A stretch of DNA of 64,000 nt from Oceanibaculum indicum P24 (GTDB taxonomy: Bacteria > Pseudomonadota > Alphaproteobacteria > Oceanibaculales > Oceanibaculaceae): NCBI RefSeq assembly GCF_000299935.1, contig NZ_AMRL01000019.1, positions 1 through 64,000 of the forward strand, written 5' to 3'. The notes under the pieces are model-generated. The model was not told where the DNA came from. It was given only the letters and a program-made list of their open reading frames with translations, and did not search any database. Position numbers and translations under genes: made by a program. Below are positions 1 to 64,000 of the stretch, piece by piece (the stretch's first letter is position 1; each line of letters opens with the position of its first letter).

Positions 1-635
1 AGGATCGGGGAGTAGCTCACATAGCCATAACTCTCAATTACGGCATCGTCGGCGCATGCTTGCGCCAACGATTTTGCGGCGAAAAACATCAGCACGCGGT
101 GATGGCCTGAATCATAGAGCGCATGCGCATAGTCCCCAAGCCCAATGCCACGGTTGCCGGATGCCATTGCGAACTTGGGAACTTCGATCAGTGCTCGATC
201 CCAGTATTCGATGGCTTCGATGAACCGGCCAATGTGGTTCAGGGTGTTCCCAAGATTGGTATATATCTGCGCGCGTTCGTGTGGCTCCAACTCCTCAAAG
301 CCGGGATGCGCGAGCGCCCGGCGTAGCTCCAGTATCTCGCCGTCGATGGCTTCGCTTTTCCACAGCCACGACTGCCAATCCGGCGATGCATAGCGCTTCG
401 CGTTCCAGATATTGGCGCGAAAATAATGTGCGCGGCAGACATAACGCTCTGAGAGATTTCTCGCCAAGTACTGATCGAGCAGGTCGCTGGCGTGATCCAG
501 GGCGGCACCCGATGCCTCATCGCTGCCTTGATCAATGATCGCACCGATTAATTGCATAGCCTTTCCCTCGGAAAGCCCATCGAGTTTCTTGACTATTAGG
601 GAAGCCAAAGATTGCTTGTGTGATGACCGTGTCAT
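1..635 (-). CDS. TPR-repeat protein, possible LA2681-type HEPN protein (3' end off window)
   Basis: This frame is open from an ATG at 635 leftward past the window edge (211 residues seen); an in-frame TAG lies just upstream of the ATG. I translated it by hand. The visible part is helical. Around residues 120-150 it has a clear TPR unit (NLGNTLNHIGRFIEAIEYWD, then ALIEVPKF), followed by ASGNRGIGLGDYAHALYD. That arrangement resembles the N-terminal half of LA2681-type HEPN proteins, which are suspected RNase or abortive-infection factors. The HEPN part itself would lie off the window, so the function is an inference. As cargo of the element ending at 4604, a defence role would fit. Confidence 0.6.
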   Translation of the reverse strand, partial: MTRSSHKQSLASLIVKKLDGLSEGKAMQLIGAIIDQGSDEASGAALDHASDLLDQYLARNLSERYVCRAHYFRANIWNAKRYASPDWQSWLWKSEAIDGEILELRRALAHPGFEELEPHERAQIYTNLGNTLNHIGRFIEAIEYWDRALIEVPKFAMASGNRGIGLGDYAHALYDSGHHRVLMFFAAKSLAQACADDAVIESYGYVSYSPI

Positions 636-1106
636 TAGCGGAGGGAACTTCAGCTGTTGCTCAGACGAGTGGATGCTTCTCGCATCCTACAGGTCCAAGC
701 ATAGGTCGAGCTATAATTTGTAAAACTGATCAACCTCTACCGTTATCTTGGCGCAAACATCTACGCTCGCTGAAATAGCATTTAGGTTGGTGAAGTGGCA
801 CAGCCCCGTGATCAGTAACACGGGGGGCTCCAGATACATCCGGTCTGTCCGGTTCCTCCCTTTCCGTCAGGGAATGGCTCCTATGGAGCCTTATTCTCAG
901 CAAAGCGCCTGCCGAGCGGATGCGGGCCGGCGCGGTTGGCCGTCAAGGCGGGCGTAGCCCCCGCGCGGAGCGCGGCCTGGCCTTGACGGGCGGGCGCGAC
1001 GGAACGCCAGCTCAGGCCGGGCGCTTTGCTGGGTGGTTGCAGGAATCTCACCGGCGGGAATCGAATCGACTCGCTATAGGACGAAGAATGTCTTATGTGT
1101 TGATTT
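636..1106. other. Gene-free region of the integrated element
   Basis: Between the divergent TPR gene and the MerR-like gene there are 471 bases with no convincing ORF. The left half is relatively AT-rich and could hold promoters for both directions. The right half (876-1031) is GC-rich and built of inverted repeats, described separately. No second copy of the tRNA-Glu 3' end was found here, so the far attachment site probably lies to the left of the window. Confidence 0.55.
876..1031. repeat. Nested inverted repeats upstream of rep (candidate origin or recombination site)
   Basis: Three perfect inverted repeats share nearly the same centre. The outer arms are CAGCAAAGCGCC (898-909) and GGCGCTTTGCTG (1020-1031). 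The middle arms are CCGTCAAGGC (940-949) and GCCTTGACGG (980-989). The innermost hairpin is CCGCGC-GGA-GCGCGG (961-975). A separate hairpin GGCTCC-TAT-GGAGCC sits at 876-890. Placed before a regulator and a Rep_trans-like initiator, the structure suits a rolling-circle origin, a transfer origin or a regulatory cruciform. The repeats are seen; the role is inferred. Confidence 0.6.
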
Positions 1107-1628
1107 ATGACAGAGCAGCTATACACCCTCAAAGAGATGGCCGAACGCCTGAACTATTCGGGCGATCCGACTGAATTGCAGAAGATCATGCGCCAGATAC
1201 GGCACTGGACGCTGTCGGATCTGCTGCACACGCAAGGCCGTAAGCACACCGGCACCGGGGTAAGCCGGCGCTATCGCCACTTTGAGCTTCAGAAGGCGGC
1301 GATCCTGCGGGAACTGTCCCACTACGGTCTTCAGATTGGCCAGTTCGAGGCGCTGGACAAATGGCTTGAGAGCATCGGCGGTTCGGCGCGCTGGAAAGCC
1401 GCCGAGGAAGGCACGCGCATGGTGTTTATTCAGCTCAGTTGGGGCGACCAGATGGTCGGGTTCAACATCACGGTCGATGCGCCCATGGTGGCCAGCATCG
1501 GGCTCGATGGCAGCTATATGCATGAATATGACGATGGCACCGTCAAAGAACATAAGGGCGTGGGCGTCTTCTACAGCTCTGTCGTGGTGAACCTGACGCG
1601 GCTGCTGCACCGGCTGGGAACAGAGTGA
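1107..1628 (+). CDS. MerR-like HTH protein of the integrated element
   Basis: A 173-residue protein. Residues 5-70 look like a MerR-type winged helix: YTLKEMAERL, then an arginine/histidine-rich stretch, then VSRRYRHFELQKAAIL, matching the usual order of helix-turn-helix, wing and second helical pair. The rest (about 100-173) is not a recognised effector domain. It lies 34 bases before the rep gene on the same strand. In such elements a protein like this is typically an excisionase or a regulator of rep and recombinase transcription. The ATG at 1107 has no strong Shine-Dalgarno sequence. Confidence 0.6.
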   Translation: MTEQLYTLKEMAERLNYSGDPTELQKIMRQIRHWTLSDLLHTQGRKHTGTGVSRRYRHFELQKAAILRELSHYGLQIGQFEALDKWLESIGGSARWKAAEEGTRMVFIQLSWGDQMVGFNITVDAPMVASIGLDGSYMHEYDDGTVKEHKGVGVFYSSVVVNLTRLLHRLGTE

Positions 1629-1662
1629 GTTTTTTTGCTCATACAAAGACAAGGCGCGTCCT

Positions 1663-2754
1663 ATGAATAATCTGGCTGTCCCTCCCCTGCCCGCCTTGCT
1701 GCTGCAAGGGTTGGACAGCCTGTATGTCAGCTTCTATCTGGACGTGACGAACAGCGCGCTGGACCTAGATGAAATCGCCTATCAGCGTGAACGGCTGAGA
1801 CAGTCGCGCGACGGCAAGTTCACGCGCATCGAGCTTGGCAGTGAGGCCTTCGCCCTGAAGACACATGGGCGCTTTCCCTACAGCTACGTGATTGAGAACG
1901 AGCTGTTCTCGGTCGCCTTCGCGGAGCGGATGCAACCCAGCTTCCATGTGCAGTTCCTCAGCAAGGGGCTATGGCAGGAAGGGCTTGACGGGCTGGAACT
2001 GCGCTTCCGGTCTTGGGCAGAGTCGATGGGGCTGGTGGAACAGCGCCTGGAGACTGTCTCGCGCGCCGATTGGGCGTTCGACTTCCATGTGCCGGTGGTG
2101 GACTTCAGCGCGGATCATCTGTTGAGCAAGGCGCGCAAGACCAGCGCCTATAAGGATAACCGCGCGCTGCAAACCATCGTTGCCGGCAAGGGCGATGTGG
2201 TGATCCGGCTCTATGACAAGGTGGCGGAGATCGAGGAAAGCAGCGGCAAGAGCTTCTTCTATGAACTCTGGGGCCGTACCAGCGAGATCTGGCGTGTCGA
2301 GTTCCAGTTGCGCGGCGAGCGGCTGAAGCCGGCTGGCGTCCGCTCGCTGGACGATCTGCGCGGGCTACAAGGCGATCTGCTGCGCGAACTGACGCACAAC
2401 CATACCAGCCTGCGGCGGCCCACCGGTGACAGCAACCTGTCGCGCTGGCCACTGCACCCGCTCTGGACGGCGCTGCAAGCCGAGATCGGCCATATGCCGC
2501 AAAGCGGCCTGATCCGGGATATCGATGAGAAGCGGCTGCTGGAATACCGCATCCACCGGCAGACACAATCCATCTACGGCAGTCTGAAAGGGCTCGCGGC
2601 CCTTCTCAGCATCGCGCAAGGGGAAGCGGAGGCATTGTCCCTGCGCGATCTTATCGGCCAGCTCGAAGACGAGTTGGTCATCCATCATGAACATCCAGTC
2701 TGGGAGCGTGATGTTCGAACCCGGATCGAGGGCTATGCCCTCGGCCAATGGTAG
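1663..2754 (+). CDS. Replication initiation factor, Rep_trans-like
   Basis: A 363-residue protein resembling the Rep_trans (PF02486) group of rolling-circle initiators found on plasmids and integrative elements. Supporting segments are LDSLYVSFYLDVTNSALDL near the N-terminus, ETVSRADWAFDFHVPVVDF around 125-145 (an acidic metal-binding-like strand), a basic Tyr-containing stretch DVVIRLYDKVAEIE around 180-195, and YELWGRTSEIWRVEFQLRGE. These proteins nick one strand at a double-stranded origin through a tyrosine. The stop (TAG, 2752-2754) is 14 bases before the next gene, so the two are probably cotranscribed. Its presence beside a site-specific recombinase implies an element that can replicate after excision. 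Confidence 0.65.
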   Translation: MNNLAVPPLPALLLQGLDSLYVSFYLDVTNSALDLDEIAYQRERLRQSRDGKFTRIELGSEAFALKTHGRFPYSYVIENELFSVAFAERMQPSFHVQFLSKGLWQEGLDGLELRFRSWAESMGLVEQRLETVSRADWAFDFHVPVVDFSADHLLSKARKTSAYKDNRALQTIVAGKGDVVIRLYDKVAEIEESSGKSFFYELWGRTSEIWRVEFQLRGERLKPAGVRSLDDLRGLQGDLLRELTHNHTSLRRPTGDSNLSRWPLHPLWTALQAEIGHMPQSGLIRDIDEKRLLEYRIHRQTQSIYGSLKGLAALLSIAQGEAEALSLRDLIGQLEDELVIHHEHPVWERDVRTRIEGYALGQW

Positions 2755-2768
2755 ATAAGGAAAACACC

Positions 2769-3017
2769 ATGTCGAACAAGACTTCCCGGAATGCCCCGTC
2801 CCTATATAGCCGTACGCTGATTCCGGCGAACGACAATAAGCCCGATGCCTATACAGGCACGCCTCCGGAAACACTGACGGTCCTATATAGGGAAGGCTGC
2901 TTCTTCTTGGTCCCGGTGACCGAGAGAGAGCTGTCCTTGATGGAGCCCTATATAGGCGACATCATTCAGGGGATGTTCGAGCGCCTGTGTCGGTTGCAAG
3001 GGAGTGAGACGGAATGA
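2769..3017 (+). CDS. Small protein between rep and recombinase
   Basis: An 82-residue protein of unknown function. The ATG at 2769 is preferred over the in-frame ATG at 2748 because AAGG lies at 2757-2760 and because 2748 would overlap rep. The N-terminus is polar and includes LIPANDNKP, a motif common at the start of small alphaproteobacterial mobile-element proteins. The C-terminal half is acidic and amphipathic (ITERE-like segment, then YIGDIIQGMFERLCRL). Its stop overlaps the recombinase start as ATGA, so the two are translationally coupled. Three of the four CTATATAG octamers of this element lie in this short gene. Confidence 0.65.
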   Translation: MSNKTSRNAPSLYSRTLIPANDNKPDAYTGTPPETLTVLYREGCFFLVPVTERELSLMEPYIGDIIQGMFERLCRLQGSETE

Positions 3018-3515
3018 GCCAGCGTGCCGCCCTCTATCTACGCGTCTCCACCGCAAGACAGGCCGAACGCGGGCTGTCTATCCCGGATCAGCAAGCCCAG
3101 TGCGAGGGCTATTGCCAGCGGCAGGGCTGGGAGGTTGCCGATATCTACATAGACCCCGGCCATAGCGGCACCGATCCGAACCGCCCTGCCCTTCAGGATA
3201 TGCTGGCCAAGGCGTTGTCACCTGAACGTCCCTATGACGTGATCGTCGTGCATTCATGGTCCCGGCTCTACCGGGACCATGCCTTTATGGAACTGACCAT
3301 CCGTAAGCTAGCGAAACGCCATATCGGCATCACCACCATCACCGGCACGGTCAGCGACGATCCGAATGCGCATATGACACGGCAGATTGTTGGCGTGATC
3401 GACGAGCATTTTAGCCGTATGAATGCCGTCCATACGTTGCGCGGCATGCGCGAGAATGCCAAACAGGGCTTTTGGAATGGATCAGTCCCGCCGCTGGGCT
3501 ATCGCACCTATATAG
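2802..3515. repeat. Four dispersed copies of the palindrome CTATATAG
   Basis: CTATATAG occurs at 2802-2809, 2883-2890, 2948-2955 and 3508-3515, each inside coding sequence but in differing codon phase (TAT-AGC, TAT-AGG, TAT-ATA). AT-only hexamer cores are rare in DNA this GC-rich, and the copies force the rare codons ATA, CTA and AGG. They could bind a protein of the element, or they could just reflect different base composition in the donor. The copies are seen; the role is not established. Confidence 0.5.
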
Positions 3516-4660
3516 CTGAGCAACGCGGCGACAAGCTGAAGAAGAAGCTAGATGTCGCGCCTGACGAGGCACAGCTGGTGAAGCTTATATACCGGCTCTA
3601 TCTGGAAGGCGACGGGCCTAGCGGCCCGATGGGCGTGAAGGCGATTGCCTGCTATCTGAACGAACGCGGCTACCGGCAGCGCGGCGGCGGCAAGTTCACC
3701 ACCAAGACCACCCATGAAATCCTTACCCGCCCGGCCTATAAGGGCGAGCATGTGTTCAACATGCGCAGCGCCAAGACCGGCGAAATCAAGCCGGAGAGCG
3801 AACACATACGCCTTCCCGTGCCGGCGATTATCGACGAAGCGACCTTCGCGGCTGTGCAGGATCGGTTAAGGGCGAACAACCCGAAGGTCACCCCGCCGCG
3901 CGTGGTGAACGGTCCCTCCCTGCTCACTGGCCTTGCAACCTGTTCCAACTGCGGCGGCGGGATGACCATGAACACCGGCAAGGGCGGCAGATACCGCTAT
4001 TACGCCTGCGCTACGGCCATGCGCATGGGCAAGACCGCCTGCACGGGCCGGCGCGTCCGCATGGACCATCTAGACCGCACGGTCACGGCTGCGTTGCTGG
4101 ACAAGGTGCTAGCACCGGAGCGCGTGACCGTGCTGCTTGGCGGGCTAATCGAGCGTGCCGCCAATAAACAGCAAACCCGCACGCGGGAACTCGCCGATTT
4201 GCGCAAGGAACTGCGTGAGGTCGAGGCGAAGAAGAAGCGGCTCATCGGTCTGGTGGCCGAAGGCGTGCTTGATGCCGGCGACGCAGATTTGCGCGAGCAG
4301 ATGCGCGCCATCAACACCCGCCAGGACGATCTGATCCGCATGACCAGCGTGCTTCAGCGCGAGCAGGACAAGCCCCTTACGGCACTGACGGCGGAGAACG
4401 TCACTCTCTTTGCTGATGCCCTACGCGAGCGGCTGCAAAGCGGCGACGTGCAGTTCAGGAAGGCTTACCTGCGCCACTTCATCGACAGCATCGTCGTCGA
4501 TGAAAGCGAGGTCACAATAAGAGGATCGAAGGAAGCCTTGGCGCAAGCTGTCCGGGAAGGCACAGAAACCGGGCCGAAGCCGGTTCTCTCTTTTGCCCGG
4601 AAATGGCGTCCCCACGGGGATTCGAACCCCGGTTGCCGCCGTGAGAGGGCGGTGTCCTAG
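3014..4660 (+). CDS. Large serine recombinase (integrase) ending inside tRNA-Glu
   Basis: A 548-residue large serine recombinase that integrates and excises the element. The resolvase domain covers about 1-150, with catalytic Ser12 in LYLRVSTARQ. The Recombinase domain (about 160-270) contains PPLGYRTY and IYRLYLEGDG. A zinc ribbon follows with CSNC near 309-312 and further cysteines near 333 and 342. A charged coiled coil lies around 375-440. Residues from about 531 on (WRPHGDSNPGCRRERAVS) are the antisense translation of the tRNA-Glu gene, and the stop codon lies in that gene. The natural C-terminus before integration must therefore differ. ATGA overlap couples it to the upstream small gene. 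Confidence 0.9.
   Translation: MSQRAALYLRVSTARQAERGLSIPDQQAQCEGYCQRQGWEVADIYIDPGHSGTDPNRPALQDMLAKALSPERPYDVIVVHSWSRLYRDHAFMELTIRKLAKRHIGITTITGTVSDDPNAHMTRQIVGVIDEHFSRMNAVHTLRGMRENAKQGFWNGSVPPLGYRTYIAEQRGDKLKKKLDVAPDEAQLVKLIYRLYLEGDGPSGPMGVKAIACYLNERGYRQRGGGKFTTKTTHEILTRPAYKGEHVFNMRSAKTGEIKPESEHIRLPVPAIIDEATFAAVQDRLRANNPKVTPPRVVNGPSLLTGLATCSNCGGGMTMNTGKGGRYRYYACATAMRMGKTACTGRRVRMDHLDRTVTAALLDKVLAPERVTVLLGGLIERAANKQQTRTRELADLRKELREVEAKKKRLIGLVAEGVLDAGDADLREQMRAINTRQDDLIRMTSVLQREQDKPLTALTAENVTLFADALRERLQSGDVQFRKAYLRHFIDSIVVDESEVTIRGSKEALAQAVREGTETGPKPVLSFARKWRPHGDSNPGCRRERAVS
4604..4660. other. Probable attachment-site end of the integrated element
   Basis: The tRNA-Glu 3' half and the last codons of the serine recombinase occupy the same bases. 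Everything to the left is mobile-element-like, and everything to the right (ltaE, rluD, rpoH) is core genome. The crossover point should lie within the tRNA 3' portion. Its exact position cannot be fixed without the other attachment site, which I did not find in this window. Confidence 0.5.
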
Positions 4661-4679
4661 GCCTCTAGACGATGGGGAC
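4604..4679 (-). tRNA. tRNA-Glu (CTC)
   Basis: Read on the minus strand, the 76-base sequence folds as a full cloverleaf. The acceptor stem is GTCCCCA/TGGGGAC, the anticodon arm is CCGCC-CTCTCAC-GGCGG giving anticodon CTC, and the T arm carries GGTTCGAATCC. The terminal CCA is encoded (TGG at 4604-4606 on the plus strand). The 3' end faces the integrated element on the left, which is the usual geometry for an element using the tRNA 3' half as its attachment site. The tRNA is intact, so integration preserved its function. Confidence 0.95.
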
Positions 4680-4813
4680 CGCGAGGCGAGGCGCACTAGA
4701 TAGCGAAAGCCTCCGTACGGTTCAAGCGATTTCGTGGGCCGGGAGGCGCTTTTCCGTCACAGTCCGGAAAATGCCTGCCCCGCGGCCCTGTTCTGCCACG
4801 CTACTCAGCTGGC

Positions 4814-5863
4814 CTACTCTGCCGCTTGCCGCGCCGCATGGGCGGCCGCGCGCTCCACGAACTTGCGGGCCACCGCCTCTTCCGTGTTGAAGGCAGTCAC
4901 CAACCGGATGCTGGGTGCCTCGGCAGTGCCCCACTGGCCGAAGGCAAAACCGTCCGCCTGCAGCCCCTCGATGATGGCCGAAGGCAACCGCGCGAAAATC
5001 TCGTTGCCCTCCACCGGATGGTCCAGTTCGATGCCCGGCACGCCGGCCAGGCCTTCGGCGATGAGGGCCGCCATACGGTTGGCGTGGCGGGCATTCCTGA
5101 GCCACAGATCGCCCTCCAGATAGGCGTCGAGCTGGGACGACAGGAAGCGCATCTTGGAGAACAGATGCCCGCCCCGCTTGCGGCGGAAGGCGAAGTCGCG
5201 GGCAAGCTCCTTGTCGAAGAACACCACCGCCTCGGCGGCCAGCGCGCCATTCTTGGTGGCGCCGAAACTCAGCACATCCACCCCGGCCTTCCAGGTCAGT
5301 TCCGCCGGGGAACAATTCTGCGCCACCAGCGCGTTGGCGAAGCGCGCGCCATCCATATGCAGCTTCAGCCCGTATTTCCGGCAGACCTTGCCGATGGCGG
5401 CCACCTCATCCGGACTGTAGCGCGTGCCGGCCTCGGTCAGGTTGGTCAGGCTGACGCAGGCCGGCTGCACATGATGCACATTGCCGATGTTGGCGTCGGC
5501 CAAGCGGCGGTCGAGTTCCCGGGCATTGATCTTTCCATGCGGCCCCTGGACATGCACCAGCTTGGCGCCGCCGGAGAAGAATTCCGGCGCGCCGCACTCA
5601 TCCTCCTCGATATGCGCATTCGGGTGGCAGTAGATCGCCCCCCAGGATGGCGTCAGGCAGGAGATCGCCAGCGCATTGGCCGCCGTGCCGGTGGCGACCG
5701 GAAAAGCCGTCACCTCCGTCTCGAAAACCGCCGACAGCTTGTCCTGCACCCGCGCGGTGATCGGATCGCTGCCGTAGGAGGCCACACTGCCCTGGGCGGC
5801 TTCGGTCAGCGCCGCCAGGATTTCCGGCGAGGCGCCGGTGACATTATCGCTGCGGAAATTCAT
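4814..5863 (-). CDS. ltaE: Low-specificity threonine aldolase (PLP lyase)
   Basis: A 349-residue fold-type I PLP enzyme that splits L-threonine and related beta-hydroxy amino acids to glycine plus an aldehyde. Visible features are the N-terminal FRSDNVTGASPEIL, the aspartate region LKLHMDGARFANAL (167-180) and the PLP lysine K204 in SFGATKNGAL. Length is normal for the family. The start ATG lies 11 bases from the stop of the upstream DUF-type gene on the same strand, so they probably form an operon. The right boundary of the mobile element lies just downstream of its stop. Confidence 0.9.
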   Translation of the reverse strand: MNFRSDNVTGASPEILAALTEAAQGSVASYGSDPITARVQDKLSAVFETEVTAFPVATGTAANALAISCLTPSWGAIYCHPNAHIEEDECGAPEFFSGGAKLVHVQGPHGKINARELDRRLADANIGNVHHVQPACVSLTNLTEAGTRYSPDEVAAIGKVCRKYGLKLHMDGARFANALVAQNCSPAELTWKAGVDVLSFGATKNGALAAEAVVFFDKELARDFAFRRKRGGHLFSKMRFLSSQLDAYLEGDLWLRNARHANRMAALIAEGLAGVPGIELDHPVEGNEIFARLPSAIIEGLQADGFAFGQWGTAEAPSIRLVTAFNTEEAVARKFVERAAAHAARQAAE

Positions 5864-5874
5864 CGGTCCTTTTC

Positions 5875-6207
5875 CTACTGCGCCGGTTCAAGCAGGAAGG
5901 AGCCAAGCACGCGCCCGCCGGCCATGTCGAGCACCATCAGCACATTCCTGCCCCCCTCGCCCGCCAGATGCAGCACCAGCCGGTCGCCGGCCGGCACGAT
6001 CTGCTGCAGCCGCGATCCAGCCGGCAGCGGAACCGTTGCCGGATCGAAGGTGGTAAGTGGAGCACCGGGCGCAAGAGACATCGTCACGGCAGGTTCCGGC
6101 TCTTCGGTCTTGCCACCCAGGCGGCCGACGATCGTCGCGGCGATCACCGCCAGACCGACGACAATCATGACACCCATCACCACCACGGCTATCTTCAAGG
6201 CTCTCAT
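5875..6207 (-). CDS. Small single-pass membrane protein (DUF6476-like)
   Basis: A 110-residue protein with one N-terminal transmembrane segment (about 4-29, AVVVMGVMIVVGLAVIAATI), then a short periplasmic-type beta domain. Proteins of this form commonly lie beside rluD in alphaproteobacteria; no function is known to me. The ATG at 6207 is chosen over an upstream in-frame extension because MRALKIAVVV is a typical start for this family and the extension would overlap rluD. Its start is 79 bases from the divergent rluD start, so the two share an intergenic promoter region. Confidence 0.7.
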   Translation of the reverse strand: MRALKIAVVVMGVMIVVGLAVIAATIVGRLGGKTEEPEPAVTMSLAPGAPLTTFDPATVPLPAGSRLQQIVPAGDRLVLHLAGEGGRNVLMVLDMAGGRVLGSFLLEPAQ

Positions 6208-6286
6208 CGGCTTGGCCCACTCTCTTTCAGTGCGTTCCCGGTCAGGCTTGCAGGAATCCGAGGACCGGGATAGGCATTCGCCCCGC

Positions 6287-7297
6287 ATGACGCAATCGAA
6301 AACCGAAGCGACGCCAAGCGCGGCCCCTTGCGAGACCGTAACGGCCACGGAGGCCGATGCCGGCGCGCGGCTGGACCGGTTCCTGGCCGCCAGGCTGGGC
6401 GACCTGTCGCGCAGCCGGCTGAAGGCGCTTATCGAGCAGGGCATGGTCACGGCGTCAGACGGGCCGGTCACCGACCCGTCGCACAAGGTGAAGGAAGGCG
6501 AATGCTTCGCCGTCACCCTGCCGCCGCCGGAAGCCGCCGAGCCGGATGCGCAGGACATACCGCTTGTCGTGGTTTATGAGGATGACGATCTGATCGTCAT
6601 CGACAAGCCCGCCGGCATGGTCGTGCACCCTGCCCCCGGCAATCCGGATTCGACGCTGGTGAACGCGCTGCTGGCGCATTGCGGCGACAGTCTCAGCGGC
6701 ATCGGCGGGGTCCGGCGGCCCGGCATCGTGCACCGTATCGACAAGGACACAAGCGGCCTTCTGGTGGCCGCCAAGAACGACCTCGCCCATGCGGCGCTTA
6801 CCGAACAGTTTGCCGCCCATTCCATCGACCGCGCCTATCTGGCGCTGGTCTGGGGCGTGCCGGTGCCGCCTGCGGGCGAGATCGCCGGCAATATCGGGCG
6901 CAGCAACCGCGACCGGAAGAAGATGGCCGTGGTCGGCTCCGGCGGGAAACATGCGCTGACCCGCTACCGCACGCTGGGGCGGCATGGCATTCTCGCCAGC
7001 CTTGTCGAATGCCGGCTGGAAACCGGGCGCACCCACCAGATCAGGGTGCATATGGCCTCCCTCGGCCATCCGCTGGTCGGCGATGCGACCTATGGCGGCC
7101 GCCGAACTCGTAACACAGGCAGTAACGATCCCGTGAAGGCGGCGCTTTCCGGCTTCCCGCGCCAGGCGCTGCACGCCCGGGAACTCGGTTTCCTGCACCC
7201 GCGCAGCGGAAAAAGATTGTTATTTCAGAGCGCCTTACCAAATGACATCCAGGAGCTTCTGGATCGGCTCGCCATCCGGCTTCCCGTTGGAAATTGA
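6287..7297 (+). CDS. rluD: 23S rRNA pseudouridine synthase RluD
   Basis: A 336-residue RluA-family pseudouridine synthase, expected to modify helix 69 of 23S rRNA. An S4 RNA-binding domain occupies about 25-85 (ARLDRFLAARLGDLSRSRLK). The catalytic core follows with DLIVIDKPAGMVVHPAPGN and the signature GIVHRIDKDTSGLLV, where D152 is the catalytic aspartate. GRTHQIRVHMASLGHPLVGD is the usual C-terminal motif. The ATG at 6287 gives a normal-length protein. The much longer open frame upstream is antisense to ltaE and is not part of the gene. rluD immediately before rpoH is a common alphaproteobacterial order. Confidence 0.95.
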   Translation: MTQSKTEATPSAAPCETVTATEADAGARLDRFLAARLGDLSRSRLKALIEQGMVTASDGPVTDPSHKVKEGECFAVTLPPPEAAEPDAQDIPLVVVYEDDDLIVIDKPAGMVVHPAPGNPDSTLVNALLAHCGDSLSGIGGVRRPGIVHRIDKDTSGLLVAAKNDLAHAALTEQFAAHSIDRAYLALVWGVPVPPAGEIAGNIGRSNRDRKKMAVVGSGGKHALTRYRTLGRHGILASLVECRLETGRTHQIRVHMASLGHPLVGDATYGGRRTRNTGSNDPVKAALSGFPRQALHARELGFLHPRSGKRLLFQSALPNDIQELLDRLAIRLPVGN

Positions 7298-7404
7298 TTG
7301 TTTCCGTAAGCCACATTTATGCCATGACCAATGTGCTATATTTGGAAGCAATAGAGAGGCCCTTTTCGGATAAGGGCACGAACCTCTTGGAGGGAGTTTA
7401 GGAA

Positions 7405-8292
7405 ATGGCAGCTGCGATCCCGTCGATGCCTGTCGTCAGCCCGGAAGGCAACCTGTCCCGGTACCTGCAGGAAATCCGCAAGTTCCCGATGCTGACGCCG
7501 GAAGACGAGTTCATGCTCGCCAAGCGCTGGACCGAGCATCAGGACGTCGATGCCGCGCATCAGATGGTCACCAGCCATCTGCGCCTGGTGGCAAAGATCG
7601 CCATGGGCTATCGCGGCTATGGCCTGCCGGTTGCCGAGCTGATTTCGGAAGGCAATCTCGGCCTCATGCATGCGGTGAAGCGTTTCGACCCGGACCGGGG
7701 TTTCCGCCTGGCCACCTATGCCATGTGGTGGATCCGTGCGGCGATACAGGAATATATCCTGCATTCCTGGTCGCTGGTGAAGATCGGCACCACAGCGGCG
7801 CAGAAGAAGCTGTTCTTCAACCTGCGCAAGCTGAAGGGCAAGCTGAACGCCATCGATGAGGGCGACCTCAGCCCGGAGAATGTCACCAAGATCGCCACCC
7901 AGCTGGAAGTGCCGGAGCAGGATGTGGTGAACATGAACCGCCGGCTTGCCAGCCCGGACCATTCGCTGAACGCGCCGCTGCGCATCGATGGCGATGGCGA
8001 GTGGCAGGACTGGCTGGTCGATGAGTCCGAGACCCAGGAGACCATGCTGGCCGAGCATCAGGAGGTCAGCCGCCGGCGCAAGCTGCTGTCGCAGTCGATG
8101 AAGGTGCTGAACGACCGCGAGCGCAACATTCTGATGCAGCGCCGCCTGCGCGAGGATCCGATGACGCTGGAGGATCTGAGCCAGGAGTATGGCATCAGCC
8201 GCGAACGTGTGCGGCAGATCGAGGTCCGCGCCTTCGAGAAGCTGCAGAAGGCGATGAAGAACGCCGCCATCGAGGAGAAGCTGGCGCAGTAA
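7405..8292 (+). CDS. rpoH: RNA polymerase sigma-32 factor RpoH
   Basis: A 295-residue heat-shock sigma factor. Region 2 includes HLRLVAKIAMGYRGYGLP and the core-binding and -10 recognition segment FRLATYAMWWIRAAIQEY. The RpoH box QKKLFFNLRKLKG, diagnostic for sigma-32, follows. Region 4 ends with YGISRERVRQIEVRAFEKL. A Shine-Dalgarno GGAGGGAG precedes the ATG. The 107-base gap after rluD includes TATATT at 7337-7342 as a possible -10, so it may have its own promoter. A strong terminator follows at 8319-8345. Confidence 0.97.
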   Translation: MAAAIPSMPVVSPEGNLSRYLQEIRKFPMLTPEDEFMLAKRWTEHQDVDAAHQMVTSHLRLVAKIAMGYRGYGLPVAELISEGNLGLMHAVKRFDPDRGFRLATYAMWWIRAAIQEYILHSWSLVKIGTTAAQKKLFFNLRKLKGKLNAIDEGDLSPENVTKIATQLEVPEQDVVNMNRRLASPDHSLNAPLRIDGDGEWQDWLVDESETQETMLAEHQEVSRRRKLLSQSMKVLNDRERNILMQRRLREDPMTLEDLSQEYGISRERVRQIEVRAFEKLQKAMKNAAIEEKLAQ

Positions 8293-8318
8293 TCCGCCGG
8301 CCATATCCCCAGAAACGA

Positions 8319-8345
8319 AAAGCCCCCGGAAACGGGGGCTTTTTT
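8319..8345 (+). terminator. Rho-independent terminator of rpoH
   Basis: A stem AGCCCCCG (8321-8328) and CGGGGGCT (8333-8340) with a GAAA loop is followed by a run of T, 29 bases after the rpoH stop. Preceding A residues (8317-8321) could let it also serve the leftward gene that ends at 8363. Confidence 0.9.
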
Positions 8346-8362
8346 GTCTGAAGAAACGGGCC

Positions 8363-8947
8363 TCAGCCCTTTGCCTGTTCGCCCTCAGCATCCTCCGGTT
8401 CCGGCTTGGCGAGCGCGGCAGGTTCCGTCGTCCCCTCGGCGGTGGCGCTGCGGGTGATGCTGTCGCCCCACTCCGTCACCAGTTCCTTCTGGTATTCCCG
8501 CAGCTTGTTAATACGCCGGTCGAGCTGGAAGCGAAGATAGGCGGCAACCACATGCGGGGCCGCGTAATAGATCACCCAGCCTACCGAGGCGGCGGCATAC
8601 ATCACCAGCCAGGACACCGGATCGCCGACAATCCGCCAGGCCATCGTGAAGCTGTGCTCCTGCGTCCACAATTGCAGCATGAAGGGCAGCACGCCGCAGA
8701 AATTCATGCAGCCGACCGAGAAGGCCGCGTATTTCTCGCGCCGGCCATCGACGATATAGGCAACCAGCGTCGGCAACATGCCGACTGCCGCGACCACCAT
8801 GGTGGGCAGCACCGCCAGCCCCAGCCCCAGCACCGTGACCAGCATCAGCAGCTTCCAGCCGCCGCGGCTCTGCTGCTTGTCCTTAACCCCTGGTCGCCGG
8901 GCACCGCCGGCGGGCGCCTTGGCTTTCGCCTTTGCCTTGTCACTCAT
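8363..8947 (-). CDS. Multi-pass membrane protein of unknown function
   Basis: A 194-residue protein with a Lys/Ala/Pro-rich N-terminus (1-28). It has about four hydrophobic segments (about 32-55, 56-65, 80-92 and 110-133) and a charged C-terminal tail that may form a coiled coil (140-165) before an acidic Glu/Ala-rich end. I do not recognise the family beyond being typical of alphaproteobacterial genomes. It lies 28 bases downstream of the pseudokinase gene on the same strand, so it may be the membrane partner of that protein; this is inference from position. Confidence 0.7.
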   Translation of the reverse strand: MSDKAKAKAKAPAGGARRPGVKDKQQSRGGWKLLMLVTVLGLGLAVLPTMVVAAVGMLPTLVAYIVDGRREKYAAFSVGCMNFCGVLPFMLQLWTQEHSFTMAWRIVGDPVSWLVMYAAASVGWVIYYAAPHVVAAYLRFQLDRRINKLREYQKELVTEWGDSITRSATAEGTTEPAALAKPEPEDAEGEQAKG

Positions 8948-8975
8948 GGGTGCGGTGCCAATCGATCTGCGTGCG

Positions 8976-10973
8976 TCATATCATATAGAATGCCAGAATC
9001 GCCACAGAGGCCAGGCCGCCGATGACGCCGCTGGCAACGGCCGACACCTGTTCGCCCAGCAGTCTGGCCGTATATTCCATGTAGTTCGCCTCGTTCTGCA
9101 GCTGCTTCACCTGCATGTCGGCCCGCCCGAAGCTTGCAATCGCGGCCCGATATCCTTGCTCGTCCTTGGCGCGGGCCTGATTATCCTCCACCAGGACCAT
9201 CATCTTGCCAATGATGCCTGATTTCGCCGCTACCTCCAACTCGCTCAGCATCTGCTTGCGGCGTTTCAGGTTATGAAACTGGCTCAGCACCGGGCGCAGA
9301 TGGATTTCCAGCCAGCGGCAGAGGTTCGGCAACGGGCCGTTGCTCGACAGCCCCTGCACGAACGCCATCAGCCGGACCTGTGCCACGACGCGCGCGAAAC
9401 CATCCGCCTCCGCCGCCAGCGGCCGTATCCAGCGGTCGGTGACCTGCCGGCAGCGGGAGGCGATGAAGGCCGCCGTGTGCCGGTCCAGCGGCTCATGCGA
9501 CGGCAGGCGCTCGGAAACCGCCGCCTCCATCGCCGGCAGCAGATCCTCGTAATTCACGACAAGCCGGCTTTCGATCAGCGGGCTGAGGCAGTGGATCGAG
9601 GGGCTCAGCTCATAGATGATGCGTTCATAGCCAAAGCCTGGCCCGGTCTGCGCCATCAGCGTGGCCATGCGATCCAGCAGGCTTTGCAGCCGCGCGAAAT
9701 CAGTACGCTGCGCCGTGTTGGTGGCGAACCAGGTTGAGGGCACCTTGGCCGCCAGCAATTCTCCCAGCTTCTGCCGTTGGGCCTGGCTGCCAGCGCTTGC
9801 CGGCACAATGTAGGCAATACCGTCCGGGTTGACACTGATGCCCTTGAAGCTGATCGGCGAGGACGGGAACAGCACCATGCAGGCGCGCGACAGGGCCTTG
9901 GCATCCGCCGGTTCCGGCCCTGTACCGCCGACAATACCCTGCAGCGACTTGGCGAGATCCTCGGCATGCAGGCTGCGGCGCAGCCAATTGTCGAAGGACT
10001 GGCTGCGCACCATCTGGGCGCCGCTTTCCCAGTCCAGCGACAGCCGGAAGGCAGCCGACTGGCTGGTCACGCACTCCGCCTTGCCGATGGTGATGGCGCG
10101 CGCCGCCTTCAGCGGCAGCTTGCCACGCTGGGTCTTGCGGTGCCGGCCAGCCAGCCAGTGCTCCAGGTCGGTGATGCCCCAGCGTTCGCGCGGATCGTCA
10201 TTCAGCAGGCCGCGCAGCATTTCCACAATGGGCAGCGACATTGTATAGCGGCCGGCAAGGGCGGAGAACGAGCCCAGCTCCATTTTCAGATGCAGCAGGT
10301 CGTTATTGCTTCCCTCCATCTCCGGCTTCTTGCCCAGCAGCAGGCACAGGATGGTCACGCCCAGCGCGTAGTAATCGTCGGTATGCTCGCCATCGCCCCG
10401 GCCAAGCGGGTCCGCCATGGCGCTTTCGATGGGCTCCAGGAAGTCGGACTGGTCGGCCGCTGGTGGTGCGGAAAAGCATTCGCCCAGCACCAGCCCCCTG
10501 TTGTCCCCGGAATGAAACAGGTTGGACGGCCGGATGGCGCGATGGGTGACGTTGCGCGCCTGCAGCTCCTTCAGCACCGGCAGCATGCGCGGCAGGATCT
10601 GGCGCTCCATCGCCTCTTCCGGAAACGGCTTGAAGGAGGTCTCTTCGCTTGCCGTCAGCCGTGGACCTGATGGCCGCTCGTAGATCAGGCACATCTGCCG
10701 GTACGCATCGCCGCGTCGGCCCGTCTGCCCGGAATCGAGCAGCGTCAGCAGGCCCGGCAAGCGGCATTCCCGCATCTCGTCCAGTGCCGACAGCCGCACC
10801 GGAAGCCGCCGGTCCAGCAACAGCCCCATCAGCGGAAGCGGCCGGTCGCCCTGCGTATCGATAACATTATAGGCCTTGGCGCGCGGCGAATCGAAGGCCG
10901 GCAAGGGGTCGTCCGTGACGATCTCGTACCGCCCCTTCAGCGTCAGCTTGCCGTTTGCCGCAGCTTCGGCCAT
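8976..10973 (-). CDS. Membrane-anchored pseudokinase (Ser/Thr-kinase fold)
   Basis: A 665-residue protein with a Ser/Thr kinase-like domain at about 15-275, a helical region of unknown function (about 290-640) and one C-terminal transmembrane segment (about 647-664). Kinase landmarks are visible but degenerate. The catalytic loop reads HRAIRPSN (144-151) in place of HRDxKxxN, so the catalytic Asp is Ala. The DFG position reads LGE (163-165). Subdomain IX is kept as DDYYALGVTILCLLLGKKP, and RERW follows in subdomain XI. It should therefore be catalytically inactive, acting as a scaffold or regulator at the membrane with the kinase-like part in the cytoplasm. It is transcribed with the membrane protein at 8363-8947. 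Confidence 0.75.
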   Translation of the reverse strand: MAEAAANGKLTLKGRYEIVTDDPLPAFDSPRAKAYNVIDTQGDRPLPLMGLLLDRRLPVRLSALDEMRECRLPGLLTLLDSGQTGRRGDAYRQMCLIYERPSGPRLTASEETSFKPFPEEAMERQILPRMLPVLKELQARNVTHRAIRPSNLFHSGDNRGLVLGECFSAPPAADQSDFLEPIESAMADPLGRGDGEHTDDYYALGVTILCLLLGKKPEMEGSNNDLLHLKMELGSFSALAGRYTMSLPIVEMLRGLLNDDPRERWGITDLEHWLAGRHRKTQRGKLPLKAARAITIGKAECVTSQSAAFRLSLDWESGAQMVRSQSFDNWLRRSLHAEDLAKSLQGIVGGTGPEPADAKALSRACMVLFPSSPISFKGISVNPDGIAYIVPASAGSQAQRQKLGELLAAKVPSTWFATNTAQRTDFARLQSLLDRMATLMAQTGPGFGYERIIYELSPSIHCLSPLIESRLVVNYEDLLPAMEAAVSERLPSHEPLDRHTAAFIASRCRQVTDRWIRPLAAEADGFARVVAQVRLMAFVQGLSSNGPLPNLCRWLEIHLRPVLSQFHNLKRRKQMLSELEVAAKSGIIGKMMVLVEDNQARAKDEQGYRAAIASFGRADMQVKQLQNEANYMEYTARLLGEQVSAVASGVIGGLASVAILAFYMI

Positions 10974-11087
10974 CCGCCTACCTCATCCGTCAAACCGATG
11001 TTTTCTTTATGCTAACACTTACAGGACGATCCCCACGAGAAAACTTCGCATCGCCTTCAAAGCTGAAACCGGATGACGGAAACGGCT

Positions 11088-12377
11088 TTAATCCGCAAAA
11101 GGATCTTTCATCAGGATGGTATCATCGCGATCCGGGCTAGTGGAGAGCAGCGCCACCGGCGCCTCGATCAGCTCCTCGATCCGGCGGATATACTTGATTG
11201 CGGTGGCCGGCAGTTCCTTGTAGCTGCGCGCGCCCTGCGTGCTCTCCTGCCAGCCCTCGAAGCTCTCATAGATCGGCTCGACCTTCGCCTGCAATTCCTT
11301 GCCCGCCGGGAAATGGTCGTACTCCTTCCCGTCATGGCGGTAGCCGACACAGACCTTGATCTCGTCCAGCCCGTCCAGCACATCCAGCTTGGTCAGCGCG
11401 ATGCCGTCGATGCCGCCGACCTTCACGGCCTGACGCACCATCACGGCGTCGAACCAGCCGCAGCGCCGCTTGCGTCCGGTAACGGTGCCGAACTCACGGC
11501 CGCGCTCGCCCAGGCGCTGGCCAATCTCGTTTTCCTGCTCGGTCGGGAACGGGCCGGAGCCGACGCGCGTCGTATAGGCCTTGGTGATGCCCAGCACATA
11601 ACCGACATGGCTCGGCCCGATGCCGGCACCACTGGACGCCTGCCCCGCCACCGTGTTGGAGGAGGTCACATAGGGATAGGTGCCGTGGTCGATATCCAGC
11701 ATGGTGCCCTGTGCGCCTTCCAGCAGCACGCGCTTGCTCTGCTTGCGGGCTTCCTCCAGGTGGCGCCAGACACTGTGCGCATAGGGCAGCAGCTTCGGCG
11801 CGATCTCCTTCAGCGCGGCCAGAAGCTCAGCGGCATCGACCTCCTCGACGCCAAGGCCGCGCAGGAAGGCATTGTGGTGGGCAACCAGGTCATCGACCTT
11901 CTCGGCCAGCGTCTCCGGTTCCGCCAGATCGCAGATGCGGATGGCGCGACGACCGACCTTGTCCTCATAGGCCGGGCCGATGCCGCGGCCGGTGGTGCCG
12001 ATCTTGCGCGCGCCCTTCGCCTCCTCGCGCGCCTGGTCGATGCGCTGGTGCAGCGGCAGGATCAGTGCCGCATTATCGGCAACCTTAAGCGTGTCGGGCG
12101 TGATGTTCAGCCCCTGCGCGCGCACCGTCTCGATCTCGCGCAGCAGCGCCCAGGGATCGACCACCACGCCATTGCCGATGATCGACAGCTTGCCGCGCAC
12201 GACGCCCGAGGGCAGCAGGCTGAGCTTGTAGGTCTGGTTGCCGCAGACAATGGTATGACCGGCATTGTGGCCGCCCTGGAAGCGCACCACGACATCGGCG
12301 CGCTCGGAGAGCCAATCGACGATCTTGCCCTTGCCTTCATCGCCCCACTGGGCGCCGATGACCGTAACGTTGGACAT
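11088..12377 (-). CDS. purA: Adenylosuccinate synthetase
   Basis: A 429-residue GTP-dependent ligase that joins IMP and aspartate, the first committed step to AMP. The N-terminus has the family signature [18 protein letters not shown], containing the catalytic Asp and the P-loop-like [17 protein letters not shown] and [14 protein letters not shown] are the other standard motifs, and [12 protein letters not shown] lies near residue 300. Length is normal. It lies 53 bases downstream of hisZ on the same strand, so the two are likely cotranscribed. Confidence 0.97.
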
Positions 12378-12430
12378 GCTGCTTACTCGCGGTTTCTTGC
12401 GTTGCTGAGGATAGTCTGACGCGTGACGAA

Positions 12431-13591
12431 CTAGGACGCGACAGGCGAAATACTGTCGCCATGCAGCCAGTGGCTGCAGGCCAGCCGCCGCGCCTCCGCC
12501 TGGCTGTCGGCTGCCGGTTCAAGCCCTGTGACGACCGTCCAGCCCTCTCCGGCCAGACGGACGGCTTCGGCGCGCGGCGTCCCATAGGGCAGGAACAGCC
12601 GGCGGCCATTCTCCAGCGCCGGCAGGGCGCGCATCACGGTGTCCATATAAAGCGTATAGCCGGTCGCGGGCTCACGCGATGCGCCGGCCAGATAGCGCCC
12701 GCCCCGCCCCAGCTCGCCGCGGATGCCGCGCGCGAACAGGCTGAAGCTGATGCCGGTGTGATATTCGAAGCCGCGATTCTCCACCGGATCGACGGTGATG
12801 GTGACATCCGGACGGGCAGCGCGCATCAGATCGACGACCTGGCGCAGACGCGCCAGCACCTCCTGCCCGGCTGGCGGCAGGTCGAGACCGGCCAGCTTCT
12901 CGAAGGCGCGGTTCACCGGACCGCTGGCCTGCAACAGCTCTGCCAGCACGCTGCCGACTGTTCCACCGACAGCGGCGACCTCCGCCGCGTCCTTGCGGTC
13001 GAGGGCGGCGCGGATACGGGCGATGCCGGGCGCGTCCAGCCCGGCGGCGGCGCAGACCGCCGGCACCAGTGTCGGCATCATCAGGTCGATGGAGGCATTG
13101 CGTACGCCGACGGCGGCCAGCGCTTCCAGCGCCATGACGCAGATTTCCGCGTCGGCGGCGGCGGACGGGCTGCCGATCAGCTCCGCGCCGACCTGCACGA
13201 ACTGCCGCTCCGGCGACAGCTGGGAGCCCAGCACGCGCAGCACCTCGCCGGCATAGGACAGGCGCAGCGGCCGTGCCGCATTGGCCAGCCGCGTTGTGGC
13301 GATGCGCGCGATCTGCATGGTCATGTCCGCGCGCACGCCCATCATGCGCTGCGAGACCGGGTCCATGACACGGAAAATGCGGGTCCCCATCTTCGGGCTG
13401 GCGCCGTCCAGCAGGCTGGCCTCGAATTCGACCAAAGGCGGCTTCACCAGCTGGTAGCCATAGCCGCGCATATAATCCAGCAGCGTCCGGACAGCTTCGG
13501 ATTCCTGGGCCGCTTCGGGCGGCAGCACATCGCGCAGGCCGTTGGGAAGCAGCGCGCGCGGGCCGGTATCGCCGGCGTTTTGCGCCGTCAC
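12431..13591 (-). CDS. hisZ: ATP phosphoribosyltransferase regulatory subunit HisZ
   Basis: A 386-residue paralogue of histidyl-tRNA synthetase that lacks aminoacylation activity and serves as the regulatory subunit of short-form HisG. The class II synthetase-like core is visible in [40 protein letters not shown] and [15 protein letters not shown] (motif 2 region). [19 protein letters not shown]-type sequence follows near 285. The C-terminal anticodon-binding domain of true HisRS is short or missing, as expected for HisZ. It heads the hisZ-purA pair. Confidence 0.9.
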
Positions 13592-13710
13592 CTGTATCCT
13601 CCGGGTTCTTCGAGAAACCGCCCGCTTACCTACCGGGTTTGACCCGATTGGGCAAACGGAAAACCGGCAGGCCGGCAGGCGGTCCCCGAAAAATCGCCGG
13701 AAGGCGTGGA

Positions 13711-15690
13711 TCAGAAGCTGCCGCGCACCCCGACCAGCGCGGTCAGGCCGCGCCCGGCAAAGCCGTTCGACGGCTCATACTCGCGGTCGAACAAATTGTA
13801 GACCTTGCCAAACAGCGAGACATCCTCACGCAGCTGATAGGCGCCCGACAGATTGACCAGCGTGTAGGAGCCGTTCGGGCGGTTGCCGAGGAAATTGCCG
13901 GCATCATCATAGGCCACATCCAGCCGGCTGCCGACATAGACCAGCTCCGGCCCGAAGCTGAAGTCCCGCGCCGGCTTTAGATCGACAGCGAAAGAGCCCT
14001 GATGGCGTGGCCGGCGCAGCAGCAGCTGGCCGGTATCCTCGTTGCGCGCCTGCATCCAAGTGTAGGTCAGACGGGTCTGGATCCAGTCCGCCGGACGCAG
14101 GGTGAGGAAAGTCTCCACCCCCTCGCTCGACGCCTCGCCGATATTCACCACGGTCTGCAGGGCAAAATCGTTGGTGATCAGATTCTCGGTATCGGTCTTG
14201 AAATAGGTCGCCCCGAAGCTGACCGCCTGCGCCTGCCCGCGCACCGGCAGGTCAGTCTCGAACCCGACTTCCCAGGAGAAGGATTCCTCAGGGTTCAGGC
14301 CGGTGTTGCCGCGATAGCCGTAATTATCCACGCCATAGCGGTCATAGAGCGTCGGCGCCTTGTAGGCGGTGCCGACCGCACCGGAAAACCGCGTCAGGAT
14401 TTCCGGCACGGCGACCACTGCACCAATCCGGTAGGTCAGGGTGTTGCCGTAATCGTCCGGCAGGTCATAGCGCAGCCCAGCGGTTACATCGATGCGCTCG
14501 GTCACCCGCGCCTGGAGGTTGGTGTAGAGCGCATAGTCATTGGACTCGGCATCGAGGGACTGGGTGAACGGCCCCCAGACGCTGACCGAATTCGTGCTGG
14601 TCTCCACCGTGCTGCGCGCGGCACTGCCGCCGAACACCAGCACCGTATCGCGCAGACCCGCCAGATCGCCGATGCGATAGGTGTTCTGCATCTCGGCGAA
14701 GCTGCGCACCGATTCGTAGCTGTCGTCGGTCAGGTTGGCGCTGAAGGCATCCGGCCGGTTGGTGAAGCTCCGGTCGTGGCGGCTCTGCCCGACATCGACT
14801 CGTGAGGTCAGGCTACCGTCGAGCAGATAGGCCTCTGCGCCCAGCTTGTAGAGAAAATGCTCGTTCTCGCCGCTGTAGTTCGGCTCGTCATAGGGCACAT
14901 TGTCGAGGTCGAATTCGTTGCGGCGATAGCGCAGCAGCGCGTCCACCCGCCCGGCATTGCCAATGTCATAGCCCAGCTTGCCGGTCAGCGTGGTGATCTC
15001 GGAGCCATCCTCCTCCCCGGTGTTGCGGGCGATCCGGGAGGGCGAGAGGTTGACGCCGTCGGTGCGGAAATGCTCGGCGCTGACCATATAGTCGAAACCA
15101 TCCGAGCGGCCGCGCAGACCCGCCTGTGCCCGCGCCGTGCCGTGGCTGCCGCCAGCGGCCTGGCCGAAGATTTCAGCTTTCTTCCGGGACGGCGCACGGG
15201 TGATCAGATTGATGACGCCGCCGATAGCGTTGCTGCCATAGAGGCTGGAAACCGGGCCGCGCACTACCTCGATGCGCTCAAGGTCACCGACCAGATCGTC
15301 GCCGAAATTATAGGCGCCGCCCGCCCCCGAGGGGTCGTTCACCGGTACGCCATCGACCAGCACCAGCACATGGTCGCTGTTGGCGCCGCGCATGAAGACG
15401 GAAGTCTGCTGACCCGGCCCGCCAAGACGCACGACGGAGATACCGGGCACGGTGCGCAGCGCCTCCTCCACGCTCTGGTAGCCGCCACGGTCAATGGCCT
15501 CGCGGTCGATCACCGTGACCCGGGCCGGTACGCGCTCCAGCTCGGTTTCGGCGCGAGTCGCGGTGATGACGATGTGCGGCATGAGCTGGGCGACGCTGTC
15601 GCTGGGCTGGGTCTGCGCGCGAACGGCGGCAGCGGGAAGTGCGGCAGCGCAGAGGGCGCTGCCGATCAGCAGATAGGAACGGAAAGACAT
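13711..15690 (-). CDS. btuB: TonB-dependent vitamin B12 receptor, BtuB-like
   Basis: A 659-residue outer-membrane receptor. The ATG at 15690 begins a signal peptide (MSFRSYLLIGSALCAAALP, cleavage about 26). The in-frame extension to 15831 is rejected because it would place sequence before the signal. A TonB-box-like HIVITATR is followed by the plug domain (about 50-160: VPARVTVIDREAIDRGGYQS, GVPVNDPSGAGGAYNF, RGPVSSLYGSNAIGGVIN). A beta barrel ends with the terminal aromatic of GVRGSF. The cobalamin riboswitch in its leader supports corrinoid import rather than siderophore uptake. Confidence 0.9.
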   Translation of the reverse strand: MSFRSYLLIGSALCAAALPAAAVRAQTQPSDSVAQLMPHIVITATRAETELERVPARVTVIDREAIDRGGYQSVEEALRTVPGISVVRLGGPGQQTSVFMRGANSDHVLVLVDGVPVNDPSGAGGAYNFGDDLVGDLERIEVVRGPVSSLYGSNAIGGVINLITRAPSRKKAEIFGQAAGGSHGTARAQAGLRGRSDGFDYMVSAEHFRTDGVNLSPSRIARNTGEEDGSEITTLTGKLGYDIGNAGRVDALLRYRRNEFDLDNVPYDEPNYSGENEHFLYKLGAEAYLLDGSLTSRVDVGQSRHDRSFTNRPDAFSANLTDDSYESVRSFAEMQNTYRIGDLAGLRDTVLVFGGSAARSTVETSTNSVSVWGPFTQSLDAESNDYALYTNLQARVTERIDVTAGLRYDLPDDYGNTLTYRIGAVVAVPEILTRFSGAVGTAYKAPTLYDRYGVDNYGYRGNTGLNPEESFSWEVGFETDLPVRGQAQAVSFGATYFKTDTENLITNDFALQTVVNIGEASSEGVETFLTLRPADWIQTRLTYTWMQARNEDTGQLLLRRPRHQGSFAVDLKPARDFSFGPELVYVGSRLDVAYDDAGNFLGNRPNGSYTLVNLSGAYQLREDVSLFGKVYNLFDREYEPSNGFAGRGLTALVGVRGSF

Positions 15691-15884
15691 GGAAACCCCA
15701 CCGAGAGATGACGCGAAAGCAGGTTGCGCGACACCGGAAGGGACATGAATGCCCCGTGATGGAGAGAGTGAGACCCGCGACAGTCCATAACCCTTCCGCC
15801 CCCGGCAACCCGGCCAATGGAATGGCGTCACCGCTGCGGACAGCCGTTCCGACGATTCACCCCGATCGACGGTCGCGGGACGTG

Positions 15885-16070
15885 CTCGCGCAGGCAGGTC
15901 TCCTGACTTGCGGGTCGCTGCACCGATCCTGCCTTCCCGGTTTCCCAGTGGCCTGTTTGGACCGGCACTCGCCGCCTACAGTTGCGGGGACAGTCGCGGC
16001 ATTGCCCGGCCGGGGCCAGACGCACCGCGTTCCCTTTTCATCCCTTGCGGGAACCAACGCTGGCTCCAGT
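15885..16070 (-). promoter_or_regulatory. Cobalamin (adenosylcobalamin) riboswitch
   Basis: Read on the minus strand, the conserved elements appear in order. GGTTCCCGCAAGGGATGAAA and GGGAACGCGGTG come first, then GCCGCGACTGTCCCCGCAAC, CCACTGGGAAACCGGGAAGG and GACCCGCAAGTCAGGAGACC. This is the B12-box riboswitch consensus. The aptamer ends about 195 bases before the receptor start, leaving room for an expression platform. Ligand binding would be expected to lower btuB-like receptor expression when B12 is plentiful. The remaining parts of the 15691-16241 gap hold no ORF that I can support. Confidence 0.93.
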
Positions 16071-16241
16071 TCTATAGGATTGCCGACTGGCGAGGCAAGG
16101 ACGCATAGCGACGGCATGCATACCATCGGCCACCAATAGCCTCTGGCCTCCCCGCTTCCGCCTCGCTACTCTCTTGCCATCTCATCGGCTACGCCGCCAT
16201 CCGGCCGGCACCGGCCTCCCTATTCCAGGAGCGAATTTCGT

Positions 16242-16859
16242 ATGTTCTACGAACCCGACAAGAAGAATCACGGCCTGCCGCGCGACCCGTTCAAGTCGCT
16301 GGTCGTGCCGCGGCCGATCGGCTGGATTTCCACGCTAGACGAGGATGGCCGCCCCAACCTCGCCCCCTACAGCTTCTTCAACGCCGTTGCATCCGACCCG
16401 CCCTGCGTGATGTTCGCCGCCGGCCTGCGCCCGGAAGCGCCGGCCTTCAAGGACAGCCATGGCAATGCCGAGAAGACCGGCGAGTTCGTGGTCAACATGG
16501 CGACCTACGACCTGCGCAACGAGATGAACATCTCCTCCGCCGGCCTGCCTGCCGGGCAGAACGAGTTCGAGGCTGCCGGGCTGGAGATGCTGCCCTCCAG
16601 CATGGTGAAGCCGCCGCGGGTGAAAGGCTCCCCGGTGCATCTGGAATGCAAGTATCTGCAGACCGTGAAGATGCCGAGCTGGGATCCGGAGCGCGGCAAT
16701 TACGTGATCTTCGGCCGCGTGGTCGGCATCCACATCGCTGACGAGGTCATCAACGAGAAGGGCTTCGTCGATGTGACGCGGTTCCGCCCGATCTCGCGCC
16801 TTGGCTACATGGAATATGCCGTGGTGAACGAGGTCTTCGTAATGAACCGCCCGGACTGA
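16242..16859 (+). CDS. Flavin reductase-like FMN-binding protein
   Basis: A 205-residue split-barrel flavoprotein of the flavin-reductase-like (DIM6/NTAB) group. Visible motifs are SLVVPRPIGWISTLDEDGRP (about 20-38, the FMN-binding loop) and NLAPYSFFNAVASDPPCVMF (about 40-60). Near the middle are KTGEFVVNMAT and SPVHLECKYLQTV. It probably reduces or carries FMN; a substrate cannot be named. AGGAG lies 9-10 bases before the ATG. It is convergent with the leftward ppx-ppk block. Confidence 0.85.
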   Translation: MFYEPDKKNHGLPRDPFKSLVVPRPIGWISTLDEDGRPNLAPYSFFNAVASDPPCVMFAAGLRPEAPAFKDSHGNAEKTGEFVVNMATYDLRNEMNISSAGLPAGQNEFEAAGLEMLPSSMVKPPRVKGSPVHLECKYLQTVKMPSWDPERGNYVIFGRVVGIHIADEVINEKGFVDVTRFRPISRLGYMEYAVVNEVFVMNRPD

Positions 16860-16871
16860 CCGGATAGGACC

Positions 16872-18401
16872 TCACGGCAGGAGGATAATCTCTCCGGCCT
16901 GACCCAGGGCGGCGGCCAGCGACTCGAGCCGCCGCTTCACCACATCGCCGCCCAGCGCGGCATGCGCCGGGGCAATGGCGAACTGCAGTTTGCCCAGCCC
17001 CGGCCGTAGCGGCGTGTCGCGCAGGATGCCGGGCGCACCGCCGGTGAAGGTGTGCGCCAGGCGCAGGGCGACGCCCAGCACCAGCGCCTGCTGGGCCTGC
17101 TCCTTGTCCAGCAGCTTCTTCGCGATCTCCGCCGCTGGAAGGTCGATATTGCCGACATAGCGCGCCATCAGCGCCAGCGCGACGAAGGCCCGGCCGGCAT
17201 GGTCGAAGCCGGGGATCGGCGCGCGCAGCACCTTCCAGAAGGCGTTTTCCGCGCGGTAGTCGGGATGTTCCGCCCAAGCGGTATCCGACAGGATGCAGGC
17301 AGCGTGGCGAAGCCGTCGGCGTAGCGGCGTGTCGTCGGGAAACAGCGGCGTCGTCCAGTCCAGCAGTTCTTCGCCATGCGGCGGGAAGCGTCCGGCAGCA
17401 GCGGCAATCTTGCGCGCCGATTCGATCAGCGGATCCAGCGCCTTGTCGGCGTCCGGGAGCAGGTCGAACAGGCAACCCTCGCGCAGGCCGTAGGCGGAGA
17501 AGACCACGCTCGACGGTTCGGCCAGCGTCAGCAGCCGGCGCATCAGCAACGCCGCCATCGGGATGGTGTCCAGCCGGCGCTTGGAAACGCCATTGATGGC
17601 CTTCAGGTCGGACTTCCCGATCTGCTGCAACCGGTCGAGGAATTCCACCAGTACCGGAGTCTGCAGTCGGTATTCATGGAGGATGTGCAGCGGATAACCG
17701 CTCATCTCCATATGCGCCTTGGCGATGGAGCGCCAGCCGCCGCCAACGGCATAGAGCGGCCGCCCCTTCAGGCCGGACAGCCAGGGCACGCTGGACAAAT
17801 GCTGGTCGATATGGGCGATCAGCTTCTTACGGTTCGGCGCCCCATCCAGCGCGGCCAACCGTAAGGGCCCCAGCGGCAGGGTCGTCTGCTGGCCGATATT
17901 GCCGACACGCAGATCGACCAGCTCCATGCTGCCGCCGCCGAGATCGCCGGCCATACCATCGGCCTGCGGCATCGCGCACAACACACCCAGCGCTGAAAGC
18001 CGCGCCTCCTCCGTGCCTGAGAGGATGCGGATATCGAAGCCCAGCCGGCGTTCAACTTCTTCTACGAAAGCGGCACCGTTGCCGGCATCGCGCACGGCTG
18101 CGGTCGCCAGCACATGCAACGTGGTGACATTCATGCCGCGCGCCACGGCGGCGAAGCGCGCCAGGCTATCAAAGGCAGCCGCCACGCCCTCTTCCGAAAG
18201 CTGGTTGGTCTCGCTCAGACCCTTGCCGAGGCCGCACAGCGCCTTCTCGTTGAACAGCGGCAGAAAGCCGCGTTCCAGCCGGTCATAGACCACGAGGCGG
18301 ATGGAGTTGGAACCGATGTCGATGACACCGACATGGCCACCGGTTCCAAACGTGCCGGTATTCAGCCCAAGGGCCGGATCGTCGATCCGTTTTTCCTGCA
18401 T
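16872..18401 (-). CDS. ppx: Exopolyphosphatase (Ppx/GppA family)
   Basis: A 509-residue member of the Ppx/GppA actin-like ATPase superfamily that cleaves terminal phosphate from polyphosphate or hydrolyses pppGpp. The N-terminal phosphate-binding motif VGVIDIGSNSIRLVVYDRL is seen at about 24-42, and MAGDLGGGSMELVDL near 155 is the second phosphate loop. RRLDTIPMAALLMRRLL marks the family region in the middle. The C-terminal HD-like domain is about 325-500. It lies 28 bases downstream of ppk, so the two genes set polyphosphate levels from one transcript. Confidence 0.92.
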   Translation of the reverse strand: MQEKRIDDPALGLNTGTFGTGGHVGVIDIGSNSIRLVVYDRLERGFLPLFNEKALCGLGKGLSETNQLSEEGVAAAFDSLARFAAVARGMNVTTLHVLATAAVRDAGNGAAFVEEVERRLGFDIRILSGTEEARLSALGVLCAMPQADGMAGDLGGGSMELVDLRVGNIGQQTTLPLGPLRLAALDGAPNRKKLIAHIDQHLSSVPWLSGLKGRPLYAVGGGWRSIAKAHMEMSGYPLHILHEYRLQTPVLVEFLDRLQQIGKSDLKAINGVSKRRLDTIPMAALLMRRLLTLAEPSSVVFSAYGLREGCLFDLLPDADKALDPLIESARKIAAAAGRFPPHGEELLDWTTPLFPDDTPLRRRLRHAACILSDTAWAEHPDYRAENAFWKVLRAPIPGFDHAGRAFVALALMARYVGNIDLPAAEIAKKLLDKEQAQQALVLGVALRLAHTFTGGAPGILRDTPLRPGLGKLQFAIAPAHAALGGDVVKRRLESLAAALGQAGEIILLP

Positions 18402-18429
18402 TGCGTCCTAAGTCGCGTTCCGATGCGGA

Positions 18430-20583
18430 TCAGCTCACCACCAAACGCGGCAGTGGTTGCGACTTCTTAAGGGCACTGCCCCGGCCGGACAAGCTTGGAT
18501 TCGTCATGAAGTAGTGATGGGCGTTGAAATCCCCCTCCCCGGCGGACAGGCGGCTGTACGTGCCATCGGGGCGCAGGCGCCAGCTTTGCTGCACATCCTT
18601 CAGGTTGGCGACCATGATCTGGTCGAGGATCTGCTCGTGCACCGTGGGGTTGTCGATCAGCACCAGCGTCTCGACGCGGCGGTCCATATTCCGCTGCATC
18701 CAGTCGGCGGAAGAGATGAACAGCTTGTTCTCCGGCGAGGGCATCGGATGGCCGTTGGCGAAGCAGGCGATCCGGCCATGCTCCAGGAAGCGGCCGACGA
18801 TGCTCTTCACCCGGATATTCTCCGACAGCCCCTTGATGCCCGGACGCAGGCAGCAAATCCCGCGGATCACCAGCTCGACCGGCACGCCAGCCTGCGAGGC
18901 ACCGTAGAGCGCATCGATCAGCTTCTCATCGACCAGCGAGTTCAGCTTCACCCAGATGCCCGCCGGCTTGCCCACCTTTGCGTTACGCACCTCGTTGCGG
19001 ATCTGGGCCAGCAGCGTGTCGCGCAGGCTGAACGGCGCCATCGCCAGCTTCGACAGCTTCGCCGGCTGGGCATAGCCGGTCATGAAGTTGAACACGCTGG
19101 CGGCGTCCTGGCACAGCTCCGGGTCGCAGGTGAAGAAGGACAGGTCGGTGTAGATCTTGGCCGTCACCGGATGATAATTGCCGGTGCCGAAATGGCAGTA
19201 GGAGCGCAAGCTGCCGCCCTCGCGGCGCACCACCAGCGAGACCTTGGCGTGGGTCTTAAGGTCCATGAAGCCATAGACCACCTGGCAGCCGGCGCGCTCC
19301 AGATCGCGCGCCCAGCGGATGTTCGCCTCCTCGTCGAAACGCGCCTTCAGCTCCACCATGGCGGTGACCGACTTGCCGCTCTCGGCCGCCTCGATCAGCG
19401 CCTTCACGATGGGCGAGTCCTGCGAGGTGCGGTACAGCGTCTGCTTGATCGCGATGACCGCCGGGTCGCGCGCAGCCTGGCGCAAGAACTGCACCACCAC
19501 GTCGAAGCTCTCGAACGGGTGATGCACCACGATGTCCTTGTGCCGGATCGCCGCGAAGCAATCGCCGCCGAAATCGCGGATACGTTCGGGGAATCGGGCA
19601 TTGAACGGCTTGAACAGAAGATCGCTGCGCTCCGAAACGATCAGCTGCGACAGATCGTCGATGCCGATCATCTCCTCCAACGAGAACACATCCTGCGGCC
19701 CCACCCCTAGCTGATCGACGACGAAGCCGCGCAGATCGTCCGGCATGCTGCCATTCACGGTCAGCCGGATCACGCTGCCGCGCCGGCGCCGGCGCAGGGC
19801 GCTCTCGAACAGGCGGACCAGATCTTCCGCCTCCTCGTCGATTTCCATTTCGCTGTCGCGCAGCACGCGGAAGATGCCGCTGCCCAGCAGCTCGAACCCC
19901 GGGAACAGCTTCTCGTAGAACTGCACGATGAGATGTTCCAGCGGCAGGAAGCGGATCGCCGCCCCCGGCAGGCGGATGAAACGGCCGATCTGCGGCGGCA
20001 TCGGTACCAGCGCCTCCAGCCGGCGCTTGTCGGAACCACGCTGCAGCTGCAGCACGATGGCCTTGCCCTTGTTCGGCAGAAATGGGAAGGGATGCGCCGG
20101 ATCGACCGCCAGCGGCGTCAGCGTCGGGAATACCTGTTCCATGAAATAGCGTTCCAGCCATTTCTGGTCGGTCCGGCTGACCTGCGCCCACTCGATCACG
20201 GCGAGGCCGACCGCCCGCAGCTCCTCACGCAATGCACGCCAGCAGCTCTGCTGCTCGGTCACCAGCTTCGCGGTGGCCTGCCAGATCGCATCCAGCTGCT
20301 GCGCCGGGGTCAGCCCGTCCTGACTCTGTGTATTCACATTCGCCTCGACCTGGCCCTTCAGGCCGGCGACGCGGACCATGTAGAACTCGTCGAGGTTGGA
20401 GGAGGAAATCGACAGGAAGCGCAGCCGTTCCAGCAGCGGGTGCTTCGTGTTCCCCGCCTCTTCCAGAACCCGGCCGTTGAAGCCCAGCCAGGACAGTTCA
20501 CGGTTGAAGAACCGCTTGGGGGAATGGATATCCACCGCGTCGGCAGTCTCGATCTCGGCTGTCGTCACGTCTGTCTCCTCCAT
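18430..20583 (-). CDS. ppk: Polyphosphate kinase 1
   Basis: A 717-residue enzyme that polymerises the gamma-phosphate of ATP into polyphosphate. Domain order is normal: an N-terminal helical domain ([19 protein letters not shown]), a head domain, then two PLD-like catalytic domains. The phosphorylated histidine region is [20 protein letters not shown] (about 440-460), and [15 protein letters not shown] belongs to the second catalytic domain. The N-terminal ATG at 20583 follows a GGAGGAG-type Shine-Dalgarno. Upstream on the same strand lies the SDR gene. Confidence 0.97.
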
Positions 20584-20697
20584 TCCATAGTGCCGGCGGC
20601 AACCGGGCCGTATCCTACCCCTTCAAATACCACGGGGCCGGGGCAGTGTCATGCAAGCCCCGGCCCCGCAGCGTGACGGTTTCGTGAAGTTTTCGGC

Positions 20698-21477
20698 TTA
20701 CAGCGTGCCGTTATAGGCGCCGCCATCCATCACCAGGTTCTGCCCGGTGACGAAGCCGGAATGGCTGCTGCAGAAATAGGCGCAGGCAACGCCGAATTCC
20801 TCGATGGTGCCGAACCGGCCGGCCGGATTCTGCTGACGGCGGGAATCCAGCACCTCGTCGATGCTCTTGCCGGCCTGCTTGGCGGCACCCTCGGCCGTCT
20901 TGCGCACGCGGTCGGTCTCGAACGGGCCGGGCAGCAGATTGTTGATCGTCACATTATGCTTCACGATCTGCCGCGACAGGCCGGCGACGAAGCCGGTCAG
21001 GCCGGCGCGTGCACCATTCGACATGCCGAGGATCGGAATCGGCGACTTCACCGAGGCCGAGGTGATGTTCACGATGCGCCCGAACTTGCGCGAGATCATG
21101 CCGTCCACCGTCGCCTTGATCAGCTCGATCGGCGTCAGCATGTTGTCGTTAATCGCCTTGTTCCAGTCATCCAGTGACCAGTCGCGGAAATCGCCCGGGG
21201 GCGGGCCACCGGCATTGTTCACCAGAATGTCCGGGTTCGGGCAGGCCGCCAGAAGCTTGGCCCGGCCTTCCGGGGTGGTGACGTCACAGGCAATTGCGGT
21301 CACCTTAGCGCCGGTCTCCTTGCGTATTTCCTCGGCGGTGGCCTCCAGTGCTTCCGCGCCGCGGGCGGAGATCACCAGTTCGACCCCCTCGCCGGCCAGC
21401 GCCAGCGCGCAGCCCTTGCCCAGCCCCTTGCTGGAGGCGCAGACAATCGCCTTGCGGCCCTTGATACCCATATCCAT
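20698..21477 (-). CDS. Atypical short-chain dehydrogenase/reductase
   Basis: A 259-residue SDR with a normal Rossmann nucleotide loop (VCASSKGLGKGCALALA, about 12-28), NNAGGPPPGDF near 90 and FVTGQNLVMDGGAYNG at the C-terminus. The active-site segment reads ITSASVKSPIPILGMSNGAR, followed by AGLTGF, so the canonical YxxxK appears as SxxxR. A sub-group of SDR proteins carries this SN..R variant. The reaction is therefore uncertain, and the 3-oxoacyl-ACP reductase name often given to such proteins should not be assumed. It lies 3 bases downstream of the hda-like gene and is part of the same leftward operon. Confidence 0.8.
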   Translation of the reverse strand: MDMGIKGRKAIVCASSKGLGKGCALALAGEGVELVISARGAEALEATAEEIRKETGAKVTAIACDVTTPEGRAKLLAACPNPDILVNNAGGPPPGDFRDWSLDDWNKAINDNMLTPIELIKATVDGMISRKFGRIVNITSASVKSPIPILGMSNGARAGLTGFVAGLSRQIVKHNVTINNLLPGPFETDRVRKTAEGAAKQAGKSIDEVLDSRRQQNPAGRFGTIEEFGVACAYFCSSHSGFVTGQNLVMDGGAYNGTL

Positions 21478-21480
21478 GGA

Positions 21481-22215
21481 TCAGTTTCCTTCCTGTTCGT
21501 TGTCATCGTCCCGCCGCGCCGGCATGTCCGTTTCCTCCGGCCAATCCTGCGAGAGGATTTCGCGCGCCAGCGGCACCGTGATGTTGCGCCGGGAGGCAAG
21601 CGCCGCCCGGTCCAGCCGGTCAACGATGGCGCGCAGGGAGGCGAAGGAACGTTCGATGCGGGGCAACAGGAACTGCACAAGGTCCTGACTTACCATGAGC
21701 TGACGGTCGGCGAACAGCTTTACCATGACAGCCGCCAGCAGCGGCTCATCCGGCGCGCCGAGCCCCACAGCCGGCAGGGCTGCCAGCCTGGAATGCAGGT
21801 CGGGCAGCCGCGCCGCCAGCCGCGCCGGCGCGTCGCGCATGGTCAGCAGCAGATGGCCGTTACGTTCCCCCAGCAGGTTCAGCAGATGCAAGAGGCCGCG
21901 CTCATCCGACACCCGGTCGGCATCGTCCAGCACCAGCGCGGTCGCCTCCCCCAGCAGTGCCGGCACTGCCGCCTGCGACACCGCGGAGGCATCGGTGCGC
22001 CGGGCACCGCTGATGCTCTGCCAGACAGAGGCCAGGTGCGTCTTGCCGCAACCCGCCGGGCCATAGATCACCAGCGCATGCGGCAGACGGCCGACACGCG
22101 GCCAGTCCGGCCAGCGATCCAGCCAGGTGACGGCGTCTGCGTTGCTGTCGGCCACGAGAAAATCCTCCCGCCCCAGCGCGGGCCGGTGCGGCAGATCGAA
22201 GGCAAGCTGTTTCAT
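21481..22215 (-). CDS. hdaA: DnaA-related ATPase, Hda/HdaA-like
   Basis: A 244-residue protein related to the AAA+ domain of DnaA. The Walker A motif is YGPAGCGKTHLASVW (about 51-65) and Walker B is TALVLDDADRV (about 92-102). FADRQLMVSQDLVQFLLPRI and SFASLRAIVDRLDRAALA form the C-terminal lid. There is no DNA-binding domain IV. The N-terminal KQLAFDLPH resembles the QL-type clamp-binding motif of Hda, which with the sliding clamp promotes hydrolysis of DnaA-ATP after initiation. Its start overlaps the stop of the upstream transporter gene by 4 bases. Confidence 0.85.
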   Translation of the reverse strand: MKQLAFDLPHRPALGREDFLVADSNADAVTWLDRWPDWPRVGRLPHALVIYGPAGCGKTHLASVWQSISGARRTDASAVSQAAVPALLGEATALVLDDADRVSDERGLLHLLNLLGERNGHLLLTMRDAPARLAARLPDLHSRLAALPAVGLGAPDEPLLAAVMVKLFADRQLMVSQDLVQFLLPRIERSFASLRAIVDRLDRAALASRRNITVPLAREILSQDWPEETDMPARRDDDNEQEGN

Positions 22216-23324
22216 GGTAAATCGTCGTTCGACAGATCGTCAGCCTGTGTCTTCTGCCCCGGTACCGGGCGGCCGCGATGCTCATAGAGCGGGCTTTGCA
22301 AATATTGCTGGATGGCAAAGCGCGCCATGACGCCGACCACGGCGGCGACCGGCACCGCGACCAGCACGCCGACAAAGCCGAACAGCGCACCGCCTGCCAG
22401 CAGCGCGAACATCACCCAGACCGGATGCAGCCCCACCTTGTCGCCAACCAGGTTCGGCGTCAGCAGATTGCCCTCGATGGCCTGGCCGGCGACGAAGATC
22501 GCCGCCACCGCGATCACCCAGGTCAGGTCGCCGAACTGCACCAGCGCCAGGCCGATGCTGGCGATCCCGCCTACAATGGAGCCGACGAAGGGAATGAAGG
22601 AGATCACCCCGGCAAACAGGCCGATGACCAGACCGAAATCCAAGCCGACCAGCGTCAGGCCGATGGCATAGAACAGCCCCAGCAGCAGGCAGACCATCGC
22701 CTGGCCGCGCACAAAGCCGGACAGGGTTTCGTCGATCTGCCGGGCAAGGTCGCGGATGGTCGGTGCCTGCTCGCGCGGCAGCCAGCCATCCACCCGCTCG
22801 ACGATGCGGTCCCAGTCCCGCAACAGGTAGAAGGCGACGATGGGCGTGATGAGGATCAGCGATAGGATATTGGCAACCGCCGCACCGCCACTGATGACAT
22901 TGCCGACGACACCCGCCGCCCATTTCAGCACCGCGCCGGAGGAACCGAGAATATCCGACATGCCGCTGTCCGGTTTGTCCGCCAGCCGGCGCTGCACCTC
23001 CGCCACCAGCGGCGTCAGCCTTTCGTACAGCACGTCCAGGTAGCCCGGCAGCCGCTCGCCCAGCCGGACCGCCTGATCGTGCAGCAGCGGCACCAGCAGG
23101 ATGACAAGCAGGACGAAGAAGGCAAAGAACAGCAGCAGCGCCAGCATGGTGCCCAGCCAGCGCGGCAGCCGCACCCGTTCCATCCGGTCCACGACAGGAT
23201 CGAGGAAATAGGCGACCGCCATGCCGGCGACGAAGGGCAGCAGGATGTCGCCCAGCAGATACAGCGCCGCCATGAGCGCGAGGATCGCCAGCAGCCAGAA
23301 GCTCGCGCGTTGCCGAAGGGTCAT
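22212..23324 (-). CDS. AI-2E family transporter-like membrane protein
   Basis: A 370-residue membrane protein of the AI-2E/PerM family with about eight hydrophobic segments: LLAILALMAALYLLGDILLP near the N-terminus, FFAFFVLLVILLVPLLH near 70-90, and several in the C-terminal half. FIPFVGSIVGGIASIGLALV and HPVWVMFALLAGGALFGFVG are the typical family segments. Members have been linked to export of quorum signals or to Na+/H+ antiport; the substrate here is unknown. Its position next to hda and a CDP-alcohol phosphatidyltransferase is common in alphaproteobacteria. The start shares one base with the upstream stop (TAATG). Confidence 0.88.
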   Translation of the reverse strand: MTLRQRASFWLLAILALMAALYLLGDILLPFVAGMAVAYFLDPVVDRMERVRLPRWLGTMLALLLFFAFFVLLVILLVPLLHDQAVRLGERLPGYLDVLYERLTPLVAEVQRRLADKPDSGMSDILGSSGAVLKWAAGVVGNVISGGAAVANILSLILITPIVAFYLLRDWDRIVERVDGWLPREQAPTIRDLARQIDETLSGFVRGQAMVCLLLGLFYAIGLTLVGLDFGLVIGLFAGVISFIPFVGSIVGGIASIGLALVQFGDLTWVIAVAAIFVAGQAIEGNLLTPNLVGDKVGLHPVWVMFALLAGGALFGFVGVLVAVPVAAVVGVMARFAIQQYLQSPLYEHRGRPVPGQKTQADDLSNDDLP

Positions 23325-23917
23325 TACTGGCGTTCTCCCACCATGGCGCGGCTACCCCATATCCAGACATAAGCTGCCCCGGAAAACAGCGTGGTACAGG
23401 CAACCAGCACGGTCATCACCTCCACCGACCAGCCGGCAATCCAGGGATAGTCCGGCTGTGCCAGCGCCTTGCCGCCCAGCACGGCCAGAACAAGCCCGAC
23501 CTGCGCCACCGTATTGGCCTTGGAAATCAGCAAGGGCGCCATGGCCACCTTATACCCCATTGTCTGCAGCAGGATGACGCCGCCCACGATCAGCATATCG
23601 CGGAACACCACCAGAATGACCAGCCAGTTCGGCAGCGAGCCCAGATACCCCAGCGTCACATAGACCGACATCAGCAGCGCCTTGTCGGCAATCGGGTCGA
23701 TATAGCCGCCAAACTCCGTCCGTGCATTGAACCGCCGGGCGAGATAGCCGTCCACCGCGTCGCTGACGCCGGCCAGCAGGAACAGCCACAGCGCCAGATC
23801 GCCACTGCCATCGAGCAAGGCCCAGATCACCACCGGTACGATTCCGATGCGGGCGAGGCTGATCAGATTGGGGAGCACATAGAGGAAGGACACCGGGCGG
23901 GCCTCCAAAGAGTACAC
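23324..23917 (-). CDS. CDP-alcohol phosphatidyltransferase
   Basis: A 197-residue membrane enzyme with about five transmembrane segments. The family signature D-G-x2-A-R-x8-G-x3-D-x3-D is fully present as VDGYLARRFNARTEFGGYID and PIADK (about 53-77). It transfers a phosphatidyl group from CDP-diacylglycerol to an alcohol. The size and motif resemble PgsA (glycerol-3-phosphate acceptor) or cardiolipin synthase-type enzymes; the acceptor cannot be settled from sequence alone. It is the second gene of the leftward operon led by the DUF2066 gene. Confidence 0.88.
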   Translation of the reverse strand: MYSLEARPVSFLYVLPNLISLARIGIVPVVIWALLDGSGDLALWLFLLAGVSDAVDGYLARRFNARTEFGGYIDPIADKALLMSVYVTLGYLGSLPNWLVILVVFRDMLIVGGVILLQTMGYKVAMAPLLISKANTVAQVGLVLAVLGGKALAQPDYPWIAGWSVEVMTVLVACTTLFSGAAYVWIWGSRAMVGERQ

Positions 23918-23971
23918 GGCACTGTCGCACAGCCGCCTGCCAGGCGTCAGCCGTCATTGCGCTGTGAAGCG

Positions 23972-25102
23972 TCATTGCGCCGAGAGACGCCAGGCAGAAC
24001 CTCCCGCCGCAAGCGGGTCTGAAGCCAGGGACAGGCCGCGTTGTGCCAGGGCGACGCGCAGCTGCTCGGGCTGGCCGGCATACCACAGCACGATCTCGGC
24101 CTCGCCACGCGACAGGGCGACCAGATCCTGACGGCGGATCATGCCGATCTCGGCCAGTTTCCGGCGCAGCGCCGTCCATTGCTCCAGCCCCGAGACAGCG
24201 GTGACAACCGCCAGCCGGTTTTCCAGCCCGGGCCTAACGGCGGTCGCATTCTTCCAGGCTTCATCCAGGCGGCTGGAAACCTGACGCACGGCGCGCGCGA
24301 ACATCTCCGACCCGGTCTCCCCGGAAGCGGCGGTGACGCGTTCGCTGCGTGTTTCCGGCTCGCCCGCGGCATCGTAGCGGGTGAAACGGATATCGAGCGC
24401 CTGCTGCCCGCCGGATTCTGCCGGGCTGGCAATGGCCACCAGGTTCGCCACCGCGCCATAGCGCCGCGCCATGGCGGACAGCCGCTCGCGATCGCCGGCT
24501 TCCGCCTGCTCCGCCGACAGGCCGACCAGATCGGCAGTATCGGCCAGCGGCACCAGTACCGGCACCAGAGCCTGGCCAAGGCTGGCGCGCTCCCAGGCCT
24601 CACGCCAGGGATTCGGGTCTTCCCACAGCAGCATGCCGGAGTCCGGCGACTGCCAGAGCGGCAGCACCAGCACCGGCTGGCTGGGCGTCGTCACCGACGG
24701 GAGGTCGGCGCGCGCCAGCAGGGCCTGAATCTCGGCCGGGTTGAAGCGCACCACCATTTTGGCGATATAGCGCACGCCAGACGCCCGCTCGTCGCGCACC
24801 TCGAAGCCCTGCACCAGAGTATCCAGCGCCGCACCGGACGGAGCGGCTGGCAGCCTGCCGTGCACCGATTCCGGCGTCAGCTTCTCCAGCAGCATCCTGA
24901 AGGCGGCGCGCTGGCCTTCCGCATAGGCCTGCTCGCGCGCGGCAACGGCGCTGCCGGCCGTCACATCGACCGGCACGCCCTCCACCGTATAGAGCCTGGC
25001 AGCCGACTGCGCGGCAGCCGTCCCGGCCCCGGCCAGAAGCCCGCCAAGAGCCAGCAGGCCGATCAGAACGAGGTGGGCCGAAACCCTGTGGCGATGCACC
25101 AT
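23972..25102 (-). CDS. Exported DUF2066 protein
   Basis: A 376-residue protein with an N-terminal signal peptide (VLIGLLALGGLLAGAGTAAA, cleavage about 32). DUF2066-type sequence follows, for example VEGVPVDVTAGSAVAAREQA and RAAFRMLLEKLTPESVHGRL. It lacks membrane anchors apart from the signal and is probably periplasmic. No function is established. The gene order DUF2066, CDP-alcohol phosphatidyltransferase, AI-2E, hda is recurrent in this bacterial group, divergent from purM as here. Confidence 0.82.
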   Translation of the reverse strand: MVHRHRVSAHLVLIGLLALGGLLAGAGTAAAQSAARLYTVEGVPVDVTAGSAVAAREQAYAEGQRAAFRMLLEKLTPESVHGRLPAAPSGAALDTLVQGFEVRDERASGVRYIAKMVVRFNPAEIQALLARADLPSVTTPSQPVLVLPLWQSPDSGMLLWEDPNPWREAWERASLGQALVPVLVPLADTADLVGLSAEQAEAGDRERLSAMARRYGAVANLVAIASPAESGGQQALDIRFTRYDAAGEPETRSERVTAASGETGSEMFARAVRQVSSRLDEAWKNATAVRPGLENRLAVVTAVSGLEQWTALRRKLAEIGMIRRQDLVALSRGEAEIVLWYAGQPEQLRVALAQRGLSLASDPLAAGGSAWRLSAQ

Positions 25103-25248
25103 TGCAAAGCGTCCCGTATTCGTTATTGTCTGGCCGCCCGACGCTCCGGCACGGCCCTCTTGGGGTCATAACGGCCAGACGCGGCGCTTGATCCACTTAC
25201 TTCGCAAAATGGGGGCGAAGAGCACCCCATCGCAAGGGCTTATATCCG

Positions 25249-26373
25249 ATGGCGGGTGACGACACCACCAACCAGGCCTCCCAGAACCAGAAGGCCGGCC
25301 GAAACACCCTCACCTACCGCGATGCGGGTGTCGATATCGATGCCGGCGACGCGCTGGTCGAGGCGATCAAGCCGCTGGCCAAATCCACGGCGCGGCGCGG
25401 CGCCGATGCGGCGCTGGGCGGGTTCGGCGCGGCCTTCGACCTGAAGGCTGCCGGCTTCACCGATCCGATCCTGATCGCCGCGACCGACGGCGTTGGCACC
25501 AAGCTGAAGGTCGCCATCGACAGCGGCCATCACGCGACGGTTGGCATCGACCTCGTCGCCATGTGCGTGAACGACCTTGTCGTGCAAGGGGCGGAGCCGC
25601 TGTTCTTCCTGGATTATTACGCTACCGGCAAGTTGGAGCCGGCGGTCGCCCGCGATGTCGTCGCCGGTATCGCCGAGGGTTGCCGGCAGGCCGGCTGCGC
25701 GCTGATCGGCGGCGAGACGGCGGAAATGCCGGGCATGTACGGCAAGGGCGACTACGATCTTGCCGGCTTCGCCGTGGGTGCTGTCGAACGCGACCGGCTG
25801 CTGACCGGCGATGGTGCCGCCGAGGGCGATATCCTGCTGGGCCTTGCTTCCAGCGGCGTGCATTCCAACGGCTATTCGCTGGTGCGCCGCGTGGTCGCCG
25901 ATCTGGGCGTGGATTACGAATTCCCCGCACCCTTCGACATGGACCAGACGCTGGGCGCAGCGTTGCTGGCGCCGACCCGCATCTATGTGAAATCCTGCCT
26001 TGCCGCCATCGCTGCGGGCGGTAAGGACGGCGTTAAGGCGCTTGCGCATATCACCGGCGGCGGCCTGGTCGAGAATCTGCCGCGCGTCTTCCCCGACAGC
26101 CTGTCCGCCCATATCGACGGCACCAGCTGGGCCATCCCGCCGGTGTTCGGCTGGCTGGCGAAGGCCGGCGGCGTCGATCCCGCCGACATGCCGCGCACCT
26201 TCAACTGCGGCATCGGCATGGTGCTGGTGGTCGCCCCCAGTGCGGTCGAGACCGTCACCGCCGCCCTGGAGCAGGTTGGTGAGACGGTGTTCCGCATCGG
26301 CCGCATGGTCCCTCGCGAAGAGGCCGGCAAGCCCGTGCTGATCGACGGTCTGGAGGCACGGTGGAACGGCTGA
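25249..26373 (+). CDS. purM: Phosphoribosylformylglycinamidine cyclo-ligase (AIR synthetase)
   Basis: A 374-residue PurM-family ATPase that closes the imidazole ring in purine synthesis (FGAM to AIR). [58 protein letters not shown] and [13 protein letters not shown] are all standard motifs in the standard order. [16 protein letters not shown] and [14 protein letters not shown] follow in the second domain. Length is normal. The 146-base gap to the divergent DUF2066 gene holds no clear operator. The 3' end overlaps purN by 13 bases, so the two are coupled. Confidence 0.97.
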
Positions 26374-27011
26374 AGGTCGCGGTGCTGATCTCCGGCCGGG
26401 GCAGCAACCTGCAATCGCTGATCGATGCCTGCGCGACCCCGGATTTTCCGGCGGAAATCGTGCTGGTGCTGTCCAACAAGGCAGATGCCTACGGGCTGAC
26501 CCGCGCCGAACAGGCCGGCATTCCGACCAGGGCAATCTCGCACAAGGGCTTCCCAGACCGCGACAGCTTCGACTCGGCGGTGCATGACGCCATCATTGCT
26601 GCCGGCGCCAATTTCGTCTGCCTGGCCGGCTTCATGCGGCTGCTGACGCCCGGCTTCGTCGGCAAGTGGCACGACCGGATGCTGAACATCCATCCCTCGC
26701 TGCTGCCGGCCTTCAAGGGGCTGCACAGCCATGAGCGCGCGATCGAGGCAGGCTGCCGCTTCACCGGCTGCACCGTGCATTTCGTGCGCGCCGAAATGGA
26801 TGACGGCCCCATCGTCGTGCAGGCCGCCGTGCCGATCCATCAGGACGACACGCCGGATGATCTGTCCGCCCGCGTACTGGAGGCAGAGCATCGCTGTTAT
26901 CCGCTGGCGCTGCGCCTGGTCGCCGAGGGCCGGGTGACCATCGAGGGCATGCGGGTGCTGGTGGACGGCATCGCCTCCCCCGCCGACCCCACGATCAACC
27001 CGCTGGGGTAG
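26361..27011 (+). CDS. purN: Phosphoribosylglycinamide formyltransferase
   Basis: A 216-residue folate-dependent transformylase that converts GAR to FGAR. Signature segments are [19 protein letters not shown] at the N-terminus, the catalytic region [20 protein letters not shown] (Asn and His), and [19 protein letters not shown] with the catalytic Asp. The start is GTG at 26361 inside the end of purM, which gives the normal N-terminus. It is followed by a repeat-rich gap. Confidence 0.96.
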
Positions 27012-27402
27012 GGTTCTCCCTCTTCTTCTTCATTCCCCAATGCCCTTCGAGACGCCGGCTTGTCGCCGGCTCCTCAGGGCGAGATCATGGCTGGAATGCC
27101 GGCGGAGCCCCCTATCACTCTGTCCGTCACCCCCGCATTTATTGCGGGGGTCCAGACCTCCGCTTACTGAAACTCTGTCGAGTAAGCTGAACCCTGGATT
27201 CCCGGCACAAGGCCGGGAATGACGACGGGAAATGAGGCGGCCTTTCCCCCTCACCCAGCTCCGGCTAATTCGCTTTCGCTCACAAGGCTGCGCAACCCTC
27301 TCCCTCCAGGGGAGAGGGAAGTAAGAGGGGGCAACTTTGTAACCCTCTCCCCTCGCGGGAGAGGGTGGTGAGCGTCAGCGAACCGGGTGAGGGGGAATTA
27401 AT
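27012..27402. repeat. Gene-free region with composite palindromic repeats
   Basis: This 391-base gap is filled with repeat modules. A composite unit at about 27035-27230 contains CCCTTCGAGACGCC, then CGTCACCCCCG with its partner CGGGGGTCC, CGCTTACTG, and GCTGAACCCTGGATTCCCGG, with CCGGGAATGAC as the far arm of the last palindrome. A related unit lies inverted near 45770-45935. From 27246 to 27396 a second type occurs: CCCTCACCC and GGGTGAGGG as far arms around two CCCTCTCCC/GGGAGAGGG hairpins. No ORF is credible here. Units of this kind usually sit after transcription units and can act as terminators or mRNA-stabilising structures. Confidence 0.8.
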
Positions 27403-28746
27403 CTATTTCTTCCGCTTGTCACGGAAGCGCTTGGCGGCGCCTGCAAGGTCCGTCTGCTTGCCGCGCGCGACCGACAGCGCGTCCGCCGGCACATCCTTGG
27501 TGATGGTGCTGCCCGCCGCCACCATGGCGCCGTCGCCCACACTCACCGGGGCGACCAGCGCCGAGTTGGAGCCGATGAAGACCCCCTCCCCGATCTCCGT
27601 GCGGTGCTTGGCGAAGCCGTCATAATTGCAGGTGATGGTGCCGGCGCCGATATTGCTGCCGGCACCAACCGAGGCATCGCCCAGATAGGTCAGGTGATTG
27701 GCCTTCGCCCCCTTGCCGAGGCTGGCATTCTTCACCTCGACGAAATTCCCCACATGGGCATCCGGTCCGATAACCGCCCCTGGCCGCAGCCGCGCATAGG
27801 GGCCGACCACCGCGCCGCTCTCCACCCTTGCCCCTTCCAGATGGCTGAAGGCGCGGATTTCGACCCTGTCCGCCACCTCAACCCCCGGCCCGAACACGCA
27901 GAACGGCCCGATGGTCACGTCGCGGCCCAGCTTCGTGTCCCAGCACAGATGCACGCTGTCCGGGTCAGCCAGGGTGGCGCCATTTTCCATCGCCCGGCGG
28001 CGCAGCGCCTGCTGCGCGATCTTCTCCGCCGCCGCAAGGTCCATGCGGGTGTCGATGCCCATCACTTCCGTTTCCGGACATTCCACCACGGCGCAGGCAT
28101 GGCCCCGCGCCCGCGCCGCCGCGATGATGTCGGTCAGGTAATATTCGCCCTTGGCATTGTCGTTGCCGATGGCGCCCAGCAATGTCCGCAGCAGCGCTGC
28201 ATCGATGGCCATATAGCCGCCATTACAGAGGCTTATGGCGCGTTCTTTAGGCGATGCCTCGGCAAACTCCACGATCCGCTCCAGTCCGCCGGCAGTGTCC
28301 GTGACCAGCCGCCCATAGCGCGCCGGGTCGGCCGGGCGGAAACCCACCACCACCACGGCGGCCCCGGCCTCGCGCTTTGCCAGCATGGCGCGCAGCGTCG
28401 CCTCGGAGACGAAGGGGTCGCCGCCGGCCAGCGTCAGCACGGTGCCCTGATCGAAACCGTCCAGCGCCGGCAGCGCCGCCATCACCGCATGGCCGGTACC
28501 GAGCGGCGGGTCCTGCAGTGCGGTCGCGTGCGGCGCCACCGCCTTCGCCACCGCCTCGCCCTCCCGGCCTGTGACCACCACGATGCGGGCCGGTTCAAGC
28601 GCCTCCACTGTCGCCAGCAGATGTCGGATCATCGGCCGACCGGCGATCGGGTGCAGCACCTTCGGCAGGTCCGACTTCATCCGCGTGCCCTTGCCGGCGG
28701 CAAGGATCACGGCGGCGACAGGCTGGCTCGGCTGGTAATCGCTCAT
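27403..28746 (-). CDS. glmU: Bifunctional GlmU (GlcNAc-1-P uridylyltransferase / GlcN-1-P acetyltransferase)
   Basis: A 447-residue cytoplasmic enzyme that makes UDP-GlcNAc for peptidoglycan and LPS. The N-terminal nucleotidyltransferase begins AAVILAAGKGTRMKSDLPKV and contains QDPPLGTGHAVMAALP and LAGGDPFVSEATL. The C-terminal left-handed beta helix (from about 255) shows hexapeptide repeats such as IGPFCVFGPGVEVADRVEI, then HLTYLGDASVGAGSNIGAGT and CNYDGFAKHRTEIGEGVFIG. The ATG at 28746 is chosen over a longer in-frame extension because MSDYQPSQPVAAVI is a family-typical start. It is divergent from gph. Confidence 0.96.
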   Translation of the reverse strand: MSDYQPSQPVAAVILAAGKGTRMKSDLPKVLHPIAGRPMIRHLLATVEALEPARIVVVTGREGEAVAKAVAPHATALQDPPLGTGHAVMAALPALDGFDQGTVLTLAGGDPFVSEATLRAMLAKREAGAAVVVVGFRPADPARYGRLVTDTAGGLERIVEFAEASPKERAISLCNGGYMAIDAALLRTLLGAIGNDNAKGEYYLTDIIAAARARGHACAVVECPETEVMGIDTRMDLAAAEKIAQQALRRRAMENGATLADPDSVHLCWDTKLGRDVTIGPFCVFGPGVEVADRVEIRAFSHLEGARVESGAVVGPYARLRPGAVIGPDAHVGNFVEVKNASLGKGAKANHLTYLGDASVGAGSNIGAGTITCNYDGFAKHRTEIGEGVFIGSNSALVAPVSVGDGAMVAAGSTITKDVPADALSVARGKQTDLAGAAKRFRDKRKK

Positions 28747-28822
28747 CGTCAAAGACCTTGGATCATCGGGACTTCCGGTTCTATCGTTGCGCGCCTTCCA
28801 CAGCAACGTCCTTGAGTGCCCT

Positions 28823-29488
28823 ATGTCCCGCACCGCCCTCGCCTTCGACCTCGACGGCACGCTGATCGACAGCGCGCCCGACCTGTGCGCCTCGCTGAAC
28901 CGGGTGCTGACCGAACTGGACCGCCCGCATGTAACTCTCGCACAGGTAAAAGGCTTCATCGGCGATGGTGTGCGGCTGCTGGTGGGCCGGGCGCTCGCCG
29001 CGACCGGTGATGAGGCGCCGGAAGAAGAAACCGTCCGCTATGTTGCGCGGTTTCTGGAGATTTACGAGGCGATCCCGGCCACACCGGCGCAGCTCTATCC
29101 CGGCGTGGCGGAGACGCTGGGGCGGCTGAAGGCCGGCGGGTACCGGCTGGGCCTCTGCACCAACAAGCCGCAGCAGGCGACCGAGACCCTGCTGCCGCAG
29201 CTTGGTCTGGACGGTGTGTTCGACTGCGTGGTCGGCGGCGATGCGCTGCCGGTGCGCAAGCCCGATGCCGGGCATCTGCAGGCCGTACTGGAGCGGCTGG
29301 GCGGCACGCGGGCCAGCAGCGCGATGATCGGCGACAATGAGAACGATTCCGCCGTCGCGGTGGGCTGCGGCGTGCCCTTCATCGCCATGGCCTATGGCTA
29401 TCCGCGGGTGCCGGTGGCGGAGCTGGGCGCCGCGCTGGTGCTGGAGCGTTTCGCCGACCTGCCGGAGGCGCTGATAACCCTCGGTTAG
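28823..29488 (+). CDS. gph: Phosphoglycolate phosphatase (HAD family)
   Basis: A 221-residue HAD-superfamily phosphatase, expected to hydrolyse 2-phosphoglycolate. HAD motif I is [20 protein letters not shown] with the nucleophile Asp. [16 protein letters not shown] is motif II, and KPDAGHLQ plus [20 protein letters not shown] are motifs III and IV. A helical cap domain lies at about 20-85. The ATG at 28823 is preferred to an upstream TTG at 28787. The 3' end overlaps the convergent FAD oxidoreductase gene by 4 bases. Confidence 0.9.
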
Positions 29489-30603
29489 GCCGCCTCGTCG
29501 AGCAACGCCATCACCTTCTCGGCAATCGCCAGCGAGGAGGTCACCCCCGGCGATTCGATGCCGTAGAGCGCGATATGGTTGGCGATGCCGTGATCCTGCG
29601 GCCCCTGGATCATGAAGTCCTTGGCCGGCTCGCCTGGTGCCTGGATCTTCGGGCGGATGCCGGCATAGCCCGGCTGCAGCGACCCATCTGGCAGGCCCGG
29701 CCAGTATTTCCGCACGGCGGCGTAGAATTTCTCCGCCCGGCCCGGATCGACATCGTAATCGATGCCATCGATCCATTCGACGTCCGGCCCGAAACGGCAC
29801 TGCCCTCCAAGGTCCAGCGTCACATGCACACCAAGGCCCGCCTGTTCCGGTGCCGGATAGATCAGCCGACTGAACGGCGTCTTCACGCCGGACAGCGTGT
29901 AGTAATTGCCCTTGCAGAAATAGGCCGGCGGCACGGTCTCCGCCGGGATGCCCTCAATGGCGCGGCCCAGCGCCTGCGCATACAGCCCCGCCGCATTCAC
30001 CAGAATATCGCAGGACAGCGCCATCGGGCTGTCGCCGCCGGTCTCGATCTCAAACCCTCCGTTCCCGCGCACCCGGCCCGACAGGACCGGCGTGTGGAAG
30101 GCCAGCATCGCGCCATGGTCCTCCGCCTCGCCCTGCAGTGCCAGCATGTAGGAATGGCTGTCCAGGATGCCGGTCGAGGGCGAAATCAGCGCGCCGACGC
30201 TTTCCACCGCCGGCTCCAGCGCCTTCACCTGTGCCGGTGTCAGCCATTCCAGGTCCGGCACGCCATTGGCCGCCGCGCGCTGTTTGATCTGTTCCAGCGC
30301 CGGCATCTGGTCGTCCGAGGTGGCGACGATCAGCTTGCCCAGCCTACTGTGGGGCACGCCCCGGCTTTCCATGAAGTCGTAGAGCAGATGCTTGCCGCGC
30401 ACGCACAGCTCCGCCTTCAGGCTGCCCGGCGGATAATAGATGCCGGCATGCACCACCTCGGAATGGCGGGAGCTGGTCTCGGTGCCGATGGCCTCGGTCT
30501 TTTCCAGCACGATCACCTCGCGGCCGGACAGCGCCAGCGCCCGCGCGACGGCGAGCCCGACGACGCCGGCGCCGACGACGATGCATTCAACATGATCGCT
30601 CAT
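29485..30603 (-). CDS. FAD-dependent oxidoreductase, L-2-hydroxyglutarate oxidase-like
   Basis: A 372-residue DAO-family flavoprotein. The FAD-binding motif [20 protein letters not shown] and the glutamate strand [20 protein letters not shown] are at the N-terminus. [20 protein letters not shown] closely resembles LhgO/L2HGDH proteins, which oxidise L-2-hydroxyglutarate to 2-oxoglutarate and donate electrons to the quinone pool. [16 protein letters not shown] and [20 protein letters not shown] are also typical. The ATG at 30603 is chosen because the extension lacks family similarity. It is divergent from the molybdopterin oxidoreductase gene. Confidence 0.85.
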
Positions 30604-30691
30604 CGCGCCGCTCCCCCGCTTCGCCGGGAGTAATTGCCGCGTTTCCGCAGCTTCGCTACTGTCGTTGGAATACAAGCAAGGGTCACTGTCG

Positions 30692-32749
30692 ATGCCACTC
30701 GATATCGTTCACTCGGTATGCCCGCACGACTGCCCCAGCACCTGCGCGCTGGAGGTCGAGCGGCTGGATGCCCACACCATCGGACGGGTGCGGGGCGCGC
30801 AGGACAATAGCTACACCGCCGGAGTCGTCTGCGCCAAGACCGCAAGATATGCAGAACGCGTGCATCATCCAGACCGGCTGGCGAAACCGCTGCGCCGCAC
30901 CGGCGAAAAAGGCAGCGGAAGCTGGCGGGAAATCAGCTGGGAAGACGCGCTGAACGAGATCGCCGATGCCTTCCTGAAGGCCGCCCAGCGCCACGGCAGC
31001 GAGACGGTCTGGCCGTTCTACTATGCCGGCACGATGGGGCTGGTACAGCGCGACGGCATCAACCGGCTGCGCCATGTCATGCGCTATTCCGGCCAGCATT
31101 CGACCTATTGCAACGCCCTCTCCGACGCCGGCTGGCTGGCCGGCACCGGCCGCAAGGGCGGCCCGGATTCGCGGGAGATGGCGGAAAGCGACCTGATCGT
31201 CATCTGGGGCGGTAACCCGGTGCACACCCAGGTCAATGTCATGACCCATGTGACCCGCGCCCGGAAGGAGCGGGGCGCGAAGCTGGCGGTCATCGACACC
31301 TACCGCACCGCGACCGCCGAGCAGGCCGATATCTTCCTGTGCGTGAACCCCGGCACCGATGCGGCGCTGGCCTGCGGCATCATGCAGGTGCTGTTCGCCG
31401 AAGGCTTCGCCGACCGCGACTATCTCGCCCGCTATACCGATGTGCCGGCGGAACTGGAAGCCCATCTCGCAAGCCGCACGCCGGAATGGGCGGCGGCGAT
31501 CTGCGGCGTACCGGCGGAGGATATCCGCGCCTTTGCAAGGCTCTACGGGGCAACGCCGCGCAGTTACATCCGCGCCGGCTATGGCTTTACCCGCAGCCGC
31601 AACGGTGCTGCGCAGATGCATGCCGTCACCTGCCTGCCGGCGATCACCGGCGCCTGGCAGCATAAGGGCGGCGGCGCGCTCTATGGGCAGAGCGCCATCT
31701 ACCGCTGGGACAAGAGCCTGATCGAGGGGCTGGACCGAGTTGACCCCTCGGTGCGGATGCTGGACCAGTCGCAGATCGGCCGGGTGCTGACCGGCAATGC
31801 GGAGGCCCTGCGGAACGGCCCGCCGGTCACGGCGCTGCTGATCCAGAACACCAACCCAGCCACGGTGGCGCCGGAAAGCCTGCTGGTGAACAAGGGCCTT
31901 CGCCGCGCCGGCCTGTTCACCGTGGTGCATGAACAGTTCATGACCGAGACCGCGCAGTTGGCCGATATCGTACTGCCAGCCACGACGTTCCTGGAGCATG
32001 ACGATCTCTACCAGGCGAGCGCACACTCCTACATCCAGATCGGCCGCAAGGCGATCGAGCCTTATGCCGAGGCGCGAGAAAACCACTGGGTGATCTGCGA
32101 ACTGGCGAAAAGGCTGGGCGCCGAGCATCCCGGCTTCAATATGAGTGCCTGGGAGATGCTGGATACCACCCTACTGGCATCCGGCTGGCCGGACGCGGAA
32201 ACCGTCTGGCAGAAACACTGGCACGACGCCATCGGCGATTTCGAGACCATGCATTTCCGCAATGGCTTCGGCCATCCGGACGGCAAATTCCGTTTCCGGC
32301 CGGACTGGGCGGCGATGGGCACGCATAATGCCGGGCTGCCGCCCCTGCCCGACCATTGCGGACTGATCGACAGTGCGACGGCGGACCGGCCCTTCCGGCT
32401 GGTCACCGCACCGGCCCGCAACTTCCTGAACACCAGCTTCACCGAGACGCCGACCAGCACGAAGCGGGAGGGACGACCGACCCTGATGATCCATTCAGGC
32501 GATATGGCCGACCTCGGCCTGTCGGACGGGCAGCTCGTCCGTATCGGCAATGACCGCGCCAGCGTCGCCCTGCATGCCAAGCCGTTCGATGGCGTGAACC
32601 GGGGCACGCTGATCTGCGAGAGCGTGTGGCCGAATCATGCCTTCGTGGAGGGGGTGGGCATCAACGCGCTGGTCAGCGCCGATCCGGGCGGGCCGAATGG
32701 CGGTGCCGTGTTCCACGATACTTCGGTGTGGCTAAGAGACGCAGAGTAA
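30692..32749 (+). CDS. Molybdopterin-dependent oxidoreductase with N-terminal 4Fe-4S site
   Basis: A 685-residue member of the DMSO-reductase superfamily. A 4Fe-4S binding set is seen at C10, C14, C18 and C47 ([15 protein letters not shown] then AGVVCAKT). Further on are [38 protein letters not shown] and the pterin-binding [19 protein letters not shown]. The C-terminal molydop-binding domain has [17 protein letters not shown] and [20 protein letters not shown]. There is no Tat signal, so it is probably cytoplasmic. No electron-transfer subunit is adjacent and the substrate is unknown. The ATG at 30692 is preferred to an upstream TTG. Confidence 0.88.
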
Positions 32750-32757
32750 CTGATCGC

Positions 32758-32786
32758 TTGCACACAAACACAACCCAAAGTATGAA
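32758..32786 (+). promoter_or_regulatory. Candidate sigma-70 promoter for mipZ
   Basis: TTGCAC (32758-32763) and TATGAA (32781-32786) are separated by 17 bases, 34 bases before the mipZ ATG, in a short AT-rich stretch. Only the sequence match supports it. Confidence 0.4.
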
Positions 32787-32819
32787 GATAACATAACGAC
32801 AACGAGATTTAGTCGCGCC

Positions 32820-33698
32820 ATGTCGCTCGCCGAGTCCACGCCCCTTCCTGAAGAAGACAGCTGGCCACCCGCCAAACCGGCCCATGTCATCGTGGTCGGA
32901 AACGAGAAAGGCGGCTCCGGCAAGTCCACCACGGCCATGCACATCATCGTCTCGCTGCTGCGCGACGGTTATGAGGTGGGCACCCTGGATCTGGACGCCC
33001 GCCAGGGAACGCTGACGCGCTATATCAACAACCGGCGCCGGTCTGCCGCCGCCGGGGAACCGCTGCCCCTGCCCCGCCACCAGTTCCTGCAGCCCAGCGA
33101 ACTGCCGACGCGCGCGGAGGCCGAGGCGGAGGACCGGGACCGGTTCGACCAGCTCTATGCCGAAATGCGCGTGCTGTGCGATTTCGTCGTGATCGACACG
33201 CCGGGTGCGAACACCTATCTCGGCCGTCTCGCGCATTCCCACGCGGATACGCTGGTCACGCCGATGAATGACAGCTTCCTCGATCTCGACATGCTGGCGA
33301 CAGTCGATGCCACCGGCCGCAATGTCGAGAAACTGTCGGTCTATAGCGAGATGGTGTTCGAGCAGCGCAAGGCGCGCATGCAGCGTGACCGCAGCTCCAT
33401 CGACTGGGTGGTGGTGCGCAACCGGCTGTCCAACCTGAATGCCCGCAACAAGCAGGACATCGCCGATGTGATGAACGCGCTGACCCGGCGCGTCGGCTTC
33501 CGCATGGCGCCGGGCATCAGCGAGCGCGTGATCTACCGCGAGCTGTTCCCGCGCGGGCTGACCATGCTGGACCTGCTGGAAGCCGGCGAAAGCGCCAGCA
33601 TGTCGCATGTCGCCGCAAGGCAGGAAGTTCGTGCGCTGGTCGAGGCGCTGGCCCTGCCGGAGCGCCAGCCCAAGCAGCAGCGCCGCGCCGCCGAGTAA
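32820..33698 (+). CDS. mipZ: MipZ-like division-plane positioning ATPase
   Basis: A 292-residue ParA/MinD-superfamily ATPase. The deviant Walker A motif is VVGNEKGGSGKSTTAMHIIV (about 25-44), followed by VGTLDLDARQGTLTRYINNR. CDFVVIDTPGANTYLGRLAH holds Walker B, and a tail from about 265 is basic and Gln/Arg-rich. In Caulobacter, MipZ forms polar gradients through ParB and inhibits FtsZ away from midcell. No parA or parB is in the window. It heads a rightward trio with the VWA-like and J-domain genes. Confidence 0.9.
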   Translation: MSLAESTPLPEEDSWPPAKPAHVIVVGNEKGGSGKSTTAMHIIVSLLRDGYEVGTLDLDARQGTLTRYINNRRRSAAAGEPLPLPRHQFLQPSELPTRAEAEAEDRDRFDQLYAEMRVLCDFVVIDTPGANTYLGRLAHSHADTLVTPMNDSFLDLDMLATVDATGRNVEKLSVYSEMVFEQRKARMQRDRSSIDWVVVRNRLSNLNARNKQDIADVMNALTRRVGFRMAPGISERVIYRELFPRGLTMLDLLEAGESASMSHVAARQEVRALVEALALPERQPKQQRRAAE

Positions 33699-33788
33699 CC
33701 TTCTGCCTGCCGGCTGATCGGGCTGGAAGTTTGCCCTGCCACACCAACATAATGGGAAGCGGATTTCCCGTTGGAATGGCGGAGCTTC

Positions 33789-34517
33789 ATGGTTTCCGAC
33801 AAGACGAAACTGCCCGGCACGGGCACCAGGACGCTGTCCAGCCAGTCGCAGGTGGAGGCCTTCCTGCAACGGCTCGCGGCCACCCCGAAGCCGGTGCCGC
33901 AGGGTCGGCGCGGGCGGTTGATCTTCGCCATGGACGCCACCGCAAGCCGCCAGCCGAGCTGGGATACCGCCTGCCAGATCCAGGGCGAGATGTTCCGCGA
34001 AACGGCCGCGCTCGGCGGACTCGATATCCAGCTCGCCTATTATCGCGGCTTCCATGAATTTGACGCCAGCCCGTGGCTGTCCGACGCCGAGGCGCTGCTG
34101 GGCCGGATGACATCGGTGCAGTGCCGCGGCGGGCAGACCCAGATCGGCCGGCTGCTGCAGCACACGATTGCGGAAACCCGGCAGGACAAGGTGCAGGCGC
34201 TGGTCTTCGTCGGCGACTGTTTCGAGGAGGATATCGACCGCGTCTGCCAGATCGCCGGGGAGCTGGGCCTGCTGGGCGTGCCCGCCTTCCTGTTCCACGA
34301 AGGCGGAGAGCCCGTCGCGCGCCGCGCCTTCGAGGAGATCGCCCGGCTGACCAAGGGCGCCTATTGCCCGTTCGACGCCTCCAGCGCGCAGCAGCTCCGC
34401 GACCTCTTATCCGCCGTCGCAGTCTATGCGGCGGGCGGTTACCGGGCGCTGGAATCCTATGGCAAGCGCAAGGGCGGGGCCGCGCTGATGCTGACAAGCC
34501 GGCTGGGACAGGCGTAA
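33789..34517 (+). CDS. VWA-like domain protein
   Basis: A 242-residue soluble protein with a von Willebrand A-like fold. RLIFAMDATASRQPSWDTAC provides a MIDAS-like D-x-T-x-S, CRGGQTQIGRLLQHTI provides the conserved Thr, and ALVFVGDCFEEDIDRVCQIA provides the later Asp. The rest alternates strands and helices. Such domains bind metal and partner proteins. The start chosen is the ATG at 33789, preceded by GGAG; the in-frame TTG at 33771 is less likely. It lies 90 bases after mipZ and 9 bases before the J-domain gene, so a common role with one of them is plausible but unproven. Confidence 0.72.
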   Translation: MVSDKTKLPGTGTRTLSSQSQVEAFLQRLAATPKPVPQGRRGRLIFAMDATASRQPSWDTACQIQGEMFRETAALGGLDIQLAYYRGFHEFDASPWLSDAEALLGRMTSVQCRGGQTQIGRLLQHTIAETRQDKVQALVFVGDCFEEDIDRVCQIAGELGLLGVPAFLFHEGGEPVARRAFEEIARLTKGAYCPFDASSAQQLRDLLSAVAVYAAGGYRALESYGKRKGGAALMLTSRLGQA

Positions 34518-34526
34518 AACCGGGCG

Positions 34527-35252
34527 ATGCCATATCTCATTCTCGGCCTCGCCCTGCTGCTCGGACTGCTGCTGGTCGCACGCTGGCTGGCCAGCGCCGA
34601 ACCGAAGAAGGTTGCCAGCGCGCTGAAATGGTCCGCTGCCGTCCTGCTGGTCGCCGCTGTCGGCATCCTGTTCGTGCGCGGGCAGCTGGGCTATCTGATT
34701 GCCCTCGCCGGCGGCCTGATCCCCTTCATCCTGCGCTGGCGCGGCATCCTGCAATCGGTACGGAATGCCGCCAAGGCGGCGCAGGGTCCGACACGGGGCC
34801 AAAGCTCGGAGATCGTCACCCGGCTGCTGTCCATGCGCCTCGACCATGACAGCGGCGAAATGCATGGCCATGTGCTGGAAGGTCCGTTCCGCAACCGCTC
34901 GCTGGACACGTTGAGCGACGCCGAAATGGCCGCGCTGCTGAGCGAGTGCCATGGCGCCGACGCGCAATCCGCACAGGTGCTGGAAGCCTATCTCGACCGG
35001 ATGCGCGGGCCGGACTGGCGCGAGAGCTTTGGGGCAGAAACCGCGTCGGAAGAGCCCCGACAGCCAGCTGGCGGATCGATGACAGCCGACCAGGCCCGCG
35101 AGATTCTGGGGGTCGGACCCGACGCCACGCCGCAGGAGATCCGCGAGGCCCACCGCCGGCTGATGCTGGCGAACCACCCAGACCATGGCGGCTCCACCTA
35201 CCTCGCCGCGCAGATCAACCGCGCCAAGGACGTGCTGCTGGGGAAGAAGTAG
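34527..35252 (+). CDS. Membrane-anchored J-domain (DnaJ-like) protein
   Basis: A 241-residue protein with two or three N-terminal hydrophobic segments (about 2-20, 34-50 and 55-68) and a charged middle region. A short C-terminal J domain (about 185-241) carries [20 protein letters not shown] and [19 protein letters not shown], where HPD is the Hsp70-activating tripeptide. The layout resembles Tim14/Pam18-type proteins of alphaproteobacteria, in which the J domain lies at the C-terminus behind a membrane anchor. It probably recruits DnaK to the inner membrane. Confidence 0.85.
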
Positions 35253-35267
35253 CGGGTTCCGTGGCTC

Positions 35268-35471
35268 TTACGCGATGATGTCGGGCAGCAGCTCGGATTC
35301 CACGCGGGCGATCAGGTCCTTCAGGATCAGCTTGCGCTTTTTCAGGCGCTGCAGCTTGATCTGGTCGAACGGTACCTGCTCGGACAGGCGGGCGATCACC
35401 TCGTCGAGATCCCGGTGCTCGGTGCGCAGCTCTTCGAGCCGCTCCTTCAGGCGATCTTCGTCTTCGCTCAT
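35268..35471 (-). CDS. DUF465 (YdcH-like) small helical protein
   Basis: A 67-residue, highly charged helical hairpin: DRLKERLEELRTEHRDLDEV, then PFDQIKLQRLKKRKLILKDL. This is the typical DUF465 sequence and size. No function is established. It is convergent with the J-domain gene (15-base gap) and divergent from the phosphofructokinase gene. Confidence 0.85.
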   Translation of the reverse strand: MSEDEDRLKERLEELRTEHRDLDEVIARLSEQVPFDQIKLQRLKKRKLILKDLIARVESELLPDIIA

Positions 35472-35584
35472 GGCTGGCGTAATCCAAATCGGTGCCGGCG
35501 GCGGCGTCCCCCCCTGTCGCCGCGGCCCTACTTTCTGCTTTATTGCCAGACTCCTGACCGCAGGAAAAGGGTAAGCTTCGACGC

Positions 35585-36667
35585 ATGAGCAAGAAACACA
35601 TCGGTATCCTGACCAGCGGCGGCGATTGCGCCGGCCTCAATGCCTGCATCCGCGCCGTCACGCTGCATGCCTGCCTTGGCCAGGGCTGGCGCGTGACCGG
35701 CATCCGCTATGGCACAGCCGGCCTGATGCAGACACCGCCACAGACCGTGGAACTGACCCCCGAACTGTTCGACACCAGCTATCTGCGCCGCGCCGGCACG
35801 CTGCTGGGATCGGTTAACACCGGCAATCCCTTCGCCTTCCCGATGCCGGATGGCAGCCGCAAGGACCGTTCGGAGGAGGTGATCGCCGGCTACCGCTCGC
35901 TGGGGCTGGACGCGCTGATCGGCATTGGCGGCGATGGCAGCCTCGCCATCCTGCGCCGGCTGGCGCAGCAGGGCGGCATTCCGCTCGTCGGCATTCCCAA
36001 GACCATCGACAATGACGTGGCGCAGACCGAGAACGCGCTGGGCTATGCGACGGCCGTGCAGGTCGCCATCGAGGCGCTGGACCGGCTGCAGCCGACGGCG
36101 GCCAGCCATGACCGCGTGATGGTGCTGGAGGTGATGGGCCGCGATGCCGGCCATATCGCGCTGAATGCCGGCATTTCCGGCGGGGCTGACGTGATCCTGA
36201 TCCCGGAAATCCCCTACAGCGCCGAAAAGGTGGCGGAAAAGGTGAAGGCGGTACGGGCCGCCGGGCGCAACTTCGCCCTCATCATCGTTGCCGAGGCGGT
36301 CCGGACCGAGGACGGAACCGCCATCATGCAGACCCATGGAAGCGGCGAAACCCGCTATGGCGGTATCGGCCAGTATATCGGTGAGGCGGTGGAGCGGCTG
36401 ACCGGGGCGGAGGTGCGCGTGACCGTGCTAGGCCATGTGCAGCGCGGCGCCGAGGCGGTACCACAGGACCGGCTGTTGGCCAGCGTGTTCGGCGCGCATG
36501 CGGTGGATATGGTGGCCGCCGGCCGGTTCGACCGCATGGTCGCCTGGCAGAACCGCCAGACGGTGGAAGTGCCGCTCACCGAGATCGTGGACAAGTCGCA
36601 CCGCGTCGATCCCGAGGGGGTGATGGTGGAAACCGCCCGGCAGCTCGGCATCTCCTTCGGGGACTAG
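35585..36667 (+). CDS. 6-phosphofructokinase family enzyme (ATP or PPi donor uncertain)
   Basis: A 360-residue phosphofructokinase. The N-terminal IGILTSGGDCAGLNACIRAV binds the phosphoryl donor. GIGGDGS (113-119) carries Gly at the donor-selecting position, as in ATP-using enzymes. PKTIDNDV (138-145) carries Lys, as in PPi-using and mixed-group enzymes. TIDND includes the catalytic Asp, and EVMGRDAGHIAL contacts fructose-6-phosphate. The combination Gly plus Lys fits the mixed-substrate group III, so the donor must be tested. It starts at an ATG preceded by AAGGGTAAG and is followed after 2 bases by the TIGR02444 gene. Confidence 0.9.
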   Translation: MSKKHIGILTSGGDCAGLNACIRAVTLHACLGQGWRVTGIRYGTAGLMQTPPQTVELTPELFDTSYLRRAGTLLGSVNTGNPFAFPMPDGSRKDRSEEVIAGYRSLGLDALIGIGGDGSLAILRRLAQQGGIPLVGIPKTIDNDVAQTENALGYATAVQVAIEALDRLQPTAASHDRVMVLEVMGRDAGHIALNAGISGGADVILIPEIPYSAEKVAEKVKAVRAAGRNFALIIVAEAVRTEDGTAIMQTHGSGETRYGGIGQYIGEAVERLTGAEVRVTVLGHVQRGAEAVPQDRLLASVFGAHAVDMVAAGRFDRMVAWQNRQTVEVPLTEIVDKSHRVDPEGVMVETARQLGISFGD

Positions 36668-36669
36668 CC

Positions 36670-37161
36670 ATGCCTTCGGCGCACTCGCCTTCAGCTTCTG
36701 ACTTCTGGTCCTTTTCGCTGGATTTTTATGGCCGGCCCGGCGTGGCAGAGGCCTGCCTGGCACTTCAGGACAGCCACGGGCTGGATGTGAATCTGCTGCT
36801 CTATTGCTGCTGGCGCGGCGATACGCTGAGCGCGGCACAGATCAAGGCCGCCATTGACCTGACCGCCCCCTGGCGCGCGGAGATCGTGCAGCCCCTGCGC
36901 GCCCTGCGCCGCCGGCTGAAACCCGGCTTCCCGCCCTTCCCCGATGCCGGAGTGCAGGACCTACGCAAGCGCATCGCCGATGCGGAGCTGGAGGCCGAAA
37001 GGCTACAACAGCAGGCACTGGACGCGCTGGCGCGGCAGGACGGGCCCGTTCCCCCGCCCGCCCGGCAGGCTGCCGTGGCCAACTTGCGGCTTCTGGCGGC
37101 ACTTTGCGATGCGGAAGACAGCATCAGCCAGCTTGACCATCTGGCCAGCCATCTCGACTGA
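36670..37161 (+). CDS. TIGR02444 family protein
   Basis: A 163-residue protein of a conserved but uncharacterised family. DFWSFSLDFYGRPGVAEACL and GLDVNLLLYCCWRG near the N-terminus are its signature. A helical Arg/Glu-rich C-terminal part follows. It begins two bases after the phosphofructokinase stop and is probably cotranscribed with it. No role is known to me. Confidence 0.78.
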   Translation: MPSAHSPSASDFWSFSLDFYGRPGVAEACLALQDSHGLDVNLLLYCCWRGDTLSAAQIKAAIDLTAPWRAEIVQPLRALRRRLKPGFPPFPDAGVQDLRKRIADAELEAERLQQQALDALARQDGPVPPPARQAAVANLRLLAALCDAEDSISQLDHLASHLD

Positions 37162-37173
37162 CCGATGATATTT

Positions 37174-37188
37174 GTTCTGCTTTTGTTC
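37174..37188 (+). promoter_or_regulatory. LexA (SOS) box, alphaproteobacterial type
   Basis: GTTC (37174-37177), seven bases, then GTTC (37185-37188): an exact GTTC-N7-GTTC, the direct-repeat LexA operator of alphaproteobacteria. It lies 48 bases before the start of the Y-family polymerase gene, where it would overlap the promoter. Only the sequence match supports it, but position and target gene agree. Confidence 0.8.
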
Positions 37189-37235
37189 TTTTCATGCTAG
37201 AGCTACCCGTCCGATAATCCCGGACGAGATACCCA

Positions 37236-38507
37236 ATGCTGCCGCGCACGCCCTATCTGAAATGGCTGTTTCTCGACCTGAACGCCTATTTCGCCAGCGT
37301 CGAACAGCAGGCGGAGCAAAGGCTGCGCGGCCGCCCGGTCGGCGTGCTGCCGCTGAAGTCGGAGACCACCTGCATCATCGCCGCCAGCTATGAGGCCAAG
37401 GCGCGCGGCGTGAAGACCGGCACCCCGGTGTGGGAGGCGCGCCGGCTGTGCCCCGGAATCATGCTGGTGCCGGCCCGGCACGAACTCTATGTCGAGTACC
37501 ACCATCTGATCCTGAAAGAGATCAACCACCACATCCCGGTTTCCAGTGTCGGCTCCATCGACGAGATGGCCTGCGAGTTGCTGGGCGATGAGCGAGAGCC
37601 GGAAAAGGCCGTCGCCCTCGCCCGCCGGCTGAAGCGCGGCATCCTGGACAATGTCGGGGAATGCCTGCGCTGCTCCATCGGCATCGCGCCCAGCCGCTTC
37701 GCCGCCAAGGTCGCCAGCGACATGCAGAAGCCGGACGGGCTGGTGGTGGTGCGACCGGAGGAACTGCCGGACCGGTTCTTCAGCCTGGAACTGCGCGACC
37801 TTGCCGGCATCGGCCCGAACATGGAACGCCGGCTGAACGCCGCCGGGGTGTATTCGGTACGCGACCTGGCATCCTTGCAACCCAAGCATGCCCGGAAAAT
37901 CTGGGGCAGCGTGGCCGGCGAGCGGTTCTGGTACGGGTTGCATGGCGTCGATATTCCGGAAGCCCCGCCAGCGGCGAAGCGGACGATCGGGCACAGCCGC
38001 ATCCTGCCGCCCGCCATGCGCGCGCCGGACGAGGCGCGGCAGGTCGCAAGGCGGCTGCTGGCCAAGGCAGCCGGACGGCTGCGGCGCTACGGGCTGACCG
38101 CCTCGGCGCTGGCCTGCTCGGCGCGGCTGGAAACCGGGCTGCGCTGGGCCGGCGAGGCGCGGCTTGAGGCGACGCAGGACAGTTTCGCCTTGCTGGCCGC
38201 GTTCGAGGCGCTGTGGCGCGAGTATCGCCCGGTCGGCGGCACCGGGCTGGTGAAGAAGGTCTCGGTCACGCTGCTGGGGCTGGCGCCGGTCGAGCAGCAG
38301 GCGCCCGACCTCTTCGCCGCCGCCGAGCCCGGCCGCCAGCACCGCCAGAATCTCCGCGGCAAGCTGGCCGGCGCGCTGGACAGGCTGAACGGCAAATACG
38401 GCTCCGACACCGTCACGCTGGGGCTGCTGCCCAAGGTCGGGCTGGAATATGCCGGCGCCAAGGTGGCCTTCACCCGTATTCCCGAGCGGGAGGAATTCAG
38501 CGAGTGA
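37236..38507 (+). CDS. Y-family DNA polymerase (DinB-like)
   Basis: A 423-residue translesion polymerase. The catalytic carboxylates are visible: D14 in WLFLDLNAYFASVEQQ, and D109 and E110 in SVGSIDEMAC. CSIGIAPSRFAAKVASDMQK is the palm motif, LRDLAGIGPNMERRLNAAGV is the HhH thumb motif, and the little-finger domain covers about 250-360. It starts without the usual IIHID N-terminus of Pol IV and ends without a clear clamp-binding QxxLF, although APDLFAAAEPG could serve. It is best treated as a divergent DinB-like enzyme. The LexA box upstream predicts DNA-damage induction. Confidence 0.88.
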   Translation: MLPRTPYLKWLFLDLNAYFASVEQQAEQRLRGRPVGVLPLKSETTCIIAASYEAKARGVKTGTPVWEARRLCPGIMLVPARHELYVEYHHLILKEINHHIPVSSVGSIDEMACELLGDEREPEKAVALARRLKRGILDNVGECLRCSIGIAPSRFAAKVASDMQKPDGLVVVRPEELPDRFFSLELRDLAGIGPNMERRLNAAGVYSVRDLASLQPKHARKIWGSVAGERFWYGLHGVDIPEAPPAAKRTIGHSRILPPAMRAPDEARQVARRLLAKAAGRLRRYGLTASALACSARLETGLRWAGEARLEATQDSFALLAAFEALWREYRPVGGTGLVKKVSVTLLGLAPVEQQAPDLFAAAEPGRQHRQNLRGKLAGALDRLNGKYGSDTVTLGLLPKVGLEYAGAKVAFTRIPEREEFSE

Positions 38508-38511
38508 CGGC

Positions 38512-39915
38512 TTAAATCTTGTAGGCGACGCGCACCCCGCCCCAATGCCGGCCGCGCACGAAGATCGGCGCCGAACAATCCTTCATCATCGCAAACTGCC
38601 CGCCGCCCATGTCGCGGCGGTAGGTCTGCAGCAGGAAGGGCGTCGTGCTGCGCCCGGCCGCCAGCCCCACCCGGTCGTTGAACATCCGCCGGTTGCGGCA
38701 GTTGGCGGCGTTCCAGACCGGATCGCTGCCTTGCGGCTGCGAGAACTTGTTGTTGTGCGTCGGCAGGTAGCCGTTCTCGTCCACGCTGGCGCAGAACACG
38801 ATGCGGCTGTCGCGCGCCGCCACCGGCTCCTGGATTGGTGGCAGCACCTTGTCGGTGAACAGGGTGAAGCGCGTCATGAACTGTTGCGGGTTGCTGCCGG
38901 CGACCGGCTTGTAGTCACGATCGAACAGATCGGCCTCGGTAACCGTACCGGCGGCGATGCCGGCCTCGAACGCCTCGCCGATCCGCCGCGCCGCTTCCTT
39001 CGCCATGTCGATGAAGGGCGTATCCAGCGTCTCGATGCCGGCCCCGGCGGTAATGGCGATCAGGCTTTCGGTCACGGTCACCAGCTTGTCGATCCGTTCC
39101 CGCGCCTTGGTGAGGTCGTGGCTGGAATGCTCGACATCCTCCGCCATCTCGTCGATGGCGGAAAGGAACTTCCCACAACGCTCATCGATCTCCCCGGCCG
39201 ACGCCGTGATGACGGCCGTCTCATTGCCGACGCTGGAGATCGCCTCGCCCACCCCGGCCATGACATGACCGATGGATGACGCCCCCTCCCGTACCGCATC
39301 GGCCTTGGAGGCCGCCGATTCGCTGCGCTGGATCAGTTGGTCGGATTCCATCGCCAGCTGCGTGAGGGTGAGGTTGATATCCTGCGTCGCCGCCGCCGTC
39401 TGCCCGGCCAGCTGCTTCACCTCGGCGGCGACCACCGCGAACCCCTTGCCCGCATCGCCGGCACGCGCCGCCTCGATGGAGGCGTTCAGCGCCAGCAGAT
39501 TGGTCTGCTTGGCAATGGTCGCAATCTCCTGCGCCACGGTGCCGACCTTGGCCAGCGCCTCGCGCAGCCCGTCCACCTGGGCGTGGATTTCCGCCACCGC
39601 CGAGACCAGGTCCTGAATATCGTTGATGGAGGTGCCGATCCGGTCACGCGACTCGGCGATCTGCCGCGAGGCCCCGTCAGTAACCTCCGAAACCGTGCGC
39701 GCGACCGCCGCGACCTGCTGGTTCTGCGCCGCCATCTCGGCGGCTGTCTTCCGGATATCCACGAAGACTTCCGCCTCGCGCTGCACGCGGCCATCGACAT
39801 CGCCGACAGCACCCGAGATATCGGCGATCTCGATCCCCAGATCGCCCACCTGTTCGGCGATCTTCTGCAGCGCATCGCGTTCGACGCGGGCTGCTTTGCC
39901 TTGATGATCGTCCAT
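38512..39915 (-). CDS. Soluble methyl-accepting chemotaxis protein with C-terminal sensor region
   Basis: A 467-residue chemoreceptor without transmembrane segments. The signalling domain is N-terminal, with its hairpin tip as [20 protein letters not shown] near residue 140. The last 150 residues ([40 protein letters not shown], then [20 protein letters not shown]) resemble the C-terminal sensory part of some cytoplasmic MCPs and include one His and several Cys. The start at 39915 is favoured by GGAGAGGGAG about 8 bases upstream; ATGs at 39948 and 39984 are alternatives. It is probably a cytoplasmic sensor of metabolic or redox state. Confidence 0.82.
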
Positions 39916-40112
39916 CAAGGCCACTCCCTCTCCTTCGACTGCACTCATCTTCCCTGTAGCCCCGATTTTTTTGTTTTGGGGCATCAAGAATAACAGAGAA
40001 ATGTTAATAAAGTGTCAGCCGAATATAAGACATACCCGCTGCTCCGGGCGGAGCGCTGAAGTTGTCAGGAGTGTTATCAAGCGGATAACCAGAAAAACTG
40101 TCCATCAGACTG

Positions 40113-41513
40113 TCAGAAAGACGGCGGCTCCATGCCAACAGCCCGCAGTGCCTCGCCCAGCGCCTGCTTCAGCCGTGCCAGCCCGGCCTCGTCCTTCGCC
40201 TCGCAGCGCGCGACCAGGACGTCCTGGGTGTTGGAGGCCCGCAGCAGCCACCAGCCATCCGCCGTCTTCACGCGCACGCCATCGACATCGTTCACCTCGA
40301 CGCCGGGGCGGCCCTTCAACCATTCCTTCACCTCGCCCGCGACCTTGAATTTCCGCTCTTCGGCGCAGGGGAAGCGCAGCTCCGGCGTGTTCACCATCTC
40401 CGGCAGCGTGTCGCGCATCTCGGCCAGGCTCTGATCTCCATTGGCGAGGATCTCGATCAGACGGATGGCGGCATAGAGCGCATCGTCAAAGCCGTAATAG
40501 GTGTCGGCGTAGAAGATATGGCCGCTCATCTCGCCAGCCAGCGGCGACTTCACTTCCTTCATCTTGGTCTTGATGAGGGAATGGCCGGTGCGCCACATCA
40601 GCGGCTCGCCGCCGGCCTTGGCGATCTCGTCATACAGCGCCTGGCTGGCCTTCACATCGGCGATGATGGTGGCGCCGGGCCGTTCGGCCAGCATGGCGCG
40701 GGCCAGCACGATCATCAGCTGGTCGCCCCACAGGATGCGACCCTTGCCGTCGATCACGCCGATGCGGTCGCCATCGCCATCCAGCGCGATGCCGAGGTCG
40801 GCCTTGTGCTCGGCCACCGCCTCCATCAGCTGTTCCAGATTCTCCGGCACGGTCGGATCGGGATGGTGGTTTGGGAAGGTGCCGTCCACCTCGACATTCA
40901 GCAGCACATGGCTGGACGGTAGGCGCATGCAGATTTCGTTCACCAGCGGACCGCCGGCGCCATTGCCGCTGTCCCAGACGATCTTCAGCTGCCTGCCTTC
41001 GCGGTAATCCCGCATCAGCCGGTCGGCATAATCCTGCACGATGTCGTGCCGGCTGACCGCGCCCTGGCCGCTCTCGAAATCGCCGCTGGCCGCCAGCTTG
41101 CCCAGGCGCTGGATATCCGCGCCGAAGAACGGCTCGTGCCCCAGCATCATCTTGAAGCCGTTATAGTCCGGCGGATTGTGCGAGCCGGTCAGCATGATGC
41201 CGCCATCGGCATGCAGGTGATAGACGGCGAAATACAGCATCGGCGTCGGCCCGAGACCGATGCGGCGCACATCCACGCCGCTGGCCGCCAGCCCCTCGAC
41301 TAGGGCGGCTTCCAGCATCGGCGAGCTGAGGCGTCCGTCATAGCCGACCGCGACCGACTTGCCACCCTTGCGCCGGACCAGCGTGCCGAAGCACCGGCCG
41401 ATGGCGCGTGCATCCTCGGCGGAGAGCGTCTTGCCGACGATTCCGCGGATATCGTACTCGCGCAGGATGGTGGGGTCGAAGCGGTGTCCGGTCGCGTCAG
41501 CCGTATCGGTCAT
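40113..41513 (-). CDS. Phosphomannomutase/phosphoglucomutase
   Basis: A 466-residue alpha-D-phosphohexomutase. [20 protein letters not shown] is the N-terminal motif. The phosphorylated serine is in [20 protein letters not shown], the metal loop is [20 protein letters not shown], and [20 protein letters not shown] selects the sugar. The C-terminal phosphate-binding [20 protein letters not shown] is intact. It supplies mannose-1-phosphate or glucose-1-phosphate for exopolysaccharide or LPS. The ATG at 41513 is chosen because the upstream extension is unrelated to the family. It is the last gene of the galU-ugd operon. Confidence 0.94.
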
Positions 41514-41535
41514 GAAGGCGTGCCTTCCTTTTTCT

Positions 41536-42858
41536 TTATTTTTCAAAGCCGGGCGTGGGGCGCCCGACGCAAGTATAGCGGAAACCGGCCTCGGCCATAT
41601 CCTTCGGCTCATAGATATTGCGCAGGTCGATCATGACCGGCCGGGCGAGCGACTGTTTCATACGCTCAACGGACAGGCCGCGGAACTCGTTCCACTCGGT
41701 CAGCACCACCGCCGCGTCGGCCCCGTCCATCGCCTCGTAGGCGCCCTCGCACCAGGCGACACCCTCGATATGGCGCGCCGCCTCCTCCATGCCGACCGGA
41801 TCATAGGCGCGGACCGTCGCCCCCGCCGCGATCAGCGCCGGCAGGATCACAAGGCTGGGCGCGTCGCGCATATCGTCAGTGTTCGGCTTGAAGGTGACAC
41901 CCAGCACGGCGATGGTCTTGCCGGCGACGGAACCATCCATGAAGGCAACGATCTTGTCGGCCATCTGCCGCTTGCGCCGGTCATTGATGTCCACCACCGT
42001 CTCGACGATGCGCAGCGGGCTGCCAGCCTCCTGCGCGGTGCGCACCAGCGCCAGCGTATCCTTGGGAAAGCAGGAACCGCCATAGCCAGGTCCCGGATGC
42101 AGGAACTTGCGCCCGATGCGCCCGTCCAGGCCGATGCCCTTGGCAACATCGTGCACATCCGCGCCCAGCTTCTCGCACAGATCGGCGATCTCGTTGATGA
42201 AGGTGATCTTGGTGGCGAGGAAGGTATTGGCCGCGTATTTGATCATCTCGCTGGTCTCCAGCGAGGTCATGACGATGGGCGTCTCGATCAGGAACAGCGG
42301 CCGGTACAGCTCGCGCATCACCGCCTGCGCCCTCGGGCTCTCGGCGCCGATGACCACGCGGTCCGGCCGCATGAAGTCACCGATGGCCGCCCCTTCGCGC
42401 AGGAATTCCGGGTTGGAGGCGACATCGAAATCGGCATCCGGTCGTGTCTCCCGGATGATCCGCTCGACCTCGCGCCCGGTGCCGACCGGCACGGTGGACT
42501 TCGTGACCACCACCGTATAGCCGTCCATCGCCTCGGCGATTTCCTTGGCGGCAGCATAGACATAGCTGAGGTCGGCATGGCCATCACCGCGCCGACTGGG
42601 CGTGCCGACCGCGATGAAGACGGCATCCGCCGCCGCCACCGCCGGTTTCAGCTCGGTACCGAAGCTGAGCCGCCCGGCCTTCACATTGCCGGCGACCAGC
42701 GTATCCAGCCCCGGCTCGTAGATCGGCATCTCGCCCTGCAGCAGCCGGTCGATCTTGCCCTTGTCCTTATCGACGCAGGTGACGTCGAAACCGAACTCCG
42801 CAAAGCAGGCCCCCGAGACCAGGCCGACATAGCCTGTGCCGATTATCGCGACGCGCAT
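41536..42858 (-). CDS. ugd: UDP-glucose 6-dehydrogenase
   Basis: A 440-residue enzyme that oxidises UDP-glucose twice to UDP-glucuronate. The N-terminal NAD-binding site is [40 protein letters not shown] and [20 protein letters not shown] are typical. The catalytic cysteine lies in [20 protein letters not shown] (about 250-270), and [20 protein letters not shown] follows in the C-terminal domain. It is 22 bases before the mutase gene and downstream of galU. Confidence 0.96.
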
Positions 42859-42891
42859 GCCGTATTCTCCTGGCTCTCAAGCAAACCGGGT

Positions 42892-43770
42892 TTAGCGGTA
42901 GTTCTTCAGGATCTCGCGCAGATCGCCGGCCATGTCCTCGCGCTCCAGACCGAAGGCGATGTTCGCCTCCAGGAAGCCGATCTTGCTGCCGCAATCGAAG
43001 CGCTGGCCGTCGAAGCGCAGCCCGTGGAACGGGTGTTCGCCGATCATGTCCGCCATCGCGTCGGTCAGCTGGATTTCTCCGCCCGCGCCCTTCTGCCCCT
43101 TCGCCAGATGCTTGAACACATCGGGCTGCAGGATGTAGCGGCCGATGACGGCCAGGGTGGACGGCGCCTTGTCCGGTTCCGGCTTCTCGACCAGCCCCTT
43201 CACCTCGACCAGCCGGCCATCGGCGCTGGTCTCGCCGGGGGAGACCACGCCATAGGCCTTGGTCTGCTCCTTCGGCACATCCATGACCGCCAGGATGTTG
43301 CCGCCGGTCTCGTGATAGGCCTCGACCATCTGGGCAAGGCAGGATTCCTCGGCGAGGATCAGATCGTCGGCCAGCAGCACGGCAACCGGCTCGTCATCAT
43401 CGACCAGCGTGCGTGCGCACCAGACGGCATGGCCCAGGCCCATCGGCTCCTGCTGGCGCAGATAGGCAACCTGGCCGGGACGCATCAGCATATCGTCCAG
43501 CAGCTTCAGCTCTTTCTCCTTGCCACGCTCGCGCAGAGAATCCTCCAGCTCGTAGGAATGGTCGAAATGATCCTCGATGGCGCCCTTGCCGCGCCCGGTC
43601 ACGAAGATGAACTCCTCGATACCGGCGGCGCGCGCCTCGTCCACCGCGTACTGGATCAGCGGACGGTCCACGACGGGCAGCATCTCCTTCGGCATCGCCT
43701 TCGTCGCCGGCAAGAAACGGGTTCCCAGACCACCGACCGGGAAGATTGCCTTGCGCACGGGTTTTGCCAT
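42892..43770 (-). CDS. galU: UTP-glucose-1-phosphate uridylyltransferase
   Basis: A 292-residue nucleotidyltransferase that makes UDP-glucose. KAIFPVGGLGTRFLPATKAM at the N-terminus holds the nucleotide loop, followed by PKEMLPVVDRPLIQYAVDEA. PMGLGHAVWCARTLV and VLLADDLIL are the metal region, and EKPEPDKAPSTLAVIGRYIL follows. It is the first gene of the galU-ugd-mutase set; the products together yield UDP-Glc, UDP-GlcA and hexose-1-phosphates. Confidence 0.96.
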   Translation of the reverse strand: MAKPVRKAIFPVGGLGTRFLPATKAMPKEMLPVVDRPLIQYAVDEARAAGIEEFIFVTGRGKGAIEDHFDHSYELEDSLRERGKEKELKLLDDMLMRPGQVAYLRQQEPMGLGHAVWCARTLVDDDEPVAVLLADDLILAEESCLAQMVEAYHETGGNILAVMDVPKEQTKAYGVVSPGETSADGRLVEVKGLVEKPEPDKAPSTLAVIGRYILQPDVFKHLAKGQKGAGGEIQLTDAMADMIGEHPFHGLRFDGQRFDCGSKIGFLEANIAFGLEREDMAGDLREILKNYR

Positions 43771-44108
43771 TGGATACTCCTAATGTTGCGGTACGGGCTT
43801 GTTGCAGTGCAAACGCGCGGGGATGGAAAGACGTTCCGAAGCAAAGGCCACAATTAAGGTAATTCGATACCTTGAACGGCAACCCTGCGGCTCTCTCCCG
43901 ACCCTCCTTAAACTGCGCCAGCTGGCCCGGAATTGGCCCTCTATGTGCCACAGACCGGGGGCATGAAGCAACCGCCGCCCCGGAACCGGACCCTTCGCAC
44001 CTGCGCACTTGCCAGCCCATTGGCACCCCCTATAATGCCGCGCTTTCCCGTTTCGCGGGCCGCAGCCGGCCCGTGCAGACCCCACCCTGAAGAGGGAGCC
44101 TGCAGGGC
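43771..44108. other. Divergent regulatory gap between galU and purE
   Basis: The 338-base gap contains no credible ORF. The left part would hold the galU promoter, and TTAAGGTAATTCGATACCTT near 43855-43874 contains an imperfect palindrome, AAGGTA-N6-TACCTT, that could bind a regulator. The right part holds the purE promoter described separately. Confidence 0.5.
44009..44036 (+). promoter_or_regulatory. Candidate sigma-70 promoter for purEK
   Basis: TTGCCA (44009-44014) and a consensus TATAAT (44031-44036) are separated by 16 bases, about 72 bases before the purE start. A perfect -10 hexamer is uncommon in this GC-rich DNA. Confidence 0.55.
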
Positions 44109-44612
44109 GTGACGAAAGCAGACGACAAGCCGGTGGTCGGCATCATCATGGGCAGCCAGTCCGACTGGCCGACCATGCGCCATGCCTCGGAGATTCTGGA
44201 GCGGCTGCGCGTGCCCCACGAATGCCGTATCGTCTCCGCCCATCGCACGCCCAAACGCCTGGTGGAGTATGCCGAGACAGCGCGGGCACGCGGGCTGAAG
44301 GCCGTGATCGCCGGGGCCGGCGGCGCGGCGCACCTGCCCGGCATGGTTGCCTCCATGACGGCGCTGCCGGTGTTCGGCGTGCCCATCGAGAGCAAGGCGC
44401 TGTCCGGCATGGACAGCCTGCTGTCCATCGTGCAGATGCCCGGCGGCGTGCCGGTCGGCACGCTGGCCATCGGCAAGGCGGGCGCCATCAATGCGGCGCT
44501 GATCGCGGCTTCCGTCATTGCCCATCTGGACCCGAAGGTGGCCGCAGCGCTGGACGTGTTCCGCGCCGAACAGACCGACAAGGTCGCCGAGATTCCCAGC
44601 GACGAAGCGTAG
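44109..44612 (+). CDS. purE: 5-(carboxyamino)imidazole ribonucleotide mutase
   Basis: A 167-residue class I PurE that converts N5-CAIR to CAIR in purine synthesis. The nucleotide-binding loop is [20 protein letters not shown], with catalytic-site segments [20 protein letters not shown] and [40 protein letters not shown] completes the family pattern. The start is GTG at 44109. It overlaps nothing; purK begins 4 bases later, so the two form an operon. Confidence 0.96.
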
Positions 44613-44616
44613 AAGC

Positions 44617-45696
44617 ATGGCAGGCAAGGACATTATCGCCCCCGGCGCCACCATCGGCATGCTGGGCGGCGGGCAGTTGGGGCGGATGACCGCACTGGCC
44701 GCCGCCAATCTGGGCTACAAGGTGCATGTGCTGACACCCGAGCAGGACAGCCCGGCCGGGCAGGTCTGTGCCGCCGCCACCATCGCCGACTATACCGACC
44801 GGGCCGCGCTGGAAACCTTCGCGGCCTCCGTCGATGTGGTGACCTACGAGTTCGAGAATGTGCCGGTCGAGGCCGCCGACTTCCTGATGGAGAGAGTGCC
44901 GGTGCGGCCCGGCGCGGAGGCGCTGCGCGTCGCGCAGGACCGGCTGCGCGAGAAGGAGTTCGCCGCCAATCTGGGTATCGGCACGGCCCCGTTCCGCGCT
45001 GTCGGCGCCGCCGACGAACTGGCCGCCGCCATCGCCGCCATCGGCACGCCATCAGTGCTGAAGACGCGGCGCATGGGCTATGACGGCAAGGGCCAGACCA
45101 AGATCCTGCCCGGCACCAATCCGGATGACGCCTGGGCGGCCATCGGCGGGCAGCCGGCGATCCTGGAGGGTTTCGTCAGTTTCCGCATGGAAATCTCGGT
45201 CATCGTGGCGCGCGGGCTGGACGGCCGGACGCTGTGCTATCCGCCGGTCGAGAACCGCCATGTGAACCATATCCTGGACACCACCATCGTCCCGGCGCCT
45301 ATCCCGCCCGCGCTCGCCGCCGAGGCGGAGGAAATTGCCCGCAAGATGGCCGAAGCGCTGGATCTTGTCGGACTGCTGGCGGTCGAGATGTTTGTCACGG
45401 AAGACGATCACGTATTGATGAACGAGATCGCGCCCCGGCCGCACAATTCCGGCCACTGGACGATGGATGGCTGCGTGACCAGCCAGTTCGAGCAGATGGT
45501 ACGCGCGGTGTGCGGCCTGCCGCTAGGATCGGTCGAACGCTTCGGCGATGCCGAGATGAAGAACCTGATCGGCGACGAGGCCCATGACTGGCTGGAAATT
45601 CTCCGCGACCCCGCCGCGAAGCTGCATCTCTACGGCAAGGCGGAAGCCCGCCCCGGCCGCAAGATGGGCCATGTGAACCGGATCGTGCGGAAGTAG
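44617..45696 (+). CDS. purK: 5-(carboxyamino)imidazole ribonucleotide synthase
   Basis: A 359-residue ATP-grasp enzyme that carboxylates AIR to N5-CAIR using bicarbonate. ATIGMLGGGQLGRMTALAAA begins the pre-ATP-grasp domain; VLKTRRMGYDGKGQTKILPG binds ATP. ILEGFVSFRMEISVIVARGL and MNEIAPRPHNSGHWTMDGCV are the standard later motifs. The ATG at 44617 is chosen over a longer frame that would lie inside purE. The gene ends at the repeat-rich gap. Confidence 0.96.
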   Translation: MAGKDIIAPGATIGMLGGGQLGRMTALAAANLGYKVHVLTPEQDSPAGQVCAAATIADYTDRAALETFAASVDVVTYEFENVPVEAADFLMERVPVRPGAEALRVAQDRLREKEFAANLGIGTAPFRAVGAADELAAAIAAIGTPSVLKTRRMGYDGKGQTKILPGTNPDDAWAAIGGQPAILEGFVSFRMEISVIVARGLDGRTLCYPPVENRHVNHILDTTIVPAPIPPALAAEAEEIARKMAEALDLVGLLAVEMFVTEDDHVLMNEIAPRPHNSGHWTMDGCVTSQFEQMVRAVCGLPLGSVERFGDAEMKNLIGDEAHDWLEILRDPAAKLHLYGKAEARPGRKMGHVNRIVRK

Positions 45697-45769
45697 GGTT
45701 GGGTATATTCACCTTCTCACCCAGTTCCCCAAGGGCGAGGGAAGAAAGTGAATTCACACTGAATTTCTA

Positions 45770-45935
45770 TTTCTCCGACCGTCATTCCCGGCCTTGTGCC
45801 CATGGGGGTTCCGGGAATCCAGGGTTCAGCCTGCTCAACGGACATCCAGTAAGCGGGGGCCTAGCCCCCCGGTACAAGACCGGGGGTGACGGATCGAGTG
45901 AGTGGCGGGCGTCTCGAAGGGCAATGGGGGGCAAT
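45770..45935. repeat. Second copy of the composite palindromic repeat, inverted
   Basis: Read on the minus strand this unit has CCCTTCGAGACGCCCGCC, GATCCGTCACCCCCGGTC, CCGCTTACTGGA, GCTGAACCCTGGATTCCCGG and GGCACAAGGCCGGGAATGAC, in the same order as the unit at about 27035-27230. The two copies differ in spacer and loop sequence while the palindromic arms are kept. It lies between convergent genes (purK and gor), a usual place for such extragenic units. Confidence 0.75.
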
Positions 45936-45943
45936 GCAGCCCA

Positions 45944-47341
45944 CTACTCCGCCGCCTTGGCTGCGTCCTCCGGGTCGGGGCGCTTCTCGCGCATGGTGAC
46001 GAACTCCTCCGCCGCCGTCGGGTGAATGCCGATGGTGGCGTCGAAATCCGCCTTGGTCGCGCCTGCCTTCACAGCAATGCCGATGCCTTGCACGATCTCT
46101 GGCGCGTCAGCGCCAACCATGTGGCAACCGACCACGCAGCCGCTGCCGGCATCGACCACCAGCTTCATCATGGTGCGCTCGTCGCGGCCTGAGAGCGTGT
46201 GCTTCATCGGCTTGAAGCGCGAGACATAGACATCGACCTTGTCATAGGTCAGGCGCGCCTGTTCCTCGCTCATCCCAACCGTGGAGACCGGCGGTTGGCT
46301 GAACACGGCGGCCGGCACGTTGGTGTGGTCCACCTTGCGCGGCTTGCCGCCGAACACCGTATCGGCAAAGGCGTGGCCCTCGGCGATGGCGACCGGGGTC
46401 AGGGCGATGCGGTCGGTCACGTCGCCCACGGCATAGATATTCTCCACCGTGGTGCGGGAATATTCGTCCACCGCGATAGCACCCGCCTTGTTGAGGTGCA
46501 CGCCGACTTCCTCCAGCCCGATGCCCTTCGTGTTGGGCGCGCGGCCGGTGGCGTACATCACCGCATCGCAGGCGATGGTCTCGCCCGAGTCGGTCAGCAG
46601 GCTGAGCCCGTCCTTCGTCTTCTCGATGCTGCGGATGTTGGTGTTCGGCACCAGCGTGATGCCCTGCTTGGTCAGTTCCTCGGTCAGGGCGGCGCGCACA
46701 TCCTCGTCGAAGCCGCGCAGCGGCAGGTCACGGCGGATAACCAGCTGAACGTCGGCGCCCAAGCCATTGAAGATACCGGCGAATTCCACCGCAATATAGC
46801 CACCGCCGACGATGACGATGCGGCGCGGCAGCGCCATCATCTCCAGCGCCTCGTTAGAGGTGATGGCATGCTCGATGCCCGGAATCTGCGGCATCTCCGG
46901 CCAGCCGCCGGTGGCCACCAGAATCTTGTCGGCGGTGTAGCGCTTGCCCGCCACTTCCACCGTATGCGCGTCGATCAGCGTGCCGCGCCCATCGATCAGT
47001 TCCACCCCGGCATCCTTCAGCAGCCGCAGATAGATGCCGTTCAGCCGGTCGATCTCGGTGTTCTTGCGCTCGATTAGCCGCGTCCAGTCATGCGCGCTTT
47101 CGCCGACAGTCCAGCCGAAGCCGGCAGCATCCTCGAAATCGCCATGGAAATGCGAGGCATAGACCAGCAGTTTCTTCGGCACGCAGCCGCGGATGACGCA
47201 GGTGCCGCCGACCCGGTAATCCTCGCAGATCGCCACGCGTGCACCGTGCCGCGCGGAAATCCGGCTGGCGCGCACGCCGCCTGACCCGGCGCCGATGACG
47301 AAGAGGTCGTAGTCGTAATCGGCCTTGCTGTCCTGGGCCAT
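45944..47341 (-). CDS. gor: Glutathione-disulfide reductase
   Basis: A 465-residue FAD/NADPH disulfide reductase that regenerates glutathione. The FAD loop is DLFVIGAGSGGVRASRISAR, and the redox-active disulfide is in GGTCVIRGCVPKKLLVYASH. IVIVGGGYIAVEFAGIFNGL binds NADPH, and the C-terminal catalytic His is in TIGIHPTAAEEFVTMREKRP. Length is normal. It is leftward and downstream of the TcuA-like gene with a 120-base gap. Confidence 0.94.
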   Translation of the reverse strand: MAQDSKADYDYDLFVIGAGSGGVRASRISARHGARVAICEDYRVGGTCVIRGCVPKKLLVYASHFHGDFEDAAGFGWTVGESAHDWTRLIERKNTEIDRLNGIYLRLLKDAGVELIDGRGTLIDAHTVEVAGKRYTADKILVATGGWPEMPQIPGIEHAITSNEALEMMALPRRIVIVGGGYIAVEFAGIFNGLGADVQLVIRRDLPLRGFDEDVRAALTEELTKQGITLVPNTNIRSIEKTKDGLSLLTDSGETIACDAVMYATGRAPNTKGIGLEEVGVHLNKAGAIAVDEYSRTTVENIYAVGDVTDRIALTPVAIAEGHAFADTVFGGKPRKVDHTNVPAAVFSQPPVSTVGMSEEQARLTYDKVDVYVSRFKPMKHTLSGRDERTMMKLVVDAGSGCVVGCHMVGADAPEIVQGIGIAVKAGATKADFDATIGIHPTAAEEFVTMREKRPDPEDAAKAAE

Positions 47342-47461
47342 GATCTTCCTTTCCGGCTGCCGCCAGCCGCTGTTCCGGTTTTCACCGATATAGGCAGAGG
47401 CTAGCGCGGTGGCCAGGGAAGATCGAGGGGATGTGCCATGCCCCCTCCTCCTGCCCCGCTT

Positions 47462-48952
47462 TTACGCGGCCTTTTGAGCCGCCTTCACGGCGGACGCGCC
47501 GGCGATCTTGCCGAACACCGCGCCGGAGGTAAGGCCGGTGCCGCCCGGATAGTTGAAGTAGAACAGCCCGCCCACCAGTTCGCCCGCCGCGAAAAGGCCG
47601 GGGATCGGCTTGCCTTCCATGTCCAGCACGGCGGCCTCCTGGCTGACGCGCAGCCCGCCGAAGGTGAAGGTGATGCCGCAGGTGACGGCATAGGCCTCAT
47701 AGGGCGGCTGGTCGATGGTATTGGCCCAATTCGATTTCTTCACCGCCAGACCTTCGGTGCCGCGGCCGTCCTTCACATTCGGGTTGAAGGGGATGTCCTG
47801 CCGGACCGCCGCGTTATAGGCCTTGATCTCCGCCAGCGCCGCCTCGGCATTCACATCATCCAGCTTCGCGGCCAGTTCCTCCAGCGTGTCCGCCGTCACC
47901 CTGGTCACCTGGCGGATGCGGTATTCGTCGCGCAGCAGGTGCGTGACCTTGGAATCGAAGATCTGCCAGGCGAACTGGCCCGGCTGTTCCAGGATCACGC
48001 GGCCGTATTTCGCATAGGTGTAGTTCCGGAAATCCGCCCCCTCATCGACGAAACGGCGGCCGGTCGCGTTCACCATGATGCCGAACGGGTAGCTGTGCTT
48101 CTGGAAGCCATCGCCGACCGCGAGATCGCCGAATTCCGGCGCATTGCGTTCCCACCCGACGGCGTGGCAGCCCGACCAGTTGCCATAGGGCTGGGCGCCG
48201 ATCTCCAGCGCCATGCGGATGCCATCGCCCATGTTGAAGCGGCTGCCGCGCACCTTGGCGAGGTCCCAGCCCGGCCCCAGATAACGGGTGCGCCATTCCG
48301 AATTGGCCTCGAACCCGCCGGAGGCGATGACCACCGACTTGGACAATACCGGAATCGTCTTGCCGCCGCGCTTCACCTTCACCCCATGCACGCCGTCATC
48401 GTCATGGATCAGCGACACGGCGCGGCTTTCGTACCAGATGTCGATGCCGCGCTTGCCGGCGGAGTCGGTCAACGCCTCGACCAGGCCGGGGCCGCCGCCC
48501 CAGGCCTCCACCGTCAGCCCGCCCCAGAACTTGAACTTGCCATCCACCTTGAAGGCCTGCCGTCCATAGATCGGCACAAAGCGCACCCCCTTGGAGCGCA
48601 TCCACAGCAGCGTGTCGAAGCTGCGTCGCACCAGCAGCTCGGCGAGGTCCGGGTTGGTGCGGTACTGCGTCACCCGGCCCATATCGTCGAAGAACTGATC
48701 CTCTGTATAGGTGCCGAAATCGGTATTCGCCTTCTCCTCTTCCGTCAGGTCAGGCATCAGTTTGGAGAGATCATCCACACCGTTATAGGCGACGCGCATG
48801 GCACCGGCCGTGAAGCTGCTGTTGCCGCCGGCCTCCTCCTTCGGTGCGGCCTCCAGCACCAGCACTTTGGCACCGTTTTCCTGCGCCGACAGGGCCGCAC
48901 AGAAGGCCGCGTTCCCGCCGCCGATGACCACGACATCATACTCGCCCGACAT
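47462..48952 (-). CDS. FAD-dependent tricarballylate dehydrogenase-like protein (TcuA family)
   Basis: A 496-residue flavoprotein of the fumarate-reductase/succinate-dehydrogenase flavoprotein family. The FAD site is YDVVVIGGGNAAFCAALSAQ and VLVLEAAPKEEAGGNSSFTA. HAVGWERNAPEFGD and the C-terminal FAAGELVGGLFYFNYPGGTG complete the fold. The pattern is closest to TcuA, which oxidises tricarballylate to cis-aconitate. TcuA normally needs the iron-sulfur/heme partner TcuB, which is not in this window. The substrate may differ. A divergent FCD/GntR regulator at 49145 probably controls it. Confidence 0.8.
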   Translation of the reverse strand: MSGEYDVVVIGGGNAAFCAALSAQENGAKVLVLEAAPKEEAGGNSSFTAGAMRVAYNGVDDLSKLMPDLTEEEKANTDFGTYTEDQFFDDMGRVTQYRTNPDLAELLVRRSFDTLLWMRSKGVRFVPIYGRQAFKVDGKFKFWGGLTVEAWGGGPGLVEALTDSAGKRGIDIWYESRAVSLIHDDDGVHGVKVKRGGKTIPVLSKSVVIASGGFEANSEWRTRYLGPGWDLAKVRGSRFNMGDGIRMALEIGAQPYGNWSGCHAVGWERNAPEFGDLAVGDGFQKHSYPFGIMVNATGRRFVDEGADFRNYTYAKYGRVILEQPGQFAWQIFDSKVTHLLRDEYRIRQVTRVTADTLEELAAKLDDVNAEAALAEIKAYNAAVRQDIPFNPNVKDGRGTEGLAVKKSNWANTIDQPPYEAYAVTCGITFTFGGLRVSQEAAVLDMEGKPIPGLFAAGELVGGLFYFNYPGGTGLTSGAVFGKIAGASAVKAAQKAA

Positions 48953-48998
48953 GTCCGCTCCGTTCCTGGCTGTTCTTCCGCACGGGCTTTCGCCCTCT

Positions 48999-49073
48999 TT
49001 GTATGCAAAGGTATACTTCGCGGGAGCGACTGCTCAAGCCCCACATACACATGGCGAACATTCGTATGCGCAT
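48999..49073. promoter_or_regulatory. Candidate FCD/GntR operators between the TcuA-like gene and its regulator
   Basis: The 192-base divergent gap holds TTGTATGCAA (48999-49008), GTATAC (49011-49016, so that GTAT-N8-ATAC forms an inverted repeat at 49001-49016) and ATGCGCAT (49066-49073). TTGTATACAA-like palindromes are typical targets of FCD-type GntR proteins. The first pair lies about 47-65 bases before the TcuA-like start. The match is by eye only. Confidence 0.45.
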
Positions 49074-49144
49074 GTCGACAATGCGCACCCCGCTTGGCAC
49101 ACTGTCTCCTCGCCTGCAACCGATGACGGAATGAGAGCGCCCGG

Positions 49145-49810
49145 ATGCGCCTGCTTCAGCCCGACGATTTCCGCAATGCCTCCCGCGCTGAGCTGGTCTA
49201 TCGCGCGCTGCGCGCGGCAATCCGCGATGGCGAGATGGAAGCCGGCGAGCGGCTGCGCGAAACCGATATCGCCGAGAAGCTGGGCGTCAGCCGCACCCCG
49301 GTGCGCGAGGCGCTGCAGCGGCTGACCGCCGAGGGGCTGCTGTCGGTCACCGCCGGGCGGGGCGTCATCGTCACCGAGTTCGACAAGCAGCAGGTACTGG
49401 AACTCTACGCCTTGCGCGAGGTGCTGGAAGGGGCAGCCGCCGCCTTCGCGGCAGAACGCGCGAGCGAGACCGATATCGACACGCTGCGCCAGCTGATCGA
49501 GGACGAAGCCACCGGCGCCGGTGACGGACGCAGCCTTGCCGCCACCAACCGCGCCTTCCATGCCGCGCTGTGCGAGGCGGCACACAACCGCTACCTGACG
49601 AGCGCGATCAGCGCGCTGGCCGATTCCATCGACCTGCTGCGCGGCACCACGATCGCGACTCCGGGCCGGCGGGCATCGGCGGAGGCGGAACACCGCGCCA
49701 TCGTGGACGCCATCGAGCGACGCGACCCGGCAGGTGCCGAGCGTATCGCCCGCGACCATATCCGCGAAGCCCGGCGCATCCGCCTGCGGATGCTGTCTCC
49801 ACAGCGTTGA
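49145..49810 (+). CDS. GntR family transcriptional regulator, FCD type
   Basis: A 221-residue regulator with an N-terminal winged helix (AELVYRALRAAIRDGEMEAG, then LRETDIAEKLGVSRTPVREA) and a C-terminal FCD ligand domain (about 80-215: LYALREVLEGAAAAFAAERA, TNRAFHAALCEAAHNRYL, EAEHRAIVDAIERRDPAGAE). The three FCD histidines are present (FHAAL, EHRAI and DHIREA), consistent with a metal-assisted carboxylate site. It is divergent from the TcuA-like gene and is its likely regulator. It lies 193 bases from that start. Confidence 0.92.
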   Translation: MRLLQPDDFRNASRAELVYRALRAAIRDGEMEAGERLRETDIAEKLGVSRTPVREALQRLTAEGLLSVTAGRGVIVTEFDKQQVLELYALREVLEGAAAAFAAERASETDIDTLRQLIEDEATGAGDGRSLAATNRAFHAALCEAAHNRYLTSAISALADSIDLLRGTTIATPGRRASAEAEHRAIVDAIERRDPAGAERIARDHIREARRIRLRMLSPQR

Positions 49811-49811
49811 C

Positions 49812-49850
49812 AACAAAAAGAAAGACGGCCCGAAGGCCGCCTTGCGTTCA
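49812..49850 (-). terminator. Terminator for the Nif11-type precursor gene
   Basis: On the minus strand CGGCC-TTCG-GGCCG is followed by TCTTTCTTTTTGTTG. It is about 78 bases after the precursor stop (49928) and lies just after the convergent GntR gene. The U-rich side faces left, so it serves leftward transcription. Confidence 0.65.
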
Positions 49851-49927
49851 TCTCCGAAACGCCAAGTTCGGATTGTCATGAAAAGCGGGATATCGCCGTC
49901 TGTTCAGTACGTAAGAACGGCAAGAGA

Positions 49928-50215
49928 TCAGGCAAACCAATCCGGTACAAAGAAATTATGCAAAGAGGCACCACCAGCAACGCCTTCCAGATCTTCATCG
50001 GAAAGCTCGCCATTCCGGGCGGCACCGACGGCGTTGATCAATCGGCTTGCTTCGTCTTCGGACAGATCAAACCCGTTGGCCTGCGCGAATCCGGCGGTTT
50101 CGGCAACGGCCTGTTCCCGCCCTGAAACGCCGTTCAGCCGCTCTGCAAGGCCGGTAGCGAGGGCTTCATCCTCGTTCAGCGTTCTTGCAAAGCTTCGCAT
50201 GGTTTCTGTCATCAT
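49928..50215 (-). CDS. Nif11-type leader peptide, orphan RiPP precursor
   Basis: A 95-residue protein with the layout of Nif11-like natural-product precursors. An N-terminal helical leader (MRSFARTLNEDEALATGLAE, ETAGFAQANGFDLSEDEASR) resembles the Nif11 domain. The leader ends in ELSDEDLEGVAGGA, a double-glycine site cut by bifunctional peptidase-transporters. The remaining 13-14 residues, ASLHNFFVPDWFA, would be the core: aromatic-rich, one Ser, no Cys or Thr. A start at 50215 or 50212 is supported by AGGGAGGGAG. No modifying enzyme, peptidase or exporter is adjacent. It is an independent transcription unit between two terminators. Confidence 0.78.
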   Translation of the reverse strand: MMTETMRSFARTLNEDEALATGLAERLNGVSGREQAVAETAGFAQANGFDLSEDEASRLINAVGAARNGELSDEDLEGVAGGASLHNFFVPDWFA

Positions 50216-50246
50216 TCGCTCCCTCCCTTCTTTGATTTCATTGGAT

Positions 50247-50255
50247 ATTATCACA
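50247..50255 (-). promoter_or_regulatory. Candidate extended -10 of the Nif11-type gene
   Basis: On the minus strand TGTGATAAT fits an extended -10 element (TGn then GATAAT), 32 bases before the start at 50215. No good -35 hexamer is seen 17 bases upstream, as can be the case for extended -10 promoters. Confidence 0.3.
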
Positions 50256-50307
50256 TCCGCGCGCTGATTTCCGCCCCAGCGTCCCGGTTCGATTGACAAT
50301 CTGTTTC

Positions 50308-50340
50308 GGAAAAAGAAAAGGGCGGCCCGAAGACCGCCCT
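50308..50340 (-). terminator. Terminator of the membrane chemoreceptor gene
   Basis: On the minus strand AGGGCGG (50340-50334), an eight-base loop and CCGCCCT (50325-50319) are followed by TTTCTTTTTC. It lies 23 bases after the chemoreceptor stop and isolates the downstream Nif11-type gene. Confidence 0.8.
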
Positions 50341-50362
50341 GTAAGGTGCAGGAGGAAAGGGG

Positions 50363-52054
50363 TTAGCCGGCGCGCAGCGATCTCAGGAATTCCGCAACCT
50401 TGGCCTGCAGGGTTTGCGAGTTCGTGGACAGGTCGTTGGCTGCGTCCAGCAGACGCTCGGAGACGGTGCCGGCCTGATTGGCGGCCTCGCTGACCTGGCC
50501 GATATTGCCGGAAATCTGCTGCGTGCCGCTGGAGACCTGCTGCACATTGCGCACGATTTCCTGCGTCGCCGCCGACTGCTCCTCGATGGCCGCGCTGATC
50601 GCGGTCGCCGATTCCGAGACCGAGCCGATGATCTCTCGGATATGACTCATCTCGCCGGCCGCCTCGCCCACCGCGCCGCGGATGCCGTCGATATGGCTCT
50701 TGATCTCGTCCGTCGCCTTGGCGGTCTGACTGGCCAGATTCTTCACTTCCGACGCCACCACCGCGAACCCCTTGCCCATCTCGCCGGCACGCGCCGCCTC
50801 GATGGTGGCGTTCAGCGCCAGCAGGTTGGTCTGCGCCGCGATGTCGGCGATCAGGTTCAGCACATTGCCGATTTCCTCGGCCGCGCTGACCAGCCCCTGA
50901 ATGGTGGTGGAGGACCGGTCCGCGGCGGTCACCGCCTCCTGGCTGATATCGCGGGCATTGCCGGTCTGCCGGCCGATCTCCTGGATCGAGACGGTCAGCT
51001 CCTCGGCGGCGGCGGCAACAGTCTGCACATTGTTCGCGGCATCCTGCGTCGCGCCCGTGGCCTGCCGTGCCTGATCGCGGGTCAGGGAGGAGACGCTGGC
51101 CATTTCCGTGGCGCCCTGGCGTACCGCCTGCGATGTGCTGGAGACCTGCACCACGACGCCCTCAATGGTTGCCTGGAACTGGTCGGCAATACGGCGCAGA
51201 TCGTCCTGGCGGGCCTGCGCGGCGGCAGCTTTCATCCGTTCCTGCTCCGCCCGCAGCTGCTCCGTCTCGGCAGCGGCGCTGCGCAGCACCTCCAGCGAAC
51301 GGGAAATACGGCCAATCTCGTCCTTGCGCTCGCGGTCCGGCACGGCGCGGCTCAGGTCGCCGGCGGCCATCGCCTCCATCACACCGGACACGCCGCGCAT
51401 CGAGCGGCTGACGTCACGGGAGATCACCACGGCGATGCCGATGCCGATCAGCACCAGCACACCCATCAGCGCGGCGACATGCAGTGCCTTGTCCATGAAG
51501 GCAGCATCCAGATCGTCGGTATAGACGCCGGTGCCAACCATGATGTTCCAGCCCGGTACCAGCATGCCCCAGCTGATCTTGTTGATCGGTTCGGCATCCT
51601 TGGTCTTCGGCCAGAGATAGTCGAAGCGGCCACCGCCTGCGCCGGATTCGGCGGCGCGGCGCATTTCGCGCAGCACGAAGGTGCCGTTGGAATCCTGCAG
51701 CCCCCACAAATTCTTGCCCTGCATGTCCGGGCGGATATGGGCGACATTGTCACCCTCCAGCGTCCAGGCGAACAGGTATTCGACCTTTTCATAGACCATC
51801 GAGCTGGTGGTGGTGCGCCAGCTCTCCTTTGCCTGCTGCTCGGTCAGTTCGCCGGCAGCGACGCGCTTTTGCAGCGCCAGCGCTACATTCACGCTGGCTT
51901 CCGTCAGCGCCTTCACCTTGGCCAGCCGTTCGGCCAGCATCGCGCCATGCATGTTGGACAGAGTGAGGCCAACGCCCAGCGCCATGGTCAACACCAGAAC
52001 GCCGATAATCACACCCAGCTTTGCGGAAATGGACAGGTTCTTGAAAAGCGACAC
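50363..52054 (-). CDS. Methyl-accepting chemotaxis protein with single-Cache sensor
   Basis: A 563-residue transmembrane chemoreceptor. TM1 is about 12-34 ([20 protein letters not shown]). A periplasmic sCache_2-like domain (about 35-185) contains [39 protein letters not shown] and [22 protein letters not shown]2 is about 190-212, then comes a HAMP domain. The signalling tip is [20 protein letters not shown]. Single-Cache domains of this type usually bind small organic acids. The start is GTG at 52054, preceded by GGGGGA; the longer frame to 52129 would place charged residues before TM1. The neighbouring TRAP and carboxylate genes suggest a related attractant, as inference. Confidence 0.93.
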
Positions 52055-52197
52055 CGTGAATCCCCCGGATTCAGTTAAGCCTCCCGTCTCATACCGCACA
52101 TAAATAAAAAAAGTATTAAGTACCCCCAAAATCAGCGCTAACCGGTTGATGACGAGAGCCGATTGACGTTGCTCTGGTTATCAGACAACCTGCGCGC

Positions 52198-52929
52198 ATG
52201 CAGAAGTTCGATGCCATCGCCAAGCCGCAACGGCTGACCGACCAGATCGCGGAGGTGCTCGCCCAGCGCATCCGCGACGGCGAGTTCCTGCCCGGCGAAC
52301 GGCTGCCGACCGAAAAGGATATGGCAGAACTGTTTGGCGTCAGCCGTTCCGTGGTGCGGGAAGCCGTGTCGATGCTGAAATATGACGGGCTGGTCGAAAC
52401 CCGGCAGGGCAGCGGCGTCTTCGTCAGCAGCAGCCCGAATACGCGCTCCTTCCGCATCGAATGCGGCCTGCTGGGCGGTATTGCCGACCTGCGCGCCGTG
52501 TTCGAGCTGCGCAGCATCGTCGAATCGGCGGCTGCCGGGCTGGCAGCCGAACGACGCGACCCCGAGGATATCGCCATCCTGCGTGGCCATCTGGAGGCGA
52601 TGGCGACGGACATCGCCGCCGGGCGCGAGGGCGTGGATGCGGATACCGCCTTCCATACCGCCATCGCGCGGGCAGCCGACAATGCCTACCTGCTGCGCTT
52701 CGCCGAATTCCTCGGCACCTCCCTGCGCGAGGCGATCCGCGCGGCCCGCAGCAATTCCGCCCGTTATCCCGGCACACCGGATCAGGTGCAGCGCGAACAT
52801 CTCGCGGTCTTCGAGGCCATCGCGGCCGGCGATTCCAGAGCAGCGGAACGCGCCATGCGCCGGCATATCGAAAACGCGATGCGCCGGCTGGGACTGGAAA
52901 CAGAAAAGGATCTGGAGGAATCGACATGA
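52198..52929 (+). CDS. GntR family transcriptional regulator, FadR/FCD type
   Basis: A 243-residue regulator. The winged helix has LTDQIAEVLAQRIRDGEFLP, then LPTEKDMAELFGVSRSVVRE and YDGLVETRQGSGVFVS. The FCD domain (about 95-225) has LRAVFELRSIVESAAAGLAA, DADTAFHTAIARAADNAY and EHLAVFEAIAAGDSRAAERA, with FCD histidines at the expected places. Its stop overlaps the start of the amidohydrolase gene (ATGA), so it is the first gene of the catabolic/TRAP operon and probably its autoregulated controller. Confidence 0.93.
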   Translation: MQKFDAIAKPQRLTDQIAEVLAQRIRDGEFLPGERLPTEKDMAELFGVSRSVVREAVSMLKYDGLVETRQGSGVFVSSSPNTRSFRIECGLLGGIADLRAVFELRSIVESAAAGLAAERRDPEDIAILRGHLEAMATDIAAGREGVDADTAFHTAIARAADNAYLLRFAEFLGTSLREAIRAARSNSARYPGTPDQVQREHLAVFEAIAAGDSRAAERAMRRHIENAMRRLGLETEKDLEEST

Positions 52930-53822
52930 GTGCCGCCACCGACGATGCCCCGCCAATCCCGGGGCCGGACCGGAAGCCCCGCAAGCCGAAACTGGCCCTG
53001 CCGCCGGGCAGCTGCGACTGCCATGCGCATGTCTTCGGCCCGATGGCGCGGTTCCCCTACTCCACCCCGCGCAGCTACACGCCACCGGATTCGCCGCTGG
53101 CCGAATATCTCGCCATGCATGACACGCTGGGCGTCCAGCGCGGCGTGCTGGTGCAGCCCAGCGTCTATGGCACCGACAATGACGCAATGATGGAGGCGCT
53201 GCACGCGCATCCGGACCGGCTGCGCGGCGTCGCCGTCGTGGAGCCGACCATATCCGAGGCCGAGCTGAAGGCGCTGCATGCAGGCGGCGTGCGCGGCGTG
53301 CGCGTGAATGTGCTGTTCAAGGGCGGCGTGCCGATCTCCGCCGCGCGCCCGCTGGCCGAGCGTATCGCGCCCTATGGCTGGCATGTGCAGTTCCTGATCG
53401 ACGTGTCCAACCACCCTAGGCTGGACGAGGAACTGGCCGACTTCCCGACGCCGGTCGTCATCGACCATATGGGCCATTGCGACGTCGCCAAGACGGTGAC
53501 CGACCCCGGTTTCGCCGCGCTGCTGCGACTGCTGGATGGCGGGCGTTGCTGGGTGAAGCTGTCCGGCCCCTATCGCATCACCGCGCGCAAGGCTGTGCCT
53601 TTCGACGATGTGACGCAGGTCGCGCGCACGCTGGTCGCCCGGCGCCCGGACCGTATGGTCTGGGGCACCGACTGGCCGCACCCCTCGATCAAGACGGAGA
53701 TGCCGAACGACGGCGATCTCGTCGACATGCTCGCCGACTGGGTGCCCGACGCGGCAACGCGCCAGCGCATCCTGGTCGACAACCCGGCGGCGCTCTACGA
53801 CTTTCCGCCGCTGAAGAACTAA
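52926..53822 (+). CDS. Amidohydrolase, 2-pyrone-4,6-dicarboxylate lactonase (LigI)-like
   Basis: A 298-residue TIM-barrel hydrolase of the amidohydrolase_2 family. The metal or substrate motif HxH is in GSCDCHAHVFGPMARFPYST, HMGHCDVAKTVTDP follows strand 6, and the catalytic Asp is in MVWGTDWPHPSIKTEMPNDG. LGVQRGVLVQPSVYGTDNDA is common to LigI-like lactonases. It may open a lactone derived from an aromatic or polycarboxylate; the exact substrate is unknown. It is coupled to the GntR gene and lies 62 bases before the TRAP binding-protein gene. Confidence 0.85.
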   Translation: MSAATDDAPPIPGPDRKPRKPKLALPPGSCDCHAHVFGPMARFPYSTPRSYTPPDSPLAEYLAMHDTLGVQRGVLVQPSVYGTDNDAMMEALHAHPDRLRGVAVVEPTISEAELKALHAGGVRGVRVNVLFKGGVPISAARPLAERIAPYGWHVQFLIDVSNHPRLDEELADFPTPVVIDHMGHCDVAKTVTDPGFAALLRLLDGGRCWVKLSGPYRITARKAVPFDDVTQVARTLVARRPDRMVWGTDWPHPSIKTEMPNDGDLVDMLADWVPDAATRQRILVDNPAALYDFPPLKN

Positions 53823-53884
53823 GAACGGGCCGAATCGCCCATCACTGCCCTTCCATCCAAAGGATCATCGGGAGAATCGACATC

Positions 53885-54880
53885 ATGACCATCGCACTGA
53901 AACTGAAAACCCTGTCGCTTGCCGTGGCGGTCGCCGCCATCGGCATCACCGGCCCGGCCATGGCCCAGACCGTCATGAAGCTGGGCTGGACCACCTCCGA
54001 CGGTGCCAAGGACCCCTATGCCATCGGCGCCCGTGCCTTCAAGGAAGAGGTCGAGAAGCGCACCGGCGGCAAGATTGAGGTCCAGCTCTACCCGAACCGT
54101 CAGCTCGGCGACGAGAAGGACATGGTCGAAGGCATGCGCTTCGGCACCATCGACGCCGGGATCATCACCAATGCCGTGGTCGCCAACGTCGCCCCGGCCT
54201 TCCAGCTGAACGACCTGCCCTTCCTGTTCTCCAGCGAGGAGCAGGCCCACAAGGTGCTGGACGGCGATGTCGGCCAGCGCCTTGGCAAGGAACTGGAATC
54301 CAAGGGGCTCTATGTGCTGGGCTTCATGGAAGGCGGCTTCCGCAACATGATCAACAATGTCCGTCCGGTCGTCGAGCCGAAGGATGTTGGCGGCGTGAAG
54401 TACCGCGTCATGCAGAACCCGGTCTATATCGACATGTTCTCCTCGCTGGGCGGTAGCGCCGTGCCGATGGCCTGGGGCGAGACCTTCACCGCCGTGCAGC
54501 AGGGCACCATCGACGGGCTGGAAATCCCGGTCGCGGTCATCAGCTCGAACAAGTACAACGAGGTGACCAAGTTCCTGTCGCTGACCAACCACACCTATTC
54601 GGTCATTGAGCTGCTGGTTTCCAAGCGCAATTTCGACCGCCTGCCTGAAGACCAGCGCAAGGCGGTGCGCGAGGCTGCCAAGGCGGCGACGGCGACGCAG
54701 CGTGAGGCAGCCTATGCCAATGTGAAGGAGCTGCTGGCCGACCTCGAATCCAAGGGCATGAAGGTAAACAAGATCAGCAACCCGGCTGCTTTCCGCGAGT
54801 CGGTGAAGCCGGTCTATGACAAGTTCCGCCGTCCGATCGGCAGCGACCTGATGGATGCCGCCCTGAAGGCCGTCCAGTAA
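53885..54880 (+). CDS. dctP: TRAP transporter substrate-binding protein, DctP family
   Basis: A 331-residue periplasmic binding protein. Residues 1-27 are a signal peptide (LSLAVAVAAIGITGPAMA). The mature part has GGKIEVQLYPNRQLGDEKDM, RFGTIDAGIITNAVVANVAP and GGVKYRVMQNPVYIDMFSSL, the conserved Arg that salt-bridges a substrate carboxylate. GTIDGLEIPVAVISSNKYNE is also typical of the family. The ligand should be a carboxylate but cannot be named. A longer in-frame extension (from 53477) lies within the amidohydrolase gene and is rejected. Confidence 0.94.
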   Translation: MTIALKLKTLSLAVAVAAIGITGPAMAQTVMKLGWTTSDGAKDPYAIGARAFKEEVEKRTGGKIEVQLYPNRQLGDEKDMVEGMRFGTIDAGIITNAVVANVAPAFQLNDLPFLFSSEEQAHKVLDGDVGQRLGKELESKGLYVLGFMEGGFRNMINNVRPVVEPKDVGGVKYRVMQNPVYIDMFSSLGGSAVPMAWGETFTAVQQGTIDGLEIPVAVISSNKYNEVTKFLSLTNHTYSVIELLVSKRNFDRLPEDQRKAVREAAKAATATQREAAYANVKELLADLESKGMKVNKISNPAAFRESVKPVYDKFRRPIGSDLMDAALKAVQ

Positions 54881-54913
54881 GCGTCGCCTGACAGCCTGCT
54901 GAAATGGCGGTTG

Positions 54914-54941
54914 CGAGCGTGCGGGGAAACCCGCACGCTCG
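54914..54941 (+). promoter_or_regulatory. Intercistronic hairpin between dctP and dctQ
   Basis: CGAGCGTGCGGG (54914-54925), loop GAAA, CCCGCACGCTCG (54930-54941): a perfect 12-bp stem. It is not followed by a T run, so it is probably not a full terminator. Such hairpins after the binding-protein gene protect its mRNA or attenuate read-through, giving more DctP than membrane subunits. Confidence 0.75.
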
Positions 54942-54971
54942 TTGCTCTATCCGGCTTTAGGAACGTCACGC

Positions 54972-55487
54972 ATGAACATCCCCCTTCCGATTCGCCTGCT
55001 GGACGGGCTGAGCGCCCTGGCGGGGCGCCTCACCGGCTATGTCTCGGTCGCCATGACGCTGACCATGCTGGCCGTCCTCGTCGCCCAGGTGACGGCGCGC
55101 TATTTCTTCAATGTCGCGCTCAGCTGGAGCGAGGAACTGTCGCTGCTGCTGTTCACCTGGGTCGTGCTGTTGATCGGCAGCCTGGGGGTACGCGAAGGCT
55201 TCCATGTCCGCCTCACGCTGCTGCCCGACCTGCTGAAGCCCGTGCAGCAGCGCTGGCTCGAACGGCTGATCCTGCTCGGCATTCTGGGCTTTGGTGTGAT
55301 GCTGGCCGATGGTGGCTACAGCTATGTGGCCGAGACGGTGGGCCAGACCTCCGCCGCCATTGCCTATCCCATCGAAGCGCTGCACCTGGCCGCGCCAGTC
55401 TGTGGCGTGCTGGTTGCGCTGCATGCCCTGGCCAAGATCGCCACCTCCTTCCTGCCAGAACCCGCCACCCTCAGCGAGGCCGGCTGA
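54972..55487 (+). CDS. dctQ: TRAP transporter small permease, DctQ family
   Basis: A 171-residue membrane protein with four hydrophobic segments (about 24-45, 58-78, 98-116 and 138-158). LSWSEELSLLLFTWVVLLIG is the DctQ signature. It is the small membrane subunit that pairs with DctM to form the Na+-driven uptake channel. The ATG at 54972 is chosen because a few residues before the first membrane segment are normal for the family. One base separates its stop from the dctM start. Confidence 0.92.
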   Translation: MNIPLPIRLLDGLSALAGRLTGYVSVAMTLTMLAVLVAQVTARYFFNVALSWSEELSLLLFTWVVLLIGSLGVREGFHVRLTLLPDLLKPVQQRWLERLILLGILGFGVMLADGGYSYVAETVGQTSAAIAYPIEALHLAAPVCGVLVALHALAKIATSFLPEPATLSEAG

Positions 55488-55488
55488 C

Positions 55489-56766
55489 ATGTCAGAAGCT
55501 GCCTGGATCCTGAGCGCCGGTTTCGCCGGCATGCTGCTGCTCGGCGTGCCCTTCGCCTTCGCGCTGGGAATCGCCACGCTGGGCGCGCTCCTTGCCTCCG
55601 ACATTGAGGTAATCGCGCTCGCCCAGAAGATGATTTCCGGCTCGCAATCCTTCAGCCTGCTGGCCATTCCCTTCTTCGTGCTGGCCGGCGACCTGATGAC
55701 CGCCGGCGGCCTGTCGCGGCGGCTGGTCGCCGTTGCCAATGCGCTGGTACGCCATGTCACCGGCGGGCTGGGCATGGTTGCGGTCATCGCCGCGCTGTTC
55801 TTCGCGGCAATTTCCGGCTCCGCCCCGGCGACCACGGCGGCCATCGGCACCATCATGATCCCGGAGATGGAGAAGCGCGGCTATGACCGTGCCTTCGCCA
55901 CTGCGCTGGCGGTCTCCGCCGGCATCATCGGGCCGCTGATTCCGCCCTCCATTCCCTTCGTGATCTGGGGCGTGATCGCCGAGGAATCGATTGCCCGGCT
56001 GTTCCTGTCGGGCCTTGTTCCCGGCATCCTGCTGGCCACCGGGCTGATGCTGGTGTCCTGGTTCTATGCCCGCCGTCATGCCATCCCGCGCGAGAGCCGC
56101 GCCACCGGCCGCGAGATGGCGCATGCCTTCTGGGATGGGAAATGGGCGCTGGGCGGCCCGGTCATCATCCTGGGCGGCATCTATGGCGGCATCTTCACGC
56201 CGACCGAGGCCGCCGTGGTCGGCGCCTTCTACGCGCTGGTCGTCGGCATGTTCGTCCATCGCGAGGTGAAGCTGGCCGACCTGCCGCGCATCACGCTGGG
56301 CGCGCTGCGCACCACCGCCATCGTCATGTTCATCATCACCGCCGCCGCCGGTTTCGGCTGGCTGGTCGCCTTCGAACAGCTGCCGCCGAAGATCGCGTCG
56401 CTGCTGACCGAAATCTCCGACCATAACTGGCTGGTGCTGCTGACCATCAACGCGATGCTGCTGCTGATCGGCGCGGTCATGGACAATGTCGCGGCCATGG
56501 TGATCCTGGGCGGCGTGCTGATCACCGCCGGCAACGATCTGGGCATGGACCCGATCCATCTGGGCGCCATGGTGACCACCAACCTGACCGTCGGCATGGC
56601 CACCCCGCCCTTCGGCTACGCGCTGTTCGTCGGCGCCGCCGTCAGCAAGGTCGGGATCTGGGACATCTCCAAGGCGATGGGTCCGATGATCGCGATCATG
56701 GTGCTGGTGCTGCTCGCGGTCACCTATATCCCGGCGGTCAGCCTGGCGCTGCAGTCGCTGCTGTAG
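55489..56766 (+). CDS. dctM: TRAP transporter large permease, DctM family
   Basis: A 425-residue membrane protein with about 12 transmembrane segments. SLLAIPFFVLAGDLMTAGGL and ISGSAPATTAAIGTIMIPEM are signature segments, and the latter contributes to the Na+/substrate site. GVIAEESIARLFLSGLVPGI and NLTVGMATPPFGYALFVGAA follow. It completes a dctP-dctQ-dctM set. Its 3' end overlaps the convergent ligase gene by 29 bases. Confidence 0.95.
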   Translation: MSEAAWILSAGFAGMLLLGVPFAFALGIATLGALLASDIEVIALAQKMISGSQSFSLLAIPFFVLAGDLMTAGGLSRRLVAVANALVRHVTGGLGMVAVIAALFFAAISGSAPATTAAIGTIMIPEMEKRGYDRAFATALAVSAGIIGPLIPPSIPFVIWGVIAEESIARLFLSGLVPGILLATGLMLVSWFYARRHAIPRESRATGREMAHAFWDGKWALGGPVIILGGIYGGIFTPTEAAVVGAFYALVVGMFVHREVKLADLPRITLGALRTTAIVMFIITAAAGFGWLVAFEQLPPKIASLLTEISDHNWLVLLTINAMLLLIGAVMDNVAAMVILGGVLITAGNDLGMDPIHLGAMVTTNLTVGMATPPFGYALFVGAAVSKVGIWDISKAMGPMIAIMVLVLLAVTYIPAVSLALQSLL

Positions 56767-58150
56767 CGCCGGCGGCCCCGCGCGGAGTGTCGATCCGGGT
56801 GATGTCCTGCCGCTTCCAGCGGTGGCCCCAGTCGATCCGCACGGTCTGGGTGATGATGGCGGGCACCGGGTGCCCCAGCACCTTTGCAAGCATGGCCCGG
56901 AGGGATTCTGTTTCCTCCGGGGCCAGTGCCCGCTCCGCCTCCACGAAGGCCTCGATCTGGCCGTCGGAATATTGCACCACGCGGTAATCACGCACCGGGG
57001 CAATGGCCCGCCAGTATTCGCCGGTCAGCCGGGCCAGCCGCAGCGTGCCATCCGGCAGGCGGATGAAGCTGCGTTCACGCCCGTGCAGCGCGCCGATCAC
57101 CGGCAGCGTCCGCCCGCAGGCGCAGGTACCCGCGCTGTCCGCCCATTCGGCATAGTCGCCAATCTCATAGCGGATGAGCGGCATGGCGAGGCCGTGCAGC
57201 GCCGTCAGCACCACCCGGCCCGGCTGGCCTAGCGGACAGGGCCGCCCGGCATCGTCGAGGATTTCCACCAGCACCGACGCGCTCAGCGCGTGATATCGCT
57301 GTTCATGTACTGGGCACTGGAAGGCGATCCAGCCAACCTCCTCGCAGGAATAGCGGTCAGTGATTCGGGCGCCAAAGGCGGCGCGCACCCGCGCGCGGAT
57401 CTCCGGCGTCACCGTCTCGCCGAAGGTGATGAGCTGCTCCAGCCCCGCCGGCCGGGGACCACCCGCCAGGGAAAGCTCGGCCAGCCGCGATGCCAACACC
57501 GGCGATGTCACCATATAGGGCACGTCCAGTCCGGCCAGCCAGGCCAGGATATCCTCCGGCGCGTACTCGATCATGTTGCGGCAATGCGCGGTTCCGCGAT
57601 GCCCGAGCGCATCGTAGAGCGGCCCCCAGACCGGCAGCACCGCATCGGGACCATCCCGGACGTTGGCGATGGGACGCCTACTGTCGCGGCCATGCCAGCG
57701 ATTATCGATAAAGCCGAGCGCGGTATAGAGCGGCCGATGCATCGGCAGGTAGCGTTCGACCGCAACCGGCCTGCCGGTCGACCCCGATGTCCGCGCGACG
57801 GATATCCCCTCCTCCGCCATCCAGGGCGCGCGCGCCCGCAAGGCCACTCCCTGTTCCTGCAGCACGGCGCGGGTCAGGACCGGCAGGTCGCGGATCAGCT
57901 CAGAAACAGGCTCGCCCTCGCGCAAGGGTCGGTCCGGGTCGATAGCAGCGGCGGCCAGCCGGTCGCGCCAGAAGGGCGAGAAATCGCGCGCATGGCGCAG
58001 CAGGGCACGCAGGCTGTTCGCCTGCCGTCGTTCCTGTTCCGCTGCCGGCAACCGCTCGAACGCATCGAGCTGCGCGGCGAGATTGAGGATGCGCGTGGCG
58101 GCGGCTGGCAGGTCGCCTTCTGCTGGGGGATTGGTCGTCGTCTGGCTCAT
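56738..58150 (-). CDS. AMP-forming acyl-CoA ligase-like protein (PaaK family)
   Basis: A 470-residue adenylate-forming enzyme of the phenylacetate-CoA ligase (PaaK) group. The P-loop is SVARTSGSTGRPVAVERYLP (about 117-136). TDRYSCEEVGWIAFQCPVHE is near the A5 motif, and MPLIRYEIGDYAEWADSAGT, with CACGRTLPVIGALHGRERSF, resembles the A7-A8 region with paired cysteines. The C-terminal domain (about 360-460) contains VQYSDGQIEAFVEAERALAP. The carboxylate substrate is unknown. The ATG at 58150 is chosen over a longer frame to 58186. It is convergent with dctM and may belong to the same catabolic theme. Confidence 0.8.
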   Translation of the reverse strand: MSQTTTNPPAEGDLPAAATRILNLAAQLDAFERLPAAEQERRQANSLRALLRHARDFSPFWRDRLAAAAIDPDRPLREGEPVSELIRDLPVLTRAVLQEQGVALRARAPWMAEEGISVARTSGSTGRPVAVERYLPMHRPLYTALGFIDNRWHGRDSRRPIANVRDGPDAVLPVWGPLYDALGHRGTAHCRNMIEYAPEDILAWLAGLDVPYMVTSPVLASRLAELSLAGGPRPAGLEQLITFGETVTPEIRARVRAAFGARITDRYSCEEVGWIAFQCPVHEQRYHALSASVLVEILDDAGRPCPLGQPGRVVLTALHGLAMPLIRYEIGDYAEWADSAGTCACGRTLPVIGALHGRERSFIRLPDGTLRLARLTGEYWRAIAPVRDYRVVQYSDGQIEAFVEAERALAPEETESLRAMLAKVLGHPVPAIITQTVRIDWGHRWKRQDITRIDTPRGAAGATAATAAPG

Positions 58151-58287
58151 CGCGCAAGGATACCGGCTGACAGCATATCGGGCCATAAACAGCTTCCGGA
58201 AAACTAAGCTGTTGAGGCCAGCGCGCCGTCGGCCTAAACCGAAACAAGGTGCATCCGTAATCCGCAGCAGAAAGATACCGGCTGGCC

Positions 58288-59769
58288 ATGCTCGACGTCA
58301 GGACCATTCTGGTTGTCATTCTGGTGGTTGCCACGCTCCAGGGCGTCGGCTTCTTCGTGCTGCACCGCACGCAGCCCGCCATACCGGGCCTGCGGGCCTA
58401 TGGCACCGCCTTCATCATCTTTGCCGTCGGGATGGCGCTGCTCTCGGCCCGCGGCATGATCGCCGACCTGTACAGCATCACCCTTGGCAATCTTCTGGTT
58501 GCCTCCGGCCACCTTATCCTCACGGGCGGGCTCTACCGTTTCTTCGGCAAGCGGCGCCCGCGCTGGCTGGACGTGATCTTTGCCGTGACCTTCCTGCTGG
58601 TGTTTCCGCTGTATGTCTATCTGGACCCGGGTAATATCTCGCTCCGCGTGCTGATCTCCGGTTTCGTCCTGGCATCGGCCTTCCTGTGCATGGCCTGGCT
58701 GCTCTGGCAGGACGATGATTATCCCCGCCCCCTGCGCTGGATACTGATCGTGCTGATCCTCATCCACAGCAGCTTGCTGGTCGGGCGCGGCATCGTGCTG
58801 TTCCTGACGCCGGGCCAGGTGGAGATGGTCGCGAACCATCCGCTGCATGCCCTGCTGTTCCTGGAAACCAACGTCTTCATGACCTTCCTGTTCATCGGTC
58901 TGGTCGGGCTGGTGATGGCGCGCACCGCGGCCGACCTGGCGCGCAAGAACCGGGAACTGACGGCCGAGATCGGCATCCGCCAGCAGCTTCAGGAAGATCT
59001 GTCGGCCAGTTTTGCGAAGGAGAGCGACCTCCGCCAGCAGCAGCAGCATCTGCTGCATCTGGTCGGGCACGAGTTCCGCACCCCGCTTGCCATCATCGAA
59101 CGGGCGACGGAAATGATCGGGGTTCTGATCACCGCCCCGCCCGCCGCCGTGGCCGAACGGTTGCGCGCAATCCAGGAAGCGGTGCGCCGGCAGCGCCTGC
59201 TGATCCAGACTTTCCTGGCGACGGAGCGCGTGGAGGAAAGCATCGTCCAGAAGGAACCGCTGGAACTGGGAGACCTTTCCCGGGAAGCCGTGAATTATTT
59301 CGCCAGCACCGGGCAGGAGACGCGTATCCGCCTTACCGCCGCCCCGGACGCGCTGCCGATGATCGGCGATACGGCGATGATCTCGACGCTGTTCGTCAAT
59401 CTGCTGGACAATGCGCTGAAATATTCGCCGGCTGACAAGCCTGTCCAGTTTGCGCTGCGGCGCGAGGGCGACCGGGCCGTGACGACGATTGCCGACCAGG
59501 GCATCGGCATTCCGGCGGCGGAGCGCGAGCGTATCGGCCAGCGCTTCTTCCGTGCCTCCAATACCAGCGGCCGCGGCGGCACCGGGCTTGGCCTGCATAC
59601 GGCAATGCGCATTGTCGAGCTGCATGACGGCACGATGCGGATCGACAGCAAGGACGGCCAGGGCACCATGATCGAGGTCAGCCTGCCGATTGCCCAGCCC
59701 GAGGCCGGACTGCCCGAAGCCGGAGTGCCCGGGGCTGACACAGACCTGCCATCTGCTACGGGTGGTTGA
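58288..59769 (+). CDS. Sensor histidine kinase with multi-pass membrane sensor
   Basis: A 493-residue kinase. About six or seven transmembrane segments (residues about 4-210, starting TILVVILVVATLQGVGFFVL) form an integral membrane sensor. A coiled linker (KNRELTAEIGIRQQLQEDLS) follows. The phosphoaccepting His (about 259) is in HLVGHEFRTPLAIIERATEM. The HATPase domain has the N box LFVNLLDNALKYSPADKPVQ, the G1 box TIADQGIGIPAAERERIGQR and the G2 box GRGGTGLGLHTAMRIVELHD. The response-regulator gene begins 63 bases later and is its partner. The input is unknown. Confidence 0.93.
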   Translation: MLDVRTILVVILVVATLQGVGFFVLHRTQPAIPGLRAYGTAFIIFAVGMALLSARGMIADLYSITLGNLLVASGHLILTGGLYRFFGKRRPRWLDVIFAVTFLLVFPLYVYLDPGNISLRVLISGFVLASAFLCMAWLLWQDDDYPRPLRWILIVLILIHSSLLVGRGIVLFLTPGQVEMVANHPLHALLFLETNVFMTFLFIGLVGLVMARTAADLARKNRELTAEIGIRQQLQEDLSASFAKESDLRQQQQHLLHLVGHEFRTPLAIIERATEMIGVLITAPPAAVAERLRAIQEAVRRQRLLIQTFLATERVEESIVQKEPLELGDLSREAVNYFASTGQETRIRLTAAPDALPMIGDTAMISTLFVNLLDNALKYSPADKPVQFALRREGDRAVTTIADQGIGIPAAERERIGQRFFRASNTSGRGGTGLGLHTAMRIVELHDGTMRIDSKDGQGTMIEVSLPIAQPEAGLPEAGVPGADTDLPSATGG

Positions 59770-59832
59770 AGCGGGTTTCCGCATCACGTTATGGTTAAGA
59801 AGAAAGTGTGAAAATAAGACGCAGAATTGCTG

Positions 59833-60531
59833 ATGACCCATATTCTCGTCGTCGAGGACGAACCTTCGTTACGGGCTGACCTCGTCGATTATCTCACCAT
59901 CTGCGGCTATGACGCGACAGGAGTCGCCGGCGCGAAGTCGTTCGAGACCGCCTTTGCCACGCGCGAGCCGGATATCCTGATCCTCGATATCGGCCTGCCG
60001 GACGGCAATGGCCTCGATCTGGCGCGACAGGCACGCGCACGGTCTGACTGCGGCATCCTGATGCTGACCGCGCACAGCGAAGCGGAAATGCGCGTCGAAG
60101 GCCTGGACAGCGGCGCCGACGCCTATCTGGTGAAACACACCAGCCTGACCGAGATCGCCGCGACCGTGCGCAGCCTGCTGCGGCGGCTGGACCGCAAGGG
60201 CCAGGGCAGCACTGCCGATGGCAACTGGCGCCTCGACCCGTCCGGCTGGTATCTGACCGCGCCGAACGAGATCTCCGTTTCCCTGACCGCGACCGAGATG
60301 GCCTTCATGGCGGCACTGGTCGCCGCCAAGGGAAATATCTGCCCCCGCGAAACACTGCTGGAGGCGGTCAGCCGTCCTGGTGCGGCCGCCAACGAGCGCA
60401 ACCTGGACGCCATCGTCCGCCGCCTGCGGCGCAAGGTGGAAAGCGCGACCGGGACAAAGGCGCCCATCCGCATGGTCTATGGCCGCGGCTACCTGTTCAC
60501 CACCCAGCCGGACGGCGACGGCCAGCAATAA
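59833..60531 (+). CDS. OmpR/PhoB-type response regulator
   Basis: A 232-residue two-component regulator. The receiver domain (1-120) has acidic residues D9 and E10, the phosphoacceptor D52 in LILDIGLPDGNGLDLARQAR and the switch Thr in GILMLTAHSEAEMR. K in AYLVKHTSLTEIAATVRSLL is the conserved lysine. The C-terminal winged helix has VSLTATEMAFMAALVAAKGN and ERNLDAIVRRLRRKVESATG, ending with IRMVYGRGYLFT. The ATG at 59833 is preferred; TTG at 59827 is an in-frame alternative. Confidence 0.94.
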   Translation: MTHILVVEDEPSLRADLVDYLTICGYDATGVAGAKSFETAFATREPDILILDIGLPDGNGLDLARQARARSDCGILMLTAHSEAEMRVEGLDSGADAYLVKHTSLTEIAATVRSLLRRLDRKGQGSTADGNWRLDPSGWYLTAPNEISVSLTATEMAFMAALVAAKGNICPRETLLEAVSRPGAAANERNLDAIVRRLRRKVESATGTKAPIRMVYGRGYLFTTQPDGDGQQ

Positions 60532-60564
60532 AAAAAGGCGGCGACCCCGAAGGATCGCCGCCCT
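60530..60564. terminator. Hairpin after the response-regulator gene
   Basis: GGCGGCGA (60537-60544) and TCGCCGCC (60555-60562) form an 8-bp stem preceded by seven A. No T run follows on the plus strand, so as a plus-strand terminator it is weak; on the minus strand it has a good U tract. It may block leftward transcription from the phage-like region. Confidence 0.5.
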
Positions 60565-60760
60565 GAATGCATCCTCTGTAAGACTTAAATGCCCATGCAA
60601 GGATGAATTACATAATTTCAAATACTTAGAATTTCATTTTGCAGATTACTTTATACCTTTTGCAAATCAAACAATTTGCCATCTGCCTAGACGCCATTGG
60701 CGGAAGGGCAAGCCGGTTGTATTATCCCGGCCTCATAAACCGGCAATGGGGGATGGAGCG
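60565..60760. other. AT-rich gap at the start of the phage-like region
   Basis: This stretch is markedly AT-rich between 60590 and 60690 compared with everything to its left. No ORF is supported. It could be a promoter region or a boundary of acquired DNA. I see no tRNA or obvious direct repeat marking an attachment site. Confidence 0.4.
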
Positions 60761-61309
60761 ATGGCCGGCATCCGCACACTGATGATCCTGGCATGTGCGC
60801 TGGCACTCTCCGCCTGCGGGTCTATGTCCGGCGGTGCCGTGCAGACGGTAACGGTGGACACCATGCCGATGCCGGGCGCCAGCTGCACGCTCACCAACCC
60901 CAAGGGAGTCTGGCACGTTCCGCGCACACCGGGATCTGTCACGCTGGCGAATTCCGGCTATGACCTTACGGTCAGTTGCCGGGATGAACATGGCGCAGGC
61001 GGCGAAGTGGTGGCACCGGCAAAGCTGGCGGATGTCTATCTCGGAAATGTCCTACTGGGTGGAGCCATCGGCATGGCCGTCGATATGAGTACGGGTGGCG
61101 CCTATACCTACGATCCCCGGATCATCGTCACCATGCGGCCCGGCGGCGGACGGACAGCCCAGCGCGGATCATCCCTGCCCGGCCGACGCGCCAGCGGCGA
61201 TCCTTCAATTGTGCCAACCCCTGCCGGACGCGCACCGGACCCGATGTTCGACCGGCACCAGCAAACCACACCGACAGCGGGATTCTGCTGCGGTCCGCTG
61301 CGGCCCTGA
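60761..61309 (+). CDS. Small exported lipoprotein
   Basis: A 182-residue protein starting MAGIRTLMILACALALSAC, a lipoprotein signal peptide with lipobox LSAC (acylated Cys near 19). The mature part has CTLTNPKGVWHVPRTPGSVT, YDLTVSCRDEH and a Gly-rich hydrophobic helix (LGNVLLGGAIGMAVDMSTGG) before YTYDPRIIVTMRP. The C-terminal 45 residues are Pro/Arg-rich and disordered-looking. Similar lipoproteins with a Gly-rich helix occur widely in proteobacteria without known function. GGATGGAG precedes the ATG. A longer frame that begins inside the response-regulator gene is rejected. Confidence 0.8.
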   Translation: MAGIRTLMILACALALSACGSMSGGAVQTVTVDTMPMPGASCTLTNPKGVWHVPRTPGSVTLANSGYDLTVSCRDEHGAGGEVVAPAKLADVYLGNVLLGGAIGMAVDMSTGGAYTYDPRIIVTMRPGGGRTAQRGSSLPGRRASGDPSIVPTPAGRAPDPMFDRHQQTTPTAGFCCGPLRP

Positions 61310-61323
61310 TAACGGAAACCCTC

Positions 61324-61563
61324 GTGCCCTCGATCAGCACCATCGAGACCGTGCGCGACGCGCTGGCCTATGATGCGCAGATCACCGCGCAATGCCGTGG
61401 CTGCGGCCATCGCGCCGAAGTGCCGACCACCCGGCTGCACGAACCACGCTATTCCGGGGGGATTGCCGGACTTGGCCACCAGCTGCGCTGCACCCGCTGC
61501 GGGCGCAAGACAGGCGCGGTCATAACCATCACCTTGCCAGACGGGCAGTCGCGCATTTTTTAA
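61324..61563 (+). CDS. Small zinc-ribbon-like protein
   Basis: A 79-residue protein with two CxxC knuckles, CRGCGHRAEVPT (about 24-35) and LRCTRCGRKTGAVIT (about 54-68), which likely bind one zinc. It starts at GTG 61324. No function is known. It lies 14 bases after the lipoprotein gene and immediately before the operator/promoter module. Confidence 0.65.
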   Translation: MPSISTIETVRDALAYDAQITAQCRGCGHRAEVPTTRLHEPRYSGGIAGLGHQLRCTRCGRKTGAVITITLPDGQSRIF

Positions 61564-61564
61564 C

Positions 61565-61650
61565 GCGGTTTCTGCGTTTTTCTATTGTGTCATATGCGGT
61601 TTCTGCGTATATTGAGGGGGTCAGGCAATTGGGCCTGACGAACGCAGAAA
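61565..61650 (+). promoter_or_regulatory. Promoter with repeated operator motifs
   Basis: A good sigma-70 promoter is present: TTGTGT (61585-61590), 17 bases, TATATT (61608-61613). A 13-base direct repeat GCGGTTTCTGCGT occurs at 61565-61577, just upstream of the -35, and at 61596-61608, between -35 and -10. The two are 31 bases apart, about three helical turns. An inverted partial copy ACGCAGAAA lies at 61642-61650, just before the Shine-Dalgarno of the leader ORF. Repressor binding at these sites would block transcription of the leader and the HTH gene; the HTH protein at 61819 is the obvious candidate for autoregulation. Confidence 0.6.
61620..61639 (+). other. 5' leader hairpin
   Basis: GTCAGGC (61620-61626), loop AATTGG, GCCTGAC (61633-61639). 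It would fall at or next to the start of the transcript made from the promoter at 61585-61613 and could protect the mRNA 5' end. Confidence 0.5.
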
Positions 61651-61798
61651 GGGGGTGACGCAAAATGAGACTTCTACCGAGGCGGCTTCGCTTCGAAATC
61701 CAAATTCGGCCCTTCAAACTGACTTTGGAAATCGACTGGTAGCTGCTAGGGGGGCCGGGGAAACCCGGTCCCCCACGGTAGGGGCTGGCGTCACCCCC
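61651..61798 (+). promoter_or_regulatory. Structured mRNA leader: Shine-Dalgarno-sequestering long-range stem
   Basis: GGGGGTGACGC (61651-61661), which contains the Shine-Dalgarno of the 25-codon ORF, is perfectly complementary to GCGTCACCCCC (61788-61798), about 20 bases before the HTH gene. Between them lies another strong hairpin, GGGGCCGGG (61751-61759), loop GAAA, CCCGG-T-CCCC (61764-61773). Pairing of the 11-base arms would hide the leader ORF ribosome site; translation of the ORF would open the structure. This resembles a leader-peptide or translational-switch design. The pairing is seen; its effect is inferred. Confidence 0.55.
61665..61742 (+). CDS. 25-residue leader peptide ORF
   Basis: The ATG at 61665 follows AAAGGGGGTGA at excellent spacing, stronger than most ribosome sites here. 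The peptide begins MRLLPRRLRF, has a hydrophobic, basic alternating pattern (IQIRPFKLTLEIDW) and ends at TAG. It has no signal peptide. The alternating residues suggest a beta hairpin or an amphipathic strand. It may be a functional small protein or a translation-controlled leader. Shortness limits confidence, but the ribosome site and its position downstream of a regulated promoter support translation. Confidence 0.5.
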   Translation: MRLLPRRLRFEIQIRPFKLTLEIDW

Positions 61799-61818
61799 TT
61801 CGCTGAAAGGAATATACT

Positions 61819-62103
61819 ATGAAGCCTGCCGATCTGAAAGCCCTGCGCAACACGCTCGACCTCAACCAGGCTGATATGGCCACACGCATGGGATTGGGGG
61901 CGCGCGCCTATCAGGCACTGGAAGCGGGTGAGTCGGCGATTCGCCCGATCCATGTCAACGCCGCCGAACGTGCGGCGCTGGCCATCGCCGTGGAACACCG
62001 CCAGCCGATGCTGGCACCGGCGAGCATCCGCCGCGATGCGCTCGACCTGGTGGCCCTGCTACGCGGCGATGCAGATAATGAGAAAGGACATGAAAATGTT
62101 TGA
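61819..62103 (+). CDS. XRE-like HTH protein
   Basis: A 94-residue DNA-binding protein. Helix-turn-helix residues 3-45 read MKPADLKALRNTLDLNQADM, ATRMGLGARAYQALEAGES and IRPIHVNAAERAALAIAVEH, fitting the XRE/Cro pattern with a short C-terminal helix. AAAGGA precedes the ATG. It is the likely regulator of the promoter at 61585-61613. Its 3' end overlaps the start of the next gene (62090 or 62096). Confidence 0.78.
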   Translation: MKPADLKALRNTLDLNQADMATRMGLGARAYQALEAGESAIRPIHVNAAERAALAIAVEHRQPMLAPASIRRDALDLVALLRGDADNEKGHENV

Positions 62104-62326
62104 TGTCACAAAAGGTCTGCCAACACTTTATGCTGTGAAAATCAAAGAAGACGTTACGTGCAAAGACATTGATGGAATTTACGTTCTTTTTAAAGAAGGT
62201 GAGTTTATCTATGTTGGCACGGTCACAGCATCCGGCGAAATACCACATCGCGCATCACGCGGAATATCAAATGATGATGCGGCAATATTATGCGAAAGTA
62301 AGAAAGCAATACCTCATTACAAGTAA
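62090..62326 (+). CDS. AT-rich small protein with a GIY-YIG-like N-terminal motif
   Basis: A 78-residue ORF (76 if started at 62096, which has AAAGGA at better spacing). GIYVLFKEGEFIYVGTVTAS has the GIY...YVG pattern of GIY-YIG nuclease domains, followed by an Arg (HRASRGI) near the expected catalytic position. The family usually extends further to a catalytic Glu, so this may be a truncated or minimal member. Base composition is clearly lower in GC than all neighbours, with A/T-ending codons, suggesting recent acquisition. It is convergent with the lysis cassette. Confidence 0.5.
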   Translation: MKMFDVTKGLPTLYAVKIKEDVTCKDIDGIYVLFKEGEFIYVGTVTASGEIPHRASRGISNDDAAILCESKKAIPHYK

Positions 62327-62352
62327 ACACGATAGACGCCAAAACTTAGAAC

Positions 62353-62817
62353 TTACTTCCGGCGCTCCATTTCGCGGGCGCCGAACCACCAGACGATGGC
62401 CGCCGTGGTGGCATAACTCACCATCTCGATCACGTCCTGCCGCTGGCTGGCATTATCCAGCGAGAAGTAAATCAGCCCGGTCAGCACGATCAGCCCCAGC
62501 GTGAGGGCCGGGCGCACCAGCCGCAGGATGTTGACCACCCACTGGCTGGCCCGGCCATACCCCCGGTCGTGATCGTAGGAACCGGTGCGCATCGCCTGCG
62601 TCGCCTCGATATCGGCGATCGCCTGTTCGCTTTCCAGCTCCATGCCGCGCGTCTGCATGGCCAGCTGCTGCAACGCCAGCTCGTGCTTATAGTCCTGCGC
62701 GCGCTCCGCCATCCGCTGGCGCGCCTCGGCCCATCGGCTGACAGCGGTGAAGATCATGCCCAGCAAGCCGGTGGCGCCACCGGTCAGGATCGAAGTCAGG
62801 AAGTCGAAGATACCCAT
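62353..62817 (-). CDS. Phage/GTA holin-like protein (3-TM holin family)
   Basis: A 154-residue protein resembling the GTA_holin_3TM family. It has a hydrophobic, Gly-rich N-terminus (FLTSILTGGATGLLGMIFTA), a long charged helical stretch (ARQRMAERAQDYKHELALQQ), then two hydrophobic segments (ILRLVRPALTLGLIVLTGLI and VSYATTAAIVWWFGAREMER). Holins set the time of lysis by permeabilising the inner membrane. The ATG at 62817 is chosen because it gives a family-like N-terminus. It is 2 bases downstream of the endolysin-like gene. Confidence 0.75.
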   Translation of the reverse strand: MGIFDFLTSILTGGATGLLGMIFTAVSRWAEARQRMAERAQDYKHELALQQLAMQTRGMELESEQAIADIEATQAMRTGSYDHDRGYGRASQWVVNILRLVRPALTLGLIVLTGLIYFSLDNASQRQDVIEMVSYATTAAIVWWFGAREMERRK

Positions 62818-62819
62818 GG

Positions 62820-63260
62820 TTAGTTCCCCCATTTGCCCCAGCGCCGGGCCGGGCCGCAATCCACATGCAGGAAGGTCGAATAGAATCCGAAGCCGGTGAA
62901 GCCGGCGGCATGGCACACCGCCAGCAGCTGCGCGCGCGTATGGCCGCGCAGGCTGATATCGAAGGCATCGCCGGCCTTGTGCCGGCTCAAGGGTGCCCCG
63001 CCGACGCGGGCGTTATGCACCGGGTCGCGGTAGCCGCTCGTGATCAGCATCGGGCGGGCCAGCTCTGACCGCGCCCATTGCAGACGGTCCAGCGCCGCCG
63101 GCACGATCAGGATGGAGCCATCCCCCCGGCTGGCGATCTCGCGCGGGCTGAAATCAGGCCAGCGCCAGATCCCGGCCGGCACCTCCGACCAGTGCGCGAA
63201 ATGCACCGGCTGCGTCAGTGCGGGGGCGGCCTCGCCTTGCGATTTCCAGGACCGGAACAT
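62820..63260 (-). CDS. Peptidase M15-family endolysin-like protein
   Basis: A 146-residue protein of the peptidase M15 type (D-Ala-D-Ala carboxypeptidase fold). The zinc site is visible as SRHKAGDAFDISLRGH (His and Asp) and the later His in YSTFLHVDCGPARRWGKWGN. ITSGYRDPVHNARVGGAPLS is the usual first motif. It probably cleaves peptidoglycan peptide bridges during phage lysis. It has no signal peptide, so it depends on a holin to reach the wall. Confidence 0.85.
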   Translation of the reverse strand: MFRSWKSQGEAAPALTQPVHFAHWSEVPAGIWRWPDFSPREIASRGDGSILIVPAALDRLQWARSELARPMLITSGYRDPVHNARVGGAPLSRHKAGDAFDISLRGHTRAQLLAVCHAAGFTGFGFYSTFLHVDCGPARRWGKWGN

Positions 63261-63269
63261 TGCCGCCCC

Positions 63270-63584
63270 CTATTTCCGCCGGCTGCCGAGATAGGTGCGC
63301 AGCGCGGCTTCCGTACCCTTCGGCCCCAGATAGGCCAGCACCCCGATGGCGGCGGTATGCGGCCAGCCGGTCAGCCCCAGATAATCGGCGACGCCCTGCC
63401 CCACCACCGCCATGGCGATGGCGATCGTCAGTTCGTACACCAGCAGCAGCGACCAGAATTTCCGCTGCTTGCGCCGCACCTCTTCCACATGCCAGATCAG
63501 CCTGCCAAGGCAGGCGACCAGGAAGGCAATCGCCAGCGCGAACATCGATTCGCGGATCGGCGGCGGCACATTATCGATCGGCAT
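63270..63584 (-). CDS. Phage holin-like small membrane protein
   Basis: A 104-residue protein with about three hydrophobic segments (FALAIAFLVACLGRLIW, LLLVYELTIAIAMAVVGQGV and WPHTAAIGVLAYLGP) and a basic C-terminus. This is the size and layout of phage holins of the lysis S type. It lies 9 bases upstream of the endolysin gene. Together with the 3-TM holin-like protein it forms a lysis cassette with a leftward transcript. GGGAGGGATGA lies directly before the ATG. Confidence 0.75.
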   Translation of the reverse strand: MPIDNVPPPIRESMFALAIAFLVACLGRLIWHVEEVRRKQRKFWSLLLVYELTIAIAMAVVGQGVADYLGLTGWPHTAAIGVLAYLGPKGTEAALRTYLGSRRK

Positions 63585-63605
63585 TCATCCCTCCCTTCAG
63601 ACAAA

Positions 63606-63637
63606 CGAAAACCCGCCTCCCTTGCGGCAGGCGGGCT
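63606..63637 (-). terminator. Terminator between the methylase gene and the lysis cassette
   Basis: On the minus strand CCCGCCT (63635-63629), a 10-base loop, then AGGCGGG (63618-63612) is followed by TTTTCGTTT. It lies about 23 bases after the methylase stop and would end that transcript before the holin gene unless read through or antiterminated. Confidence 0.75.
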
Positions 63638-63659
63638 GGTCTGGCGGGAGGGGTGCCTC

Positions 63660-64000
63660 CTACCAGAGCGTGGCTTGCGGACTCGTCAGCGCGGCGGTGG
63701 CATTGGCGGAGGTGATGATCAGTTCAGTCACCCGCTTACCCTCACCGCCCGCGACCGTGTAGGTGGTCTCGACCGGCTGCATCGGGAAGTCACTGAAGAT
63801 ATCCCGCACCGCCTCATGGTCGTTCAGCGACAGCACGAAGCCGCCGGCAATATCGGCCAGCTGTTTCGCCATGGCGTTGAACTCGTCGCGCCCGAAGATC
63901 GGACCGTAATCTGTCTCGCACCCGTAATACGGCGGGTCGAGATAGAACAGCGTCTCCGCCGTGTCGTACCGCGTGATGAACTCCGACCAGGGCAGGCACT
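63660..64000 (-). CDS. DNA adenine methylase, D12 class (5' end off window)
   Basis: The frame is open to the right edge (113 residues seen). The catalytic motif DPPYYG is present in ETLFYLDPPYYGCETDYG, followed by FNAMAKQLADIAGGFVLSLN and ERVTELIITS-like sequence at the C-terminal end (read as GKRVTELIITS). The motif and the residues after it match the D12-class N6-adenine methyltransferases often carried by phages. The N-terminal half and the SAM-binding FxGxG motif lie beyond the window, so the length is unknown. Confidence 0.85.
   Translation of the reverse strand, partial: CLPWSEFITRYDTAETLFYLDPPYYGCETDYGPIFGRDEFNAMAKQLADIAGGFVLSLNDHEAVRDIFSDFPMQPVETTYTVAGGEGKRVTELIITSANATAALTSPQATLW

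Follow-up and report, generated by a model that had tools for sequence, protein, structure and literature searches.

A divergent Nif11-type precursor gene that appears to be one of about ten scattered secreted-peptide genes sharing one cutting exporter

The window, a 64,000-nucleotide stretch of DNA from Oceanibaculum indicum P24, carries on its minus strand a gene for a 95-residue peptide precursor with an 82-residue leader and a 13-residue predicted core (MMTETMRSFARTLNEDEALATGLAERLNGVSGREQAVAETAGFAQANGFDLSEDEASRLINAVGAARNGELSDEDLEGVAGG followed by ASLHNFFVPDWFA). The reading frame, its start and its strong ribosome-binding site were recovered as originally predicted, as were the two minus-strand hairpins on either side, one ending the upstream chemoreceptor gene and the other lying 3' of the precursor gene. 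Shuffled versions of the region contained 1.1 terminator-like sites on average. Placed between these two hairpins, the gene is, on the evidence of its sequence, its own transcription unit. The possible extended -10 noted earlier is indeed found upstream; a standard promoter scan detected no sigma-70 site at the gene, and no Rfam family matched within 47–54 kb of the window. The coordinates of all features are collected in Table 1.

Table 1. Features of the precursor locus and the gene of the candidate regulator
Feature	Coordinates	Strand	Basis or remark
Precursor gene, 95-aa Nif11-type leader peptide precursor	49928..50215	-	ORF, profile matches, G002 ortholog
Alternative start ATG of precursor gene	50212	-	
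Leader, residues 1-82, ending ELSDEDLEGVAGG (V-4, L-7, L-12, GG)	49970..50215	-	TIGR03798 match ends at 49970; published motifs
Predicted core ASLHNFFVPDWFA, residues 83-95	49931..49969	-	Sequence; putative cleavage
Shine-Dalgarno AGGGAGGGAG, strong	50219..50228	-	Sequence
Extended -10-like TGTGATAAT	50247..50255	-	Sequence; putative promoter element
Shared bipartite element GAAACAGATTG-N11-GGGACGCTGGGG, 22-bp tandem repeat	50274..50307	-	Ends 58 bp before ATG
Intrinsic-terminator-like hairpin 3' of precursor gene	49822..49843	-	
Intrinsic-terminator-like hairpin ending upstream chemoreceptor gene	50319..50340	-	
Upstream neighbour, methyl-accepting chemotaxis-type protein	50363..52054	-	Named from sequence; outside system; synteny anchor
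Downstream convergent neighbour, GntR-type regulator	49145..49810	+	Named from sequence; outside system; synteny anchor
AraC-family gene (PF14525 + PF12833), candidate regulator	L042:12773-13819		Divergent from NHLP operon, contig C3

The leader scores 24.0 bits (E 3.4e-5) against TIGR03798, the Nif11 leader model, for which the curated cut-off is 32.3, and its PF07862 score of 14 bits likewise falls short of the cut-off of 23.8. These scores mark the leader as a divergent sequence that current annotation leaves unnamed, and the protein is best described as a predicted divergent Nif11-type leader precursor, short of formal TIGR03798 membership. The end of the leader, ELSDEDLEGVAGG, agrees with every listed position of the published Nif11/NHLP cleavage-site motif (acid at 1, 4 and 6; L at 2 and 7; S/T at 3; V/L at 10; GG at 12-13; PMC2887384), which bears out the double-glycine site of the original prediction. 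The hydrophobic residues V-4, L-7 and L-12 and the GG before the cut, which characterize substrates of C39/PCAT peptidases, are all present. The core, 13 residues long with a computed monoisotopic mass of 1549.735, contains one Ser and neither Cys nor Thr. It therefore lacks the combination of Cys with Ser/Thr needed for thioether rings, and the earlier view that lanthionine rings are unlikely can be sharpened: no such ring is possible because there is no Cys. In the PDB, the precursor sequence matched a Nif11 domain protein only weakly (9zn4, E 0.14), comparison of its AlphaFold model (pLDDT 76) with PDB folds returned nothing significant, and a scan of genome contigs with the precursor retrieved two distant clostridial precursors only. 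A syntenic ortholog is present in G002, a genome of the same genus (L025:9726-9995; 47% identical), with a leader dN/dS of about 0.31. This argues that the window frame is under selection and that the gene is real.

The gene was originally regarded as an orphan. No partner enzyme or other partner gene is encoded in its neighbourhood, so that part of the description stands; paralogs, a C39 exporter and a LanM enzyme are, however, present elsewhere in the genome (G000; assembly of 3.95 Mb in 71 contigs). TIGR03798 finds nine matches at E<=1, on contigs C1 (two), C5 (two), C6, C11, C18, C19 (the window gene) and C20, the window gene aside occupying seven further places; three of the paralogs (C1a, C6 and C5b) score above the cut-off. 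A single NHLP-type precursor on C3 matches TIGR03793 with 41.5 bits against a cut-off of 50.9. The core is free of Cys in seven of the nine Nif11-leader precursors, window gene included. Such leaders are infrequent in the class: only 14 of 387 sampled genomes have a TIGR03798 match at E<=1e-4. The precursors form tandem groups in G054, G107 and G391 and are mostly single genes in G000. Four tandem precursors follow an NHLM exporter in G107 (L110:15499-17540), and their cores differ but all end in K(K/Q)W. Precursors in G391 and G189 (L109:5148-10563, L111:12647-12997) have His-rich or Ala/Val-rich cores and lie near a TolC-like gene and a gene for a 665-675-aa protein resembling a B12-type radical-SAM maturase (both named by eye). 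The C6 precursor (L024:9619-9990, L026:9812-10183, L027:9867-10238) adjoins an isopropylmalate-dehydrogenase-like gene; its Cys-free core of ~42 residues is conserved in three species, in contrast to the variable window core, making it a good first target in the search for a functional peptide.

G000 contains exactly one C39 peptidase match, the N-terminal domain of an NHLM_micro_ABC1 protein, and this protein belongs to a complete NHLM operon on contig C3 (HlyD-ABC1-ABC2-TolC). All components scored lie above their cut-offs (ABC1 1090 bits, cut-off 853; ABC2 913 bits; HlyD 325 bits), so that paralogous precursors and a matching exporter occur in one genome. The closest PDB relative of the C39 domain is LahT150 (6mpz, E 4e-49), and exporter residues C45/H118/D136 align with C27/H101/D117 of LahT, indicating an intact Cys-His-Asp triad. 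LahT cuts many Nif11 leaders, reading V-4, L-7 and L-12 (PMC6363468). Between the NHLP precursor and the exporter lie genes for a SpoIIE phosphatase, a STAS-like protein, a HATPase, an ABC ATPase and a methyltransferase (L040:3953-8419). The NHLP precursor itself is apparently in an operon with an RTX-repeat subtilase and a 367-aa protein without family match (L040:2343-3852, L042:14031 / L040:32-2290).

The regions upstream of the scattered precursors have the 8-mer CCGGGACG in common. In a blind comparison, it occurred in five of eight precursor regions, the maximum in 2000 random sets of eight control regions being four. It is present in 17 copies in 224.6 kb of G000, of which 11 lie inside genes; all six intergenic copies are located 64-89 bp before either a precursor gene or the subtilase gene, the first of the NHLP operon. 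The 8-mer is half of a bipartite element with the consensus GGGACGGAATG-N11-GGGACG, the repeats being 22 bp apart. A weight matrix built from eight sites (window, C1a, C1b, C20, C6, C18, NHLP operon and exporter-operon methyltransferase gene) ranked these as the top eight in 623 kb of the 3.95 Mb, with leave-one-out ranks of 1 to 3. The exporter-operon site, 66 bp before the likely start of the methyltransferase gene that heads that operon, was first found with a matrix from the other seven sites rather than picked by eye. In six scattered precursors, the window gene among them, the element ends 57-61 bp before the ATG, and a tandem-repeat site at a fixed distance before each start is what an AraC-family regulon would present. 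At the window gene the second half-site ends 22 bp before a GATAAT -10-like hexamer, and the NHLP operon has two overlapping copies of the element. The C6 orthologs in G002 and G003 retain a version of it. No element was found at the LanM operon, the LanM-linked precursors or the C11 precursor of G000, nor was one recognisable at the exporters of G002 and G003. Upstream of precursor p0 and hlyD of G107 we observed repeats of seemingly similar design with 21-bp spacing, picked among several spacings.

Tandem sites adjoining the -35 are a common target of AraC-type activators. The AraC-family gene divergent from the NHLP operon has relatives, 30-34% identical, beside NHLM exporters in G054, G107 and G333, and none at the other loci compared, including the G001 site. 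On the strength of this gene neighbourhood in four genera, we infer that the encoded protein is the most likely candidate for an activator acting via the element. A different kind of control was also considered. Hairpins pairing with the Shine-Dalgarno sequence (CTCC..GGAG) lie upstream of several precursors (L019, L020, L021, L022 and L024), and this sequence is less open in the precursor group than in controls (p 0.011, uncorrected), an effect that the window gene does not show. The window gene lacks such pairing, and a common RNA hairpin that masks the ribosome-binding site was therefore dropped as an explanation.

The closest relative compared is the sister species G001, whose flanking-segment DNA is 87-96% identical to that of G000, above G002 and G003 for the same segments. 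Searches of G001 gave no match to TIGR03798 at E<=1 and none to LanM, and NHLM_ABC1 is missing as well, its best score of 325 bits falling short of the cut-off of 853. At the window locus, its GntR-type and chemoreceptor genes are 66 bp apart and a single terminator copy is retained. The alignments of the two flanks share 29 bp at this terminator, the outcome expected if two hairpins had recombined. The clean absence at this locus, read from the alignments, is compatible with such recombination between the two terminator hairpins. Clean empty sites are likewise found in G001 for C1a, C20, C6, the LanM locus on C5 and the exporter, whose 7.9-kb segment (L040 8416-16319) is matched by 46 bp; C1b is absent with changed sequence, and C11 and C18 can be aligned on one side only. 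G001 retains the methyltransferase but lacks the about 104 bp that carry the element site. It also keeps the genes from the SpoIIE phosphatase to the methyltransferase, but exporter and NHLP precursor are both missing. On their upstream side, the segments absent from G001 begin about 98-119 bp before the ATG, which made transfer as mobile cassettes a possible alternative; the length corresponds to that of a promoter with its gene, and inspection by eye showed no target duplication.

The window gene occupies the same place in G002, and the C6 gene, with its core conserved, the same place in both G002 and G003. Because these places are occupied in more distant species, both genes were probably lost in G001. 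C1a and C20 are missing in all three relatives and may, by the same comparison, be gains in G000. In G002 and G003 the exporter occupies different sites from that in G000, which makes its history less clear than that of the precursors. In the G002 ortholog of the window gene, GA replaces GG, the core has seven residues, and a 22-bp upstream stretch is duplicated; the shared element is absent.

Taken together, the window gene appears to be one of about ten scattered precursors of secreted peptides that share one cutting exporter; most of these precursors appear to be under a common regulatory DNA signal, and none of the set is present in the closest relative. The tie between the window gene and the exporter follows from the coordinated absence in G001 and from the shared element, both of which the original prediction had missed. 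We consider it probable that the scattered Nif11-leader precursors are co-expressed and served in trans by a single exporter. An AraC-family activator would bind the 22-bp-spaced repeat upstream of the promoters of the window gene, the other precursors, the NHLP operon and the methyltransferase-exporter operon. The C39 domain of the NHLM_ABC1 exporter would then recognise the 82-residue leader via V-4, L-7 and L-12 and cut after Gly-Gly, and the core would leave the cell through ABC1/ABC2-HlyD-TolC. The core is predicted to be unmodified or to carry a small change at most, for example a Ser dehydrated by LanM or a methyl group added by the methyltransferase of the exporter operon, and the leader would act mainly as an export and processing address. 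Cleavage and export in trans of such an unmodified or lightly modified core is the most likely fate of the product, in keeping with the trans-processing option originally proposed, and its most likely role, a predicted one, is in competition or signalling between close relatives. Counting against this explanation are the sub-cut-off scores, the altered cleavage site, short core and missing element of the G002 ortholog, the exporters of G002 and G003 at other positions without a recognisable element, and the C11 and LanM-linked precursors without it.

The strongest rival is a prochlorosin-like route, in which the single LanM acts in trans to dehydrate the one Ser to Dha before export, the modified peptide being the active one. 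A genome-wide search for modification enzymes did find a LanM on C5 (TIGR03897, 482 bits; PF13575), and no match in G000 to YcaO (PF02624) or SPASM radical-SAM enzymes (TIGR04085). Many unlinked Nif11 precursors are substrates of ProcM-type enzymes (PMC10783134), and the distribution of LanM fits, since it is present in G000, G002 and G003, whereas G001 lacks both LanM and all precursors. However, the window core cannot form a ring, and the LanM gene directly follows two Cys-rich precursors of its own, with which it forms a group without the shared element. Furthermore, Nif11 precursors with almost Cys-free cores (a single Cys in one core each) adjoin NHLM exporters in G054 and G107, and G054 has no LanM match, which favours export without ring formation. 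We therefore regard the prochlorosin-like route as unlikely. In G002, one of three LanM-linked precursors (L077:8948-9226) has no Cys-rich core (ESRDQNRRVEIIII) and is likely a decaying copy.

It is highly improbable that the full-length protein works inside the cell uncleaved, the non-RiPP role raised in the original prediction and unsupported by our comparison. The class does contain brief matches that cover just the first 48 positions of the leader model and not its GG part (family f40), and the ortholog in G002 has GA at the cleavage site and a shorter core, but the cleavage motif and the LahT contact residues are present in the window leader, precursor presence tracks exporter presence within the genus, and the exporter operon has the same upstream element. 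That the gene is the decaying remnant of an earlier peptide family and no longer functions is just as improbable: the sub-threshold score, the loss in G001 and the unconserved core in G002 would agree with decay, but the frame is intact, with a strong Shine-Dalgarno sequence, its own terminator and the upstream element at standard spacing, the leader shows the low dN/dS against G002 given above, and the exporter looks functional.

RiPP precursors that lie scattered, with no enzyme gene beside them, are usually dismissed as orphans. In this genome they are linked by the upstream element, by the one exporter and by comparison with a strain that naturally lacks them, so that their processing and control become directly testable. 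The case also suggests that a Nif11 leader can function as an address for exporting peptides that are not modified, and that split peptide systems missed by cluster-based mining can be traced through the promoter elements they share. A broader reading, which we put forward tentatively and rate at slightly less than an even chance, is that in this genus the RiPP-type leader is a general secretion address and that an AraC-type activator switches on, genome-wide, Cys-free and mostly unmodified single-gene peptides together with one peptidase-exporter. If this is true, any new core arising behind the leader and the element would join the secreted repertoire.

The proposed control resembles that by AggR, an AraC/XylS-type activator whose site is reported to lie 21-22 bp upstream of the -10 and to overlap the -35 (PMC6392122), much as the second half-site here ends 22 bp before the putative -10; the sequence differs, and our system has two half-sites 22 bp apart, with predicted binding. 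LahT of the AMS/PCAT type from Lachnospiraceae (PMC6363468) provides the closest solved C39 domain, with the same triad and a tolerance of many Nif11 leaders, but its precursors share a cluster with the transporter. The prochlorosins and SyncA peptides of marine picocyanobacteria (PMC10783134) are alike in their many scattered precursors with a conserved leader and a variable core, one LanM and export by a C39 transporter, and a few of their cores are reported to lack Cys and Thr. In contrast, the scattered cores described here are Cys-free, and the only precursors that LanM is grouped with are two Cys-rich ones, which stand outside the shared regulon. A further close relative is the Nif11/N11P (TIGR03798) and NHLM export (TIGR03794/03796/03797) system of Haft et al. 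2010 (PMC2887384), with which we find the same leader type, cleavage motif and GG, a paralogous expansion and a dedicated three-protein exporter with a C39 domain. Our system differs from it in occurring in an alphaproteobacterium-like class where such systems are rare, in its single scattered precursors with Cys-free cores, and in a sub-threshold leader; the literature searched contained no description of the shared upstream element or the AraC-type candidate regulator. The precursor and the exporter are of a known type, and what sets this system apart is its proposed regulon and its scattered set of Cys-free cores.
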